DNA of 64,000 bases, from positions 87,175 through 151,174 of the forward strand of contig JADCGQ010000012.1 in NCBI GenBank assembly GCA_020248945.1. Direction: 5' to 3'. The translations under genes were made by a program, and so were the position numbers. Below, one piece after another: positions 1-64,000 of this stretch. Each line of letters begins with the position of its first letter. The stretch's first letter is position 1. This DNA is from Rubrivivax sp. (GTDB taxonomy: Bacteria > Pseudomonadota > Gammaproteobacteria > Burkholderiales > Burkholderiaceae_C). The notes under the pieces were generated by a model. It saw only the letters and a list, made by a program, of their open reading frames with translations, ran no database searches and was not told the DNA's origin.

Positions 1-1013
1 TCACCTTCAGCGCCCTGGGCTACACCACGGCCGAAGCGGTGCTGCGCGATGCCGACACCGCCATGTACAAGGCCAAGGGCGCCGGCAAGGCGCGCTACGC
101 GCTCTTCGACGCCAGCCTGCACACCGAAGTGGCCGACAGGCTGCGGCTCGAGGGCGAGCTCCGCCATGCCATCGACGACGGCCGCCTGTCGGTGGCCTTC
201 CAGCCGGTGTACGAGCTGCCGCGGGCTGCCGCAGCCGGCTCAGGTGGGCCGGCAGATCCCGCGGCGCCACGCCTCGCGGGCTTCGAGGCCCTGGTGCGCT
301 GGAACCACCCGCAGGACGGCACCATCTCGCCCGGCCGCTTCCTGCCCATCGCCGAGGAAGCCGGGTTGATGGTGCGCGTGACCGACTTCGTGCTTCACTG
401 CGCCTGCCGCCAGCTCAAGGCCTGGCAAGAGGCCTCGCCGGCCCATGCCGCACTGACGATGAACGTCAACGTCTCGGGCCACGACATCGCCCACCCGGCG
501 CTGGTGGCGCGCGTGTCGCGGGCGCTGGTGGAATCGGGCGTGGCGCCGCAGCACCTGTGCATCGAGCTCACCGAGAACATCCTGATGTCGCGCGTGGAAG
601 GCGCGCTGGGCACACTGACCGAGCTCAAGAGGCTCGGCGTGCTGCTGGCCATCGACGACTTCGGCACCGGCTATTCGTCGCTGTCGCACCTGTCGACGCT
701 GCCGCTGGACTGCCTGAAGATCGACCGCAGCTTCGTGGCGCGCCTGAACGGCGGCAACGCCGAAGAGGCCGTGGTGCGCTCGATCGTGCTGCTCGGCAGC
801 AGCCTGGGCAAGGTCGTGGTGGCCGAAGGCATCGAGACCGAAGAGCAGTTGCACCGCCTGCGCCGGCTGGGCTGCCGCTATGGCCAGGGCTACCTGCTCG
901 GGCGGCCGATGAAGCCTCACGAAGTATCCTCCGTGCTGGCGGGCGACCTGGTGACCTCGGCGTTGCGCGCCGCCACGTCACCGATGCCATGGGCCAGCCC
1001 GACGATCCATTGA
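1..1013 (+). CDS. GGDEF-EAL cyclic-di-GMP protein, C-terminal part (truncated by window start)
   Basis: Frame open from window edge; end of a GGDEF domain (LRDADTAMYKAK) then EAL domain (GFEALVRW, DDFGTGYSSLS, LKIDRSFV, VAEGIET). Confidence 0.9.
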   Translation, partial: TFSALGYTTAEAVLRDADTAMYKAKGAGKARYALFDASLHTEVADRLRLEGELRHAIDDGRLSVAFQPVYELPRAAAAGSGGPADPAAPRLAGFEALVRWNHPQDGTISPGRFLPIAEEAGLMVRVTDFVLHCACRQLKAWQEASPAHAALTMNVNVSGHDIAHPALVARVSRALVESGVAPQHLCIELTENILMSRVEGALGTLTELKRLGVLLAIDDFGTGYSSLSHLSTLPLDCLKIDRSFVARLNGGNAEEAVVRSIVLLGSSLGKVVVAEGIETEEQLHRLRRLGCRYGQGYLLGRPMKPHEVSSVLAGDLVTSALRAATSPMPWASPTIH

Positions 1014-3598
1014 ACACCGCGGCCCTGCATCCATGGCGGCGCGTGCATGCGTCGCTGATGCCCGACTACAACCCGCACGCGACCGTGGCCTGGTGGCTGG
1101 GCCTGGTCGCTGGCATCGTGGCGCTGGCCTGGGCTGCCGCGCAGACGGCGCAGACGGGCTCCCTGGTGGCGCTGCAGGCCGCGCTGGCGCTGGTGGTGGC
1201 CGCGGCGCTCTATCCGGTGCGCGTGCCCGGCACACGTCACAGTTATGCAGCCGGCGACATCCTGATCTTTCTGGTCCTGCTGGCGCTGGGCCCGGCGCCG
1301 GCAGCGCTGGTGGCCGCGGGCGACGCCCTCGTGGGCTCGATGCGCACCTCCAAGCGCTGGACGAGCCGGCTCTTCAGCCCTGCCGCCGCGGCGCTGGCCA
1401 TGGCCGTGGCAGGCCTGGGGCTGCAGGCCGCGCTGGGTCTGGCCGCCGCGGGCGGGCACGACAGCGCTGCCACGCTGCTGGCGCTGACGATGGCGTGTTC
1501 GCTGGTGTACTTCGTGGTCAACGTCGCGCTGGTCACCGGCGTGTTGCAGCTCAAGCGCGGCGAGCCCTTCCTGCAACCGGGGGCACTGCTCGGCGGCTAC
1601 CGCTGGGTCGGGCTGGCGTATGCCGGCAGTGCCGCCGTGGGCACGCTGCTGTACCTGACCTGGCGCGATCACGGCGCCGGCACCCTGCTGGTGATGCTGC
1701 CGCTGCTGGCCCTGCTGCTGCTGACGCTGCACTTCTACTTTCGCCAGCAGGAAACCAACGAACGCCTGCTGGCCGCCAACGCCGAAGCCGCCGAGCGCGC
1801 GGCCGTCGGCGCCCAGCGCGAGGCCGAGGCGGCCCAGCTGCACCTGCGCGAGATGGAGCGCAGCGAGCGCCGTTTCCAGAGCGCCTTCACCCACGCCAGC
1901 ATCGGCATGGCGCTGCTCGGCTTCGACGGCCGCATCCAGCTGGCCAACCCGGCCCTGGCCGCCTTGGTGGGCCGCGACGCCGGCACGCTGACCGGGCGCC
2001 CCTTTGCCGAGCTCGTGAGCGCCGACGAGCGGGGCGACGTCGAGCGCGCACTGGGCCTCGTGCCCGGCAGCGAGTTCCAGTCGTTCGCGCGCGAGCTGCG
2101 CTGCCAGCACGCCAGCGGCGGCAGCGTGTGGCTGGCGCTGCATGCGAGCTTCTTCACCGAGCCCGGGGCCGACGAGCCCTGCCTCATCCTGCAGGCCCAG
2201 GACGTGAGCGCACGCCGCGCCGCCGAGGCCGGCCTGCAGCACCTGGCCTTTCACGATGCACTGACCGGGCTGCCGAACCGGCGCCGCTTCATGGAGTGCC
2301 TGGCCAGCGCCGTGACGCGCAGCCGCGGTGATGCGCGCCACGCCTGGGCCGTGATGTTCATCGACTTCGACCGCTTCAAGCTCGTCAACGACAGCCTAGG
2401 CCACAGTGCCGGCGACGAGCTGCTGCAGCAGCTGGCGCGGCGCGTGCAGGAGCGCATCCGGCCCTCCGACACCGTGGCGCGGCTGGGTGGCGACGAGTTC
2501 GCCATCCTGATCGAGAACCTCGAGCACGAGCGCGACGCGGTGCTGCTGGCCGATCGCCTGATGGATTCGCTGAAGACGCCGTTCCGCGTCGCGGGCCAGA
2601 CGGTGACGAGCAGCGCCAGCATCGGCATCACCTTCAGCGCCTTCGGCTACGACAGCGCCGACGCCGCGCTGCGTGACGCCGACACCGCGATGTACCGCGC
2701 CAAGGCCGAGGGCAAGGCGCGCTACGCCGTCTTCGACAGCGCCCTGCACACCGCGGTGTCGCAGCGGCTGCGGCTCGAAGGCGAGCTGCGCGAGGCCATC
2801 GCGGCCGAGCAGCTGACGGTGGTCTACCAGCCGCTGTTCAGGCTCGGCCCCGACCGCCGCGCGCACCAGCTTGTCGGCTTCGAGGCGCTGCTGCGCTGGC
2901 GCCAGAGCGACGGCTCGATGCGGCCGCCGGAGCAGTTCCTGCCGGTGGCCGAAGAGACCGGCCTGATGCCCGCCGTGACCGACTTCGTGCTGCACTGCGC
3001 CTGCCGCCAGCTGCGGCAGTGGCAGCGCTCGGCGCCCGATCTGGCCGATCTGGGGCTGAGCGTCAACCTCGGTGCGCAGGACCTGCGCCAGGGTGATCTG
3101 GTGGCGCGGGTGTCGCAGGCGCTGGTGGAGTCGGGCCTCAAGCCCGCGCACCTGACGCTCGAACTGACCGAAGGCATCCTGATGGACAAGCCCTTGCTGC
3201 CGGCCGCGCAGGCCCACGCCACGATGCAGGCGCTGCGCCTGCTGGGCGTGCAGCTGGCGGTCGATGACTTCGGCACCGGCTACTCCAGCTTGTCGCGGCT
3301 GTCGCAACTGCCGATCGACAGCCTCAAGATCGACCGCAGCTTCGTGCGCCAGCTGCAGGACAGCAGCGACGCCGCGCAGGCGGCCGCCGTGGTGGCGGCT
3401 ATCGTGCAACTGGGCAGCACGCTGCGCAAGGCGGTGGTGGCCGAAGGCATCGAGACGGCCGATCAGGTGGAGCAGCTGCGCGGCCTGGGCTGCGAGATGG
3501 GGCAGGGCTTCCATCTCGCGTCGCCGCTGGCCCCGGGGCGATGCCACCGACTGGCTGGCGGCGCGCCACCAGCCTTTGCACTGACAGAGACCCACTGA
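989..3598 (+). CDS. Multi-TM membrane sensor with PAS-GGDEF-EAL domains
   Basis: N-terminal hydrophobic helices, PAS-like region, RLGGDEFAILI, GFEALLRW; ATG at 989 overlaps the end of the upstream gene; longer ORF from 557 is out-of-frame read-through. Confidence 0.88.
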   Translation: MGQPDDPLNTAALHPWRRVHASLMPDYNPHATVAWWLGLVAGIVALAWAAAQTAQTGSLVALQAALALVVAAALYPVRVPGTRHSYAAGDILIFLVLLALGPAPAALVAAGDALVGSMRTSKRWTSRLFSPAAAALAMAVAGLGLQAALGLAAAGGHDSAATLLALTMACSLVYFVVNVALVTGVLQLKRGEPFLQPGALLGGYRWVGLAYAGSAAVGTLLYLTWRDHGAGTLLVMLPLLALLLLTLHFYFRQQETNERLLAANAEAAERAAVGAQREAEAAQLHLREMERSERRFQSAFTHASIGMALLGFDGRIQLANPALAALVGRDAGTLTGRPFAELVSADERGDVERALGLVPGSEFQSFARELRCQHASGGSVWLALHASFFTEPGADEPCLILQAQDVSARRAAEAGLQHLAFHDALTGLPNRRRFMECLASAVTRSRGDARHAWAVMFIDFDRFKLVNDSLGHSAGDELLQQLARRVQERIRPSDTVARLGGDEFAILIENLEHERDAVLLADRLMDSLKTPFRVAGQTVTSSASIGITFSAFGYDSADAALRDADTAMYRAKAEGKARYAVFDSALHTAVSQRLRLEGELREAIAAEQLTVVYQPLFRLGPDRRAHQLVGFEALLRWRQSDGSMRPPEQFLPVAEETGLMPAVTDFVLHCACRQLRQWQRSAPDLADLGLSVNLGAQDLRQGDLVARVSQALVESGLKPAHLTLELTEGILMDKPLLPAAQAHATMQALRLLGVQLAVDDFGTGYSSLSRLSQLPIDSLKIDRSFVRQLQDSSDAAQAAAVVAAIVQLGSTLRKAVVAEGIETADQVEQLRGLGCEMGQGFHLASPLAPGRCHRLAGGAPPAFALTETH

Positions 3599-3614
3599 AG
3601 CGCACCCATCCGGC

Positions 3615-4571
3615 TCAGCGCCGGGCGTGGTTCATCACCGCCATCCCGGCCACGGCAAGCGCACCGCCGAGCAGCAGCGAAGGCTCCAGCGGCTCGCCCA
3701 GCAGCAGGGTCGACGTGGCCACGCCGAACACCGGCACGAGGCTGATGTAGGCGGCGGCCCCGCCGGCGCCGAGTGCCGCCACGCCGTCGAAGTACCACGC
3801 ATAGGCCAGGACCGTGGCGCCCGCCGCCATGAACAGCATCGCCGCCCACACCAGCGGCGGTGCGGCCAGCGGCGTGGCCATCTGCGCCGGGCCCTCCAGC
3901 AGCAGCGCTGCGGCAAACAGCAGCAGCGTGCCCGAGGTGGCGGTGGTGGTGATGGTCGTGAGCGTGTCGACGCCGGCCAGCAGCCGCCGTCCCATCAGCG
4001 TGTAGGCCACCCAGCAGGCCACGCAGCCCAGCAGCATCAACTCGCCCACGCCGAGGGCGCCGGCGAACAGGCGCCACGGCTCGCCCTGGGTCAGCACGAT
4101 GCTCGCGCCGAACGCCGCCAGCGCCATGCCGATACCGATGCGGGCGTTGAGCTTCTCGCGGAACAGCCAGGCCGCGATCAGCGTCGTGACCACCGGGTTC
4201 ACGGTGACGATGAGCGCGGCGCGGCTGGCCGGCACCTGCTGCAGGCCCAGCATGAAGAAGGCGGTGTAGCCGAACACGCCCACGGCGCCGGCCGCCGCGA
4301 GCCCCAGCGCCTGGCGGCGCGACAAGGCCCACAGAGGGGCCAGACCGCGCCCGGCCAGGCGCCACCACAACGCGAACAGCGCCATCGCGACGGCGAAGCG
4401 CCAGGCGCCGCCCGTCAGCGGCGGCAGGGCTTGCGCGAGCATGCGCCCGGCGGGCCACGAGGCCCCCCAGAGCACGGCCATGCCGATGAGCTTGAGGTGC
4501 ACGCCGGCCGAGCCGGCGCGCTGCAGCGCGGACAGCGGACTCAGCGGATCAGCAGCACCGGCGTGCCGCAC
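3615..4571 (-). CDS. EamA/DMT-family transporter
   Basis: 318 aa, about 10 hydrophobic segments, EamA-like repeats (LWGASWPAGR; SRAALIVTVNPVVTTLIAAWLFREKL). Confidence 0.85.
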   Translation of the reverse strand: MRHAGAADPLSPLSALQRAGSAGVHLKLIGMAVLWGASWPAGRMLAQALPPLTGGAWRFAVAMALFALWWRLAGRGLAPLWALSRRQALGLAAAGAVGVFGYTAFFMLGLQQVPASRAALIVTVNPVVTTLIAAWLFREKLNARIGIGMALAAFGASIVLTQGEPWRLFAGALGVGELMLLGCVACWVAYTLMGRRLLAGVDTLTTITTTATSGTLLLFAAALLLEGPAQMATPLAAPPLVWAAMLFMAAGATVLAYAWYFDGVAALGAGGAAAYISLVPVFGVATSTLLLGEPLEPSLLLGGALAVAGMAVMNHARR

Positions 4572-4963
4572 TGCGCCAGCACCTTGGTGGCCACCGAGCC
4601 GAGCACCAGGTTGCTCAGCGAGCCGTGGCCGTGCGAGCCCATGATGACGAGGTCGAACTTGCCCTTGGTGGCGGTGTCGGAGATGGTCTCGGCCGCGTGC
4701 CCGACCTTGCCCACGTACTCGGCCTTGATGCCCTGCTTGGAGAAGAAGCTGCGGATGGGCTTGAACACCTTCTCGGCGCTTTCGTCGTAGTAGCCCTTCA
4801 GCGTGGCCTTGTCGATCACGGCCGCCGCACGCGGCGGCACGGCCGGCACGGCGCTGATCACGGTGTAGTCGTGCTTGCCACCGAGCCAGTCGTCGTGGGC
4901 TGCGAGGTAGGCCAGCATGCGCTTGGTGAACGAACTGCCATCGACGGCGACGAGGATCTTCAT
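4541..4963 (-). CDS. Universal stress protein (UspA family)
   Basis: MKILVAVDGSSFTKR..., GxxGxG(9)S-like motif VIMGSHGHGSLSNLVLGSVATKVL; internal ATG chosen. Confidence 0.88.
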   Translation of the reverse strand: MKILVAVDGSSFTKRMLAYLAAHDDWLGGKHDYTVISAVPAVPPRAAAVIDKATLKGYYDESAEKVFKPIRSFFSKQGIKAEYVGKVGHAAETISDTATKGKFDLVIMGSHGHGSLSNLVLGSVATKVLAQCGTPVLLIR

Positions 4964-5048
4964 GGTCTTGTGCTCCTGAGCTTGGGACTGCAAGGTTTTT
5001 GGAACTTCGAGTGTCGCATCGCCCATGGGCGTGCCGACTTGACCCGGC

Positions 5049-5819
5049 TCAGACTGTGAGTGTTCTCAGCGGCTCGTAGCCTTCGTGTTCGCCCTTCTTG
5101 GCCAGGCCGCGCGCCTGGCTCACCACGCGCGCCGGTGCGCGGCCGGCGCGGGGCAGCGTGTAGTCGTGGCGGCAGTGCAGGTGGCCGTGCAGCCAGAGGT
5201 CGGCGCGCACGATGAGGTCGTCGTCGGCGTTGCAGAAGCTGGCGGTGCCGGGCTGCGGGCCGTAGCGCGGATCGGCGCTCTTTATGCTCGGCGCGAAGTG
5301 CGTCACCACCACCGTGGCGTCGGCGGCCGAGGGCATCGACAGGCTGCGCTCGAGCCAGTCGCGGCAGGCCTGGCCTTCTTCGCGCACGGCGGCGGCGTCG
5401 AAATCGCGGCCGTGGCGCGTGGCCTTCATCACGCGCTGGAAGTAGGCCGCCGCGCGCTCGGCGCGTTCGCGGCCGGCGGCGCCGAAGAGGCCGAAGTCGC
5501 TCCAGCGCGTGGTGCCCAGAAAGCGCACGCGGCGGCCGTCGGCGGCGGTGTGCAGGTGGCTCTGGCGCTCGAGGTAGATGAAGCCGAGGCCTTCGAGGTA
5601 GCGGCGCAGGTCGGTGGCGGCCTCGTCGACGTCGCGGCCGTCGAACTCGTGGTTGCCCGCGACCACGATCACCGGCACCGGCCAGCCGCGGAAACGTTCG
5701 TAGCCCCGCCAGCCGCTGTCGATGTCGCCAGCCAGCACCAGCAGCTCGGCGCCGGGGGCGGGTTCGGGGTCGAAGGACTCGGTCTCGAGGTGGAGATCGG
5801 ACAGCAGCTGCAGTTTCAC
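5049..5819 (-). CDS. Metallophosphoesterase (calcineurin-like)
   Basis: LQLLSDLHLE, LAGDID, VAGNHEF, LHGHLH motifs. Confidence 0.88.
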   Translation of the reverse strand: MKLQLLSDLHLETESFDPEPAPGAELLVLAGDIDSGWRGYERFRGWPVPVIVVAGNHEFDGRDVDEAATDLRRYLEGLGFIYLERQSHLHTAADGRRVRFLGTTRWSDFGLFGAAGRERAERAAAYFQRVMKATRHGRDFDAAAVREEGQACRDWLERSLSMPSAADATVVVTHFAPSIKSADPRYGPQPGTASFCNADDDLIVRADLWLHGHLHCRHDYTLPRAGRAPARVVSQARGLAKKGEHEGYEPLRTLTV

Positions 5820-6952
5820 GCGGGTGATGCTGCCACGGTGGCCGCGCCTGTGCCGGCGGCGGGCCCCTGCCAGTGCACCCAGGCGCCGTGCGGGTGGGCC
5901 TCGGCCAGCAGCGCATCAACGCCGCCGGGCCAGAGGGTGCAGCGCAGCGCCACGCGCAGGTCGGGCCGCGGCGGCTCGAAGCGCAGCCAGGCCAGCGGTG
6001 ACGCGGCGGTGGCCTGCGCAGCGGCCGCGTGCATCCGCGCGGTGATGGCCTCCTGCTCTTCAGCCGCGATGTACTGCCACACCACCGAGTGCATCAGCAC
6101 GAAGGCCTCGCCGGCGTGGCGGGCGGCCAGTTGTTCGCGCACGAAGTCGACGGCTTGCCGCGCCTGCACGGCCCCGCTGCGGCTGCGGCCGCTTTGGCCG
6201 CTGCGCAAGGGCCGCACCACCGCGATGGCCGCGCGCAGGCGGGCCAGGCGTTCGCGCTGGTCGGCCCAGACGAAGGACGCCAGGCGCAGGTCTTCGCCGG
6301 GCAGCGACAGGTCCAGCGGCGCGGCGTCGCAGCCCGCGCGGCGGGCGATGGCCAGCGGCGCATCGGTCGGCGGTGGCGGGCCGCGCCAGTCGGGGCGCAG
6401 CGTGAGTGCCGCGGCGGCGTCGCCCCAGGCCCAGGTGCCACCGTCAGGGCTGCCTGCTTCGTGCCGGTAGTGGTCGCACCACAGGTTGAGGCCGGCCGAC
6501 GAGCCGATCTCGGCCAGGTGGAGCGGCCGCCGCAGCGTGGCCGCCACGTGCAGCAGGCCCGGCAGCAGCGCGGCGCTGCGCATCACCTCATTGGTTTGCG
6601 GCGGGCGCGACAGTGCGGCCCGCAGGTGGGGCTGCTCGCGTTGCCAGGCCAGCGCGATGGCCGCGGTGAGCGTGGCGTCGTCGGCGGTGTCCGCCGCCGG
6701 CGGCCACAGCTCGGCCCAGGGTTTGCGCCCCAGCAGCGCCAGGTGATGCAGCCCGCCCAGCCAGCGCAGTGACACCGCCGCGGCGAGCGGGTCGCGGTCG
6801 ACCGTGGCCAGCGCCGCCAGCGCCTCGGGTTCGGTGTCGAGCCAGCGCCGGCTGAGCGCCAGCACCCGCGCTGAAAACGGCGACGCGCCGGCTTCGCACC
6901 ACCCGACCTGTCGGTCGAAGGCGTCCAGCAGGTGCGCCGCGGGGCTGCTCAA
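5816..6952 (-). CDS. DUF2332 family protein
   Basis: 378 aa, EIGSSAGLNLWCDHY and LMHSVVWQY features of the family; overlaps downstream metallophosphoesterase by 4 nt. Confidence 0.7.
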   Translation of the reverse strand: MSSPAAHLLDAFDRQVGWCEAGASPFSARVLALSRRWLDTEPEALAALATVDRDPLAAAVSLRWLGGLHHLALLGRKPWAELWPPAADTADDATLTAAIALAWQREQPHLRAALSRPPQTNEVMRSAALLPGLLHVAATLRRPLHLAEIGSSAGLNLWCDHYRHEAGSPDGGTWAWGDAAAALTLRPDWRGPPPPTDAPLAIARRAGCDAAPLDLSLPGEDLRLASFVWADQRERLARLRAAIAVVRPLRSGQSGRSRSGAVQARQAVDFVREQLAARHAGEAFVLMHSVVWQYIAAEEQEAITARMHAAAAQATAASPLAWLRFEPPRPDLRVALRCTLWPGGVDALLAEAHPHGAWVHWQGPAAGTGAATVAASPA

Positions 6953-6955
6953 GGA

Positions 6956-8863
6956 TCAGAGCTTCTCGAGGCGCGCCTCGATCTGCGCCTTGGTGGCCGG
7001 CAGCGCGGCCGGCAGCTTGCTCTCGAGCTGCTTGAACAGCTCGGTGTGCAGCGTCAGCTCCTGCTGCCATGCGGCCTTGTCGATGCCGATGACGCTGGCG
7101 TACTGCTCGCGGCTGAAGGCCAGGCCGTCCCAACGCAGGTCTTCATAGCGCGGGCTGACGCCGAACACGTTGTCGGCACCCTCGGCCTTGCCTTCGGCGC
7201 GGCCCACCATCCACTCCAGCACGCGCATGTTCTCGCCATAGCCCGGCCAGACGAACTTGCCGTCGGCGCCCTTGCGGAACCAGTTGACGCAGTAGATCTT
7301 CGGCAGCTTGGCACCCGTCCTTCCCGACTCAGCCGCCAGCTTCTCGCCCATGGCCAGCCAGTGCTGCACGTAGTCGGCCATGTGGTAGCCCACGAAGGGC
7401 AGCATCGCGAACGGGTCGCGGCGCACGGCGCCGTTGCCGCCGGCCATGGCGGCCGTCGTCTCGCTGCCCATCGTGGCGGCCATGTACACGCCCTCGACCC
7501 AGGTGCGCGCCTCGGTCACCAGCGGCACGGTGGTGCTGCGGCGGCCGCCGAAGATGAAGGCGTCGATCGCCACGCCGGCCGGGTTGTCCCACTCGGGGTC
7601 GAGCACCGGGTTGGCGGTGGCGGCCACGGTGAAGCGGGCGTTGGGGTGCGCCGCCTTGGCACCGGTTTCCTTGGCGATGGCCGGCGTCCAGTCGCGGCCC
7701 TGCCAGTCGATCAGGTGCGCCGGGGGGGTGTCGGTCATGCCTTCCCACCACACGTCGCCGTCGTCGGTGAGCGCCACGTTCGTGAAGACCGTGTCGGTCT
7801 TCAGCGAGGCCATGCAGTTGGGGTTGGTGTGGTCGTTGGTGCCGGGCGCCACGCCGAAGTAGCCCGCCTCGGGGTTGATGGCGTACAGGCGCCCGTCGGC
7901 ATGCGGCTTGATCCAGGCGATGTCGTCGCCGATGGTCGTGACTTTCCAGCCCTCGTAGCCGGCCGGCGGCACGAGCATGCTGAAGTTGGTCTTGCCGCAG
8001 GCGCTGGGGAAGGCCGCGGCCACGTGGTACTTCTGGCCCGCCGGCGTGGTGACGCCGAGGATCAGCATGTGCTCGGCCAGCCAGCCCTGGGCGCGGCCCA
8101 TGGTGCTGGCAATGCGCAGCGCGAAGCACTTCTTGCCCAGCAGCGCGTTGCCGCCGTAGCCCGAGCCGTAGCTCCAGATCTCGCGCGTCTCGGGGTAGTG
8201 GACGATGTACTTGGTGGGGTTGCAGGGCCAGGGCACGTCCTTCTGCCCCGCCGCGAGCGGCGCGCCCACGGTGTGCACGCAGGGCACGAACTCGCCGTCG
8301 TCGCCCAGCACATCGAGCGCGCCGCGGCCCATGCGCGTCATCGTGCGCATGCTCACCGCCACGTAGGGGCTGTCGGTCAGCTCAACGCCGATGTGCGCGA
8401 TGTGGCTGCCCAGCGGGCCCATGCTGAAGGGCACGACGTACATCGTGCGGCCGCGCATGCTGCCCTTGAACAGCGCCGGGGTGCCGTCGGCGAGGCCGGT
8501 CTGCAAGAGGGCCCGCATCTCGGCCGGCGCCATCCAGTTGTTGGTTGGGCCGGCGTCGTCCTTGTGCTGGCTGCAGATGTAGGTGCGGTCTTCGACGCGG
8601 GCCACATCAGACGCATCGGAGCGCGCCAGGAAGCTGCGCGGGCGCTTCACCGGGTCGAGTTTCATCAGGGTACCGGCGGCCACCAGCTGCTCGGTCAGGC
8701 GCTGGTACTCCTCGGCGCTGCCATCGCACCAGTGCACGCTGTCGCACTCGGTCAGCGCGGCGATCTGCGCCACCCAATCGACCAAGCGGGCGTGCTTGAC
8801 GTGGGCGGGCACGTTCAGGCGCAGCCCTTCCATCACGGGACGGTTCATGTCGGATCCAATCAT
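6956..8863 (-). CDS. pckG: Phosphoenolpyruvate carboxykinase (GTP)
   Basis: [13 protein letters not shown] kinase motif, [39 protein letters not shown]; start may be the internal ATG of MNRPVMEG. Confidence 0.97.
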
Positions 8864-9085
8864 GGTGAAGTGAAGAAGCGAGGAGGCGGAATCGGGCGAG
8901 CGTCGCGCGCGGTGCTGGCCCGATGCCGCCGCGCAGGGCCGGACGGCTGCAGCACGGAGGGGGACGCGATTGTCGGACCTCTGTAATCAGCCCGTAACCA
9001 CCTGGGGCTGGGGTCTCATGCAAGATCTGCATGAACCGATGCAAGATGCCACCTGGGGGCTGGCGCCGCCCGGGCGCGGTGCCCA

Positions 9086-10600
9086 CTAGCGCACGGTCTT
9101 GACGATCGCACCCACCGCCGGCTCGGCGTCGGCCGAGGTGATGCCGTACACGCCGTTGATCAAGCGGATCGTCGCCTCGGCGTCCTCGAGCAGCGGCGAG
9201 GCCTTGGCCAGCGCGGCAAAACCGCCCACGGGCATGGGCGCGCTGCCGAGGCGCCATTCGCGCGCCGCCCGCCTGTCGGCGGCGGTGATGGCGCGAAAGC
9301 TCTGCTCGGCCGTCTGCATGACGGCCATCGCGCGCTGCAGCGCTTCGTCGTCGCGCGCCGTGTAGTCGATCAGGTAGAGCCGCTGGCCCGGCCCCGTGAC
9401 GATGGTCGAGCGCAGCGGCAGGCGCACGTCGCCGCGCAGCCGGCTGCCGACGAAGTGGGTGCCCACGAAGGCCCCGACACGGCGCGCGGCGCTGCGGCCC
9501 TCGGTCGGCGCGAGCAGGTTCTCGATCACCTGCGCGTGGGTTCTGCCGGCCAGCTTGGGCAGCAGGCGCACCGTGAGCGTGGCGTCGCCCTGCGGCGTGT
9601 GCAGGGCCACGGCGCTGCCTTCGACGTCGACCTCCCAGTCCGGCGGCGCCGTGATGGCGTAGCCGGCACGGGGGTGCACGAAGAGGCGGTCGCGGACGAG
9701 GCCCTTCTCGGCGCTGTCGCCCCAGACGAGGCCGTCCATGCGCTGCAGGAAGCGCTGGCGGCCGTCGTTGCTGACATGGCGGGCGATGGCCGTGAAGCGC
9801 GCCGCCTCGCGCAGGCGCTGGTCGGTGCCGGGGTGGCTGGACAGCCAGTCCGAGCCTGGCGCGTCGCGCTGGTTCTCGCGTGCGCGGTCGGCATGGAAGC
9901 GCTCGATCATCTGCAGCATCTGCAGCACGCCGACCATCTCGCGCGCGTCGTAGCCGGCGCGGGCGAGGTAGTCGGCGCCGATGCGGTCGGCCTCGAGTTC
10001 CTGGTCGCGGTTGTAGGTGGCGATCATGCCGGCCGCCAAGCTCAGGCCCAGCCGCTTCATGCGCCGTGCGGCGCCGCGCAGCCCGGTGCGCTCGAGGAAC
10101 TGGCCGACGTTGATGGCCGCCGCCACGCCCAGGTTCGCAAAGGCCGCCTCGTTGGCTCGGTGGGCGCCGTGGCGGGCGGTGACGTGGGCAATTTCGTGGC
10201 CCAGCACGGCGGCCAGCTCGGCCTCGTTCTGCAGATGGCCGAGCATGCCGCGCGTCACGAACACCATGCCACCGGGCAGCGCGAAGGCGTTGCTGATGTC
10301 GGTGTCGAGGATGGTGAAGCTCCATGGCAGCTCCGGCCGGTGCGACAGCCGTGCCACCTTCAGGCCGATCTCGGTGACGTAGGCCTGGATCGGCGCGTGC
10401 TGGTAGAGCCCGTGTTCGTCGATCAGCGCCTCGCGCGCTTCTGCCGCCTGTTCGGCCAGCTGCGCCTCGGTCAGCGTGCTCACCTCGGTGCGCTCGGTCA
10501 CCGGGTTGAAGATGGTGTGGCTGGCACAGCCGCCCAGCGTGAGCGTGGCCAGCAGCACCAGCGCGGTGGCCAGGCGACGGAAGGCGGCGACGGCGGGCAT
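9086..10600 (-). CDS. M48 family metalloprotease, putative lipoprotein (BepA-like)
   Basis: LTLGGCASH lipobox-like N terminus, HEIAHVTARHG zinc site, ELEADRIGADYLARAGYD. Confidence 0.88.
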   Translation of the reverse strand: MPAVAAFRRLATALVLLATLTLGGCASHTIFNPVTERTEVSTLTEAQLAEQAAEAREALIDEHGLYQHAPIQAYVTEIGLKVARLSHRPELPWSFTILDTDISNAFALPGGMVFVTRGMLGHLQNEAELAAVLGHEIAHVTARHGAHRANEAAFANLGVAAAINVGQFLERTGLRGAARRMKRLGLSLAAGMIATYNRDQELEADRIGADYLARAGYDAREMVGVLQMLQMIERFHADRARENQRDAPGSDWLSSHPGTDQRLREAARFTAIARHVSNDGRQRFLQRMDGLVWGDSAEKGLVRDRLFVHPRAGYAITAPPDWEVDVEGSAVALHTPQGDATLTVRLLPKLAGRTHAQVIENLLAPTEGRSAARRVGAFVGTHFVGSRLRGDVRLPLRSTIVTGPGQRLYLIDYTARDDEALQRAMAVMQTAEQSFRAITAADRRAAREWRLGSAPMPVGGFAALAKASPLLEDAEATIRLINGVYGITSADAEPAVGAIVKTVR

Positions 10601-10662
10601 GGCCGCAAGGGTAGCGCAGCCCGTCCACTTACGATCGCGGCCCCCCGACTCGAGCGAGCACC

Positions 10663-11253
10663 GTGGACGCGGTTCCCATTTCAGTGACCCAGGTCTGCTG
10701 CGGCTCGACGCGCAGCGTGGCCATCGCCGGCCGGCGCATCGCCACCGCCATCCACAAGCGGCCCGTGGCCGGGCGGGTGGGGGTCGGGCCGCTCGGGTTG
10801 GCCGGCGACGAACAGGCCGACCTGGCCCGCCATGGCGGCCTGTCCAAGGCCGTGTACGCCTACCCGCAGGCCCACCTGGCGTTCTGGCAGACGGTGCGCG
10901 CCCAGGCGCGCCAGGCGCTGTGGGACGAACCCGTGCCGCCGGGCCTGTTCGGCGAGAACCTGCTGCTGGCCGGCGTGCGCGAGGCCGATCTCTGGATCGG
11001 CGACCGGCTCGTCGGCCCCGACGCCACCTTCGTGGTCAGCGAGCCGCGCACGCCCTGCTTCAAGTTCGACGCCGCGATGGGCTTCGCGCAGGCCGGCAAG
11101 TTGATGGCCCAGAGCGGCTTCTGCGGCGCCTACCTGGCCGTGCTGCACACCGGCAGCGTGGCCGCCGGCGACACGCTGGTGCTCGAGCCGGGCCCGCGCG
11201 AGGTGAACCTGCGCGAGCTGTTCCGCGCCCGCACCGGCCGCTCAGGGGGCTGA
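10663..11253 (+). CDS. MOSC domain protein (YiiM-like)
   Basis: GLAGDEQADLARHGGLSKAVYAYP, FGENLLLAG, EPRTPCFKF. Confidence 0.88.
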   Translation: MDAVPISVTQVCCGSTRSVAIAGRRIATAIHKRPVAGRVGVGPLGLAGDEQADLARHGGLSKAVYAYPQAHLAFWQTVRAQARQALWDEPVPPGLFGENLLLAGVREADLWIGDRLVGPDATFVVSEPRTPCFKFDAAMGFAQAGKLMAQSGFCGAYLAVLHTGSVAAGDTLVLEPGPREVNLRELFRARTGRSGG

Positions 11254-11328
11254 AGCCGCCGCGGTTCGGGCTTGATCGGCCGGCGCCGTGGGCGCGGGTC
11301 GGCCGCTGCCGTGGCACAGTCGCGCCCC

Positions 11329-12186
11329 ATGCTTGCCTACCGCCACGCGTTCCACGCCGGCAACCACGCCGACGTGCTCAAGCACGTGGTGCTGTTGTCG
11401 GTGCTCGAGTACCTCAACACCAAGCCCGCGGGCTGGCGTTGCATCGACACCCACGCCGGCGCCGGCGGTTATTCGCTCGAAGGCCACTACGCGCAGAAGA
11501 AGGCCGAGTTCGCCGACGGCATCGGCCGCCTGATGGCGCGCGACGATCTGCCGCCCCCGGTGGCGGCGCTGGTGCAGCAGGTGCGCGCCTTCAACGACGG
11601 CAAGGCGCTGAAGCAGTACCCCGGCTCGCCGGCGCTGGCGCGCTCGCAGCAGCGCGCGCAGGACCAGCTGCGCCTGTTCGAGCTGCACCCCACCGACTAC
11701 AAGATCCTCGCGTCCTACCTGGGCGCCGAGGCGGGTGTCGAAGCGCGGATGGTCGATGGCTTCGGCGCCATCAAGGGGCAGCTGCCCCACGCCACGCGGC
11801 GCGCCGTGCTGCTGATCGACCCGCCCTACGAGCTGAAGACCGACTACGCGCGCACGCTGGCCGCGGTGCGCGAGGCACTGGCGCGCATGCCCGAGACCAT
11901 CGTCATCGTCTGGCTGCCGCAGCTGCAGCTGCTCGAGGCGGCGCAGCTGCCGCAGCGCCTGAAGGCCGCGGCCGACGCCGGCGCCAAGAAGGGCTGGATC
12001 CACGCCCGGCTGACCGTGGCGCCGCCGCAGGAGCGCGGCTTCGGCATGCTGGGCAGCAGCGTCTTCGTGGCCAACCCGCCGCACTCGCTGTTCGCGACCC
12101 TGCAGCCGGTGCTGCCCTGGCTGGCTCGGGTGCTGGCGCAGGTCGACGACGCGAAGAGCGCGCTGGAAAAGTCGGCGAACGCCTGA
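11329..12186 (+). CDS. rlmJ: 23S rRNA (adenine(2030)-N6)-methyltransferase
   Basis: MLAYRHAFHAGNHADVLKHVVL N terminus, LLIDPPYE motif. Confidence 0.93.
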   Translation: MLAYRHAFHAGNHADVLKHVVLLSVLEYLNTKPAGWRCIDTHAGAGGYSLEGHYAQKKAEFADGIGRLMARDDLPPPVAALVQQVRAFNDGKALKQYPGSPALARSQQRAQDQLRLFELHPTDYKILASYLGAEAGVEARMVDGFGAIKGQLPHATRRAVLLIDPPYELKTDYARTLAAVREALARMPETIVIVWLPQLQLLEAAQLPQRLKAAADAGAKKGWIHARLTVAPPQERGFGMLGSSVFVANPPHSLFATLQPVLPWLARVLAQVDDAKSALEKSANA

Positions 12187-12204
12187 GCTCCCGGGCCTGG
12201 CGGC

Positions 12205-13059
12205 TCAGATCGGCTTCAGCGGGCCCTTGAAGCGCTCCTTCAGCGGCTCGCCCGGCAAGGGCGTGAACTCGATCGGCGCCGATGGCACGTCGTGCTCGGG
12301 CAGCGCCGCGATCAGGTGACGGATCAGCGTCAGGCGGCCGCGCCGCTGGTCGTTGAAGTCCACCAGCGTCCACGGGGCGTGCTTCGTGTGCGTGGCCTCC
12401 AGCATGCGGTGGCGGGCCTCGGTGTAGGCGCCGTAGCGGCTGCGCGCCTCCAGGTCCACCGGGCTGAGCTTCCAGCGCTTGAGCGGATCGGCCAGGCGCT
12501 CGGCGAAGCGCTGCTCCTGCTGCGCCTGGTCGACCGTGAGCCAGTACTTGAACAGCAGGATGCCGTCGTCGACCAGCATCTTCTCGAACACCGGCGCCTG
12601 CTTCAGGAAGGCCTGGGTCTGCTCGGGTGTGCAGTAGCCCATCACGGCCTCGACGCCGGCGCGGTTGTACCAACTGCGGTCGAACAGCACCATTTCGCCG
12701 GCGCTCGGCAGGTGTGTCACGTAGCGCTGGAAGTACCACTGCGTGCGCTCGCGGTCGTTGGGCTTGGGCAGCGCCACGACACGGCACATGCGCGGGTTCA
12801 GCGGGTGGCTGATGGCGCTGATGACGCCGCCCTTGCCGGCGGTGTCGCGCCCCTCGAGCAGCACCATCAGGCGGCGCCCGGTGTGCTGCAGCCAGCGCGC
12901 CAGGATGTCGAGCTCCAGCTCCAGCGGCGCCAGTTGCTCCAGGTACTCGGCCTTGCCCATGGACTCTAAGCCCGACTTCGAGCCCGACTTGGCGCCCGAA
13001 GCCGTTGCCGGGGCGCCCTTCTTCGGCTTCTTCCTGCCATCTGTCGTGGCCTTGGCCAT
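12205..13059 (-). CDS. ppk2: Polyphosphate kinase 2
   Basis: VLLEGRDTAGKGGVISAI Walker A, FDRSWYNRAGVEAVMGYCT, lid region. Confidence 0.92.
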   Translation of the reverse strand: MAKATTDGRKKPKKGAPATASGAKSGSKSGLESMGKAEYLEQLAPLELELDILARWLQHTGRRLMVLLEGRDTAGKGGVISAISHPLNPRMCRVVALPKPNDRERTQWYFQRYVTHLPSAGEMVLFDRSWYNRAGVEAVMGYCTPEQTQAFLKQAPVFEKMLVDDGILLFKYWLTVDQAQQEQRFAERLADPLKRWKLSPVDLEARSRYGAYTEARHRMLEATHTKHAPWTLVDFNDQRRGRLTLIRHLIAALPEHDVPSAPIEFTPLPGEPLKERFKGPLKPI

Positions 13060-13124
13060 GGCTACCGCTCCTGTGTCGCGCCACCGCAGCGCGCGCCCAG
13101 TCTGGCCGCGCGCGCCGGGTCACG

Positions 13125-14699
13125 TCAAGCGGGCTCGGCCTGGCGCAGGCGGAACACCGACACCGCCTCCAGCAGCTGGGCCGCCTGCTGACGCAGGCTC
13201 TCGGCCGCGGCCGAGCTCTGCTCCACCAGCGCCGCGTTCTGCTGCGTCGTCTGGTCCATCTGCGACACGGCCTCGCCGATCTGCTGCACGCCGGCGCTCT
13301 GCTCGGCGCTGGCCGAGCTGATCTCGGCCACGATGGTGTGCAGCTGCGTCACGGTGGTCTCGATCTCCTGCATCGTCTGCCCCGCCTCCGACACGCGGCG
13401 GGCGCCGGCATCCACCCGCTCGGCGCTCTCGGCGATGAGGGTCTTCACCTCGCGGGCGGCGGCGGCGCTGCGCTGCGCCAGGTTGCGCACCTCGCTGGCC
13501 ACCACCGCGAAGCCGCGGCCCTGCTCGCCCGCACGGGCAGCCTCGACGGCGGCGTTGAGGGCCAGGATGTTGGTCTGGAAGGCGATGCCGTCGATGGTGC
13601 TGACGATCTCGGCGATGCGGCGCGAGCTCTGCTCGATGCCCTGCATCGTGCCGACGACATCGCTGACCACCGCGCCCCCGCGGCGTGCCACCTGGGCGGC
13701 GTCCTCGGCCAGGCGGCGCGCCTCCCGCGCCTGCTCGGCATTCTGGCGGGCCGTGCTGCCGACCTGCTCCATCGAAGCCGCTGTCTGCTCCAGCGCGCTG
13801 GCCTGCTCTTCGGTGCGCTGGCTCAGGTCTTGGGTGCCCTGGGCGATTTCCGACGAGGCGTTGGCCACGCCGTCGGCGTCGCGGCGCACGGCGGTCACGG
13901 TGCGGCTGAGGCTGTCGCGCATCTGCACCAGCGCTGCCATCAGGCTGGTGTGGTCGCCGGCACGCAGGGTGATGCGGGTGTCCAGCCCGCCCGCGGCCAC
14001 AGCGTGGGCCAGGGCGGCCGCGTCGGCCGGCTCGGCGCCGAGCTGGCGCATCAGGCCGCGACTGAGCGCCCAGCCCAGGCCCGCTGCCGTCGCGACGCCG
14101 GCCAGCACCACGGCGAGGGTGGCCGCCAGCAAGGTGTCAAAGCGCGCGTTGGCGCTGGCGTACTCCTGCGCCGCGACCTCGATCTGCAGCTGCACGAGCT
14201 TCTCACTGCCCTTCGACAGCGCCTGGGAGTGGAGCGCCACCGCGCCGCTCATCAGCGCCTTGGCGCCGCCCCAGTCGCTGGCCTGCAGCGCCCCGGTCAG
14301 CGGGTCGACACCGTCGCGGCGGTAGGTGGCCTCGGCCGCCTCCAGCGCGCTGGCCAGTACCTTTTCTTCCGGCGTCAGGAAGGTGGCTCGGTATGCTGTC
14401 CAGATGGTGGCGTGCTCCTTGCGGCGCTGCGCCTCCAGGGCCACCGCCTGTTGCACCGCCGCGCTGTCCTGCTTGGAGACCGCCTCGTGCAGCGCATCCT
14501 GCACGTCGGCGTGCAATTGCTGCAGGTGGCTGAGCTGGCCCATCGGCACGACACGGTCGTCGTACACCGTCTTCAGCGACTGGTTGGTGGCCGACAGGCC
14601 GAAGAGGCCCATGGCCCCGACGAGGGCGAGCAGCAGGACGAGCACGCCCGTCGTCAGGGCAAGGCGGGTGGAGACTTTGAGCGCATTCATGGTCGGCAA
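13125..14699 (-). CDS. Methyl-accepting chemotaxis protein
   Basis: 4-helix-bundle type N terminus with TM segments, HAMP, signalling hairpin [41 protein letters not shown]. Confidence 0.95.
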
Positions 14700-14826
14700 T
14701 CCTTCAAGTCGGGCCGGGGGGGTCGACGGACAGCCGGAGAGGCTGCCTGCCGTGGAAGGCCCAAATGATAGTTTTGTCTCCGCTAGTCTGCGGATTTTGC
14801 CGATTCAAAGTGAGAAGTTTGTCACT

Positions 14827-15600
14827 TTAGCTGCGATTCATCCGTGACAGATGCTGGTCCAGGGCCGGCCAGGCCTGCTGGCATGCGGCGATATCGAGGG
14901 CGGCTGCGGCGTTTTCGAGCGCGAGGGCCAGGGCCCGGCCTGGCGCGTCGCCCAGCGTGGCCAGGGCCCCCTTGAGGCTGTGGGCCTGCCGGTGCACGGC
15001 CGGCCAGTCGGCCGCCTGCAGCGCGGCGGCGAGGGTCTGGCGGTCGAGCACGAACTGCTGCAGGGCGTGGTCGCGGAACGCGCCGTAGAGGTCGGCATCG
15101 CCGCCGAACAGCTCGCGGATGGCGTGGCGTTCCGCGTCGCCGAAGGCGGCCGTCGACTCGCTCGCGGCGGTGGGTGCGGCTGCGGCCGTCGCCGCCGCCA
15201 TAGGCTGCGGCCCTGGCGTGCGCGCCAGGGCTTGCGTGACGCAGTCCTCGAGCGCCAGCACCGACACCGGCTTGTCGAGCTCACGCCAGACGTCCAGGCC
15301 CTCGAGGCGGGCGCGTGTCGTGGCGTTGAGGCCGGCGCTGAACACGGCGAGCAGGGCGCCTCCCCGCAGCGCCGGATCGGCCATCAGTGAGGCCAGCAGC
15401 TCGAAGCCGCTTTCGCCGGGCATCATCAGATCCGTGATCAGCAGCGCCACCGGACCCTGGCGCAGCAGCTCGCGCGCAGTGGTGGCGTCGGCGCAGGTCA
15501 GCAGCTCGACCGGCAGGTCTTCCAGGGCCAGCCCGACGAAGCGGCGGATCGAGGCGTCGTCGTCGACGCAGACGACGCGCGGCCGCGACGCTGGCTTCAA
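14827..15600 (-). CDS. Response regulator with C-terminal Hpt domain
   Basis: REC (VCVDDD, LLITDLMMPGESG) followed by Hpt (HRQAHSLKGALATLGDA); probable TTG start at 15600 overlapping the upstream stop (TTGA). Confidence 0.8.
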   Translation of the reverse strand: MKPASRPRVVCVDDDASIRRFVGLALEDLPVELLTCADATTARELLRQGPVALLITDLMMPGESGFELLASLMADPALRGGALLAVFSAGLNATTRARLEGLDVWRELDKPVSVLALEDCVTQALARTPGPQPMAAATAAAAPTAASESTAAFGDAERHAIRELFGGDADLYGAFRDHALQQFVLDRQTLAAALQAADWPAVHRQAHSLKGALATLGDAPGRALALALENAAAALDIAACQQAWPALDQHLSRMNRS

Positions 15601-16289
15601 TCCCGCCTCGGGGCGGCGTCGGTGGGTGCCAGCGCCTGCGCCAGCAGCGCCGGCAACTCCACGGCCAGCCGCGGCTTGTGCACCACCGGCAGACCTTCCA
15701 GCGCAAAACCGTAGGGTTCGAGCGCCGCGCCTTCGAGCGAGGTGACAACGATGAGCTGGCTGCGCGCGAAGGCCGGGTGCGAGCGCAGCCCGGTGATCAG
15801 GGTCGCGCCGTCGATGCCGGGCAGCAGGATGTCCACCAGCAGCACCTCGGGCTCGAGCTTGCCGGCCATCGCGAGGCCTGCAATGCCGTCGTCGGCCAGG
15901 TGCAGCTCGACCTGGGGGAAGCGGGCCTTCACCAGCAGCGTCACGAGGTTCTGGAAGTGGCGAGAGTCCTCGATCAGCAGCATGCGCGGGCGGCGGCTGG
16001 CCGGCGCCGCCGTGGCCGTGCTGGCGGGCGGGTTGACAGGCCATGCGGCGGGCGCCCCCACTGGCGGCCCCAGCGGGGCCGGCCGCGAGACGCCGCTGTG
16101 ACGGTCGGCCAGCCAGCGGTCGACGGAGACGCGGCTGATGCGCCGGTGGCCGCCGGGTGTCTTCCAGGCTTCGAGCTCGCCCCGGTCGACCATCAGCTGC
16201 ACCGACCGCACGGCCAGGCCCAGGCGGCGCGCCACCTCGACGGTGGTGCAGTCGTCGGCGGTAACGGGCTCGTTCGGTGGTGTTTGCAT
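15597..16289 (-). CDS. Excisionase/MerR-type HTH fused to a receiver domain
   Basis: HTH TTVEVARRLGLAVRSVQLMVDRGELEAWKTPGGHRRISRVSVDRWL; REC LLIEDSRHFQNLV, LLVDILLPGIDG. Confidence 0.82.
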   Translation of the reverse strand: MQTPPNEPVTADDCTTVEVARRLGLAVRSVQLMVDRGELEAWKTPGGHRRISRVSVDRWLADRHSGVSRPAPLGPPVGAPAAWPVNPPASTATAAPASRRPRMLLIEDSRHFQNLVTLLVKARFPQVELHLADDGIAGLAMAGKLEPEVLLVDILLPGIDGATLITGLRSHPAFARSQLIVVTSLEGAALEPYGFALEGLPVVHKPRLAVELPALLAQALAPTDAAPRRD

Positions 16290-16392
16290 CCGTGCGATTC
16301 TGCCGGTTGAACTGGCTTTTCAGCAAATCGGCCGAAGTGAAAATATCAGTTCTCGCATAATTTGGTTCATCGAGACGCCACGCGCCAAAGCC

Positions 16393-16767
16393 ATGCACAA
16401 GATCCTCATCGTCGAAGACCACGCCGACATCCGCCGGCTGATCCGCATGACGCTCGAGTTCGAGCCGGTGGAGATCCATGAGGCGGCCGATGCCGACGCC
16501 GGCCTGGCCGCCGCCCGGGGCCTGCGGCCGGAACTCGTGCTGCTCGACGTGATGATGCCCGGCACGATGGACGGTCTGGCGCTGTGCCGGGCGCTGCGGG
16601 CCGATCCCGCCCTGGCCAAGGTGCCGGTGGTGATGCTGTCGGCGCGGGGCACCGCCGCCGACCGCCAGGCTGGCCTGGACGCCGGCGCCAACGCCTACCT
16701 CGTGAAGCCCTTCAGTCCGATGCAGTTGCTCGAGCTGTCGGGTTCGCTGCTGGGCACGACGGTCTGA
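16393..16767 (+). CDS. Single-domain response regulator (CheY-like)
   Basis: MHKILIVEDHADIRRLIRMTLE, LVLLDVMMPGTMDG, VVMLSARG, LVKPFSPMQLLEL. Confidence 0.9.
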   Translation: MHKILIVEDHADIRRLIRMTLEFEPVEIHEAADADAGLAAARGLRPELVLLDVMMPGTMDGLALCRALRADPALAKVPVVMLSARGTAADRQAGLDAGANAYLVKPFSPMQLLELSGSLLGTTV

Positions 16768-16775
16768 AGGGCGAC

Positions 16776-17567
16776 ATGGCCACGAACACGCACCCGATGA
16801 CGCTGCCCCCCCTGCCCCCGCCCGCCGTGGACAGCCGCTGCTTCACCGACGACGCCAGCGCGCAGATGGAGGCGCTGGTGGCCGACTTCGGCCGCATGTA
16901 CCGCGAGCGCAACGAGGCGCTGCGCGAGGTCTCGCAGGCCCACCACGAGGCGCTGCTGCGGCTGTCGCGCGCAGCCGAGTTCCGCGACGACGACACCGGC
17001 GTGCACATCGTGCGCATCGGCTTCCTGGCCTGGGCGCTGGCCCTCAAGCTGGGCCGGCCTTCCAATTGGGCGATGCTGCTGCGCCAGGCCGCGCCGATGC
17101 ACGACGTCGGCAAGATCGGCGTGCCCGATGGCGTGCTCAAGAAGCCCGGCTGCTTCACGCCTGAAGAGCGCGCCGAGATGAACAAGCACCCGCGCATCGG
17201 CGCCGAGATCCTCGGCCGCTCGCGCATTCCGCTGTTCCAGCTGGCCGCCGAGGTGGCGCTGACGCACCACGAGCGCTGGGACGGGGGCGGCTACCCGGCC
17301 GGCACCGCCGGCGACGCGATCCCGCTGTCGGGCCGCATCGTCGCGGTGGTCGACTTCTTCGACGCGCTGACGATGGACCGCTGCTACCGGCCGGCGCTGC
17401 CGGAGGAGGTGGCGCTGCAGATGCTGGCCGAGCAGAGCGGCGCCGCGTTCGACCCCCATGTTGTCGAGGTGTTCCTGGCCCATGCCGACGAGATGATCGC
17501 GGTGCGCGACGCCGTCAACCGCCGTGGCCTGGGATTCGGCGACTTGTCCGTCGATCTCGGCTTCTGA
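16776..17567 (+). CDS. HD-GYP domain phosphodiesterase-like protein
   Basis: MHDVGKIGVPDGVLKKPG, HHERWDGGGYPAGTAGDAIPLSGRIVAVVDFFDAL. Confidence 0.92.
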   Translation: MATNTHPMTLPPLPPPAVDSRCFTDDASAQMEALVADFGRMYRERNEALREVSQAHHEALLRLSRAAEFRDDDTGVHIVRIGFLAWALALKLGRPSNWAMLLRQAAPMHDVGKIGVPDGVLKKPGCFTPEERAEMNKHPRIGAEILGRSRIPLFQLAAEVALTHHERWDGGGYPAGTAGDAIPLSGRIVAVVDFFDALTMDRCYRPALPEEVALQMLAEQSGAAFDPHVVEVFLAHADEMIAVRDAVNRRGLGFGDLSVDLGF

Positions 17568-17603
17568 ACCCAGCCACACTCCAACTTCACGTCGAGCACC
17601 GTC

Positions 17604-18446
17604 ATGCGAACCCATTCCTTCGTAGAACGACTCCGCCGCACGTTCATCGCCTCGGCCGCCGCGCTGGCCACGGCGGCCGCCGTGATGGCAGGCGTGGCCC
17701 TCCCCGCGGCTGCGGGCGCGAACCCGGTGCTGGAGCGCGTGCGCGCTGCCGGCACCGTGCGCGTGTGCATCTGGCCCGACTACTACGGCATCAGCCTGCG
17801 CAACCCGCGCACCCAGCAGCTCGTGGGCCTGGACATCGACCTCTCGGCCGAGTTCGCCCGCGACCTGGGCCTGAAACTGCAGCACGTGGACTCCTCCTTC
17901 GCGACGCTGATTGCCGACCTCCAGGCCGACCGCTGCGACGTTGCCATGTTCGCCGTCGGCATGCTGCCGCAGCGAATGGAGCGGCTGCGCTTCTCGCGGC
18001 CCTACCTGCAGAGCGACATCTACGCCATCACGACCAAGGGCAACCGCGTCGTGCAGCGCTGGGAAGACATCGACAAGCCCGGCGTGGCCGTCGCGGTGCA
18101 AGCCGGCACCTTCATGGAGCCGGTGATGGCGGCTGCGCTGAAGCAGGCCCGGCTGGTGCGCGTCACCCCGCCGGCCACGCGCGAGCGCGAGCTCGAGGCC
18201 GGCCGCGTGGACGTGTTCATGACCGACTTCCCCTACAGCCGTCGCCTGCTCGACAACGGCGACTGGGCCGCACTGATCGCGCCGCCGCAGCCGTTTCATG
18301 TGCTGCCCTACGCCTACGCCGTGAAGCCGGGCGACGCGGCCTGGCTGGCGCAGGTCGACGAGTTCGTCGGCCGCATCCAACGCGACGGTCGGCTCGAAGC
18401 GGCCGCCCGCCGTCACGGCCTGGCGCCGATCGTTCGCTTGAAGTGA
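17604..18446 (+). CDS. Periplasmic substrate-binding protein (SBP_bac_3-like), no adjacent ABC permease
   Basis: Signal peptide; VRVCIWPDYYGISLRNPRTQQLVGLDIDLSAEFARDLGLKLQHVD. Confidence 0.85.
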   Translation: MRTHSFVERLRRTFIASAAALATAAAVMAGVALPAAAGANPVLERVRAAGTVRVCIWPDYYGISLRNPRTQQLVGLDIDLSAEFARDLGLKLQHVDSSFATLIADLQADRCDVAMFAVGMLPQRMERLRFSRPYLQSDIYAITTKGNRVVQRWEDIDKPGVAVAVQAGTFMEPVMAAALKQARLVRVTPPATRERELEAGRVDVFMTDFPYSRRLLDNGDWAALIAPPQPFHVLPYAYAVKPGDAAWLAQVDEFVGRIQRDGRLEAAARRHGLAPIVRLK

Positions 18447-20917
18447 CGTCCCACCCCGCTCGGCGCATGGCCCCACACCGCCTGGTGGCGGCGGTCGGGG
18501 CCGTGGTCGGCGGCCTGCTGGCCTTGTCGCTGGCGGCCCTGGCCTGGGTCGACCACGGCGCCAACGACGCGCGGGTGCAGGAGCAGACGGTGCTGATGGC
18601 GCGGGTCTTTGCCGACCATGCCACGCGCAGCATCGACTCCGCGGCGCTGGCCGCCGCCACCGTGGAAGACCTGCTCGAACGCAACGTCGAGCCCGACAGC
18701 CCCGAGGTCATCGGCGCGATGTCGCAGACCCTCGTGAACCTGCCGTTCCTGCGTGGCATGGCCGTGATCGACAGCCAGGGGCTGGTGCTGGCATCGGCCG
18801 ACGCGGCTGAGCAGGGCATCGTGATCGACCTCGCCGCGCTCGGTCCGCAGCCGCCGGGCCGGCAAGCGGTGCTGGGCGGCTTCGTGCCGGCGCGCCGGCT
18901 GGCCGACCTGCATCCGGCCTATGCCGCACCGGTGGCGCGCGGCGTTGGCTTCGTGCCCTTGCTGAGCACCACGCGCCGCAGCGACGGCCGCGAGCTCGTC
19001 GTGGTGTCGCTGGTGAACATCGATGCCTTGCTGAACTTCCAGCAGGTGACGATGGGCGACGAGCGCATGGCCTCGGCCCTGCTCGGCTTTGGCGGGCGGC
19101 TGCTGGGCGCCACCCAGGCGGTCGAGCGCCACTCGGGCGAGGACCTGTCGGCGCTGCCCCCCTTCGTGCAGTTCCTGCCCGCCCGCGAACACGGCAGCTG
19201 GACGGGCGCAGGCCTGCGCCGTGGCGTGCAGATGGCGTCGTTCCGCACGTCGCGCCACTGGCCGCTGCTGGCTTGGGTGGAGTTCGACAGAGATGCCGCC
19301 CATGCGCAGTGGTGGCGCGACAGCCAAGGCCGCATGTTCGTGGGCGTGGGCGTGCTCGCGGTGACCTTCCTGATGACGCTGCTGGCGGTGCGCAGCCTGC
19401 GCGCCCGCGCGGCCACGCAGGCCCGGATCGTCGAGCGCGAGCGTGAGATGGGCGCCACGCTCGCCGGGCTGCAGGAGGTGGTGTTCCGCTGCAGTGCCGA
19501 CGGCCTGCTGGTGTTCGTGAACCCCGCCTGGGAGCGGCTGACCGGCCGTGACGCGGCCTCGTGGAGCGGCGTGCCCTTCGTCGACGCCGTGGCCGAGGCC
19601 GATCGCGCGAAGGCCGACCGCCTGCTGAGGGCCCTGCCGACCGACGGCCTGGCCCAGACGCTGGCGCTGTCCCTGCAGGCCGCCGACGGCCGTGCCTTGC
19701 CGCACGAGTGCACCGTGACGCCCCTGCCCCGCGGTGCCGGCTTCGTGGGCAGTGCCGTCGACGTGACCGAGCGGCTGGAAGCCCGGCGGCGCCTGCAGTC
19801 GCAGCTCGCGTTCACCGAGATGCTGCTCGAGAGCAGCCCGTTGCCGATGTCGGTGGTGGGGCGCGACCGGCGCTACCGCATCGTCAACCGCGCCTGGGAG
19901 GCCTTCAGCGGCCGCCAGCGTGAGCAGGCACTGGGCGCTCCGGTGGGCATCCACCTGTCGCCGGCTGACCGCCTCGAGCACGAGGCCCGCGACGCGCAGG
20001 TCTACCGCACGGGCGAGCCCTTGCGCTACGAGGCCCGCCTGCACCACGCCGACGGCTCGATGCGCGACGTGGTGATCGAAAAGCGCGCACTGCCGGGTGT
20101 CGATGGCAACGAGCCCTCGGGCATCCTGGCCGTGATCATCGACGTGACCGAGTTCCGCGAGGCCGAGCGCGCCACGCGCGAGGCGCGCGACGCCGCCGAG
20201 GACGCATCACGCGCTAAGAGCGAGTTCATCGCCAACATCAGCCATGAGCTGCGCACGCCGCTGCAGTCGATCATCGGCTTCTCGGAGCTGGGTCTGCGCC
20301 GCGCCGGCGAGCAGGTGCGCCTGGCCGCGATGTTCGACGACATCCACGCCTCGGGCCAGCGCATGCTGGCGCTGGTGAACGACCTGCTCGACGTGGCACG
20401 CATCGAAAGCAGCGTCGGCACATTGCACCTGGAGCGCGGCGACCTGCGCACGCCCGTGCGCGAGGTGCTGCGCGAGTTGGAGCCGCTGGCGGCCAAGCGC
20501 GGCGTGGTGTTGGTCGAGCACTTGTCCGAGGCGCCGATGACGGCCAAGCTGGACCCGCTGCGCTTCCAGCAGGTGGTGCGCAACGTGGTGGCCAACGCCA
20601 TCCGGTTCTCGCCGGATGGTGGGCAGGTCGACATCGGCGCCGATGTCACCGACGCCGGCGAGTGGCGGCTGGGCATTGCCGACCGCGGCCCCGGCATCCC
20701 CGAAGACGAACTCGAAGGCGTGTTCGAGGCCTTCGTGCAGAGCAGCCGCACCAAGGACGGCTCGGGCGGCACAGGCCTGGGCCTGGCCATCAGCCGCACC
20801 ATCATGCACGCGCACGGCGGGCGCATCACGGCGCGCAACCGCGAGGGCGGGGGTTCGGTGTTCGAGATCGTGCTGCCGGCGCGCGGCGGCGACACGATGC
20901 CCGCCTCGCTGCAGTAA
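18443..20917 (+). CDS. Membrane sensor histidine kinase (extracytoplasmic sensor, two PAS, HisKA, HATPase)
   Basis: FIANISHELRTPLQSIIGFSELG H-box, N and G boxes (NVVANAIRFSPDGG, GIADRGPGIP, GTGLGLAISRTIMHAHGG); GTG at 18443 overlaps SBP stop, alternative ATG 18467. Confidence 0.9.
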   Translation: MTSHPARRMAPHRLVAAVGAVVGGLLALSLAALAWVDHGANDARVQEQTVLMARVFADHATRSIDSAALAAATVEDLLERNVEPDSPEVIGAMSQTLVNLPFLRGMAVIDSQGLVLASADAAEQGIVIDLAALGPQPPGRQAVLGGFVPARRLADLHPAYAAPVARGVGFVPLLSTTRRSDGRELVVVSLVNIDALLNFQQVTMGDERMASALLGFGGRLLGATQAVERHSGEDLSALPPFVQFLPAREHGSWTGAGLRRGVQMASFRTSRHWPLLAWVEFDRDAAHAQWWRDSQGRMFVGVGVLAVTFLMTLLAVRSLRARAATQARIVEREREMGATLAGLQEVVFRCSADGLLVFVNPAWERLTGRDAASWSGVPFVDAVAEADRAKADRLLRALPTDGLAQTLALSLQAADGRALPHECTVTPLPRGAGFVGSAVDVTERLEARRRLQSQLAFTEMLLESSPLPMSVVGRDRRYRIVNRAWEAFSGRQREQALGAPVGIHLSPADRLEHEARDAQVYRTGEPLRYEARLHHADGSMRDVVIEKRALPGVDGNEPSGILAVIIDVTEFREAERATREARDAAEDASRAKSEFIANISHELRTPLQSIIGFSELGLRRAGEQVRLAAMFDDIHASGQRMLALVNDLLDVARIESSVGTLHLERGDLRTPVREVLRELEPLAAKRGVVLVEHLSEAPMTAKLDPLRFQQVVRNVVANAIRFSPDGGQVDIGADVTDAGEWRLGIADRGPGIPEDELEGVFEAFVQSSRTKDGSGGTGLGLAISRTIMHAHGGRITARNREGGGSVFEIVLPARGGDTMPASLQ

Positions 20918-20923
20918 ACAACA

Positions 20924-20953
20924 AGGCCGCCGGCCCTGGCGGGGCGGCGGCCT
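20924..20953. terminator. Hairpin between convergent kinase and atpC genes
   Basis: AGGCCGCCG...CGGCGGCCT 9-bp stem between stop codons at 20917 and 20988. Confidence 0.55.
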
Positions 20954-20987
20954 GTGCGGAGCGGCGGGCCCGGAGCCCGTGCGGCGC

Positions 20988-21407
20988 CTACTTCTTGCGC
21001 AGCTTCTGGATCGCGGCCAGCTGGGCGGCCATGGCGGCGAACTCGCCCTGGGCAGCGGCCAGGTCGATGTCGCTCTTGGCGTTTTTCATCGCCTCTTCGG
21101 CCAGCTTCTTGGCCTCGGTAGCCTTGGCTTCGTCGAGGTCGTGGCCGCGGATGGCGGTGTCGGCGAGCACCGTCACCACGCCCGGCTGCACCTCGAGAAT
21201 GCCGCCGGCGACGAACACGAACTCTTCCTCGCCGTTGTCGGCGCGCTCGATGCGCACGGCACCGGGCTTGATGCGGGTGATCAGCGGCGTGTGGCGCGGC
21301 AGGATGCCGAGCTCGCCGTTTTCGCCCGGCAGGGCCACGAACTTGGCCTCGCCGCTGAAGATGCTCTCTTCAGCGGAGACGACGTCGACGTGAATGGTGT
21401 TGGCCAT
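20988..21407 (-). CDS. atpC: F1F0 ATP synthase subunit epsilon
   Basis: [44 protein letters not shown]. Confidence 0.97.
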
Positions 21408-21529
21408 CTTTGGAGTCCTTTAGCAGTCGAGCAAACCGGCCAAGCCCTACGCCGCGGAACCGGCTTTGCCGGGCCGCTGGCGTGCGGCCCCCTCGGGGGG
21501 TAGCGAGCGCCAGCGAGCTTGGGGGCCCG

Positions 21530-23852
<2,323 letters not shown>

Positions 23853-23879
23853 GGTCTTGCTCCTTCGCTGCGCCGGCGT

Positions 23880-25433
<1,554 letters not shown>

Positions 25434-25459
25434 GGGGTGCTCCTATTGCTTCGCTCGGC

Positions 25460-25999
25460 TCAGCTGGCCAGCGAGAGCTTCATCTGTTCGAGACGGGCCT
25501 TGACCGAGGTGTCCAGCACTTCGTCGCCCACGGTGACGCGGATGCCGCCGATGAGTTCGGGCAGCACCTCGATGCGCGCATTCAGGCGGCGGCCGAAGCG
25601 CTTTTCGAGCGTGGCGAGCACGTCGGGCAGTTGCCCGGCGTCGATCGGGAAGGCGCTTTCCACGAGCGCGTCGGACACGCCGCCCTGGGCGTTGACGAGG
25701 GTCGAGAACTGCGCCGCGATCTCGGGCAGCACCGACAGGCGGCCGTTTTCAAGCACCGCACGCAGCAGGTTGCCGGCCTTGGCATGCAAGGACAGGCCCT
25801 GCTGCAGCGCGATGCCGGCGATGACGTCGAAGACCTGGTCCGTCGACACCTTGGGGTTGTCGGCGAACTGCTTCAGCAGCGGGTCGGCAGCCAGGGCGGC
25901 CAGGTCGGTGACCTGACTCTTCAGGGCCGCGGCGTCTGCACCAGCGGCCTTGAACAAGGCTTCGGCGTAAGGCCTGGCGAGGGTGGCGATCTCGGCCAT
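25460..25999 (-). CDS. atpH: F1F0 ATP synthase subunit delta
   Basis: 179 aa, [14 protein letters not shown]..., conserved C terminus; operon context. Confidence 0.96.
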
Positions 26000-26008
26000 G
26001 GTGCGTCC

Positions 26009-26479
26009 TCAGAGCTCGGTCTTCAGGCGCGACAGCAGCTCGGCGTGCACGCCGGCGTTGACCTCGCGCTTGAGGATGGCTTCGGCGCCCTTGACGGCCA
26101 GCCCGGCAACCTGGTCGCGCAGCGTCTCGCGGGCCTTCACCGACTCCTGCTCGGCCTCGGCGCGGGCGGCGGCGATGATCTTCGCGGCTTCCTCAGAAGC
26201 GCGGCCCTTGGCCTCTTCGACCATCTGCTGCGCCAGGCGCTCGGCGTCGGCCAGGCGCTTGGCCGCATCGGTGCGCGCGGCGGCGAGCTGCTGCTCGACG
26301 CGCGAGTTGGCTGCGGCGAGGTCGGCCTTGGCCTTGTCGGCGGCCGACAGGCCTTCGGCGATCTTCTTCGCGCGCTCGTCCAGGGCTGCCGTGATCGGCG
26401 GCCAGATGAAGCGCATCGTGAACCAGACCAGGATCGCAAAGACGATCAGCTGGAAGATGAGTGTGGCGTTGATGCTCAC
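26009..26479 (-). CDS. atpF: F1F0 ATP synthase subunit b
   Basis: [44 protein letters not shown]. Confidence 0.97.
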
Positions 26480-26557
26480 GGCGTGAACCTCGTCATGGGA
26501 GACCGTGGGTGGCCGTGCCTGGCACCGCCACCCCCTGCGACCCGGTGGAACCGGGAC

Positions 26558-28295
<1,738 letters not shown>

Positions 28296-28331
28296 GGGCA
28301 AACCAGCGGTTGTGAGCAGCAAAGCCAATCG

Positions 28332-28337
28332 ATTATA
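28332..28337 (-). promoter_or_regulatory. Candidate -10 box of atp operon promoter
   Basis: TATAAT on minus strand about 37 nt upstream of the atpI start; no clear -35 seen. Confidence 0.4.
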
Positions 28338-28451
28338 CGAAGAAACCCGCGGTGCCCCAGAATGTCCCTGGTTGTGTGAACTTCAGACCGGCCTCAGGGT
28401 CGTAGCGCAGGCTCGGGGCACGCCGCTCGGGCGCCGCCATTCCGTCACCGC

Positions 28452-30572
28452 ATGAAACTCCTTCCCTCGTTGTTTGCGCTCGGCCTCGCCGCCACCGCCC
28501 TGGCCGTGGCGGCGCAGGGCTCGGCTGTCGTCACCACGCCACAGGTGAAGGCCGGGCTGGTGGCCCATGCGCCCGAGGGCCTGGTGCCGGGCAAGCCCGC
28601 CTGGCTGGGCCTCAAGATCGAACACAAGCCGCACTGGCACACCTACTGGAAGAACCCCGGCGATTCCGGCCTGCCGACGACGCTGACCTGGACGCTGCCG
28701 CCCGGCGTGAGCGCCGGCGAGATCGACTGGCCGACGCCGAAGCGGCTGCCCATCGGCCCGCTGATGAACTTCGGCTACGAGGACACGCTGCTGCTGCCGG
28801 TACCGCTGTCGGTGCCGGCGGGCTTTGCCGGCGGCACGCTGGAGGTCAAGCTCAACGCCGAGTGGCTGGTCTGCAAGGATGTCTGCATCCCGGAGAGCGG
28901 CGAGTTCGTGCTGCAGCTGCCGGTGAACGCGGCCACCGCCGGACACGCGGCGCTGTTCGCGGCTGCCCGCGCCGCGCGCCCGCAGGACGTGGCGGGCGCC
29001 GATGCCAAGGCCGCCGTCGAAGGCCCTGATCTGGTGGTGCGCGTGACCGGCCTGCCGGTGGCGTGGCAGGGCCGCGAGCTGGGCTTCCTGCCCGAGACGG
29101 TGGGCGTCATCGTCAACGCCGCCAAGCCGCAGACCTCGTGGGACGCCGGCACCTGGACGGCGCGTGTGCCGCTCGATCCGCAACGCAGCGACTCGCCCAC
29201 CACGATGCCGCTGGTGCTGACGAGCGCCGGCGAAGTGGCCGGCCTGCGCGTGGCCGCCACCGTCACCACGCCTTGGCCGGCCGTGGCCCCGCCGGCGCCG
29301 CTGCCAGCACTGGGCAACGCCGAGATCACGCTCGCTCCCGCGGCCGCCGCGCCACCGGGCTTCGTGCTCGCCGTGGCCTTTGCGCTGGTGGGCGGCCTCA
29401 TCCTGAACCTGATGCCTTGCGTGTTCCCGGTGCTGTCGCTCAAGGTGCTGGGCTTTGCGCGCACCGGGGCTGATCGCCGAGCGCAGTTGGCCGGCGGCCT
29501 GGCCTACACCGGGGGCGTCGTGCTCAGCTTCGTGGCGCTGGCGGCGGTGCTGCTGGCCTTGCGTGCCGGCGGCGAACAGCTCGGCTGGGGCTTCCAGCTG
29601 CAGCACCCGGCGGTGGTGGCGGTGCTGGCGGCGCTGTTCACGCTGATCGGCCTCAACCTGGCCGGCGTCTTCGAGTTCGGCTCGGTGCTGCCCTCGTCGT
29701 GGGCCGGCGCGCAGGCGCGGCATCCGGTGGCGGACCACTTCCTCACCGGCGTGCTGGCGGTGGCCGTGGCCAGCCCGTGCACGGCGCCGTTCATGGGCGC
29801 CTCGCTGGGTGCGGCCATCACCATGCCGCCGGTGCAGGCGCTGGCGGTGTTCGCGGCCCTGGGCCTCGGCATGGCCTTGCCCTACCTGGCCGCCAGTGCC
29901 TGGCCGGCGCTGGCGCGCGCGCTGCCGCGGCCGGGCATCTGGATGCAGCACTTCAAGACGCTGATGGCCTTCCCGATGTTCGCCACCGTCGTGTGGCTGG
30001 TGTGGGTGCTGGGCGTGCAGGTGGGCATCGACGGCGCCGTGGCGCTGCTCGGCCTCTTGGTGGCGCTGGCCTTCGTGGCCTGGGCCGTGGGCTCGCCGAC
30101 GCTCGGCCCCAAGGCCCGCGGCGGCTTCGGCACCGCCGCCGTGCTGCTGCTGGTGGCGGCCCTCGTGTGGGCGGCGCCGGCCTTGCGCCAGGACGCCATC
30201 GCCGGCGGCAGCGCCGCGCAGGCCAGCGACGGCTGGGAGCCCTGGAGCACCGCTCGCGTGGCCCAGGCCCAGGCCGAGGGCCGCACGGTGTTCGTCGACT
30301 TCACCGCCGCCTGGTGCGTGACCTGCCAGTTCAACAAGCGCACCACGATGGCGGCCGATGACGTGAAGGCGGCGTTCGCCGACAAGCAGGTGCTGCGTCT
30401 GCGCGCCGACTGGACCAAGCGCGACCCCGCCATCACCGAGCAGCTCACGCGCTACGGCCGCAGCGGTGTGCCGGTGTACGCCGTCTATACCCCCGGCGCA
30501 GCAGGGCCACGGCTGCTGAGCGAAATTCTCTCGGTCGACGAGGTGCTCGGCGCGATTGGCGCCGGGCGCTGA
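28452..30572 (+). CDS. dsbD: DsbD-type protein-disulfide reductase
   Basis: N-terminal periplasmic domain (CKDVCIPESGEF), 8-TM core (LNLMPCVFPVLSLKVLGF; SPCTAPFMGASLG), C-terminal thioredoxin domain AAWCVTCQFNKRT. Confidence 0.93.
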   Translation: MKLLPSLFALGLAATALAVAAQGSAVVTTPQVKAGLVAHAPEGLVPGKPAWLGLKIEHKPHWHTYWKNPGDSGLPTTLTWTLPPGVSAGEIDWPTPKRLPIGPLMNFGYEDTLLLPVPLSVPAGFAGGTLEVKLNAEWLVCKDVCIPESGEFVLQLPVNAATAGHAALFAAARAARPQDVAGADAKAAVEGPDLVVRVTGLPVAWQGRELGFLPETVGVIVNAAKPQTSWDAGTWTARVPLDPQRSDSPTTMPLVLTSAGEVAGLRVAATVTTPWPAVAPPAPLPALGNAEITLAPAAAAPPGFVLAVAFALVGGLILNLMPCVFPVLSLKVLGFARTGADRRAQLAGGLAYTGGVVLSFVALAAVLLALRAGGEQLGWGFQLQHPAVVAVLAALFTLIGLNLAGVFEFGSVLPSSWAGAQARHPVADHFLTGVLAVAVASPCTAPFMGASLGAAITMPPVQALAVFAALGLGMALPYLAASAWPALARALPRPGIWMQHFKTLMAFPMFATVVWLVWVLGVQVGIDGAVALLGLLVALAFVAWAVGSPTLGPKARGGFGTAAVLLLVAALVWAAPALRQDAIAGGSAAQASDGWEPWSTARVAQAQAEGRTVFVDFTAAWCVTCQFNKRTTMAADDVKAAFADKQVLRLRADWTKRDPAITEQLTRYGRSGVPVYAVYTPGAAGPRLLSEILSVDEVLGAIGAGR

Positions 30573-30604
30573 GCGCGACGCCCCGCGTTCAACAGGAGTT
30601 CGCC

Positions 30605-31219
30605 ATGCAGATGCTCGCCCGCACCCTGGTCGCCACCACGCTGGCGCTGGCCGCCACCGCGGCGCTGGCCAACGCCACCGTCGGCCAGCCGGCGCCGGCC
30701 TTCACGGCGACCGACGCCGCCGGCAAGTCCGTCTCGCTGGCCGACTTCAAGGGCAAGCACGTCGTGCTCGAGTGGGTGAACCCCGGCTGCCCGTACGTCG
30801 TCAAGCATTACAGCAGCGGCAACATGCAGGGCACGCAGCGCGAGGCCACGGCCAAGGGCGTGGTCTGGCTCAGCGTCAACAGCACCGCCACCGACTCGCG
30901 CGACTACCGCGCTCCCGCCGACATGGCCGGCTGGATGCAGCAACAGAAGGCCGCCGCCACCGCCACGCTGATGGACGCCGATGGCAAGCTCGGCCGCGCG
31001 TTTGGTGCCCGCACCACGCCGCACATGTATGTCATCGATCCCGCCGGCAAGCTCGTGTATGCCGGCGCCATCGACAACAAGCCCAGCAGCAACCCGGCCG
31101 ACACCGCCACGGCCACCAACCACGTCAAGGTGGCCCTGGCCGAGCTGCTGGCCGGCAAGCCGGTGAGCACGCCCGTCACGCGGCCGTACGGCTGCTCGGT
31201 GAAGTACTCGTCGATGTAG
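30605..31219 (+). CDS. Periplasmic thioredoxin/peroxiredoxin-like protein
   Basis: Signal peptide, GQPAPAFTATDAAGKSVSLADFKGKHVVLEWVNPGCPYVVKHY (single-Cys GCPYV site, not CXXC). Confidence 0.87.
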   Translation: MQMLARTLVATTLALAATAALANATVGQPAPAFTATDAAGKSVSLADFKGKHVVLEWVNPGCPYVVKHYSSGNMQGTQREATAKGVVWLSVNSTATDSRDYRAPADMAGWMQQQKAAATATLMDADGKLGRAFGARTTPHMYVIDPAGKLVYAGAIDNKPSSNPADTATATNHVKVALAELLAGKPVSTPVTRPYGCSVKYSSM

Positions 31220-31291
31220 ACCCGGGCGTCTTCAGGTCGGCTTCATCGGGCCGGCCGAGCATCCCGTTCGCCGCATCACGCGGCAGACGGG

Positions 31292-31543
31292 ATGGGCATG
31301 AAGACCTTCGATGGATGGAAGCTGCGGCGCCCTGTCGCGGCACTGGTGCTGGGTGCGATGGCGCTGCTCGGCGGCTGCGCGTCGATGGGCGTGCAGCCCT
31401 GGGAGCGCGACCTGCTCGCGCAACCCGCGATGGCGCCCGAGGGCGTGGCTCTGCACGGCGACCTCGACGACCACATCTACTTCAGCAAGGAAGCCGCCAC
31501 CGGCGGCCGCGGCTTCGGCGGTGGAGGCTGCGGATGCAACTGA
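31292..31543 (+). CDS. DUF4266-type small lipoprotein
   Basis: Lipobox ALLGGC, C-terminal GGRGFGGGGCGCN, directly upstream of a DUF3570-type gene. Confidence 0.8.
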   Translation: MGMKTFDGWKLRRPVAALVLGAMALLGGCASMGVQPWERDLLAQPAMAPEGVALHGDLDDHIYFSKEAATGGRGFGGGGCGCN

Positions 31544-32817
31544 GCCCCACCGATTGGCGAGCCGCCCTCGCCGGCGCCGCCGCCACGCTGCTGGCACCCG
31601 GGGCGCACGCCGCCGACGCCGCCACGCCCTGGCTCGTCGACACCGCCGTGCTGCTGTACAGCGAAGGCGGCGGCCGCGTGCGCGCCGTCGAGCCCGTGGT
31701 GGGCCTGAAGCGCACCGACGCCGCCGGGGTGACGACGGGCCTGAAGGTCACGCTCGACAGCCTCACCGGCGCCTCGCCCAACGGCGCCGTGGCTCAGCCC
31801 GGCGTGCAGACCTTCACCTCGCCCTCGGGCAAGGGCAGCTGGACGGCCGCGCCTGGCGTGCGCCCGCTCGACCCGAGCTTCAAGGACACCCGCGTCGCCC
31901 TGGCCGCCAACCAGGAACGCCCCTGGGGCGCCGACCAGCGCCTGAGCTACGGCGCGAACGTCTCGCGCGAGTACGACTTCACCTCGCTGGGCGCCAACGT
32001 CTCGCTGGCGCGCGACTTCGACCGCAAGAACACCACGCTGAGCATCGGCCTGGCGCTGGAGGCCGACCAGCTGCGCCCCGTGGGCGGCCAGCCCGCGGGC
32101 CTGAAGCCGATGTTCGGCGCCGGCTCGTCCAAGGGCGGCAACGGCTCGCGCCAGGTGGCCGACCTGCTGCTGGGCTGGACGCAGGTGGTCAACCGCCAGT
32201 GGCTGATGCAGCTGAACCTGGGCCTGGGCAGCGGCAGCGGCGAACATACCGATCCGTACAAGCTGCTGAGCGTGCTCGACGGCAGCAGCGGCCTCGTCAC
32301 CGGCTCGCGCTACGTGGCCGAGTTGCGTCCGGACAGCCGCACGCGCACGAGCCTGTTCTGGGGCCACAAGGTCAGCCTGGGACCGGGCGTGCTCGACGCC
32401 TCGTACCGCTGGTACGGCGACGACTGGGGCGTGCGCGCCCACACGGTCGACCTGCGCTGGCGCCACCCGCTGCCCGGCGGCGGCTTCGTGCAGCCGCGCT
32501 GGCGCCACCACATCCAGCAGGCCGCCGACTTCTACCGCCCCTGGCTCATCGAAGGCCGCGACTGGAACAGCACGACGCAGACCAGCCCGCTGTCGGCGGC
32601 CTCGGCCGACGAGCGCCTGGGCGCCTTCTCGGCCGACACGGTGGGCGTCACGCTCGGCTGGCCGCTGGCCCGCGACAGCCTGCTCACGCTGCGCGCCGAA
32701 ACCTATCGCCAGCGGCAGGACGCGCCGAGCGGCGCGCCCGGCGTGCTGGCCACGCTGGCACCGGCGCTCGACCTGAAGGCGACGATGCTGACGGTGGGAT
32801 GGTCGTTCCGCTGGTGA
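31534..32817 (+). CDS. DUF3570-type putative outer-membrane beta-barrel protein
   Basis: Signal peptide; LKVTLDSLTGASPNGA; alternating strand-like C-terminal half ending MLTVGWSFRW; start overlaps DUF4266 end. Confidence 0.83.
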   Translation: MQLSPTDWRAALAGAAATLLAPGAHAADAATPWLVDTAVLLYSEGGGRVRAVEPVVGLKRTDAAGVTTGLKVTLDSLTGASPNGAVAQPGVQTFTSPSGKGSWTAAPGVRPLDPSFKDTRVALAANQERPWGADQRLSYGANVSREYDFTSLGANVSLARDFDRKNTTLSIGLALEADQLRPVGGQPAGLKPMFGAGSSKGGNGSRQVADLLLGWTQVVNRQWLMQLNLGLGSGSGEHTDPYKLLSVLDGSSGLVTGSRYVAELRPDSRTRTSLFWGHKVSLGPGVLDASYRWYGDDWGVRAHTVDLRWRHPLPGGGFVQPRWRHHIQQAADFYRPWLIEGRDWNSTTQTSPLSAASADERLGAFSADTVGVTLGWPLARDSLLTLRAETYRQRQDAPSGAPGVLATLAPALDLKATMLTVGWSFRW

Positions 32818-33782
32818 GCCCCACCGAGGCCGACGCCGTGCCGTGGCTGCAGCGCGCAGCCGGCGGCTGGCGCGGTGGCTTCGATGCCATGGTCAGCCCT
32901 TGCGAGGTGCTGGTCGATGGCGTCGACGAGGCCACGGCGCGCCGTCTCGTGGCGCTGGCGCAGGACGAGGCGCTGCGCATCGAACGGCGCTTCAGTCGAT
33001 ACCGCGACGACAGCGTCGTCGCCCGGCTGCAGGCCGCCCGCGGCGGCTGGCAGTGGGTGGACGACGAGACGGCGCAGTTGCTCGACTTTGCCGCCCAATG
33101 CCACGCGCTCAGCAGCGGCCTGTTCGACATCACCAGTGGCGTGCTGCGCTCGGCCTGGCGCTTCGACGGCAGCGACCGCGTGCCCACGCCTGCCGCGGTG
33201 GCGGCGCTGTTGCCACGCGTGGGCTGGCAGCAGCTGCGCTGGCAGCGCCCGCGCCTGTGGCTGCCCGAGGGCATGGAGCTCGACTTCGGCGGCATCGGCA
33301 AGGAGTACGCCGTCGACCGCACGCTCGCGCGCCTGGGTGCCGACACGCCCGCGCCGATGCTCGTGAACTTCGGCGGTGACCTCGCCTGCAGCGGCCCGCG
33401 CGCCGACGGCAGCCCGTGGCAGGTGGGCATCGAGCAACCCGGCACCGCCGCTGCGGCCGCGGTGCTGAACCTGCGCACCGGTGCGCTGGCCACCAGCGGC
33501 GATGCGCGCCGCTTCGTGCTGCACCAGGGCCGCCGCCTGGGCCACGTGCTCGACCCGCGCACCGGCTGGCCCGTCGAAGGCGCGCCGCGCTCGGTGACAG
33601 TGTCCGCGCCGAGCTGCGTCGAGGCCGGCATGGTGGCGACGATGGCGCTGCTGCAGGGCGCGGGCGCTGCCGCCTGGCTGCGGCAGACCGGCGTGCCGCA
33701 CGCCCTGATCGACGAGCAGGGGCAGGTGCAAGCCCACTTCGACTACCCGCAACGGGAGGACGCTTCATGGCCCCAAGGATGA
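32814..33782 (+). CDS. apbE: FAD:protein FMN transferase
   Basis: FSRYRDDSVVARLQ, LWLPEGMELDFGGIGKEYAVDRT, VNFGGDLACSG, ATSGDARRFVLHQGRRLGHVLDPRTGWPV; GTG start overlaps DUF3570 stop. Confidence 0.92.
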   Translation: MSPTEADAVPWLQRAAGGWRGGFDAMVSPCEVLVDGVDEATARRLVALAQDEALRIERRFSRYRDDSVVARLQAARGGWQWVDDETAQLLDFAAQCHALSSGLFDITSGVLRSAWRFDGSDRVPTPAAVAALLPRVGWQQLRWQRPRLWLPEGMELDFGGIGKEYAVDRTLARLGADTPAPMLVNFGGDLACSGPRADGSPWQVGIEQPGTAAAAAVLNLRTGALATSGDARRFVLHQGRRLGHVLDPRTGWPVEGAPRSVTVSAPSCVEAGMVATMALLQGAGAAAWLRQTGVPHALIDEQGQVQAHFDYPQREDASWPQG

Positions 33783-34279
33783 CCCGCCGCAGCTGGCTGG
33801 CCGCACTGCCCTGCGGGGCCGCCCTCGGCCTGCTGCCCACGCGCAGCCAGGCCCTCGCAGCGGGCGACGCCGCGCCGGTGCTCGAGCTCGAGGGCGTGGC
33901 CGGGCCGGTGAGCCTGGCGGCGCTGCAGGGCCGTGTCGTGCTGCTGGACTTCTGGGCCTCGTGGTGCCCGCCGTGCCGGCAGTCGTTTCCGTGGATGGAC
34001 CAGATGCTGGCGCGGCACGGCGGCGCGGGCTTGTCGGTGGTGGCGGTGAACCTGGATCAGCAGCGTGGCGCGGCCGAGCTGTTCATGCGCGCCGTGCCGT
34101 CGCGGGCCACGATCGCGTTCGATCCGGCGGGCGACACGCCGCGGCGCTTTGGTGCGAAGGCGATGCCGACCAGCTTCATCATCGGCCGCGACGGGCGGGT
34201 GCGGCTGCAGCACGATGGGTTTCGGGAGGCGGATCAGGGGCCGCTGGAAATGGCGCTAAGGCAGGCACTGGGTGCTTGA
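33767..34279 (+). CDS. TlpA-family disulfide reductase
   Basis: VVLLDFWASWCPPCRQSFPWMDQ, AMPTSFIIGRDGRV; Tat-like RRSWLAAL N terminus. Confidence 0.92.
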   Translation: MAPRMTRRSWLAALPCGAALGLLPTRSQALAAGDAAPVLELEGVAGPVSLAALQGRVVLLDFWASWCPPCRQSFPWMDQMLARHGGAGLSVVAVNLDQQRGAAELFMRAVPSRATIAFDPAGDTPRRFGAKAMPTSFIIGRDGRVRLQHDGFREADQGPLEMALRQALGA

Positions 34280-34295
34280 GCGGCAGGGGGCGGGA

Positions 34296-34406
34296 CTTCG
34301 ACAGGCTCAGTCCGAACGGGGTCGGGTGCGCTCGGGACTTCGACAAGCTCAGTCCGAACGGAGGGATCGGGAGGTCCCCAATCCGTTCGCGCTGAGCCTG
34401 TCGAAG
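34296..34406. repeat. Three copies of CTTCGACARGCTCAGYCCGAACGG-type repeat (two direct, one inverted)
   Basis: 34296-34319, 34338-34361 (forward), 34383-34406 (reverse, one mismatch in core). Confidence 0.9.
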
Positions 34407-34428
34407 CGCCCGCCTGGTGCAGGCTGAC

Positions 34429-36057
34429 TCAGGGAAGCCGCGTGTACTGCGCCGCCAGCGCTTGGCAGGCCCCAAGCGCAGGATCGCGGCCGGTCTCCTC
34501 GGCCACCAGGTCGGCCACCGCCGGCGCAGCCTCGGCCGCCTGCGCGGCATCCAGGAACAACAGCCGCGAGCGCCGCGCCAGCACGTCGGTGGTGGTGCGT
34601 GCGTACTCGTGGCGCACGGCAAAACGCACCATCGCCTCGCTCAGCACGCCCTGGCCGGTTTCGCGGTCGTGCGCCAGCCAGCGCGTGGCCCCGGGCAGGG
34701 CCCGCAGCGCGGCCACTTCAGTGCCGTAGAGATGCTCGCCCGGCGGCGCCGCCAGCGAGCGCGCCGGGTCGGCCGCCACTGGCGCGCCCACCAGCCGCAG
34801 CGCGGTCGTCACGCCCGCCGCGCGCTGCGGCAGCAGGCCGGCGGCCATGCAGCGCGCCAGCACGTCCTCGGCCATCGAGCGGTAGGTGGTCCACTTGCCG
34901 CCCGTCACGCTGACGAGGCCGGAGCGCGACACCCACACCGAGTGCTCGCGCGAGATCGACTTGGTGTCGCCGTCGCGGCCCTCGGGTGGCTTGACCAGCG
35001 GCCGCAGCCCCACCCACACCGATCGCACATCGGCCGCCTGCGGCGCGTGCGCCAGGTAGCGGCCGGCCTCGCGCAGGATGAAGGCCACCTCGTCGGCGCG
35101 CGCCTCGGGCTCGGCGGGCGCGTCGGTGCGCGGCGTGTCGGTGGTGCCGAGGATCGTCTTGCCCAGCCAGGGCACGGCAAACAGCACGCGGCCGTCTTCC
35201 GTCTTGGGCACCAGCAGCGCGTGAACCGACGACCCCGAGCCGGGCATGAAGCCGCGGTCGACGACGAGGTGCACGCCCTGGCTCGGCGCCACACGGTGCG
35301 CGGTGCCTCGCGGCGGCTCGTCTTCGTCGTGGTCGAGCGCCGTGATGCCGTCGACCCACACGCCCGTGGCGTTGACCACACAGCGTGCGGCCACCGCGTG
35401 CTCGGTGCCCGTCTCGGTGTCGCGCAGCACGAGGCCACGCACTTGCCCGCGCTCGCGCCGCAGCGCCACCACCGGCGCGTGGTTCAGCAGCAGCGCGCCC
35501 TTGGCCGCCGCGGTGCGCGCCAGCAGCAGCGCCAGGCGTGCGTCGTCGAACTGGCCGTCCCAGTAGCGCACGCCGCCCTGCAGCGTGCCCACCGGGCCCT
35601 GGGCGCGCACGCCGGGCAGCAGCGCCTGCGCCCGGCGGGCGTCGATCCACTCCGTGGCGCCCAGCCCGCGCGAGCCGGCCAGCAGGTCGTAGGCCTTGAG
35701 GCCGGCGCCGTAGAAGCCCTTCTCCCACCAGCGGTAGGCCGGCATCACGAAGGGCAGCGGCGCGGCCACGTGGGGCGCGTTGGCCAGCAGCGCGCCACGT
35801 TCGTGCAGCGCCTCGCGCACGAGGGCCAGATCGCCCTGCGCCAGGTAGCGCACACCGCCGTGCGCCAGCTTGGTGGCGCGCGACGAGGTGCCCTGGGCAA
35901 AGTCGCCGGCCTCCAGCAGCAGCACCGAGAAGCCACGCGCCGCCGCATCCAGCGCCACGCCCAGGCCGACCGAGCCGCCGCCGATGACGGCCAGGTCCCA
36001 TTCGCGCGGCTCGGCCAGCCGGGCCAGCAGGTCGGCGCGGGCCTGCAGCGCGCTCAT
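34429..36057 (-). CDS. glpD: Glycerol-3-phosphate dehydrogenase
   Basis: DLAVIGGGSVGLGVALDAAARGFSVLLLEAGDFAQGTSSRATKLAHGGVRYL; TGATG junction with upstream gene. Confidence 0.95.
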   Translation of the reverse strand: MSALQARADLLARLAEPREWDLAVIGGGSVGLGVALDAAARGFSVLLLEAGDFAQGTSSRATKLAHGGVRYLAQGDLALVREALHERGALLANAPHVAAPLPFVMPAYRWWEKGFYGAGLKAYDLLAGSRGLGATEWIDARRAQALLPGVRAQGPVGTLQGGVRYWDGQFDDARLALLLARTAAAKGALLLNHAPVVALRRERGQVRGLVLRDTETGTEHAVAARCVVNATGVWVDGITALDHDEDEPPRGTAHRVAPSQGVHLVVDRGFMPGSGSSVHALLVPKTEDGRVLFAVPWLGKTILGTTDTPRTDAPAEPEARADEVAFILREAGRYLAHAPQAADVRSVWVGLRPLVKPPEGRDGDTKSISREHSVWVSRSGLVSVTGGKWTTYRSMAEDVLARCMAAGLLPQRAAGVTTALRLVGAPVAADPARSLAAPPGEHLYGTEVAALRALPGATRWLAHDRETGQGVLSEAMVRFAVRHEYARTTTDVLARRSRLLFLDAAQAAEAAPAVADLVAEETGRDPALGACQALAAQYTRLP

Positions 36058-36986
36058 CAGCCGGCGGCGAAGTTCACCGGCAGCCCTGCCAGCGGCGCGC
36101 GCGCCATCAGCACGCAACCGGCCCAGGGCTCGGCAGCCAGCTCGTCGGCCGGGCGGTTGGCCCGCGCGGTGGTGACGAACAGCGTGCGGCCGTCGGCGCC
36201 GCCGAAACAGGGCATGGTGGGGCAGCGCACCGGCAGCGGCACGCGGGCCAGCAGCGTGCCGTCGGGCGCGATGCGCACGAGTTGCCTGCCTTCCATCATC
36301 GCGGCCCAGTAGCCGCCCTCGACATCGAGCGCGGCGCCATCGGGCCGGCCGCCATAACCGGCCAACGGTGCGCCGGCCACCTTGGGCTCGAAGGCATGCA
36401 GCACACGTGGCTCGATGAGCCGGCCGGTGCCGGCATCGAGCGTGTAGACCATCACGCGGTGCGAGGGCGTGTCGGTCCAGTAGACGTGGCGGCCGTCGGC
36501 GCTGAAGGCCAGGCCGTTGCTCACCGTCACGTCGCCGGCCACGCGGTCCAGTGTGTGGCCGTCCCAGCGGTACAGCGCCGCGGCGGGCTTGCTGCGCGGG
36601 TCGTAGATCGTGCCCACCCACAGGCGGCCCTGCGCATCGGCCTTGCCGTCGTTGAAGCGCTCCACGGCCGTGTCGTAGGGCGGTGGGGCCAGGCGCTCGC
36701 GGGTGCCATCGCGGGGGTCGAAGCGGAACAGGCCTTCGCGCATCGCCAGCAGCAGGCGGCCGCCGGGCAAGGGGGCCACGCAACCGGGCTCGTTGTCGAA
36801 GTCCCACTGCCGATGCGCGCCGGCGGCGCCGTCGGCCGGGCACCAGCGGTGCAGCGCGCGGCCGGGGATGTCGCACCAGTACAGCGCCTGCTCGTCGGGG
36901 TGCCAGAACGGCGATTCGCCCAGCAGGCTGGGCGGCGCGGGCAGCGGCTGCCAGTCGAGCAGCAGTTCCAACGCGGGTGCCGTCAT
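36057..36986 (-). CDS. SMP-30/gluconolactonase/LRE family protein
   Basis: LLGESPFWHPDEQALYWCDIPG, FNDGKADAQGRLWVGT, VSNGLAFSADGRHVYWTDT. Confidence 0.92.
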   Translation of the reverse strand: MTAPALELLLDWQPLPAPPSLLGESPFWHPDEQALYWCDIPGRALHRWCPADGAAGAHRQWDFDNEPGCVAPLPGGRLLLAMREGLFRFDPRDGTRERLAPPPYDTAVERFNDGKADAQGRLWVGTIYDPRSKPAAALYRWDGHTLDRVAGDVTVSNGLAFSADGRHVYWTDTPSHRVMVYTLDAGTGRLIEPRVLHAFEPKVAGAPLAGYGGRPDGAALDVEGGYWAAMMEGRQLVRIAPDGTLLARVPLPVRCPTMPCFGGADGRTLFVTTARANRPADELAAEPWAGCVLMARAPLAGLPVNFAAG

Positions 36987-37798
36987 GTCGACGCCACCTT
37001 CAGCGTCATCCAGCCTTCGTGCGTGGCGCCGGGCGCCAGGTCGACCAGGCCGTGCGCGGCCGGATCGGCCATCTGGATGGCGTTGCTGACGTGGCTGACG
37101 GGCTCGACGCACCAGTACGGCTTCTCGTCCGGCGTGTAGACGACGAGCCGGCTGAACGAGGACGTGAGCTCCAGCGACAGCCGCTCGTCGCGCAGCCGCG
37201 CCACGCCCTGCCAGCCGTCGAAGCAGTGGTCGTAGGCGAGTTGCGCGACCTCGCCCACAATGCCGGCCTGTGGCACGCGGCGTTCGGCCAGGCCGCTCGC
37301 ATCGGGCTCCCAGCGGCCGCTCACTTGGGCGTGCAGGTGGCTGCGCGTGCGCTTCGGGAAGTAGGGGTGCCAACCCAGGCCGACGGGCTGCGGGCGTGTG
37401 TCGGTGTTGGTGACGGCCAGGTGCAGCGTGAGGGTGTTGCCGGTGAGCTCGAAGCGCTGGCGCGATTCGAAGGCGAAGGGCCAGTGTGTGTCGGGCGTGT
37501 GCACGTAGCGCAGCTCGGCATCGGCGCCGGAGGCCGACACCACCTGCCAGGGCCGCATCCAGCCGACGCCGTGCACCGAATGCGGGTTGTCGTCGAAGTT
37601 GGGCGCGGTGCTGAAGTCGTGCCCGTGCCACTTGAAGCGGCGGTGGCCCACGCGGTTGGAGTAGGGCACCAGCGGGTAGCTGGCCGCGGCGCGCGCAGCC
37701 GCGAGCTCGGCGGGTTCGCTGCTGCGCATCACCGGCAGCTCGCCGTGGGCATCAGAGAACCACAGGCCGGCGATGGCGCCGCCGAGGTCGGGCCGCAC
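36983..37798 (-). CDS. Aldose 1-epimerase family protein (start uncertain)
   Basis: YPLVPYSNRVGHRRFKWHG, VHGVGWMRPW, LGWHPYFPK; homology-like frame appears to extend upstream of the called GTG. Confidence 0.85.
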   Translation of the reverse strand: MRPDLGGAIAGLWFSDAHGELPVMRSSEPAELAAARAAASYPLVPYSNRVGHRRFKWHGHDFSTAPNFDDNPHSVHGVGWMRPWQVVSASGADAELRYVHTPDTHWPFAFESRQRFELTGNTLTLHLAVTNTDTRPQPVGLGWHPYFPKRTRSHLHAQVSGRWEPDASGLAERRVPQAGIVGEVAQLAYDHCFDGWQGVARLRDERLSLELTSSFSRLVVYTPDEKPYWCVEPVSHVSNAIQMADPAAHGLVDLAPGATHEGWMTLKVAST

Positions 37799-37904
37799 GG
37801 CCAGGCGCAGCGCGCCGGCGGTCAGGATGAGGGCATTGCTGATGGTCTTCTCCGATGTCGCTGCGGGTGTCAGTCCCCGGCGACCATGATGCCGTAGCGC
37901 GCCG

Positions 37905-40685
37905 CTACAGCGTCCAGGGCGCGGGCGAGGGCCCGAGGCCGTAGCGCTGCCGCGCGGTGGCGGGCACCTCGGCGGCCAGCACGCCGTCGTCGGCCAGCGC
38001 CTGCAGCGCGCGCAGCGCGATGTGCTGCGGGCTCACCTCGAAGAAGCCGCGCACGGCCTCGCGGCTGTCGCTGCGGCCGAAGCCGTCGGTGCCCAGCGTG
38101 GCGTAGCGGCGGCCGGCCGGCACGTAGGCGCGCACCTGCTCGGGCACGGCGCGCACGTAGTCGGTGGCGGCGACGACGGGGCCGGTGGTGGCGGCCAGCT
38201 GCGTGGTGAGCCAGGGCTCGCCAGCCTCGCCGCCGAGCAGCCGCGCACGCTCGATGGCCATGCCCTCGCGCGCCAGTTCGCTCCACGAGGTGACGCTGCC
38301 CACGGTGGCCGCCACGCCCCAGTCGGCCGCGAGCAGCCGCGCCGCGGCCAGCGCTTCGTGCAGGATGGCGCCGCTGCCCAGCAGCACGCAGCGCGGTGCG
38401 CTGGTGGCCAGCGCGGTCGTTTCAGGCAGCGCCGGCAGCAGGTGCAGGCCACGCAGCACGCCCTCGGCGGCGCCCTGCGGCATCGACGGCTGCGCGTGGT
38501 TCTGGTTCATCACCGTGAGGTAGAAGAACACATCGTGCTGCTGCACCAGCATGCGCTGCAGTCCGTGCTCGACGATCAGCGCCAGCTCGTAGGCGAAGGC
38601 CGGGTCCCAGGCCACGCAATTGGGCACCGTGGCAGCCACCAGATGGCTGCTGCCGTCCTGGTGCTGCAGGCCCTCGCCCGACAGCGTGGTTCGGCCCGAG
38701 GTGGCGCCCACCAGGAAGCCGCGCGCGCGCTGGTCGGCCGCGGCCCAGATCAGATCGCCCACGCGCTGGAAGCCGAACATCGAGTAGTAGATGTAGAACG
38801 GCAGCATCGCCAGGCCGTGCGTGCTGTAACTGGTGGCCGCGGCCGTCCACGAGGCCATGGCGCCGGCCTCGTTGATGCCTTCCTCCAGGATCTGGCCGTC
38901 GCGGCTTTCGCGGTAGCTGCTCAAGGTGCCGGCGTCCTCGGGCTCGTACTGCTGGCCCTCGGGCGCGTAGATGCCGACCTGGCGGAAGAGGGACGCCATG
39001 CCGAAGGTGCGCGCCTCGTCGGCCACGATGGGCACGATGCGCGGGCCCAGGCCCGGCTCCTTGAGCAGGTTGCCGAGCAGCCGCACGAAGGCCATCGTCG
39101 TGCTCATCGCCTTGCCGTCGGCCTGCAGCGCAAAGGCCGCCACGCGGGCCGCGGGTGGCACGGGCAATGGTTCGGCTTCCTGGGACTGCAACTGCCGCAC
39201 CGGCATCGGCCCGCCCAAGGCGGCGCGGCGCGCGTGCAGGTACTGCGCCTCGGCGCTGTCGGCCGCGGGCCGCACGAAGGCCTGGGCTCGCGCGGCCTCG
39301 TCGCTCATCGGCAGGCGAAAGCGCCGCGCGAAGGCCACGAGGTCGTCGCCGTCGAGCTTCTTGTGCTGGTGCGTGGTCATGCGGCCCTGGGCTGTCTGGC
39401 CCATGCCGTAGCCCTTCATGGTCTTGGCCAGGATGACCACCGGCGCGCCGCGGTGGCGCACCGCCGCCGCGTAGGCGGCGTGGATCTTCACCAGATCGTG
39501 GCCGCCGCGGTGCAGGCGGTCGATCTCGTCGTCGGTCATGGCGCCCACCAGCGCGCGCAGCTCGGGGCTCTGGCCGAAGAACTTCTCGCGGTTGTAGGCG
39601 CCGTCGTTGGCGCTGAAGGTCTGGAACTGGCCGTCGACGGTGCGCGCGAAGGCGCGAGCCAGGGCCTGCGTGGTGTCGCGGGCGAAGAGGGCGTCCCAGT
39701 CCGAGCCCCAGACCAGCTTGATGACGTGCCAGCCGGCGCCGGCGAACAGCGTCTCGAGTTCGTCGACGATGCGGCCGTTGCCACGCACCGGGCCGTCGAG
39801 CCGCTGCAGGTTGCAGTTGACGACGAAGACGAGGTTGTCGAGCTTCTCGCGCGCGGCCAGGCTCAGGCCGGCCAGCGACTCGGGCTCGTCCATCTCGCCG
39901 TCGCCGAAGAAGCCCCACACGCGACGGTCCGACGCGGGGTGCAGCCCGCGGTGCTCGAGGTAGCGCAGGAAGCGCGCCTGGTACACCGCCGAGATCGGCC
40001 CCAGGCCCATGCTGCCGGTGGGGAACTGCCAGAAGTCCGGCATCAGCCAGGGGTGCGGGTAGCTCGAGAGGCCGCGCACCGCCTCGCCGCGCGCGCGGGC
40101 GGCGGCGGCGCTCACCTCCTGCCGGTAGTGCGCCAGGTCGGTGTCGCTCAGGCGCCCCTCGACGAAGGCGCGCGCGTACACGCCGGGCGCGGAGTGCGGC
40201 TGGAAGTAGACGAGATCGCCGCCGTGGCCTCCGTGACCAACAGGCCCCGCATGGCGGGCGCGGAAGAAGTGGTTGAAGCCGACCTCGAACAGATCCGCCG
40301 CCGAGGCATAACTGCTGATGTGGCCACCCAGCTCGCCCTGCGCGGCGTTGGCGCGCACCACCATCGCCAGCGCGTTCCAGCGCATCAGCGCGGCCAGGCG
40401 CTGTTCGATCTCGAGGTCACCCGGGAACGCCGCCTGCTCGTGCAGCGCGATGGTGTTGAGGTAGGGCGTCTGCCGCGCCGGCTGCCAGGCCAGCGCGTGG
40501 CGCCGGGCTTCGTCCTGCAGCGCGCTCAGCACGAAGCGCGCGCGCTCGGGGCCGCCCTCGCGCACCAGCGTGGCCAGTGCGTCGAGCCACTCGCGGGTTT
40601 CGGCCGGGTCGGCGTCGCCCGGGAATCGGATGGCGTGCAGCAGCGCCTCGAATTCGGCGGTGCCAGGGGCAGGGAAGGCGGTCAT
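37905..40685 (-). CDS. aceE: Pyruvate dehydrogenase E1 component, homodimeric type
   Basis: GHISSYASAADLFEVGFNHFFRAR, FFGDGEMDEPES, NCNLQRLDGPVRGNGRI, KTMKGYGMG. Confidence 0.95.
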   Translation of the reverse strand: MTAFPAPGTAEFEALLHAIRFPGDADPAETREWLDALATLVREGGPERARFVLSALQDEARRHALAWQPARQTPYLNTIALHEQAAFPGDLEIEQRLAALMRWNALAMVVRANAAQGELGGHISSYASAADLFEVGFNHFFRARHAGPVGHGGHGGDLVYFQPHSAPGVYARAFVEGRLSDTDLAHYRQEVSAAAARARGEAVRGLSSYPHPWLMPDFWQFPTGSMGLGPISAVYQARFLRYLEHRGLHPASDRRVWGFFGDGEMDEPESLAGLSLAAREKLDNLVFVVNCNLQRLDGPVRGNGRIVDELETLFAGAGWHVIKLVWGSDWDALFARDTTQALARAFARTVDGQFQTFSANDGAYNREKFFGQSPELRALVGAMTDDEIDRLHRGGHDLVKIHAAYAAAVRHRGAPVVILAKTMKGYGMGQTAQGRMTTHQHKKLDGDDLVAFARRFRLPMSDEAARAQAFVRPAADSAEAQYLHARRAALGGPMPVRQLQSQEAEPLPVPPAARVAAFALQADGKAMSTTMAFVRLLGNLLKEPGLGPRIVPIVADEARTFGMASLFRQVGIYAPEGQQYEPEDAGTLSSYRESRDGQILEEGINEAGAMASWTAAATSYSTHGLAMLPFYIYYSMFGFQRVGDLIWAAADQRARGFLVGATSGRTTLSGEGLQHQDGSSHLVAATVPNCVAWDPAFAYELALIVEHGLQRMLVQQHDVFFYLTVMNQNHAQPSMPQGAAEGVLRGLHLLPALPETTALATSAPRCVLLGSGAILHEALAAARLLAADWGVAATVGSVTSWSELAREGMAIERARLLGGEAGEPWLTTQLAATTGPVVAATDYVRAVPEQVRAYVPAGRRYATLGTDGFGRSDSREAVRGFFEVSPQHIALRALQALADDGVLAAEVPATARQRYGLGPSPAPWTL

Positions 40686-40692
40686 GGGGTTC

Positions 40693-41208
40693 CTACCAGC
40701 GCGTGCCGGGCGTGTCGAGTTCGACCTTCAGGTAATGCGCGCCGGCAATCGGATTGAAGTAGTAGGGCGGGATCTCGACGAAGCCCAGCGAGGCATACAG
40801 CCCGCGTGCGGCCTCCATGTCGTCGAGCGTGTCCAGCAGCATGCAGCTGTGGCCGGCCTGCGTGGCCAGGTCCATCAGCTGCTGTGTCAGCAGGCGGCCC
40901 AGGCCGAAGCGGCGGAAGGCGCGCTTCACATACAGGCGCTTCATTTCGCAGGCATTGGCATGGTCGGCTTCGGGCAGCGCCCGCATGGCCACGCAGCCGG
41001 CGGGCTCGCCATCCACCAGGGCCAGCAGCAGGGCGCCGCCCGGCGGGGCGTAATCGCCCGGCAGCGTGGCCAGTTCCTGCTCGAAGTTCTGGAAGCACAG
41101 GTCGACGGCCAGCGAGGCGGCGTATTCGCGGAACAGCGCGCTCACGGACTCGAGGGCCTGCAGGCCCTCGGCCGGCACGAGCTCGATGCGCGGGCCTACG
41201 GTGTTCAT
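40693..41208 (-). CDS. GNAT family N-acetyltransferase
   Basis: MKRLYVKRAFRRFGLGRLLTQQLMDLATQAG; internal start at 41208. Confidence 0.88.
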   Translation of the reverse strand: MNTVGPRIELVPAEGLQALESVSALFREYAASLAVDLCFQNFEQELATLPGDYAPPGGALLLALVDGEPAGCVAMRALPEADHANACEMKRLYVKRAFRRFGLGRLLTQQLMDLATQAGHSCMLLDTLDDMEAARGLYASLGFVEIPPYYFNPIAGAHYLKVELDTPGTRW

Positions 41209-41885
41209 CACCCGCCCAGGCCGTACACCCACCACGCCAGGCCGCCGGCGGCCAGCGCCAGCACCAGGGCCAGGCCGCGCTGCGCCACACCGTCGGCACT
41301 GGCCGGCGTACCGGGCGGCAGCAGCTTGTCGCCGCCGATCATCGGCTTGACCAGGTTGTTGCGCTTGATGAAGTACACCACGATGGCCAGCACGTGAAGC
41401 GCCACCATGCCGATGATCAGCCACTGCCCCCAGGTCTTGTGCAGGCTGGTGGCCAGGAGCGCGGTGTCGGTGCTGACGAAGCGGTTCAGCGGCCCGATGA
41501 AGGCGATCTCGTCGTCGGAGATCAGCCCGCTGCCCACTTGCACCATCAACAGCACCAGCAGCGCGAACACCGACAGCGCGCCGGTGGGGCTGTGGCCGAC
41601 GTCGAGCTGTTCGCCCGGCTTCGCCGTGCCGCGCAGGTAACGCACCAGCGTGGCCGGTGCGTAGATGAAGCTCCAGAAACGGCTCCAGCGCCCACCCACC
41701 AGCCCCCAGACGAGCCGGAACACGATGAGCGCCAGCACGAGGTGGCCGAGGCGGTGGTGCCACAGCATCGCGCCGCCACCGATCTTGGCGGTCACCACGC
41801 AGCCGATCACGGCGGCGGCCAGCAACCAGTGAAACAGGCGCGTCGGCAGATCCCAGACGCGGGTGGGCACGGCGGCAGAGGTCAT
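41208..41885 (-). CDS. Cytochrome b561-family membrane protein
   Basis: VWDLPTRLFHWLLAAAVIGC, HHRLGHLVLALIVFRLVWGLVG, His-bearing TM helices. Confidence 0.9.
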   Translation of the reverse strand: MTSAAVPTRVWDLPTRLFHWLLAAAVIGCVVTAKIGGGAMLWHHRLGHLVLALIVFRLVWGLVGGRWSRFWSFIYAPATLVRYLRGTAKPGEQLDVGHSPTGALSVFALLVLLMVQVGSGLISDDEIAFIGPLNRFVSTDTALLATSLHKTWGQWLIIGMVALHVLAIVVYFIKRNNLVKPMIGGDKLLPPGTPASADGVAQRGLALVLALAAGGLAWWVYGLGG

Positions 41886-42064
41886 GGGCGGTGGTGTCGC
41901 GGGCGACAGCATGGCGAAGGTGGAACCATACCCCGAGCCCGGCCCGGCGCTGCGGCATCGGGGGAATCCCGAAGCGGCCGCGCCTGGGTGATCGCGGTCA
42001 CGCACAGCCTGGCGTGCGCCTCGCTACACTGCGCCGGCTCATCCAAACCCTCCAGGAGGTTTCC

Positions 42065-42520
42065 ATGTCCCGTGTGATGCTCGTGTGCGCGGCCGTCGTC
42101 GGCCTTGCGACGGCGCTGCCCGCTGCCGCGCAGTTCCAGAAGCCCGAAGACGCGGTCAAGTACCGCAAGGCCTCCTTCCAGGTGATGGCCGCCCACTTCG
42201 GCCGCATCGGCGCCATGGCGAACGGCCGCGTGCCGTTCAACGGCCCCGCCGCTGCGGCCAACGCCGATGTCGTGGCCTTCGTGGCCAACCTGCCGTTCGC
42301 CGGCTTCGTCGAGGGCACCTCGGGCACCGACAAGGGCGAGCCCAAGGCCAACGTCTGGTCGGAAAAGGCCAAGTTCGACGCCGCCGCCAAGAAGCTGCAG
42401 GAAGAAGCGGCCAAGCTGGTCACGGCCGCCAAGGCCAACAACCTCGATCAGCTCAAGGCCGCCTTCGGCGCCACGGCTGCCACCTGCAAGGCCTGCCACG
42501 ACGAATTCCGCGTGCAGTGA
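42065..42520 (+). CDS. Cytochrome c-prime family protein
   Basis: Signal peptide; C-terminal CKACHDEFR heme site; four-helix type length. Confidence 0.92.
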   Translation: MSRVMLVCAAVVGLATALPAAAQFQKPEDAVKYRKASFQVMAAHFGRIGAMANGRVPFNGPAAAANADVVAFVANLPFAGFVEGTSGTDKGEPKANVWSEKAKFDAAAKKLQEEAAKLVTAAKANNLDQLKAAFGATAATCKACHDEFRVQ

Positions 42521-42542
42521 ATCCCTGGCATCGAAGCCATCG

Positions 42543-42567
42543 AGGCCCGCCACTGGCGGGCCTTTTT
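42543..42567 (+). terminator. Rho-independent terminator after cytochrome c-prime
   Basis: AGGCCCGCC-ACT-GGCGGGCCT followed by T-tract. Confidence 0.88.
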
Positions 42568-42585
42568 CATGGCGCCGCGCGGCGC

Positions 42586-44851
<2,266 letters not shown>

Positions 44852-44908
44852 GACCTGGGCTTGACCGGCCCCGGAAGCGCTGGCGTGCAGCGAGGCGAAA
44901 ATTCTTCC

Positions 44909-47020
44909 ATGCCCCAAGCCGCAGCGCCACCCGCGGGCCCGAAGCCCTTGTCCGCGCCGGCCCGTGCGCTGGCCCGGCTCGGGCTCGTGCGCGACATCGA
45001 CCTCGCGCTGCACCTGCCGCTGCGCTACGAAGACGAAACACGCCTGGCGCCCATCGCCACGCTGCACGACGGCGTCACGGGCCAGGTGCAGGGCACCGTG
45101 CTCGAGTGCCGCGTCGAAACCCGCGCCCGGCGCCAGCTGCTGGTGCGCATTGCCGACGACAGCGGCGAGCTGATGCTGCGGCTGCTGCACTTCTACCCGT
45201 CCATGCAGAAGACGCTGGCGCCGGGCGCGTTGGTGCGCGTGCGCGGCGAGCTGCGCGCCGGCTTCTTCGGCCGCGAGATGGTGCACCCGGAGTTCCGCGC
45301 CGTCACGCCCGAGACGCCGCTGCCCGCCGGCCTGACGCCGGTGTACCCCAGCACCGCGCAGCTGCCGCAGGCCTACCTGCGCAAGGTCATCGCGTCGGCC
45401 CTGCCGCGCGCGCCGCTGGACGAGCTGCTGCCCGGGGGCAGTGTGCCCGCCGGCCTGCCCAGCCTGCGCGAGGCGGTGACGTTTCTGCACCACCCGCCGC
45501 CCGGCACCGATCTGGATGCGCTCGAAGGCCACCGCCACCCGGCCTGGCAGCGCTTGAAGTTCGACGAGCTGCTGGCGCAGCAGCTGGCGCAGGCGCAGGC
45601 GCGCGCCGAACGCGCCCGGCTGCGCGCGCCACCGCTGCGGGCGCGGCCCGGCGGGCTGGTCGAGCGGCTGGTGGCGGGCTTGCCGCAGCTGCTGGGCGGG
45701 CCGCTCACCGGCGCGCAGCAGCGTGTGGTGGCCGAGATCGCGGCCGACCTGGCGCGGCCCACGCCGATGCACCGCCTGCTGCAGGGCGATGTGGGCTCGG
45801 GCAAGACGGTGGTGGCCGCGCTGGCCGCCGCCGCCGCCATCGACGCCGGCTGGCAGTGCGCGCTGATGGCGCCGACGGAGATCCTGGCCGAGCAGCACTT
45901 CCGCAAACTCGTGCAGTGGCTGCAGCCACAGGGCATCGCCATCGCCTGGCTCACCGGCAGCCGCAAGGGGCGCGAGCGGCGCGAGATGCTGGCCGCGGTG
46001 GCCGACGGCCGCGCCGGCCTGGTGGTGGGCACTCATGCCGTGATCCAGCGCGACGTGGCCTTCGCGAGGCTGGGCCTGGCGGTGGTGGACGAGCAGCACC
46101 GCTTCGGCGTGGCGCAGCGGCTGGCGCTGCGCGAGAAGTTGGCGAATGGCGAAGAGGGCAAAGAGGGCAGAGAGGGCGATGACGGCACCCAGGGCCTGGA
46201 GCCGCACTTGCTGATGATGAGCGCCACGCCGATCCCGCGCACGCTGGCCATGAGCCACTACGCCGACCTTGACCTGTCGACCATCGACGAGCTGCCGCCC
46301 GGCCGCACGCCCATCGTCACCAAGGTCTTCGAGGACGGGCGCCGCGCGCAGGTGCTGGCGCGCATCCGCGACGAGGTGGCGCAGGGCAAACAGGTCTACT
46401 GGGTGTGCCCGCTGGTGGAAGAGAGCGAGCACGTCGACCTGCAGAACGCCACCGCCACGCACGCCGAGCTGAGCGCCCTGCTTCCGGGCGCGATGGTCGG
46501 CCTGCTGCACGGCCGCATGGCCGCGGCCGAGAAGGCGGCGGTGATGAAGCTCTTCACCGACGGCACGATGAAGCTGCTGGTGGCCACCACCGTCATCGAG
46601 GTGGGTGTGGACGTGCCCAACGCCAGCCTGATGGTGATCGAGCACGCCGAGCGCTTCGGCCTGGCGCAGCTGCACCAGCTGCGCGGGCGTGTCGGCCGCG
46701 GCGCCGTGGCCAGCGTGTGCGTGCTGCTGTACACCGCGCCACTGTCGCCCACCGGCAAGGCGCGCCTGAAGGCCATGGCCGAAACGACCGACGGCTTCGA
46801 GATCGCCCGCCGCGACCTCGAGATCCGCGGGCCCGGTGAGTTCATGGGCGCGCGCCAGAGCGGCGACGCGCTGCTGCGCTTTGCCGACCTGGCCGAAGAC
46901 GAGCCGCTGCTGCTGCACGCGCGCGCCACCGCAGCGCGGCTGTTGAGCGCACAGCCGTCGGTGGCGCAGCGGCAGGTCGACCGCTGGCTCGGCGCCAAGA
47001 CCGAGTTCCTGAAAGCCTGA
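44909..47020 (+). CDS. recG: ATP-dependent DNA helicase RecG
   Basis: [53 protein letters not shown]. Confidence 0.97.
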
Positions 47021-47045
47021 CCGACGTGGGGCCGACAATCACCCC

Positions 47046-47966
47046 ATGACGCTGACCGAGTTGAAGTACATCGTCGCTGTGGCGCGCGAGCGCCACTTCG
47101 GCCGCGCGGCCGAGGCCTGCCACGTGAGCCAGCCGACGCTGAGCGTGGCGGTGAAGAAGCTCGAGGAAGAACTCGACGTCAAGCTCTTCGAGCGCGGCGC
47201 CAACGAGGTGAGCACCACGCCGCTGGGCGAGCAGATCGTGCGCCAGGCGCAGCAGGTCATCGAGCAGGCCGCGGCCATCCGCGAGATCGCCAAGACGGGC
47301 AAGGACCCGGTCTCGGGCCCGCTGCGCCTGGGCGTCATCTACACCGTCGGCCCCTACCTGCTGCCCGACCTCGTGCGCCAGGCCATCGAGCGCGTGCCGC
47401 AGATGCCGCTGGTATTGCAAGAGAACTTCACCGCGCGGCTGCTCGACATGCTGCGCACCGGCGACCTGGACTGCGCCATCCTGGCCGAGCCCTTCCCCGA
47501 CACCGGTCTGGCGGTGGCACCGCTGTACGACGAGCCGTTCCTGGCGGCCGTGCCGCGCACGCACCCAATGGCCTCGCGCGAGAGCATCACCGCCGAGGAG
47601 CTGAAGAACGAGACCATGCTGCTGCTCGGCACCGGCCACTGCTTCCGCGACCACGTGCTCGAGGTCTGCCCCGAATACGCGCGCTTTTCCAGCGGTGCCG
47701 AGGGCATCCGCAAGAGCTTCGAAGGCTCGAGCCTGGAGACCATCAAGTACATGGTGGCCTCGGGCATGGGTGTGACGGTGGTGCCGCGCTTGAGCGTGCC
47801 CGCCGAGGCGCAGCCGCACGTGGCCTACGTTGCCTTCAGCGAGCCCGTGCCCACGCGCCGCGTGGTGCTGGCGTGGCGGCGCACCTTTCCGCGCTACGAG
47901 GCCATCGCGGCCTTGCGCAACTGCGTCTACGCCTGCGCGCTGCCGGGTGTGAGGCGCCTGTCCTGA
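47046..47966 (+). CDS. oxyR: LysR-family regulator, OxyR type
   Basis: [59 protein letters not shown] redox cysteines. Confidence 0.93.
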
Positions 47967-47998
47967 CACTCGATCGCCATTCCAACTGGAGCCACACC

Positions 47999-48511
47999 AT
48001 GGGCAAGAAGAAGACCGCTGCTGCCGCTGCCAAGGGCGCGGCCATCCACATCGGCATCGATGCCGCCGGCCGCGGCGCCATCGCCGGTGGCCTGAGCCGG
48101 CTGCTGGCCGACACCTACACGCTCTACCTCACCACGCACAACTTCCACTGGAACGTGACGGGGCCGATGTTCAACTCGCTGCACGCGATGTTCATGACCC
48201 AGTACACCGAGCTCTGGACGGCGGTGGACCCCATCGCCGAGCGCATCCGCAGCCTCGGCCACCCGGCACCGGGCAGCTACGCGCAATACGCGGCGCTGGC
48301 CAGCGTGCCCGATGCGCCCAGCCTGCCGCCCAAGGCGATGGAGATGGTGCGGATCCTCGTCGAGGGCCACGAGGCCGTGGCGCGCACCGCACGCGCCATC
48401 TTCCCGCTCGCCGACAAGGCCGGCGACGAGCCCACGGCCGACCTGCTGACGCAGCGCCTGACGGTGCACGAGCAGCAGGCCTGGATGCTGCGGTCGCTGC
48501 TGGAAGACTGA
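47999..48511 (+). CDS. dps: Dps-family DNA protection/ferritin-like protein
   Basis: [46 protein letters not shown]. Confidence 0.94.
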
Positions 48512-48563
48512 ACACGCGCCGAGGCGCCGCCGGATAATCGGCGGTTTCCCCGAGCCCGAGCCC

Positions 48564-50192
<1,629 letters not shown>

Positions 50193-50245
50193 CCGGGGGC
50201 GCCGCACGCGCGGCCGCCCGTTGGGCTTGACGCGGGCAGCGACGC

Positions 50246-50266
50246 GGTAATACATTGCGTATTACC
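50246..50266. promoter_or_regulatory. Candidate operator/promoter palindrome of toxin-antitoxin pair
   Basis: GGTAATAC-ATTGC-GTATTACC perfect 8-bp inverted repeat, 20 nt upstream of antitoxin ATG; TTGACG at 50227-50232 upstream. Confidence 0.7.
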
Positions 50267-50286
50267 TGTCTTCCAGCCGCCTGGTC

Positions 50287-50547
50287 ATGACCGTCACCAT
50301 CAAGCTCGACGCCGCCCTGGAGGAGCAATTGCGCCAGCGCGCGCAGGCCAGCGGCCGCAGCACCAGCGATGTCGTGCGGGCGGCGCTGCAGGCCTATCTG
50401 GCGCTCGACGATGCCGCGCCGGCGCGGTCGGCCTTCGAACTGGGCGCTGACCTCTTCGGCCGCCATGCCGGTGCGGCCGACCTCGCCACGCGCCGCAAGC
50501 TGGGCTTCGCAGCCGCCGCCGCCGAACGCCACGCGCGGCGGGGCTGA
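50287..50547 (+). CDS. Ribbon-helix-helix (CopG-type) antitoxin-like protein
   Basis: MTVTIKLDAALEEQLRQRAQASGRSTSDVVRAALQAYL. Confidence 0.82.
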   Translation: MTVTIKLDAALEEQLRQRAQASGRSTSDVVRAALQAYLALDDAAPARSAFELGADLFGRHAGAADLATRRKLGFAAAAAERHARRG

Positions 50548-50552
50548 GCGCC

Positions 50553-51041
50553 GTGCCTTCGCGCAAGGCCGTGGCGTCCGAGCCGCCAGCGCGCTACGCG
50601 GCGCGGGGCCCCGCACATGCCGGCCCGGTGCTCGTCGACAGCGGCCCACTGATCGCCTTGTTCAACGCCCACGATCGCTGGCACATCCCGGTGCTCGAGT
50701 GGCTGCGCGGCAACCCGCGCGCCACGCTGCTGTCCACCTGGCCCGTGGCCACCGAGGTGTGCGCGCTGTTGGCCCGGCGCATCGGCAACGACTGCGCCCT
50801 CGACTTCCTGCGCTGGGTGCAGCGTGGTGCGGTGGCGCTGCAGCCACCCGCCGACGGCTCGGTGACCGAGGTGCTGCGCCTGAGCGAGCGCTTTGCCGAC
50901 CTGCCCTTCGACCTGGCCGACGCGTCGGTGGCCGAAGCCGCTGCGCGGCTGAAGATCCGCCACGTGCTGAGCATCGACGCCGACTTCGATGTCTACCGCG
51001 ACCGCGCCGGGCGGCCGCTGGTCAATCTGTTGCGCGGCTGA
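50553..51041 (+). CDS. PIN domain toxin-like protein (start uncertain, 50553 or nearer 50628)
   Basis: VLVDSGPLIALFNAHDRWH, TEVCALL, DASVAEAAARLKIRHVLSIDADFDVYR. Confidence 0.85.
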   Translation: MPSRKAVASEPPARYAARGPAHAGPVLVDSGPLIALFNAHDRWHIPVLEWLRGNPRATLLSTWPVATEVCALLARRIGNDCALDFLRWVQRGAVALQPPADGSVTEVLRLSERFADLPFDLADASVAEAAARLKIRHVLSIDADFDVYRDRAGRPLVNLLRG

Positions 51042-51066
51042 CCGCGGCCCGTCGGCCAAGCAGCCT

Positions 51067-53100
51067 TCAGCGCCCCGCGCCGCCGCCCAGGTGGCGCTGA
51101 AGGAACCCCGCCAGCGCTTCCAGGTAGCGCGCATGGTTGCGCTGGCTGCTGAAGCCATGGCCTTCGTTGCTGAAGGCCAGCACCTCCACCGGCAGGCCGG
51201 CCTCGCGCGCGGCGGTGGCAAAGCGTTCGGTGTGCGCGATGTCGACGCGGCGGTCTTCCTTGCCGTGTGCCAGGAACAGCGGCACCTTGATCTCGGCCAC
51301 GCGGTTGATGGGCGAGAAGCGACGCAGCATCTCGGCATCGGCGCGCTCGTCGCCCAGCAGCTGCGTGAGGTTGTAGCGGCGGTAGTGCTCGGCGATGTCG
51401 GTCCAGAAGCCGCTGTACATCTTCGTCAGGTCGGTGACGCCGGCAAAGCTGGCGGCGCAGCGGTACGTGCCCGGGTGGCGCACCGGCCCCATCAATGCCG
51501 CATAGCCGCCGTAGCTGCCGCCGACGATGCACACGCGGCCCGGGTCGGCGAGCTTCTCGCGCACGGCCCAGGCCACGGCGTCGGCCAGGTCGTCCTGCAT
51601 GGCCTGGCCCCACTGGCGCCAGCCGGCGCGGAAGTGCTTCTGGCCGAAGCCGAAGCTGCCGCGGAACTCCACCTCGAGCACGCGCCAGCCGTGTGCGGCC
51701 AGGAACTGCGGCTCGGCCGACCAGCCGGTGTCCGCGCCGCGCAGCCAGGGCCCGCCGTGCACGTACACCACGGTCGGTGCCGGCGTTCCCGCGGCCACGG
51801 CTGCCGGGTGCGTGACGATGACCGGCAGCGAAAGCCCGTCGCGGGCCGCCACGCGGTGAAAGCTGCGCCGGCCCTGGCCGCCTTCGGCCAGCCACGGGCG
51901 CTCACGCCCGAGCTGCGTCAGCCGCCGCGAGGCGCGGTCGTAGACGTAGAACTCGGCGGGCACGCGGTCGCTGCTCGACTCGACGACAAATCGCGCGGCC
52001 GTGGCGCAATCACCGCAGTGCACCTGGTTCACACGGCCCGGGGGCAGCGAGGCATCGACCTCCTTCTGCACCTTGGCCATCTTCTCGTCGAACCACACCG
52101 GCTGCCAGCGGTCGGCGCGCACCCAGGCCGAGCTGATGAGCTGCTGCGTCTCGTCGACGGTGATGGCGCCGCGCACGTCGAAGCCATCGACGGCCACCAA
52201 CGGCTCGGGCAGCAGACGCCGCGCCTTGGGGTCGTAGCTGAACAGGCCTTCGGTGTCACGTCCGCGGCTGCTGCGCACGACCCAGGTGCCGTCGGCTTCG
52301 ATGAACAGCGGGTCGATCAGGCCGCCGTCAAGCACCGGCCGGTCTTCCACCACGACCCAGCCCGAGCTGCCCGGAGCGCGGTGGTGCACGCGGTGGCGGT
52401 CCTGCTCGATGGTGGTGACGATGCGCAGGTCACCGTTGCGGTCGAAGACGTGGCTGAGGGCGCCCGAGGGCATGCCGCCGTCCACGCGCGTGAGCTGCCC
52501 GGTGGCGGTGTCGAGCCTGGCGAGCGCGACGATGCTGCGGTCTTCGAGCGCGCGCACGTTGCGCTCCTCCATCAGCACCTCGTCGCCGCGGTCGCGCAGG
52601 CTGCGGTGGAAGAACCAGCCGTAAGGCAGCAGCTTTTCCTTGAAGCGCGTGCCGCTGCGACCGAGGTCGAAGGTCCAAGACACCAGGTGCTGGATGCGGG
52701 TGCCGTCGATGTCGATGGCGAAGGTGCCGCCTTCGCCCTCGACGATGGTCTCGCCGGTCCTGCGGGCGGTGTAGATGAGGCGCTTCTCGTTCACCCAGTC
52801 GGCGTGGTGCACGTCGCCATCGGGCACGGCGGCAATGACACGGGCGTCACCGGGCTTGGCGAGCTCGGAGATGGCCAGCACGTGGCGGCCGCGGTCGTCG
52901 GTCAGCAGGAGGGCGACGTGGCGGTTGTCGGGCGAGACCTGGGCGCCCGTCATGCGCTCCATGCCGACATAGCTGGTGCCGCGCACCTTGGGCTCGGCGG
53001 CCGCCAGTGGCGGGGCCTGCGCGGCCGCCGGGGCAACAGCGGTGCAAAGCACTGCCATGGCCAGCGTGGCCAGCCCGCTGCGGGAAGAGAACCAGGACAT
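51067..53100 (-). CDS. S9 family peptidase (prolyl oligopeptidase-like), secreted
   Basis: Signal peptide; VVYVHGGPW, CIVGGSYGGYAALM nucleophile elbow, LFLAHGKEDRRV, NEGHGF. Confidence 0.93.
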   Translation of the reverse strand: MSWFSSRSGLATLAMAVLCTAVAPAAAQAPPLAAAEPKVRGTSYVGMERMTGAQVSPDNRHVALLLTDDRGRHVLAISELAKPGDARVIAAVPDGDVHHADWVNEKRLIYTARRTGETIVEGEGGTFAIDIDGTRIQHLVSWTFDLGRSGTRFKEKLLPYGWFFHRSLRDRGDEVLMEERNVRALEDRSIVALARLDTATGQLTRVDGGMPSGALSHVFDRNGDLRIVTTIEQDRHRVHHRAPGSSGWVVVEDRPVLDGGLIDPLFIEADGTWVVRSSRGRDTEGLFSYDPKARRLLPEPLVAVDGFDVRGAITVDETQQLISSAWVRADRWQPVWFDEKMAKVQKEVDASLPPGRVNQVHCGDCATAARFVVESSSDRVPAEFYVYDRASRRLTQLGRERPWLAEGGQGRRSFHRVAARDGLSLPVIVTHPAAVAAGTPAPTVVYVHGGPWLRGADTGWSAEPQFLAAHGWRVLEVEFRGSFGFGQKHFRAGWRQWGQAMQDDLADAVAWAVREKLADPGRVCIVGGSYGGYAALMGPVRHPGTYRCAASFAGVTDLTKMYSGFWTDIAEHYRRYNLTQLLGDERADAEMLRRFSPINRVAEIKVPLFLAHGKEDRRVDIAHTERFATAAREAGLPVEVLAFSNEGHGFSSQRNHARYLEALAGFLQRHLGGGAGR

Positions 53101-53123
53101 CGCGACTCCCTGACGATCGAGTT

Positions 53124-53148
53124 GTGAGGCGGACTGTAGCCGCCTCAC
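53124..53148 (-). terminator. Hairpin between the phytase-like and S9 peptidase genes
   Basis: GTGAGGCGG-7 nt-CCGCCTCAC perfect 9-bp stem. Confidence 0.5.
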
Positions 53149-53183
53149 GCCCCACGCCGATGAGCAATGTCCCGGTGCGAGGC

Positions 53184-54722
53184 TCAGCGCCTGCCCGCGC
53201 GCAACAGCAGCCCGGTCGCACCCAGCGCCATCAGCAGCGCCGTGGCAGGCTCGGACACCGGCGCGATCGTCACCCGCCAGGCCAGGAACATCGTGTCGTT
53301 GTCGAAGCCGCCGTTGTAGGCCGCGCCGGCATGGAAGCCGTCGGTGGTGAGGAAGTCGTTGTCGTTGGCCACAAACAGGAAGTAGTCGTTCGGCGCCGAC
53401 GGGTCCAGCGCCGGCAGCAGGGCCAGGCCTTCCCACTTCTCGCTGAGGTTGCCCAGGCCCGGCACGACGCCGTTGACGAGGCCGAAGCGCGCCAGCTCGG
53501 CGTTGTTGTTGATGTTCAGCCACGGGCTGTAGGCCGCCGGCGTGATGGCCGGGTTGAGCACGCCGCCCGGTGCGATCTGCCCTTCGTAGGCCTGGCCGAG
53601 GATGTTGGTGGCGGCGGCGATGTCGATCACGTCCACGCGCCGCAGCAACGAGGTCTGCGTGCCGACGCCCAGGCCGTTGCCGTCGCGCGGCAGGATCAGC
53701 AGCTGGGTGTCCGAGACCGCGTGGATCTCGCTCTGCGCCGCCACCAGCGTGTTGCTGCCCTGCACGAACTTCGGCAGCCTGACGACGTACTCGCCCGTCA
53801 GGCGGATGTCGGCGAGGTTGCTCACGTCGTAGGTGAACAGGCGCGTGTGGTCACGGAAGGCGGCGCCGGTGGAGGCGCCGTCCTGGCGCGCGGCGCTCTG
53901 CAGCGCCACGAACAGCGTGCGGCCGTCGGGGCTGAGGCTCAGGCCTTCGAAGCCTTGGTTGTTCGATCGGCCGAAGCTCGGGTTGGCGGGCGTGGGTGCC
54001 GGCTGGCCGGTGGCGGCGTTGTTCGAGCTGTAGTCGGTGACGCCGTTGCGGATGGGCCGCACCGAGGCCGCCACCGGCAGCGCGCCGATGAACTGGCCGC
54101 TGGCGCTGAAGCGGTAGATCGACGGGCCGTACTCGTCGCTGACCAGGCGCGAGCCGTCGGCCAGCACCACCACGCCCTCGGCATCGAGCGAGAGCTTGCC
54201 GTTGAAGGCCTGCGGCAGCTCGGGCATCGACGCCGTGGCCGGGCGGGCGCCTCCGGCGGCCACGCCGCCGGGCACCGGATCCAGGCCCGACATCAGCTGC
54301 GTGCCGCCGCCGGGCAGCGTCTCGAACAGCCGCGTGGCGCTCGTCAGCGACAAGGCGATCTGGTTCTGCGCCAGGCCGCTGGCGCCCAGCGCGGCTGGCG
54401 TGAAGCTGAAGTTGATCTGGTTCAGGCGCGGCGCGTAGTCGATGGTGCCGGCGACGTTGTAGCCTCGGTCGGGCGCGGCCAGGAAGCTGCCGGTGTAAGT
54501 GGCGCCGCTGCGCTGCCAGCTCGAGGCATCGGCCCACAGGCCGGAGATGGAGCCGAAGGTCTCGCCATGGCTGTCGCGCAGGTTGGCGGCCATGCGGCCG
54601 ACGCCGACCAGGCCCTGCACCTCGAACACCGTGCCCCCGACGGTGACCTGGGCCTGTGCCGGGGCGGCCGCAAAGGCAGTGACGATGGCGGCGGCAAGCG
54701 CTGCGCGCAGGGGGGTGTTCAT
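53184..54722 (-). CDS. Esterase-like activity of phytase family protein with PEP-CTERM-like C terminus
   Basis: Signal peptide; [54 protein letters not shown]-terminal [24 protein letters not shown]. Confidence 0.85.
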
Positions 54723-54831
54723 GCGGGGATTCCTCCGGAGTGGTCCGGCCACCCTAAGCACCGGGCATGACGGCCGCGTGTCAGGCGGCTGCTCCGCCCC
54801 TCGGACCCGGGAGCGCCGGGATAATCGCGGC

Positions 54832-55749
54832 GTGCCTACCCTTGCTCCTGTGCCTGCTTCGCCCGGTCGCCTTGCCCTGTGGCTCGACCTCATCCGCTGG
54901 AACCGCCCGGCGGGCTGGCTGCTGCTGCTGTGGCCCACGCTCGGCGCGCTGTGGATCGCCGCCGACGGCTGGCCCGGCTGGCACCTGCTGCTCGTCTTCA
55001 CCGCGGGCACGGTGCTGATGCGCAGCGCCGGCTGCTGCGTCAACGACGTCGCCGACCGCGAGTTCGACCGCCACGTCAAGCGCACGGCCGCGCGCCCTGT
55101 CACGCGTGGCGCCGTGAGCGTGAAGGAGGCGCTGGCCGTGGGCGCGGCGCTGGCGCTGGCCGCCTTCGGTCTGGTGCTCACCACCAGCGCGCCGGCCATC
55201 CTGCTGAGCTTTGCCGCGCTGGCCGTGACGCTGCTCTACCCCTACGCCAAGCGCGTGCTGAGCATGCCGCAGGCGGTGCTCGGCGTGGCCTTCAGCTTCG
55301 GCATCCCGATGGCCTTTGCGGCGGCGCTGGGCGGCACCGAGTGGAGCCTGCAGGCCATCGCCGATGCCGTGCCCTGGCAGGCCTGGGCGCTGCTGGCGGC
55401 CAACCTCTTCTGGGTGCTGGCCTACGACACCGAGTACGCGATGGTCGACCGCGACGACGACCTGTTGATCGGCATGAAGACCAGCGCCATCACGCTGGGC
55501 CGCCACGACGTGGCCGCGGTGATGGGCTTCTACGTCGTCTACCTGTTGGCCTGGGGCGCTTTGGGCCGTTCGCTGGGGCTGGGGGGATGGTTCATCGCCG
55601 GGCTCGTGGCGGCGGCGGCGCAAGCGGCGTGGCACTTCACGCTGATTCGCGAGCGCAGCCGTGACGGCTGCTTCCGCGCCTTCCGCGCCAACCACTGGCT
55701 GGGCTTCGCGGTGTTTGCGGGCACGGCGCTGGACCTGGCCTTGCGCTGA
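54832..55749 (+). CDS. ubiA: 4-hydroxybenzoate polyprenyltransferase
   Basis: [56 protein letters not shown] start. Confidence 0.95.
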
Positions 55750-55758
55750 CGCAGGCTC

Positions 55759-56574
55759 TCAGCCGCGGCCCAGTTCCTCGGCCCGCGCGCGGGCGGCGTG
55801 CAGCGCACGCACGAAGGCCGCCTTCACGCCATCGGCATCGAGCGACGTGATCGCCGCGTGCGTGGTGCCGCCCTTGCTGGTGACCTGCTCGCGCAAGGCC
55901 GTGGGCGACAGCGGCGAACGCTGGGCCAGTGCCGCGGCGCCGGCAAAGGTGGCCTGGCCGAGCGCGCGGCCCTGCTCGGCGCTCAGCCCCATCTCGGTGG
56001 CGGCCTGCACCATGGCCTCGAGAAAGTAGAAGACGTAGGCCGGGCCCGAGCCCGACAGCGCCGTCACCGCATCGAGATCGGCTTCCTGTTCCACCCACAG
56101 CAGCTGCCCGGTGGGCGCAAACAGCGCGGCGGCGGCCGCGCGTTCGGTGGCGCTCACCGCGGGCTCGGCATACAGCCCGGCGATGCCCTGGCCGATGAGC
56201 GCCGGCGTGTTGGGCATGCTGCGCACGACGCGCGCGCTGCCGCTGGCGGCGGCGATGGTGGCGCAGCGCACGCCGGCCATCACGCTGACCTGCAGCGCGC
56301 CGCCGACGAACGCAGCGCAGGGCGCCGCGGCCTCGGCAAAGAGCTGCGGCTTCACGGCCCACACCACGGTGGCGCAGCCGGCCAGCCGGGCATCGGCGCT
56401 GGCCTGCGCACGCACGCCGAACTCCTGCGCGAGCTTGGCGCGCTGGGCCTCGAAGGGCTCGATGACGACCAGCGCCGAGGGGTCGTGCCCGGCGCGCACG
56501 AGGCCGCCGATCAAGGCGCCGGCCATGTTGCCACCACCGATGAAGGCCACGCGGCCGGACAGATCAGCTTGCAT
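55759..56574 (-). CDS. proC: Pyrroline-5-carboxylate reductase
   Basis: [44 protein letters not shown]. Confidence 0.95.
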
Positions 56575-56763
56575 GCAGACAGTGTAGGCGGCAGCCCACC
56601 CCATGACGGCCCTGCGCAGCGCCCATGCAAAGGTGGCATGGCAAGGGGCGCCCTATTCGGCGCTGGCCCGCCTACAGTGCGCGCCACGCTGCGGCAACCG
56701 CGCTGCCACCCACGAGGGGCGGCGCCGGTCGATGCCGCAGCCCCACCACCGGAGACACCGTTC

Positions 56764-58071
56764 ATGGCCGCCGTGCACACGACCCCGCAGACCCCGATCC
56801 ACTCGCCGCTGTCCTTCGTCCACCCCAGCCCCGACAGCCCCTGGGGCACCTACCTCAGCCAGGTCGACCGCGTCGTGCCCTACCTCGGCCACCTGGCCAA
56901 GTGGGCCGAGACGCTGCGCCGCCCCAAGCGCGCGCTGATCGTCGACATCCCGATCGAGATGGACAACGGCGATGTCGCCCATTTCGAGGGTTACCGCGTG
57001 CAGCACAACCTGAGCCGCGGCCCCGGCAAGGGCGGCGTGCGCTACCACCCCGACGTCACGCTCGAGGAGGTGATGGCGCTGAGCGCGTGGATGAGCATCA
57101 AGAACGCCGCCGTCAACCTGCCCTACGGCGGCGCCAAGGGCGGCATCCGCGTCGACCCGAAGAAGCTCAGCAACAAGGAGCTGGAGCGCATGACGCGGCG
57201 CTACACCAGCGAGATCGGCATGATCATCGGGCCGCAACAGGACATCCCGGCGCCCGACGTGAACACCAACCCGCAGATCATGGCGTGGATGATGGACACG
57301 TACTGCATGAACACCGGCAGCAACGCCACCGGCGTGGTCACCGGCAAGCCGGTGCACCTGGGTGGCAGCCTGGGGCGCGTGAAGGCCACCGGCCGCGGCG
57401 TGTTCGTGACGGGCCGCGAGGCCGCTCGGCGCCTGAACCTCGACCTGAACACCGCGCGCGTCGCGGTGCAGGGCTTCGGCAACGTGGGCTCGTCGGCGGC
57501 GGAGCTGTTCGCGCAGGCCGGCAGCAAGATCGTCGCCGCGCAAGACCACACCGGCACCATCGTCAACGACCGCGGCTTCGACATCGCCGACCTGATGGCG
57601 CACGTCAAGGCCACCGGCGGTGTGGGCGGTTTCAAGGGCGGCGAGACCTGCGATGGCGAGGCCTTCTGGGACGTGACCTGCGACATCCTGATCCCGGCCG
57701 CACTCGAGGGCCAGATCACCGCCGAGCGCGCCCGCCGGGTGACGGCCAAGCTGGTGCTCGAAGGCGCCAACGGCCCGACGGTACCGAGCGCCGACGACAT
57801 CCTGGCCGACCGCGGCGTGCTGGTGGTGCCCGACGTCATCTGCAACGCCGGTGGCGTGACGGTGAGCTACTTCGAGTGGGTGCAGGACTTCAGCTCGTTC
57901 TTCTGGACCGAAGACGAGATCAACGTGCGCCTGGACAAGATCATGATCGGCGCCCTGAAGAAGATCTGGGACACCGCCGACCGCCACCAGATCACGCTGC
58001 GCACGGCCACCTTCGCGGTGGCCTGCGAGCGCATCCTGATGGCGCGCGAGGAGCGCGGGCTGTATCCCTGA
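56764..58071 (+). CDS. gdhA: Glu/Leu/Phe/Val dehydrogenase (glutamate dehydrogenase)
   Basis: [42 protein letters not shown]. Confidence 0.96.
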
Positions 58072-58102
58072 ACGCTGTCGAGTGGCTGAGGGAAGAGCTC
58101 CT

Positions 58103-58175
58103 GTCGGCCCGGAGCGGGCGTTCAGCAAACACCGGTTCATCCCCTCGCCCCGTTCGGGCTGAGCTTGTCGAAGCC
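58103..58175 (-). repeat. Left arm of imperfect inverted repeat downstream of gdhA
   Basis: Reverse complement closely matches 58336-58405, including the TTCGACAAGCTCAGCCCGAACGG core. Confidence 0.85.
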
Positions 58176-58254
58176 TGGTGGGGCACCGCCGCTCCCAATC
58201 GACGCATCGCGGCAGCAAAGGGCTGTGCGGGCGGGGGCTGCGGCGTGAGTTGAA

Positions 58255-58405
58255 GCGGTCGGCCCGTTGGGCCGACCGCCACACCGAGCGCCCGCACCGT
58301 GTACCGCCTGCCGCGACGCGCGATGCTGAGGACAGGGCTTCGACAAGCTCAGCCCGAACGGAGGGGGGTGAGCGGGTGCAGGTTGAACGGCCGCTCCGGG
58401 CCGAC
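58255..58405 (+). repeat. Compound interspersed repeat copy A (hairpin plus right inverted-repeat arm)
   Basis: Aligns nearly end to end with the reverse complement of 63662-63814; perfect 11-bp stem GCGGTCGGCCC-GTT-GGGCCGACCGC at 58255-58279. Confidence 0.88.
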
Positions 58406-58508
58406 GGCAGCCAGTGCTAGCGCATCAGCAACTGTCAGCCGGGCCACATCCTTGCCGAAAGCTGAAACCCCAGGGCGCGACAGTCCAGGGATTGGCCACA
58501 ATCCTGCC

Positions 58509-59489
58509 ATGAACACGCCCCGCAATCCCTTCGCCGCCCACGACCCCTACGCCGGCCAGGCCGCCGTCTCGACGAGCCCGGCGCCGGCAGCCTTTGGCGG
58601 CGCTGCCGCGGCCACCCAGGCCCCCGCCGGGGCTGGCGCCTGGGTCTACGACGTCACCGAGGCCGACTTCCAGGCCCGCGTGCTGGAACGCTCGCTCGAG
58701 GTGCCGGTGCTGCTGGACTGCTGGGCGCCCTGGTGCGGCCCCTGTCGCAGCCTGGGCCCCATCCTCGAGCGCCTGGCCGAGGCCTACGGCGGCGCCTTCG
58801 AGCTGGCCAAGATCAACACCGACCAGGCGCCCAACCTGAGTGCCGCGCTGCGCATCCGCAGCATCCCGCTGGTGGTGCTGTTCGTCGGCGGCCGGCCGGT
58901 CGACCAGTTCACCGGCGCGCTGCCCGAAGGCCAGATCCGCGCCTTCCTCGACAAGCACCTGCAGCCGGCGGGCGATCCGGTCGAGGCGCTGCTGGCCGAG
59001 GCCGCCGCGGCCCCTGCCGAAGACGCCGAAGCCATGCTGGCCGAGGCGCTGCAGATGGTGCCGGGCCACCCCGACGTGACGGCCGCGCTGGCCGATCGCC
59101 TGCTCGCGCGCAACGCCGAGATCGCCGACGTGGCCGCGCTGCTCGACGGCGTGCCTGAGGCTGATCGCGGCGAGCGCGACGCCGCGTTGCGCAAGCGCCT
59201 GGCGCTGCTGGCCAACCGCCCTGCCGGCGACCCGAAGGCGCTGGCCGCGCGCATCGCGGCCAACCCGCGCGACTTCGAGGCCCGCTTCGCGCTCGGCGCC
59301 TGGCAGGTGTTCGAGAGCGACTGGAAAGCCGCCTTCGACAACCTGCTCGAGGTGGTGCTGCGCGACAAGGCCGAAGGCAAGCCCGACCGTGAACGGGCGC
59401 GCAAGCAGCTGATCGAGTGGTTCGGCGCCTGCCCCGACGCCGAGGCCGTGAGCCACGGCCGGCGCTACCTGGGCATGTATTTGAACTGA
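58509..59489 (+). CDS. cnoX: Thioredoxin-domain TPR co-chaperone (CnoX/YbbN-like)
   Basis: LLDCWAPWCGPCRSLGPILERLAE thioredoxin domain followed by TPR-like helices. Confidence 0.87.
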   Translation: MNTPRNPFAAHDPYAGQAAVSTSPAPAAFGGAAAATQAPAGAGAWVYDVTEADFQARVLERSLEVPVLLDCWAPWCGPCRSLGPILERLAEAYGGAFELAKINTDQAPNLSAALRIRSIPLVVLFVGGRPVDQFTGALPEGQIRAFLDKHLQPAGDPVEALLAEAAAAPAEDAEAMLAEALQMVPGHPDVTAALADRLLARNAEIADVAALLDGVPEADRGERDAALRKRLALLANRPAGDPKALAARIAANPRDFEARFALGAWQVFESDWKAAFDNLLEVVLRDKAEGKPDRERARKQLIEWFGACPDAEAVSHGRRYLGMYLN

Positions 59490-59506
59490 GGCGCCTGAAC
59501 TGAGCG

Positions 59507-59902
59507 CTACTTCACCGGCACCAGCCACACCCACAGCAGCCCGCTGTTGGTGTCGAGCCACTTGGCCCTGACAGCGGCCTTGACCTCGGCGCCCGTCACC
59601 TGCTGGGTGGACTGCGACTGCGCCGACGACACGGCCGTCTGGCCGGCCAGCGTGAGCTCGCTGTTCATGACGTTGCTCACGCGCACGCCCATGCGGCGGG
59701 CGAGTTCGTCACGGGCGCGCGCGATGGCCAGTTCTTCCTGCGCGACACGGCCGTTGATGTGCTCGCCGGCCGCGGCCGACACACCGTCGCCGGGCTCCGA
59801 GATCCAGGTCGGGCGGCTGCTGGTTTCCTTCTTGCCCACGGTCACGCAGCCGGCCAGCCCGAGGCTGGCGACGGCCCAGGCCGTCACGAGTCGACGCTTC
59901 AT
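59507..59902 (-). CDS. LPP20-like lipoprotein
   Basis: LGLAGC lipobox, 131 aa, RPTWISEPGDGVSAAAGEHINGR; internal ATG at 59902. Confidence 0.7.
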   Translation of the reverse strand: MKRRLVTAWAVASLGLAGCVTVGKKETSSRPTWISEPGDGVSAAAGEHINGRVAQEELAIARARDELARRMGVRVSNVMNSELTLAGQTAVSSAQSQSTQQVTGAEVKAAVRAKWLDTNSGLLWVWLVPVK

Positions 59903-59952
59903 GTTCAGACCTCCCTCTTCGTTGGGGTGAACTATAGAAGCGCCGCTCCGCT

Positions 59953-62900
59953 TCACGCCAGCCCGGCCAGCAGTTCGGCGTTGCCGCCCGCCGCCGCGGT
60001 GTTGATGGTGACGGTCTGCTCGGCACAGAAGCGGTACAGGTAGTGCGGCCCGCCGGCCTTCGGGCCGGTGCCGCTCAAGCCTTCGCCGCCAAACGGCTGC
60101 ACGCCCACGACGGCGCCGATCATGTTGCGGTTGACGTAGACGTTGCCCACGCGGGCCTGCGCTGCGATGCGCTCGGCGCGGGTGTCGATGCGCGTCTGCA
60201 CGCCCAGCGTCAGGCCGTAGCCCAGCGCGTTGATCTGCGCCACCACCTCGTCCACGGTCTTCGCGGCCTGGCCCGGGCCCCAGCGCACCACGTGCAGCAC
60301 GGGGCCGAAGATCTCGGCCTTCAGGTCCGCGATACGGCCGATCTCGAAGGCCACCGGCGCCAGCAGGTTCGGCACCGCGGCGCTCGACACCGGCGTGCGG
60401 CCCAGAAGGCGCGCCTCGCGCTCCAGCCGCTGCACGGCCGCGCCGATGGCGGCGTGCGCTTCTTCGTCGATCAGCGGGCCCACGTCGGTGGCGAGCAGCG
60501 AGGGGTCGCCCACCACCAGCTCGGCCATCGCGCCCTTCAGCATCTCGATCACGCCCTCGGCGGAGGCCTCGTGCAGCACCAGGAGGCGCAGCGCGCTGCA
60601 GCGCTGGCCGGCGCTGCGGAAGGCGCTCTGCACGACAGCGTCCACCACTTGTTCGGGCAGCGCGGTGCTGTCCACCACCATGGCGTTGAGGCCACCGGTC
60701 TCGGCGATCAGCGGCACGATGGCCCCGTCCTTGGCGGCCAGCGTGCGGTTGATGAGCCGCGCCACCGGCGTGCTGCCGGTGAAGCACACGCCTGCCGTGT
60801 GCGGGTGGGCCACGAGCGCGGCGCCGACGGTCTCGCCCAGGCCGTGCAGCAGCGCCAGCGCGTCGGCCGGCACGCCGGCGCGGTGCAGCAGCTCCACGAA
60901 GCGGGCCGCCACCACCGGCGTCTGCTCGGCCGGCTTGGCAGCCACGGTGTTGCCCGCCACCAGCGCCGCCACCACCTGGCCGGCGAAGATGGCGAGCGGA
61001 AAGTTCCACGGGCTGATGCACACGAAGACGCCGCGGCCCTTCAGGCGCAGCACGTTGCGTTCACCGGTGGGGCCGGGCAGTTCCTGCTCTGCCAGGCGCG
61101 CCTCGGCCTGGTCGGCGTAGTAGCGGCAGAAGTCCACCGCCTCGCGCACCTCGGCCACGCAGTCGCCGAGCGTCTTGTGCGCCTCTTTCACGAGCAGGCC
61201 GCAGAACTCCGGCAGGCGCCCGTCGAGCGCATCGGCGGCGCGGCGCAGGATGGCGGCGCGCTCGGCCAGGGGCCGGGCGTGCCAGGCCTCGAAGCCGTGC
61301 GCCAGGCGCTGCATGGCGGCGTCGACGTCGGCGGGCGCGTCCATCGGCGGCGGCGCGATGCGCGTCAGCGCCACCGCGGTGTCGAGCGGCGCGCGCTGCG
61401 CGACGCAGGCCAGATCCGCGCCCGTGCTGTTGGCGCGGCCCGCGCCGTACAGCGCCACCGGCAGCGGCAGCGCCGAGGCGGCCTGCGTGGCCATGGCGGC
61501 TTCCACCGGCGAGGCCAGCAGTTCCTCGGCAGCCACGGCCTCGTCGGCCAGCTGGTGCACGAAGCTGCTGTTGGCGCCGTTCTCCAGCAGCCGGCGCACG
61601 AGGTAGGCCAGCAGGTCGCGATGCTCGCCCACCGGCGCATACACCCGGCAGGCCACGGGCCCGCCGGCCAGCACCTCGCGGTAGACGCCCTCGCCCATGC
61701 CGTGCAGCCGCTGCATCTCGAAGGCCGCGCCTTGCTGCTGGGCCAGCTGCACGATGGCCGCGATGGTGCCGGCGTTGTGGGTGGCGAACTGCGGGTAGAT
61801 CGCGGCATGGTGCTCGATCAGCCGCGCGGCGCAGGCCAGGTAGCTGGCGTCGGTGTGGTGCTTGTGCGTGAACACCGGGTAGCCGGGCAGGCCGGCCTCT
61901 TGCGCGCGCTTGATCTCGCCGTCCCAGTAGGCGCCCTTCACCAGCCGGACCATGAAGCGCAGGCCGTGGACGTGGGCGATGCGGGCCACCTCGTCCACCA
62001 CCTCCAGCGCGCGCGTCTGGTAGGCCTGCACCGCCAGGCCGAAGCCCTGCCACTGCGGCTGCGTGGCGGCGATGTGCGCGGCCAGCTGCTCGAACAGGGC
62101 CAGCGAGAGCTCGAGCCGGTCGCTCTCTTCGGCGTCGATCGTCAGGTTCAGGTTGGCGGCCGCGGCCTCGTCGACGAGCATGCGCACCCGCGGCAGCAGC
62201 ACGGCGGCCACGCGCTCGCGCTGGGCATCTTCATATCGGCTGAACAAGGCGGAGAGCTTGATGCTGATGCCATCGGCGGCCATCGGCGAGCCCGCCACGC
62301 GGCCGCCGGCGATGCTGCGCAGGGCGTGGCGGTAGCTGGCGAGGTAGCGCTCGGCGTCGGCCTCGGTGCGGGCGCCTTCGCCGAGCATGTCGTAGCTGAA
62401 GCTCAGGCGCGGCTGGGTCTTGCGTTGCGCCGCCGCCTCGTCCATGGCTTCGCCGATGGTGCGGCCGAGCACGAACTGCCGGCCCAGCAGCTGGATGGCG
62501 CGCACGGTGGCCGCCACCACGGTGCGCGAGCCCAGGCGCTGCATCAGGCTTGGGGGGTTTTCGCTCTCGGGCAGGAAGCGCTTGGACAGCGCGATGGCGC
62601 TGGCCGAGATCTGCGCCAGCATCTTGTGTGGGCCTTCGGTGGGGCCGCCTTCGCCGTCGAAGTCGGCACGGCCCAGCTGGTCGGCCGTCAGCGCGATGGC
62701 CGTTTCGGCGTCGGGCACGCGCAGCAGCGCCTCGGCCAGCCGCATCAGCGCCAGGCCTTCGCTGCTGGAGATGGGGTACTCGCGCAGCAGGCTCTCGAGC
62801 GCCCAGAACGGCGCCGGCTTCTCGCGCACCGCCTGCACCCAGGGCCGGGCCATGGCGATGACGCCCGGCCACGGCAGCTGCCCCTGCAAGTGCTGCAGCA

Positions 62901-62973
62901 GGGCCGCCACCACCTCGGGCTCGGGCCGGTACGGGAAGGGCAGGCGCGGGGCGGGGTTCAGGGTCGACGGCAT
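59953..62973 (-). CDS. putA: Bifunctional proline dehydrogenase / P5C dehydrogenase
   Basis: FMVRLVKGAYWDGEIKRAQ, NVLRLKGRGVFVCISPWNFPLAIFAGQ, GQRCSALRLL; about 1006 aa, no N-terminal RHH domain seen. Confidence 0.96.
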   Translation of the reverse strand: MPSTLNPAPRLPFPYRPEPEVVAALLQHLQGQLPWPGVIAMARPWVQAVREKPAPFWALESLLREYPISSSEGLALMRLAEALLRVPDAETAIALTADQLGRADFDGEGGPTEGPHKMLAQISASAIALSKRFLPESENPPSLMQRLGSRTVVAATVRAIQLLGRQFVLGRTIGEAMDEAAAQRKTQPRLSFSYDMLGEGARTEADAERYLASYRHALRSIAGGRVAGSPMAADGISIKLSALFSRYEDAQRERVAAVLLPRVRMLVDEAAAANLNLTIDAEESDRLELSLALFEQLAAHIAATQPQWQGFGLAVQAYQTRALEVVDEVARIAHVHGLRFMVRLVKGAYWDGEIKRAQEAGLPGYPVFTHKHHTDASYLACAARLIEHHAAIYPQFATHNAGTIAAIVQLAQQQGAAFEMQRLHGMGEGVYREVLAGGPVACRVYAPVGEHRDLLAYLVRRLLENGANSSFVHQLADEAVAAEELLASPVEAAMATQAASALPLPVALYGAGRANSTGADLACVAQRAPLDTAVALTRIAPPPMDAPADVDAAMQRLAHGFEAWHARPLAERAAILRRAADALDGRLPEFCGLLVKEAHKTLGDCVAEVREAVDFCRYYADQAEARLAEQELPGPTGERNVLRLKGRGVFVCISPWNFPLAIFAGQVVAALVAGNTVAAKPAEQTPVVAARFVELLHRAGVPADALALLHGLGETVGAALVAHPHTAGVCFTGSTPVARLINRTLAAKDGAIVPLIAETGGLNAMVVDSTALPEQVVDAVVQSAFRSAGQRCSALRLLVLHEASAEGVIEMLKGAMAELVVGDPSLLATDVGPLIDEEAHAAIGAAVQRLEREARLLGRTPVSSAAVPNLLAPVAFEIGRIADLKAEIFGPVLHVVRWGPGQAAKTVDEVVAQINALGYGLTLGVQTRIDTRAERIAAQARVGNVYVNRNMIGAVVGVQPFGGEGLSGTGPKAGGPHYLYRFCAEQTVTINTAAAGGNAELLAGLA

Positions 62974-63070
62974 GGCGGGTTCCGGGCAGGGCGTGGAAGA
63001 TGCGCAGCTTAGGCGGCACCCGGGCGCATGCGATTCGGAATTCGAGGCCGCCGACGGAGAATCATTCACC

Positions 63071-63562
63071 ATGGACGCCCGCAGCGACAGCGACACCCCC
63101 ACCCGCGATATCGACAAGATCGACCGCCGCATCCTGCGCGTGCTGCAGGCCGACGGCCGCATCAGCAACCTCAAGCTCGCCGAGGAGGTGCACCTGTCGC
63201 CGACCGCCGTGCTCGAGCGCGTCAAGCGCCTCACGCGCGAGGGCTACATCCTCGGCTACGAGGCGCGGCTGAACCCGGTGAAGCTGGGCCAAGGCCTGCT
63301 GGTGTTCGTGGAGATCCTGCTCGACCGCACCGTGCACGACGTGATGGACAGCTTCAAGGCCGCCGTGCAGGTGCGCCCCGAGATCCTGGAAGCCCATCTC
63401 GTGGCCGGCGGCTTTGACTACCTGCTGAAGACACGCGTGGCCGACATGGCGGCCTACCGCGAGTTCATCGGCAGCGTGATCTGGACGCTGCCCGGCGTGC
63501 GCGAAACCCGCACCTACGCCGTGATGGAAGAGGTGAAGAGCACGTCGCTGCTGCCCGTCTAG
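63071..63562 (+). CDS. Lrp/AsnC-family regulator, divergent from putA
   Basis: IDKIDRRILRVLQADGRISNLKLAEEVHLSPTAVLERVKRL. Confidence 0.93.
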   Translation: MDARSDSDTPTRDIDKIDRRILRVLQADGRISNLKLAEEVHLSPTAVLERVKRLTREGYILGYEARLNPVKLGQGLLVFVEILLDRTVHDVMDSFKAAVQVRPEILEAHLVAGGFDYLLKTRVADMAAYREFIGSVIWTLPGVRETRTYAVMEEVKSTSLLPV

Positions 63563-63661
63563 TGGCGTGCGCCGCGGTGTGTTCTGTACCTGTTGTTCGC
63601 AGGGTGCAGAGCGTCGGAGTCGGGTGTCCGCTGCGGGGAGGCCGTGGCGGAGGACTCTTCA

Positions 63662-63814
63662 CGGCCCTTGGCGGCCGTTCAACCTACACCCGCTCATCCC
63701 CCTCCGTTCGGGCTGAGCCTGTCGAAGCCCTGTCCGCAGCATCGCGCGTCGCGCGTCGCGTCAGGCGGTACACGGCGCAGGCGCTAGGTGTGGCGGTCGG
63801 TGCTGCGCACCGAC
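63662..63814 (-). repeat. Compound interspersed repeat copy B
   Basis: Reverse complement matches 58255-58405, with hairpin GTCGGTGC-TGC-GCACCGAC at 63796-63814. Confidence 0.88.
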
Positions 63815-63841
63815 TCCCCTGCGCTGCTCGACTGGAGGGGG

Positions 63842-63896
63842 CACCGCAAAACTCGCTGCGTTCACTGGCGCGAACTCCGCTCAGACACTTGCGGTG
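63842..63896. repeat. Inverted-repeat-bounded intergenic element
   Basis: CACCGCAA (63842-63849) and TTGCGGTG (63889-63896), perfect 8-bp inverted repeat. Confidence 0.6.
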
Positions 63897-64000
63897 AATC
63901 AGTCAACCTAAGTCCTGCAGTTGAACCTGGGCCACGGCGGTTTTCTTCAACGCTGGCGCGGGGTTGAGGCTGTTTGGCACACTCACCCTATGGGTGAAGC

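Follow-up and report, generated by a model that had tools for sequence, protein, structure and literature searches.

A four-gene DUF4266–DUF3570–ApbE–TlpA module in Rubrivivax sp. and its predicted role in delivering electrons at the cell surface through a thiol-fed flavin

Six neighbouring genes of Rubrivivax sp. combine DsbD, thioredoxin-fold, DUF4266, DUF3570 and ApbE proteins, which raises the questions of whether they form a single redox unit and what a flavin carried by an envelope protein would do there. They lie in a window of 64,000 nucleotides, the whole stretch of DNA that was analysed. A sequence-only reading of it had proposed one tightly packed six-gene cassette serving an outer-membrane flavoprotein.

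Gene content and limits of the module

An ORF check of the window found all six open reading frames on the plus strand, spanning 28452–34279, which together with Pfam profile matches for the six proteins (NCBIfam was also used for gene 6) bears out the co-directional gene set that had been proposed. The features are the following:

28452–30572, plus strand: dsbD, thiol:disulfide interchange protein; PF11412 (DsbD_N), PF02683 (DsbD_TM), PF13899 (Thioredoxin_7)
30605–31219, plus strand: AhpC/TSA-type peroxiredoxin-like exported protein; AhpC-TSA/Redoxin, PF00578 (1.6e-16)
31292–31543, plus strand: DUF4266 lipoprotein with C-terminal CGCN; PF14086 (1.1e-21)
31534–32817, plus strand: DUF3570, exported 16-strand outer-membrane beta barrel (AlphaFold) and predicted ApbE substrate; PF12094 (1.3e-112)
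32799–33782, plus strand: ApbE flavin transferase without signal peptide; PF02424 (8.8e-67)
33767–34279, plus strand: TlpA/ResA-like exported CXXC protein (WCPPC); AhpC-TSA/Redoxin/Thioredoxin_8, best NCBIfam match ResA/DsbE/TlpA
34291–34406, no strand: cluster of REP-like repeats on the 3' side of the module; two 29-nt direct copies and one inverted copy

The three overlaps noticed earlier measure 10 bp (DUF4266/DUF3570), 19 bp (DUF3570/ApbE, provided that ApbE starts at 32799) and 16 bp (ApbE/TlpA). The picture of one evenly packed cassette does not hold, as genes 2 and 3 are separated by a gap of 72 bp in which a strong hairpin and a direct repeat that is conserved are located, and DsbD and the AhpC-type protein form a conserved pair also in relatives lacking any DUF3570. 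The core of the locus is the four-gene module DUF4266–DUF3570–ApbE–TlpA (31292–34279). In a neighbourhood analysis of about 94 loci, drawn from several phyla, most had ApbE, DUF4266 and TlpA adjoining DUF3570; the co-occurrence of DUF3570 and apbE beyond the clade, the check by which the sequence-only reading was prepared to fall, therefore does not refute it. DsbD adjoins the module in 19 loci, the majority of DUF3570 loci having no DsbD adjacent, and lies immediately 3' of ApbE in the independent lineages Duganella, Massilia and Chlorobi (L088, L115, L120, L121).

A single dedicated six-gene operon, with the AhpC-type protein carrying thiol electrons for DUF3570 along the lines first suggested, is unlikely. 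An identical six-gene order is found in L042, whose DUF3570 is 87% identical to the window protein, all genes are co-directional, and a search for terminators between the six genes was negative, as was one for consensus sigma-70 promoters at the locus. However, L043 and L044 keep the four-gene module and its upstream repeat without DsbD–AhpC, the pair occurs in genomes without DUF3570, and the regulatory repeat sits between the pair and the module.

DsbD has an N-terminal alpha domain, a TM domain and a C-terminal Thioredoxin_7 domain. Gene 2 had been taken for a Trx-like thiol carrier, but it is of AhpC/TSA type and has no CXXC; at the CXXC position stands a single active-site Cys in NPGCPYVV, and an additional C-terminal Cys lies in GCSVKY, which is why we consider the protein peroxiredoxin-like. 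Its orthologues are 46–58% identical and adjoin DsbD in relatives. DsbD–AhpC is viewed as an ancestral neighbouring pair able to provide thiol electrons. Selenocysteine in the AhpC-type protein was rejected for those whole-genome matches that the search pattern caught (8 of 10 loci, among them one of the three flagged with an internal TGA): the active-site and C-terminal Cys have ordinary codons, and the stop follows GC[ST][VI]KY.

Relation to published flavinylation clusters

Flavinylation clusters with DsbD, a Trx-like protein, DUF4266, DUF3570 and ApbE were described by Meheust et al. (2021, eLife, PMC8238504), together with the flavinylation of Chlorobium luteolum DUF3570 by its ApbE; that study left open what the DUF3570 system does and what its geometry is. 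The window locus belongs to these clusters. Its DsbD (PF02683) is no more than five genes away from the flavinylation genes, the distance used in that study, and it shares with them DUF3570 (PF12094) with an [ST]GA[ST] motif, ApbE, an extracytosolic Trx-fold protein and DUF4266 (PF14086) with a C-terminal CXC. The gene set had therefore already been described, and the earlier proposal of an outer-membrane flavoprotein with thiol machinery is largely right (a barrel, a motif and a family proven to be an ApbE substrate) but not new. Some features nevertheless differ from the published clusters. A separate PF13899 Trx-like protein is typical (183 of 285 clusters), whereas in the window PF13899 is present only as the C-terminal domain of DsbD, and the free Trx-fold proteins (PF00578/PF08534) are one of AhpC type and one of TlpA/ResA type. 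Two [ST]GA[ST] motifs are typical, although not required, and the window DUF3570 has one. Finally, DsbD sits here in the separate pair with the AhpC-type protein.

The DUF3570 barrel and its flavin site

The AlphaFold model of DUF3570 has 16 strands (pLDDT 90.6, pTM 0.87) with outer-membrane porins as the best PDB folds, in agreement with the barrel-like protein proposed earlier. A Chlorobium homologue is also modelled as a 16-strand barrel, with both flavin motifs within one loop. A C-terminal F/W/Y (beta signal) is present in 66 of 75 homologues (W427 in the window protein), and the signal peptide was recognised by inspection only. The flavin site is as follows:

31756–31776, plus strand: flavinylation motif D75-S-L-T-G-A-S81; D..[ST]G[AS][ST] in 75 of 75 aligned homologues

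TGAS corresponds to residues 78–81, with Ser81 the predicted FMN-carrying residue. No second motif is present in the window protein, and one at most 45 residues away is found in just 26 of the 75 homologues; the two-motif state is therefore not universal. Loops on the flavin side of the barrel are of 4, 37, 2, 23, 31, 4, 36 and 18 residues, against 2–5 on the opposite side, and conserved positions are concentrated on the flavin side (35 of 40, p 0.0007; 19 of 24 for strand residues alone, p 0.0014). By its long-loop side and the usual barrel rules, the model suggests that the Ser81 site faces the cell exterior, a placement for which no earlier description was found in the literature searched. 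The periplasmic side, on which DUF4266 would be expected to dock, showed no conserved patch. DUF3570 has no Cys in the window protein and in 67 of 75 mature homologues, so thiols must come from its partners.

DUF4266 and TlpA

DUF4266 has the lipobox LLGGC and ends in GGGGCGCN; the tail GCGC[NYT] is found in 87 of 87 homologues, in line with the Cys-tailed lipoprotein of the sequence-only reading. TlpA begins with MAPRMTRRSWLAAL, which includes a twin arginine, and is paired with DUF4266 in most loci. Moreover, the two are fused in Holophagaceae, and no earlier description of this TlpA–DUF4266 fusion was found in the literature searched.

A leaderless ApbE subfamily

An export signal is undetectable in 72 of 75 ApbEs of DUF3570 clusters compared with 8 of 27 control ApbEs (Fisher 1e-11), and a diagnostic Glu, E170, is present in 64 of 64 DUF3570-linked ApbEs and 0 of 26 controls. 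Like the canonical lipoprotein ApbE of E. coli, Salmonella and V. cholerae, the window protein has the ApbE fold and the equivalents of His257 and Thr284, but it has no signal peptide or lipobox, and it carries E170 in place of G and G in place of the metal ligand D280 (E. coli numbering). Loss of the ligand (G280) was rejected as a unique mark, G being present in 12 of 26 controls with an Asp four residues on. A cryptic start codon giving a leader was also rejected, the inspected in-frame upstream sequence not being hydrophobic; fewer than 18 residues precede the ApbE core in 22 of 75 DUF3570-linked ApbEs. No earlier description of a leaderless ApbE with the diagnostic Glu was found in the literature searched. 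Such an enzyme probably attaches FMN in the cytosol ahead of export.

One difficulty is that an unfolded barrel bearing FMN would need to pass through the Sec channel. If a cytosolic flavin transferase does act on an exported barrel, the question becomes what modified chains can pass the export machinery.

Predicted regulation

Two features lie at the 5' end of the module:

31230–31245, plus strand: direct repeat CTTCAG-GTCG-GCTTCA, predicted QseB/PmrA-type response-regulator site, kept in L042, L043 and L044
31260–31294, plus strand: hairpin over the first possible DUF4266 start codon

The repeat, of the form CTTCA-N6-CTTCA, precedes DUF4266 in L042, L043 and L044 as well, with site and distance unchanged. 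The genome has only three copies, two of them in the divergent eptA/regulator promoter, and in four genomes the repeat is common to the module and the promoter of eptA and a QseB-PmrA-like regulator, a sharing for which no earlier description was found in the literature searched. The pattern CTT[AC]A-N6-CTT[AC]A occurs in 9 of 30 subfamily loci against 0.8% of background windows, and the repeat at 31230 is a diverged form of tandem CTTAA-type half sites about 11 bp apart (PmrA box used for comparison: PMC3973317). The response regulator on C54 scores best against QseB and then PmrA, below both equivalog cut-offs; the regulator would be of QseB/PmrA type. Elsewhere in the L043 and L044 genomes the repeat adjoins, among others, cytochrome c genes and a DUF1501-like gene, and these sites do not make up a clear regulon. 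These sequence features predict that a QseBC/PmrAB-like two-component system switches the module on together with eptA, and they point to QseBC/PmrAB-type stimuli as the condition for seeking a phenotype. The segment 31215–31310 folds with z −4.2 (0 of 200 shuffles equally stable); a second possible DUF4266 ATG lies at 31298, and L042 retains the hairpin stem with an altered loop.

Proposed mechanism and alternatives

Most likely, the module delivers electrons at the cell surface by way of a flavin fed from thiols. It is plausible that the flavin is kept reduced in this way, as first proposed. Electrons would pass from cytosolic thioredoxin through DsbD to the CXXC of TlpA, from there to the DUF4266 lipoprotein with its C-terminal CGC dithiol at the periplasmic face, then to the one FMN bound covalently to Ser81 where the DUF3570 barrel opens outward, and finally to an acceptor at or beyond the cell surface. 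The leaderless ApbE would attach FMN to DUF3570 in the cytosol before its export, and the QseBC/PmrAB-like system would turn on the module together with eptA. Gene content, barrel, motif, tail, TlpA–DUF4266 fusion, leaderless ApbE and shared repeat are computed features; the electron direction, carrier order, sidedness of the flavin, cytosolic flavinylation and identity of the regulator we infer, and a metal such as Fe(III) as the acceptor is a guess. Taken as a whole (four-gene module, thiol relay to an outward FMN, cytosolic flavinylation, QseBC/PmrAB-like control), this is the best explanation, to which we give slightly less than an even chance. A broader proposal is rather doubtful: that DUF3570 modules are haem-free outer-membrane conduits in which a DsbD–TlpA–DUF4266 CXC relay reduces FMN at the outer barrel mouth, that a distinct subfamily of leaderless ApbEs attaches this FMN in the cytosol, from where it is exported with the protein, and that in Chlorobi and Burkholderiales this ApbE may act in addition on leaderless surface proteins with the same motif.

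The flow could instead be reversed, DUF3570-FMN oxidising DUF4266/TlpA thiols and passing the electrons to oxygen or another oxidant, which would make the module an outer-membrane device for oxidising thiols or forming disulfides. The reversible chemistry of CXC and CXXC and the many cassettes with no nearby DsbD speak for this, but TlpA/ResA/DsbE families are usually reductants and DsbD directly follows ApbE in Duganella, Massilia and Chlorobi, making this quite improbable. The flavin might also be a sensor or gate, the barrel opening or closing with the flavin's redox state to take up small molecules or metals, with no outward electron passage. Such a function has a small chance: the porin-like fold, the flavin loop at the mouth of the barrel and the presence of VIT1 iron transporters in 25 of the published clusters are consistent with it, whereas the conserved Cys relay and ApbE suit electron transfer equally well and no transporter lies in or adjoins the window module. 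Similarly, the invariant GCGC tail, the predicted co-regulation with an envelope-stress regulon and a cupredoxin-like gene upstream in some Chlorobi (L075) would fit a DUF4266 CXC that binds copper, iron or mercury without dithiol cycling, the system handling that metal; the TlpA–DUF4266 fusion speaks rather for thiol exchange, and we think metal binding has little probability.

Thiol-fed electron delivery would resemble the porin-cytochrome conduits (MtrCAB, PCC) in that an outer-membrane barrel and a periplasmic partner would move electrons outward; no sequence relation is claimed, and, unlike in these conduits, no haem-protein family is present among the six window proteins, the proposed carriers being FMN and thiols. 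If the flavin does face outward and is fed by cysteines, this would be a haem-free electron route across the outer membrane in several phyla.

The neighbouring pair has a possible parallel of its own. ScsB–PprX of Caulobacter is a DsbD/ScsB-fed envelope peroxiredoxin system, and the placement of DsbD beside an exported peroxiredoxin-like protein is similar; this likeness is a lead only and concerns the pair only, the window DsbD being of the classical three-domain type.

Gene content and distribution of the cassette

The window belongs to a genome of Burkholderiales type, with a Rubrivivax MAG as the nearest named relative. Six ORFs in one direction fill positions 28452-34279 of the window, with the atp operon (minus strand) on one side and other minus-strand genes further downstream:
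28452-30572, plus strand, DsbD
30605-31219, plus strand, AhpC/TSA-type protein
31292-31543, plus strand, DUF4266 protein
31534-32817, plus strand, DUF3570 protein
32799-33782, plus strand, ApbE
33767-34279, plus strand, TlpA

The sequence-only reading had proposed here an envelope redox cassette with an outer-membrane flavoprotein kept reduced by thiol machinery. All the domains that it named are found by Pfam, with one correction: the second product is of the AhpC/TSA type, with one Cys at the thioredoxin CXXC position. DUF4266 and DUF3570 overlap by 10 bp, the DUF3570 ATG falling within the codons of the DUF4266 CGCN tail, and DUF3570 also overlaps with ApbE, and ApbE with TlpA. The cassette is real and was mostly rightly read, but it belongs to an already published kind. 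Meheust et al. 2021 (PMC8238504) reported 285 DsbD clusters, whose usual members are ApbE, DUF3570, a Trx-like protein and DUF4266 and 25 of which contain VIT1 transporters, as well as flavinylation of the C. luteolum DUF3570 by its cognate ApbE at two [ST]GA[ST] motifs, and left the function of the DUF3570 system open. No other source on DUF3570 and DUF4266 was found in open-licence full texts (other work may exist), and nothing further on DUF3570 in the later flavinylation works PMC11334425 and PMC12052999. The points deserving specialist attention are the predicted outward position of the flavin, the leaderless ApbE, a TlpA-DUF4266 fusion and a regulatory link; the function of the module is one that we infer.

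Of 150 genomes of the order, 14 encode DUF3570. A search across 85,462 species genomes confirmed at least 575 relatives, and the best 80 of these, together with the 14 loci of the order, gave about 94 loci spanning Proteobacteria, Chlorobi, Holophagaceae, Verrucomicrobia-type groups, Krumholzibacteria, Eisenbacteria and others. DUF4266, TlpA and ApbE adjoin DUF3570 in most of them and therefore form with it a core of varied order; DsbD is found in 19. All six genes are kept in the nearest relative (L042), and two further loci, L043 and L044 (DUF3570 identity 65% and 59%, respectively), have the four-gene module only. Nine other genomes have a true orthologue, and in eight of them DsbD and the AhpC-type protein are neighbours; several lack DUF3570 altogether. 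Since pair and module occur apart, the window represents a common pair joined to a scattered four-gene module. The pair may serve the module; DsbD directly follows ApbE in independent lineages.

A second, divergent DUF3570 without flavin motif lies on another contig of the same genome (L028:9516-11482, contig C35), together with DUF4266 and TlpA and beside ExbB/ExbD/TPR genes, with another leaderless ApbE about 6 kb away. In some Burkholderiales and Methylococcaceae (L029, L030, L031, L089, L103, L105, L106, L109 and L117), a further barrel-like domain follows DUF3570 in the same reading frame, and the proteins reach 700-1000 residues.

Predicted flavin site, ApbE and proposed thiol relay

AlphaFold (75 homologues) predicts a barrel of 16 strands for the window DUF3570 (pLDDT 90.6, pTM 0.87), and likewise for a Chlorobium homologue with two motifs (pLDDT 86.4, pTM 0.85). 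Among solved structures, outer-membrane porins and transporters match best, and F or W is the last residue of most homologues. Ser81, the predicted FMN-carrying residue, is modelled where strand 3 passes into a 37-residue loop, and both Chlorobium motifs lie within the equivalent loop. Barrels usually have both ends in the periplasm and their long loops outside, which would put this loop on the outer side; 35 of 40 conserved positions are on the flavin side (p 0.0007). The models suggest that FMN would sit in a pocket at the barrel's outer mouth, where it may face either the outside or the lumen.

At 17 loci of Chlorobi and Burkholderiales (for example L076:5173-6675, L079:2741-3583 and L093:11217-12947), the DUF3570 cassette adjoins a gene for a surface-type protein that has no leader and is rich in Ig-like repeats. 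Its shared N-terminal domain carries [ST]GA[ST] at 12 of the 17, which makes the protein a possible second substrate of ApbE.

A hydrophobic N-terminal stretch, assessed by a hydropathy proxy, is missing from 72 of 75 DUF3570-linked ApbEs, and 22 of the 75 have fewer than 18 residues ahead of the core, whereas 19 of 27 control ApbEs of the same order have such a stretch and 17 a lipobox-like motif. The difference (Fisher 1e-11) is overstated by its p value because homologous rows are not independent, and its recurrence from phylum to phylum carries more weight. In each of the 64 DUF3570-type ApbEs aligned, the residue at E. coli position 170 is Glu, which no control has there, and that at 280 is Gly; D280 is a metal ligand in E. 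coli ApbE (PMC4767422). Cytosolic ApbEs are reported for soluble fumarate reductase (PMC12052999); none acting on an exported barrel was found described in the open-licence literature.

The DUF4266 lipoprotein, some 55 residues long when mature, has a GCGC[NYT] tail in 87 of 87 sequences, and CXXC is kept in TlpA. The two apparently form one protein with intact tail at three Holophagaceae loci, confirmed against Pfam in L086 (9115-9888, intact CXXC and GGGCGCN tail) and with a matching pattern in L108 and L118. Cysteine is absent from the window DUF3570 and from 67 of 75 mature homologues, so thiols must reach FMN from DUF4266/TlpA.

Putative regulatory repeat and other elements

A CTTCA-N6-CTTCA repeat lies at 31230, ahead of DUF4266, and at equal distance in L042, L043 and L044, despite differing upstream genes in the latter two. 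An exact genome-wide search found three copies of CTTCAGNNNNGCTTCA and none of the reversed control: one before DUF4266 and two in a promoter from which an EptA-type transferase gene and a response-regulator/kinase/DgkA operon diverge. Such repeats are also present in this divergent promoter in the L042, L043 and L044 genomes. At three other loci (L047, L051, L057), a QseB/PmrA-type regulator is divergent from the cassette, with CTTAA-N6-CTTAA within or beside the shared promoter. An upstream site of this kind occurs in 9 of 30 close-subfamily loci versus 0.8% of background windows, a count that is partly circular because the half-site was picked post hoc from the window site and broadened after some subfamily promoters had been viewed; the exact search is the cleaner test. 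Elsewhere in the genome of the window (L145:4342-6377, contig C54), genes for a DUF1924 cytochrome, a dihaem cytochrome c and a cytochrome b561 adjoin the QseB/PmrA-like regulator and EptA genes.

A stable hairpin (31260-31294) covers the first DUF4266 start codon and may control translation of the module; L042 retains it with a different loop. Finally, the REP-like sequence TTCGACAGGCTCAGTCCGAACGG occurs six times in the window, including three times directly past the TlpA stop:
34297-34405, REP-like copies past TlpA
58150, REP-like copy
58339, REP-like copy
63704, REP-like copy

Follow-up and report, generated by a model that had tools for sequence, protein, structure and literature searches.

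A DUF3570 protein of Rubrivivax sp.: a predicted outer-membrane barrel with a likely flavinylation site at Ser81 and a linked ApbE of altered active site

Introduction

Does a DUF3570 protein encoded next to an apbE gene in Rubrivivax sp. carry covalent FMN and, if so, where in the cell would the flavin be attached and where would it end up? The question arises from a 64,000-nt stretch of contig JADCGQ010000012.1 (referred to throughout as the window), in which the original prediction, made from the sequence alone, proposed an ApbE-type flavinylation motif. Meheust et al. (2021) described DUF3570 as a new ApbE substrate, having found the Chlorobium luteolum protein to be flavinylated by the cognate ApbE (PMC8238504). 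The C. luteolum protein contains two conserved [ST]GA[ST] motifs, and its UV fluorescence on ApbE co-expression was lost once both acceptor serines were changed to alanine; when it was expressed in E. coli with the signal peptide removed, most of it went to the pellet (PMC8238504). Clusters of DsbD, thioredoxin-like, DUF4266, DUF3570 and ApbE genes were described in the same study and an electron relay was proposed in outline; in its main text the words “barrel” and “porin” are absent, and “outer membrane” is used once, on siderophore transporters (PMC8238504).

Results

The motif and its gene cluster

The features of the locus are as follows.

28452-30572, forward strand: DsbD-type transmembrane thiol reductase with DsbD_N, DsbD_TM and a C-terminal thioredoxin domain (Pfam).
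30605-31219, forward strand: AhpC/TSA-redoxin protein with a hydrophobic N-terminus, GCPYV and no CxxC (Pfam, sequence).
31292-31543, forward strand: small DUF4266 lipoprotein; lipobox LGGC with Cys29 at 31376-31378; C-terminal GGGGCGCN, CxC at 31529-31537 (Pfam, C-terminus comparison).
31534-32817, forward strand: DUF3570 protein of 427 aa, predicted 16-strand outer-membrane beta-barrel with a Sec-type signal peptide and a C-terminal aromatic residue (Pfam, AlphaFold2, Foldseek, topology).
31756-31776, forward strand: ApbE-type flavinylation motif D75-S-L-T-G-A-S81, site 1 (translation, alignment, window search).
31774-31776, forward strand: codon of Ser81, the last motif residue and predicted FMN acceptor (alignment).
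31816-31830, forward strand: T95-S-P-S98-G, the position of the second flavinylation site in two-site homologues (alignment).
32799-33782, forward strand: ApbE-family FAD:protein FMN transferase, no signal peptide found (Pfam E 8.9e-67, alignments).
33779-34279, forward strand: TlpA/ResA-like thioredoxin with WCPPC, which might instead start at the in-frame ATG at 33767 (Pfam, NCBIfam).

The DUF3570 ORF, which runs from the ATG at 31534 to the stop codon at 32815-32817, matched PF12094 over profile positions 3-427 of 427 (E 1.3e-112; 377 bits against a cut-off of 25). DsbD, thioredoxin-like, DUF4266, DUF3570 and ApbE genes are all present on one strand of the window, as in a DsbD-type cluster. 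The apbE gene had been placed directly after the DUF3570 gene, and its ATG at 32799 in fact overlaps the DUF3570 3’ end. The in-frame translation of 31756-31776 agrees with the DSLTGAS reading, and this segment exactly matches the minimal ApbE motif Dxx[ST]GA[ST], whose final residue is the acceptor (PMC12052999).

The exact pattern D..[ST]GA[ST] has no second occurrence in the six-frame translation of the 64-kb window. When the DUF3570 protein was shuffled with its composition kept, the pattern was present in 161 of 20000 shuffles, and as a DNA pattern across the whole genome it gave 49 matches, with no excess over the reversed control, and so adds nothing to the evidence. Conservation is a stronger argument for the motif than its rarity among shuffles, and it argues against a chance origin, which we dismissed.

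Conservation of the motif and the classes of DUF3570

A scan with one genome per species led to 80 relatives, almost all of them Gammaproteobacteria, and the plasmid collection gave no match. In the resulting conservation alignment of 80 rows (the window protein and 79 homologues), the acceptor position 81 is Ser or Thr in 80/80 rows; L77, T/S78 and G79 are likewise kept in 80/80 rows, D75 in 79/80 and A80 in 74/80, the others having Ser (five) or Gly (one) in place of A80. The original prediction had turned on the invariance of the motif in homologues beside apbE; over the alignment and the loci the motif is kept, which leaves the claim standing. Natural class I variants with LTGSS, LTGGS or NSLTGAS (loci L067, L068, L075, L076, L082, L088 and L066) mostly adjoin apbE and would be useful natural tests of ApbE specificity. 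One class I DUF3570 locus (L069) lies on a contig labelled as a Klebsiella pneumoniae MAG, a label that appears doubtful.

The tree divides the DUF3570 proteins into three classes: class I with 81 rows including the window protein (support 97), class III with 19 rows (support 100), and class II with 20 rows, which was not recovered as a single clade. DUF4266 is encoded directly upstream of DUF3570 in all 117 loci with room (class I, 77/77), and ApbE is encoded at most 400 nt downstream in 72 of the 77 class I loci with room. A thioredoxin-like gene lies within 3 kb in 64/69 class I loci and a DsbD gene within 8.5 kb in 19/69. The extreme C-terminus of DUF4266, CGCN (31529-31540 in the window), is found in nearly all of 121 sequences, the exceptions being CGCK in L147 and CGCY in L176 and L177. 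The DUF3570 frames of these last two loci (G144:C23 and G250:C1, respectively) are double the usual length at ~890-912 residues and carry D-T-W-S-G-A-T.

Homologues with two sites carry both in one loop, the second motif ~11-17 residues after the first. The window protein has no second [ST]GA[ST]: the corresponding T95-S-P-S98-G is non-consensus for ApbE, with Ser98 invariant across class I. The second-site columns of class I mostly read T-[R/S/G/T]-P-S-G, which lacks the ApbE consensus, and 72/80 class I rows contain exactly one [ST]GA[ST]. At site 1, class III reads S-N-A-S or S-S-A-S in 17/20 loci and S/T-G-A-S in the other three, which are gammaproteobacterial; its site 2 is mostly x-T-A-S. 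A class III apbE lies ~5.7 kb upstream in 13/20 loci, all 13 from the window's family, and no apbE was seen near the gammaproteobacterial class III loci.

The window's genome holds a second DUF3570 copy (L152; G000:C35:71000-86000), which belongs to class III and has S-N-A-S for S-G-A-S. Its cluster encodes an HZS_alpha-matching protein, an SH3/OMP-barrel protein, TlpA and DUF4266, with apbE ~5.7 kb upstream. Across this locus and L142-L151 and L160-L161, no further canonical flavinylation motif is present save a chance-looking one within the L152 ApbE. Any DUF3570 is present in only 32/151 genomes of the window's family. Horizontal acquisition of the window DUF3570 is plausible, since its closest tree relatives are gammaproteobacterial and its Pfam score far exceeds that of the other DUF3570 proteins of its family.

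A predicted outer-membrane barrel with the motif at its mouth

The AlphaFold2 model of DUF3570, built with the 80-row alignment, has a mean pLDDT of 92.5, a pTM of 0.86 and 16 barrel strands, the strand count and pairing direction being read from the secondary-structure string of the model. The protein had been called barrel-like; the model, Foldseek and topology sharpen this to a predicted 16-strand outer-membrane barrel. Long loops on one side, short turns on the other, an aromatic end and two periplasmic termini are the textbook anatomy of an outer-membrane barrel. In the topology analysis the outward loops measure 5, 39, 3, 23, 31, 4, 36 and 18 residues and the turns of the opposite side 2-5 residues, and an even number of antiparallel strands, a signal peptide and a C-terminal aromatic residue are all present; the sequence ends ...TVGWSFRW, with the terminal Trp after an alternating stretch. 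The best PDB matches by Foldseek were the outer-membrane porins OpdK, OmpG and AlgE, with the Mtr-complex barrel 6r2q_B lower in the list. The best matches (E about 1e-10) have TM-scores of only about 0.4 and are to be read as matches to the fold class; no solved structure related to DUF3570 by sequence was found.

In the model, the motif is located at the outward end of strand 3, where the 39-residue loop begins. Orientation was assigned by the general rule for outer-membrane proteins, which puts the motif on the long-loop side, presumably extracellular, where the flavin would then also lie. Among the 68 positions conserved at 95% or more, 51 are in the outward third or the outward loops and one is in a periplasmic turn. 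Since outer-membrane proteins tend to vary most in their outward loops, this concentration of conservation suggests that DUF3570 has an active site at its outer mouth.

Whether the DUF4266 CxC tail might dock in the barrel was also considered with a DUF4266-DUF3570 fusion model, in which DUF4266 residues 11-20 had a pLDDT of 80 and the CGCN tail was below 30, with no confident placement. Most loci encode the two proteins in different frames; the fusion was modeled from L102, the one locus with both in frame, and its TAA stops were read as Gly purely as a modelling device.

The linked ApbE

Ser241, His257 and Asp285 (V. cholerae numbering) have been named as conserved active-site residues of ApbE (PMC12052999). 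The window ApbE keeps the first two as Ser233 and His249 and has Gly277 (codon 33627-33629) in place of Asp285, a column confirmed by alignment with solved ApbEs; it departs from the canonical Ser/His/Asp set at the Asp and is still of the ApbE family by profile. This Gly is shared without exception (92/92) by the linked ApbEs of classes I and II. In the class III ApbEs the position is occupied by Glu, and the Thr after it is mostly replaced by Lys.

Among the 106 ApbE frames of the DUF3570 loci, a simple test of hydropathy and lipobox pattern recognised no lipobox-bearing signal peptide; the test is not SignalP and took starts as predicted, some class III frames being partial. Few of the linked frames show marked hydrophobicity ahead of the domain (doubtful cases are L135 and L112), and the window ApbE has neither a lipobox nor a hydrophobic N-terminal segment. 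The secreted-type ApbE paralogues in the genomes of the relatives differ on both counts: 11/15 have the lipobox pattern and the remaining four hydrophobic N-termini, and the Asp is kept in 14/15 by pattern search and in the fifteenth by eye. Secreted ApbEs with a lipobox coexist with the linked ones in many class I genomes. The class I and II linked ApbEs, together with one further Gly-type copy, form one group apart from the secreted ApbEs (support 99/99). In the window's genome, an assembly that is 91.9% complete, only two ApbE matches were found, each close to a DUF3570 gene and lacking a recognised signal peptide, so that no secreted ApbE was found there; FMN_bind and DUF2271 had no match in this genome. 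The window ApbE looks cytosolic. We infer that it acts on DUF3570, and we do not put this more strongly because the gene is non-standard, having no recognised signal peptide and an Asp-to-Gly change.

Discussion

Is Ser81 flavinylated, and where?

The original prediction that the serine encoded at 31774-31776 carries FMN is supported by the flavinylation of the C. luteolum DUF3570 (PMC8238504) and by the conservation of the motif, and on this basis of homology and published biochemistry Ser81 of the window protein is likely flavinylated. The explanation that we consider probable is an outer-membrane barrel with one FMN on Ser81, attached by the co-operonic ApbE; the barrel would supply the flavin terminus of an electron path through the envelope. 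FMN would be held in phosphoester linkage to Ser81. DsbD would carry electrons over the inner membrane to a relay of thioredoxin-like proteins in the periplasm and the CxC lipoprotein DUF4266, and the flavin of the barrel would deliver them at the cell surface or close to it; this order and this direction of flow are our reading of the cluster. As the linked ApbE appears to be cytosolic, FMN may be attached to the chain before Sec export. Against the explanation as a whole count the missing Asp, the missing signal peptide, which is a poor fit with an exported substrate, and the low-confidence placing of the CxC tail in the fusion model.

The place of flavinylation is where the closest alternative lies. 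DUF3570 might instead be flavinylated in the periplasm, by the linked ApbE if it is exported by an unseen route or by a secreted ApbE, an alternative that rivals only the pre-export step and that we regard as quite possible, if not favoured. The lipobox-bearing secreted ApbEs of many class I genomes would supply such an enzyme; however, the conserved neighbour of DUF3570 is a leaderless ApbE, and the window's genome (92% complete) has two ApbE genes with no signal peptide on either. Taken to its full extent, the pre-export reading would make the system a haem-free path across the outer membrane, from DsbD, thioredoxin and the CxC lipoprotein to FMN held covalently in the barrel's outward mouth, in which a dedicated subfamily of leaderless ApbEs with an altered active site attaches FMN in the cytosol and the FMN-bearing chain then passes through Sec and folds into the outer membrane. 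This fuller scheme is tentative, and we would not expect all of it to hold.

A linked ApbE devoid of the Mg/catalytic Asp and of a signal peptide might not flavinylate DUF3570 at all, leaving the protein unmodified or otherwise modified. The uniform Gly of the class I and II linked ApbEs, set against the Asp of the secreted-type paralogues, speaks for this. Yet conservation of the acceptor in every aligned row beside an inactive enzyme is not expected, the equivalents of Ser241 and His257 are kept, and the cognate ApbE of C. luteolum does flavinylate its DUF3570 (PMC8238504), although that enzyme may have either Asp or Gly at the position; we therefore find an inactive ApbE improbable. Least probable of all is a purely structural loop in which an unmodified Ser81 packs in the barrel mouth: the adjacent G84, A85, S98 and P111 are as invariant in the alignment as the motif residues, and the S-N-A-S/S-S-A-S class retains the segment with no adjacent apbE, but direct flavinylation data exist for the DUF3570 family (PMC8238504), and an exact ApbE consensus with apbE next door argues against it.

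Flavinylation of the family is already established (PMC8238504), and the likely flavinylation of the window protein agrees with it and adds a member. Three points go beyond the publications cited here. First, DUF3570 is predicted to be a 16-strand outer-membrane barrel with the motif facing outward and conservation concentrated there. Second, the ApbEs linked to classes I and II show no recognised signal peptide and have Gly for Asp, and no secreted ApbE was found in the window's genome. Third, there is a sister class, with one copy in the window's genome, that has mostly S-[N/S]-A-S. The combination of a seemingly cytosolic ApbE of altered active site with an outer-membrane barrel as substrate is surprising and testable. 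Since the partner ApbE is systematically devoid of a recognisable signal peptide, it raises the question of whether flavinylation takes place in the cytosol and is followed by export of the unfolded protein to the outer membrane.

Comparison with known systems

The window DUF3570 and ApbE share with those of C. luteolum (ABB24424 and ABB24423, respectively) the Pfam family, a [ST]GA[ST]-type motif and a cognate apbE, whereas C. luteolum DUF3570 has two flavinylation sites and the window protein one consensus site, the first. Compared with the DsbD-type clusters of Meheust et al. (2021), the window has each of the five gene types, with differences in the thioredoxins: the published clusters have PF13899, which in the window was found nowhere but at the C-terminus of DsbD. 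The gene that lies between those for DsbD and DUF4266 encodes a thioredoxin-like protein of the AhpC/TSA type with no CxxC, and a TlpA-like gene follows apbE. The cytosolic ApbE of Klebsiella pneumoniae, which modifies a soluble fumarate reductase (PMC12052999), resembles the window ApbE in having no signal peptide, and is needed for one substrate. Its substrate, however, stays in the cytosol, whereas the window DUF3570 carries a signal peptide and is predicted to fold as an outer-membrane barrel.

The parallel with porin-cytochrome conduits (MtrB of the Mtr complex) is one of working only, in that a barrel with a periplasmic relay could pass electrons across the outer membrane; Foldseek matches DUF3570 to porins generally, which gives it no special kinship with the Mtr barrel. 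The Mtr complex is a cytochrome conduit, whereas the operon genes examined in the window include no multihaem cytochrome and have flavin and thiols instead. If the flavin does face outward, DUF3570 would act as a flavoprotein conduit of the outer membrane, the flavin-and-thiol counterpart of the porin-cytochrome complexes.
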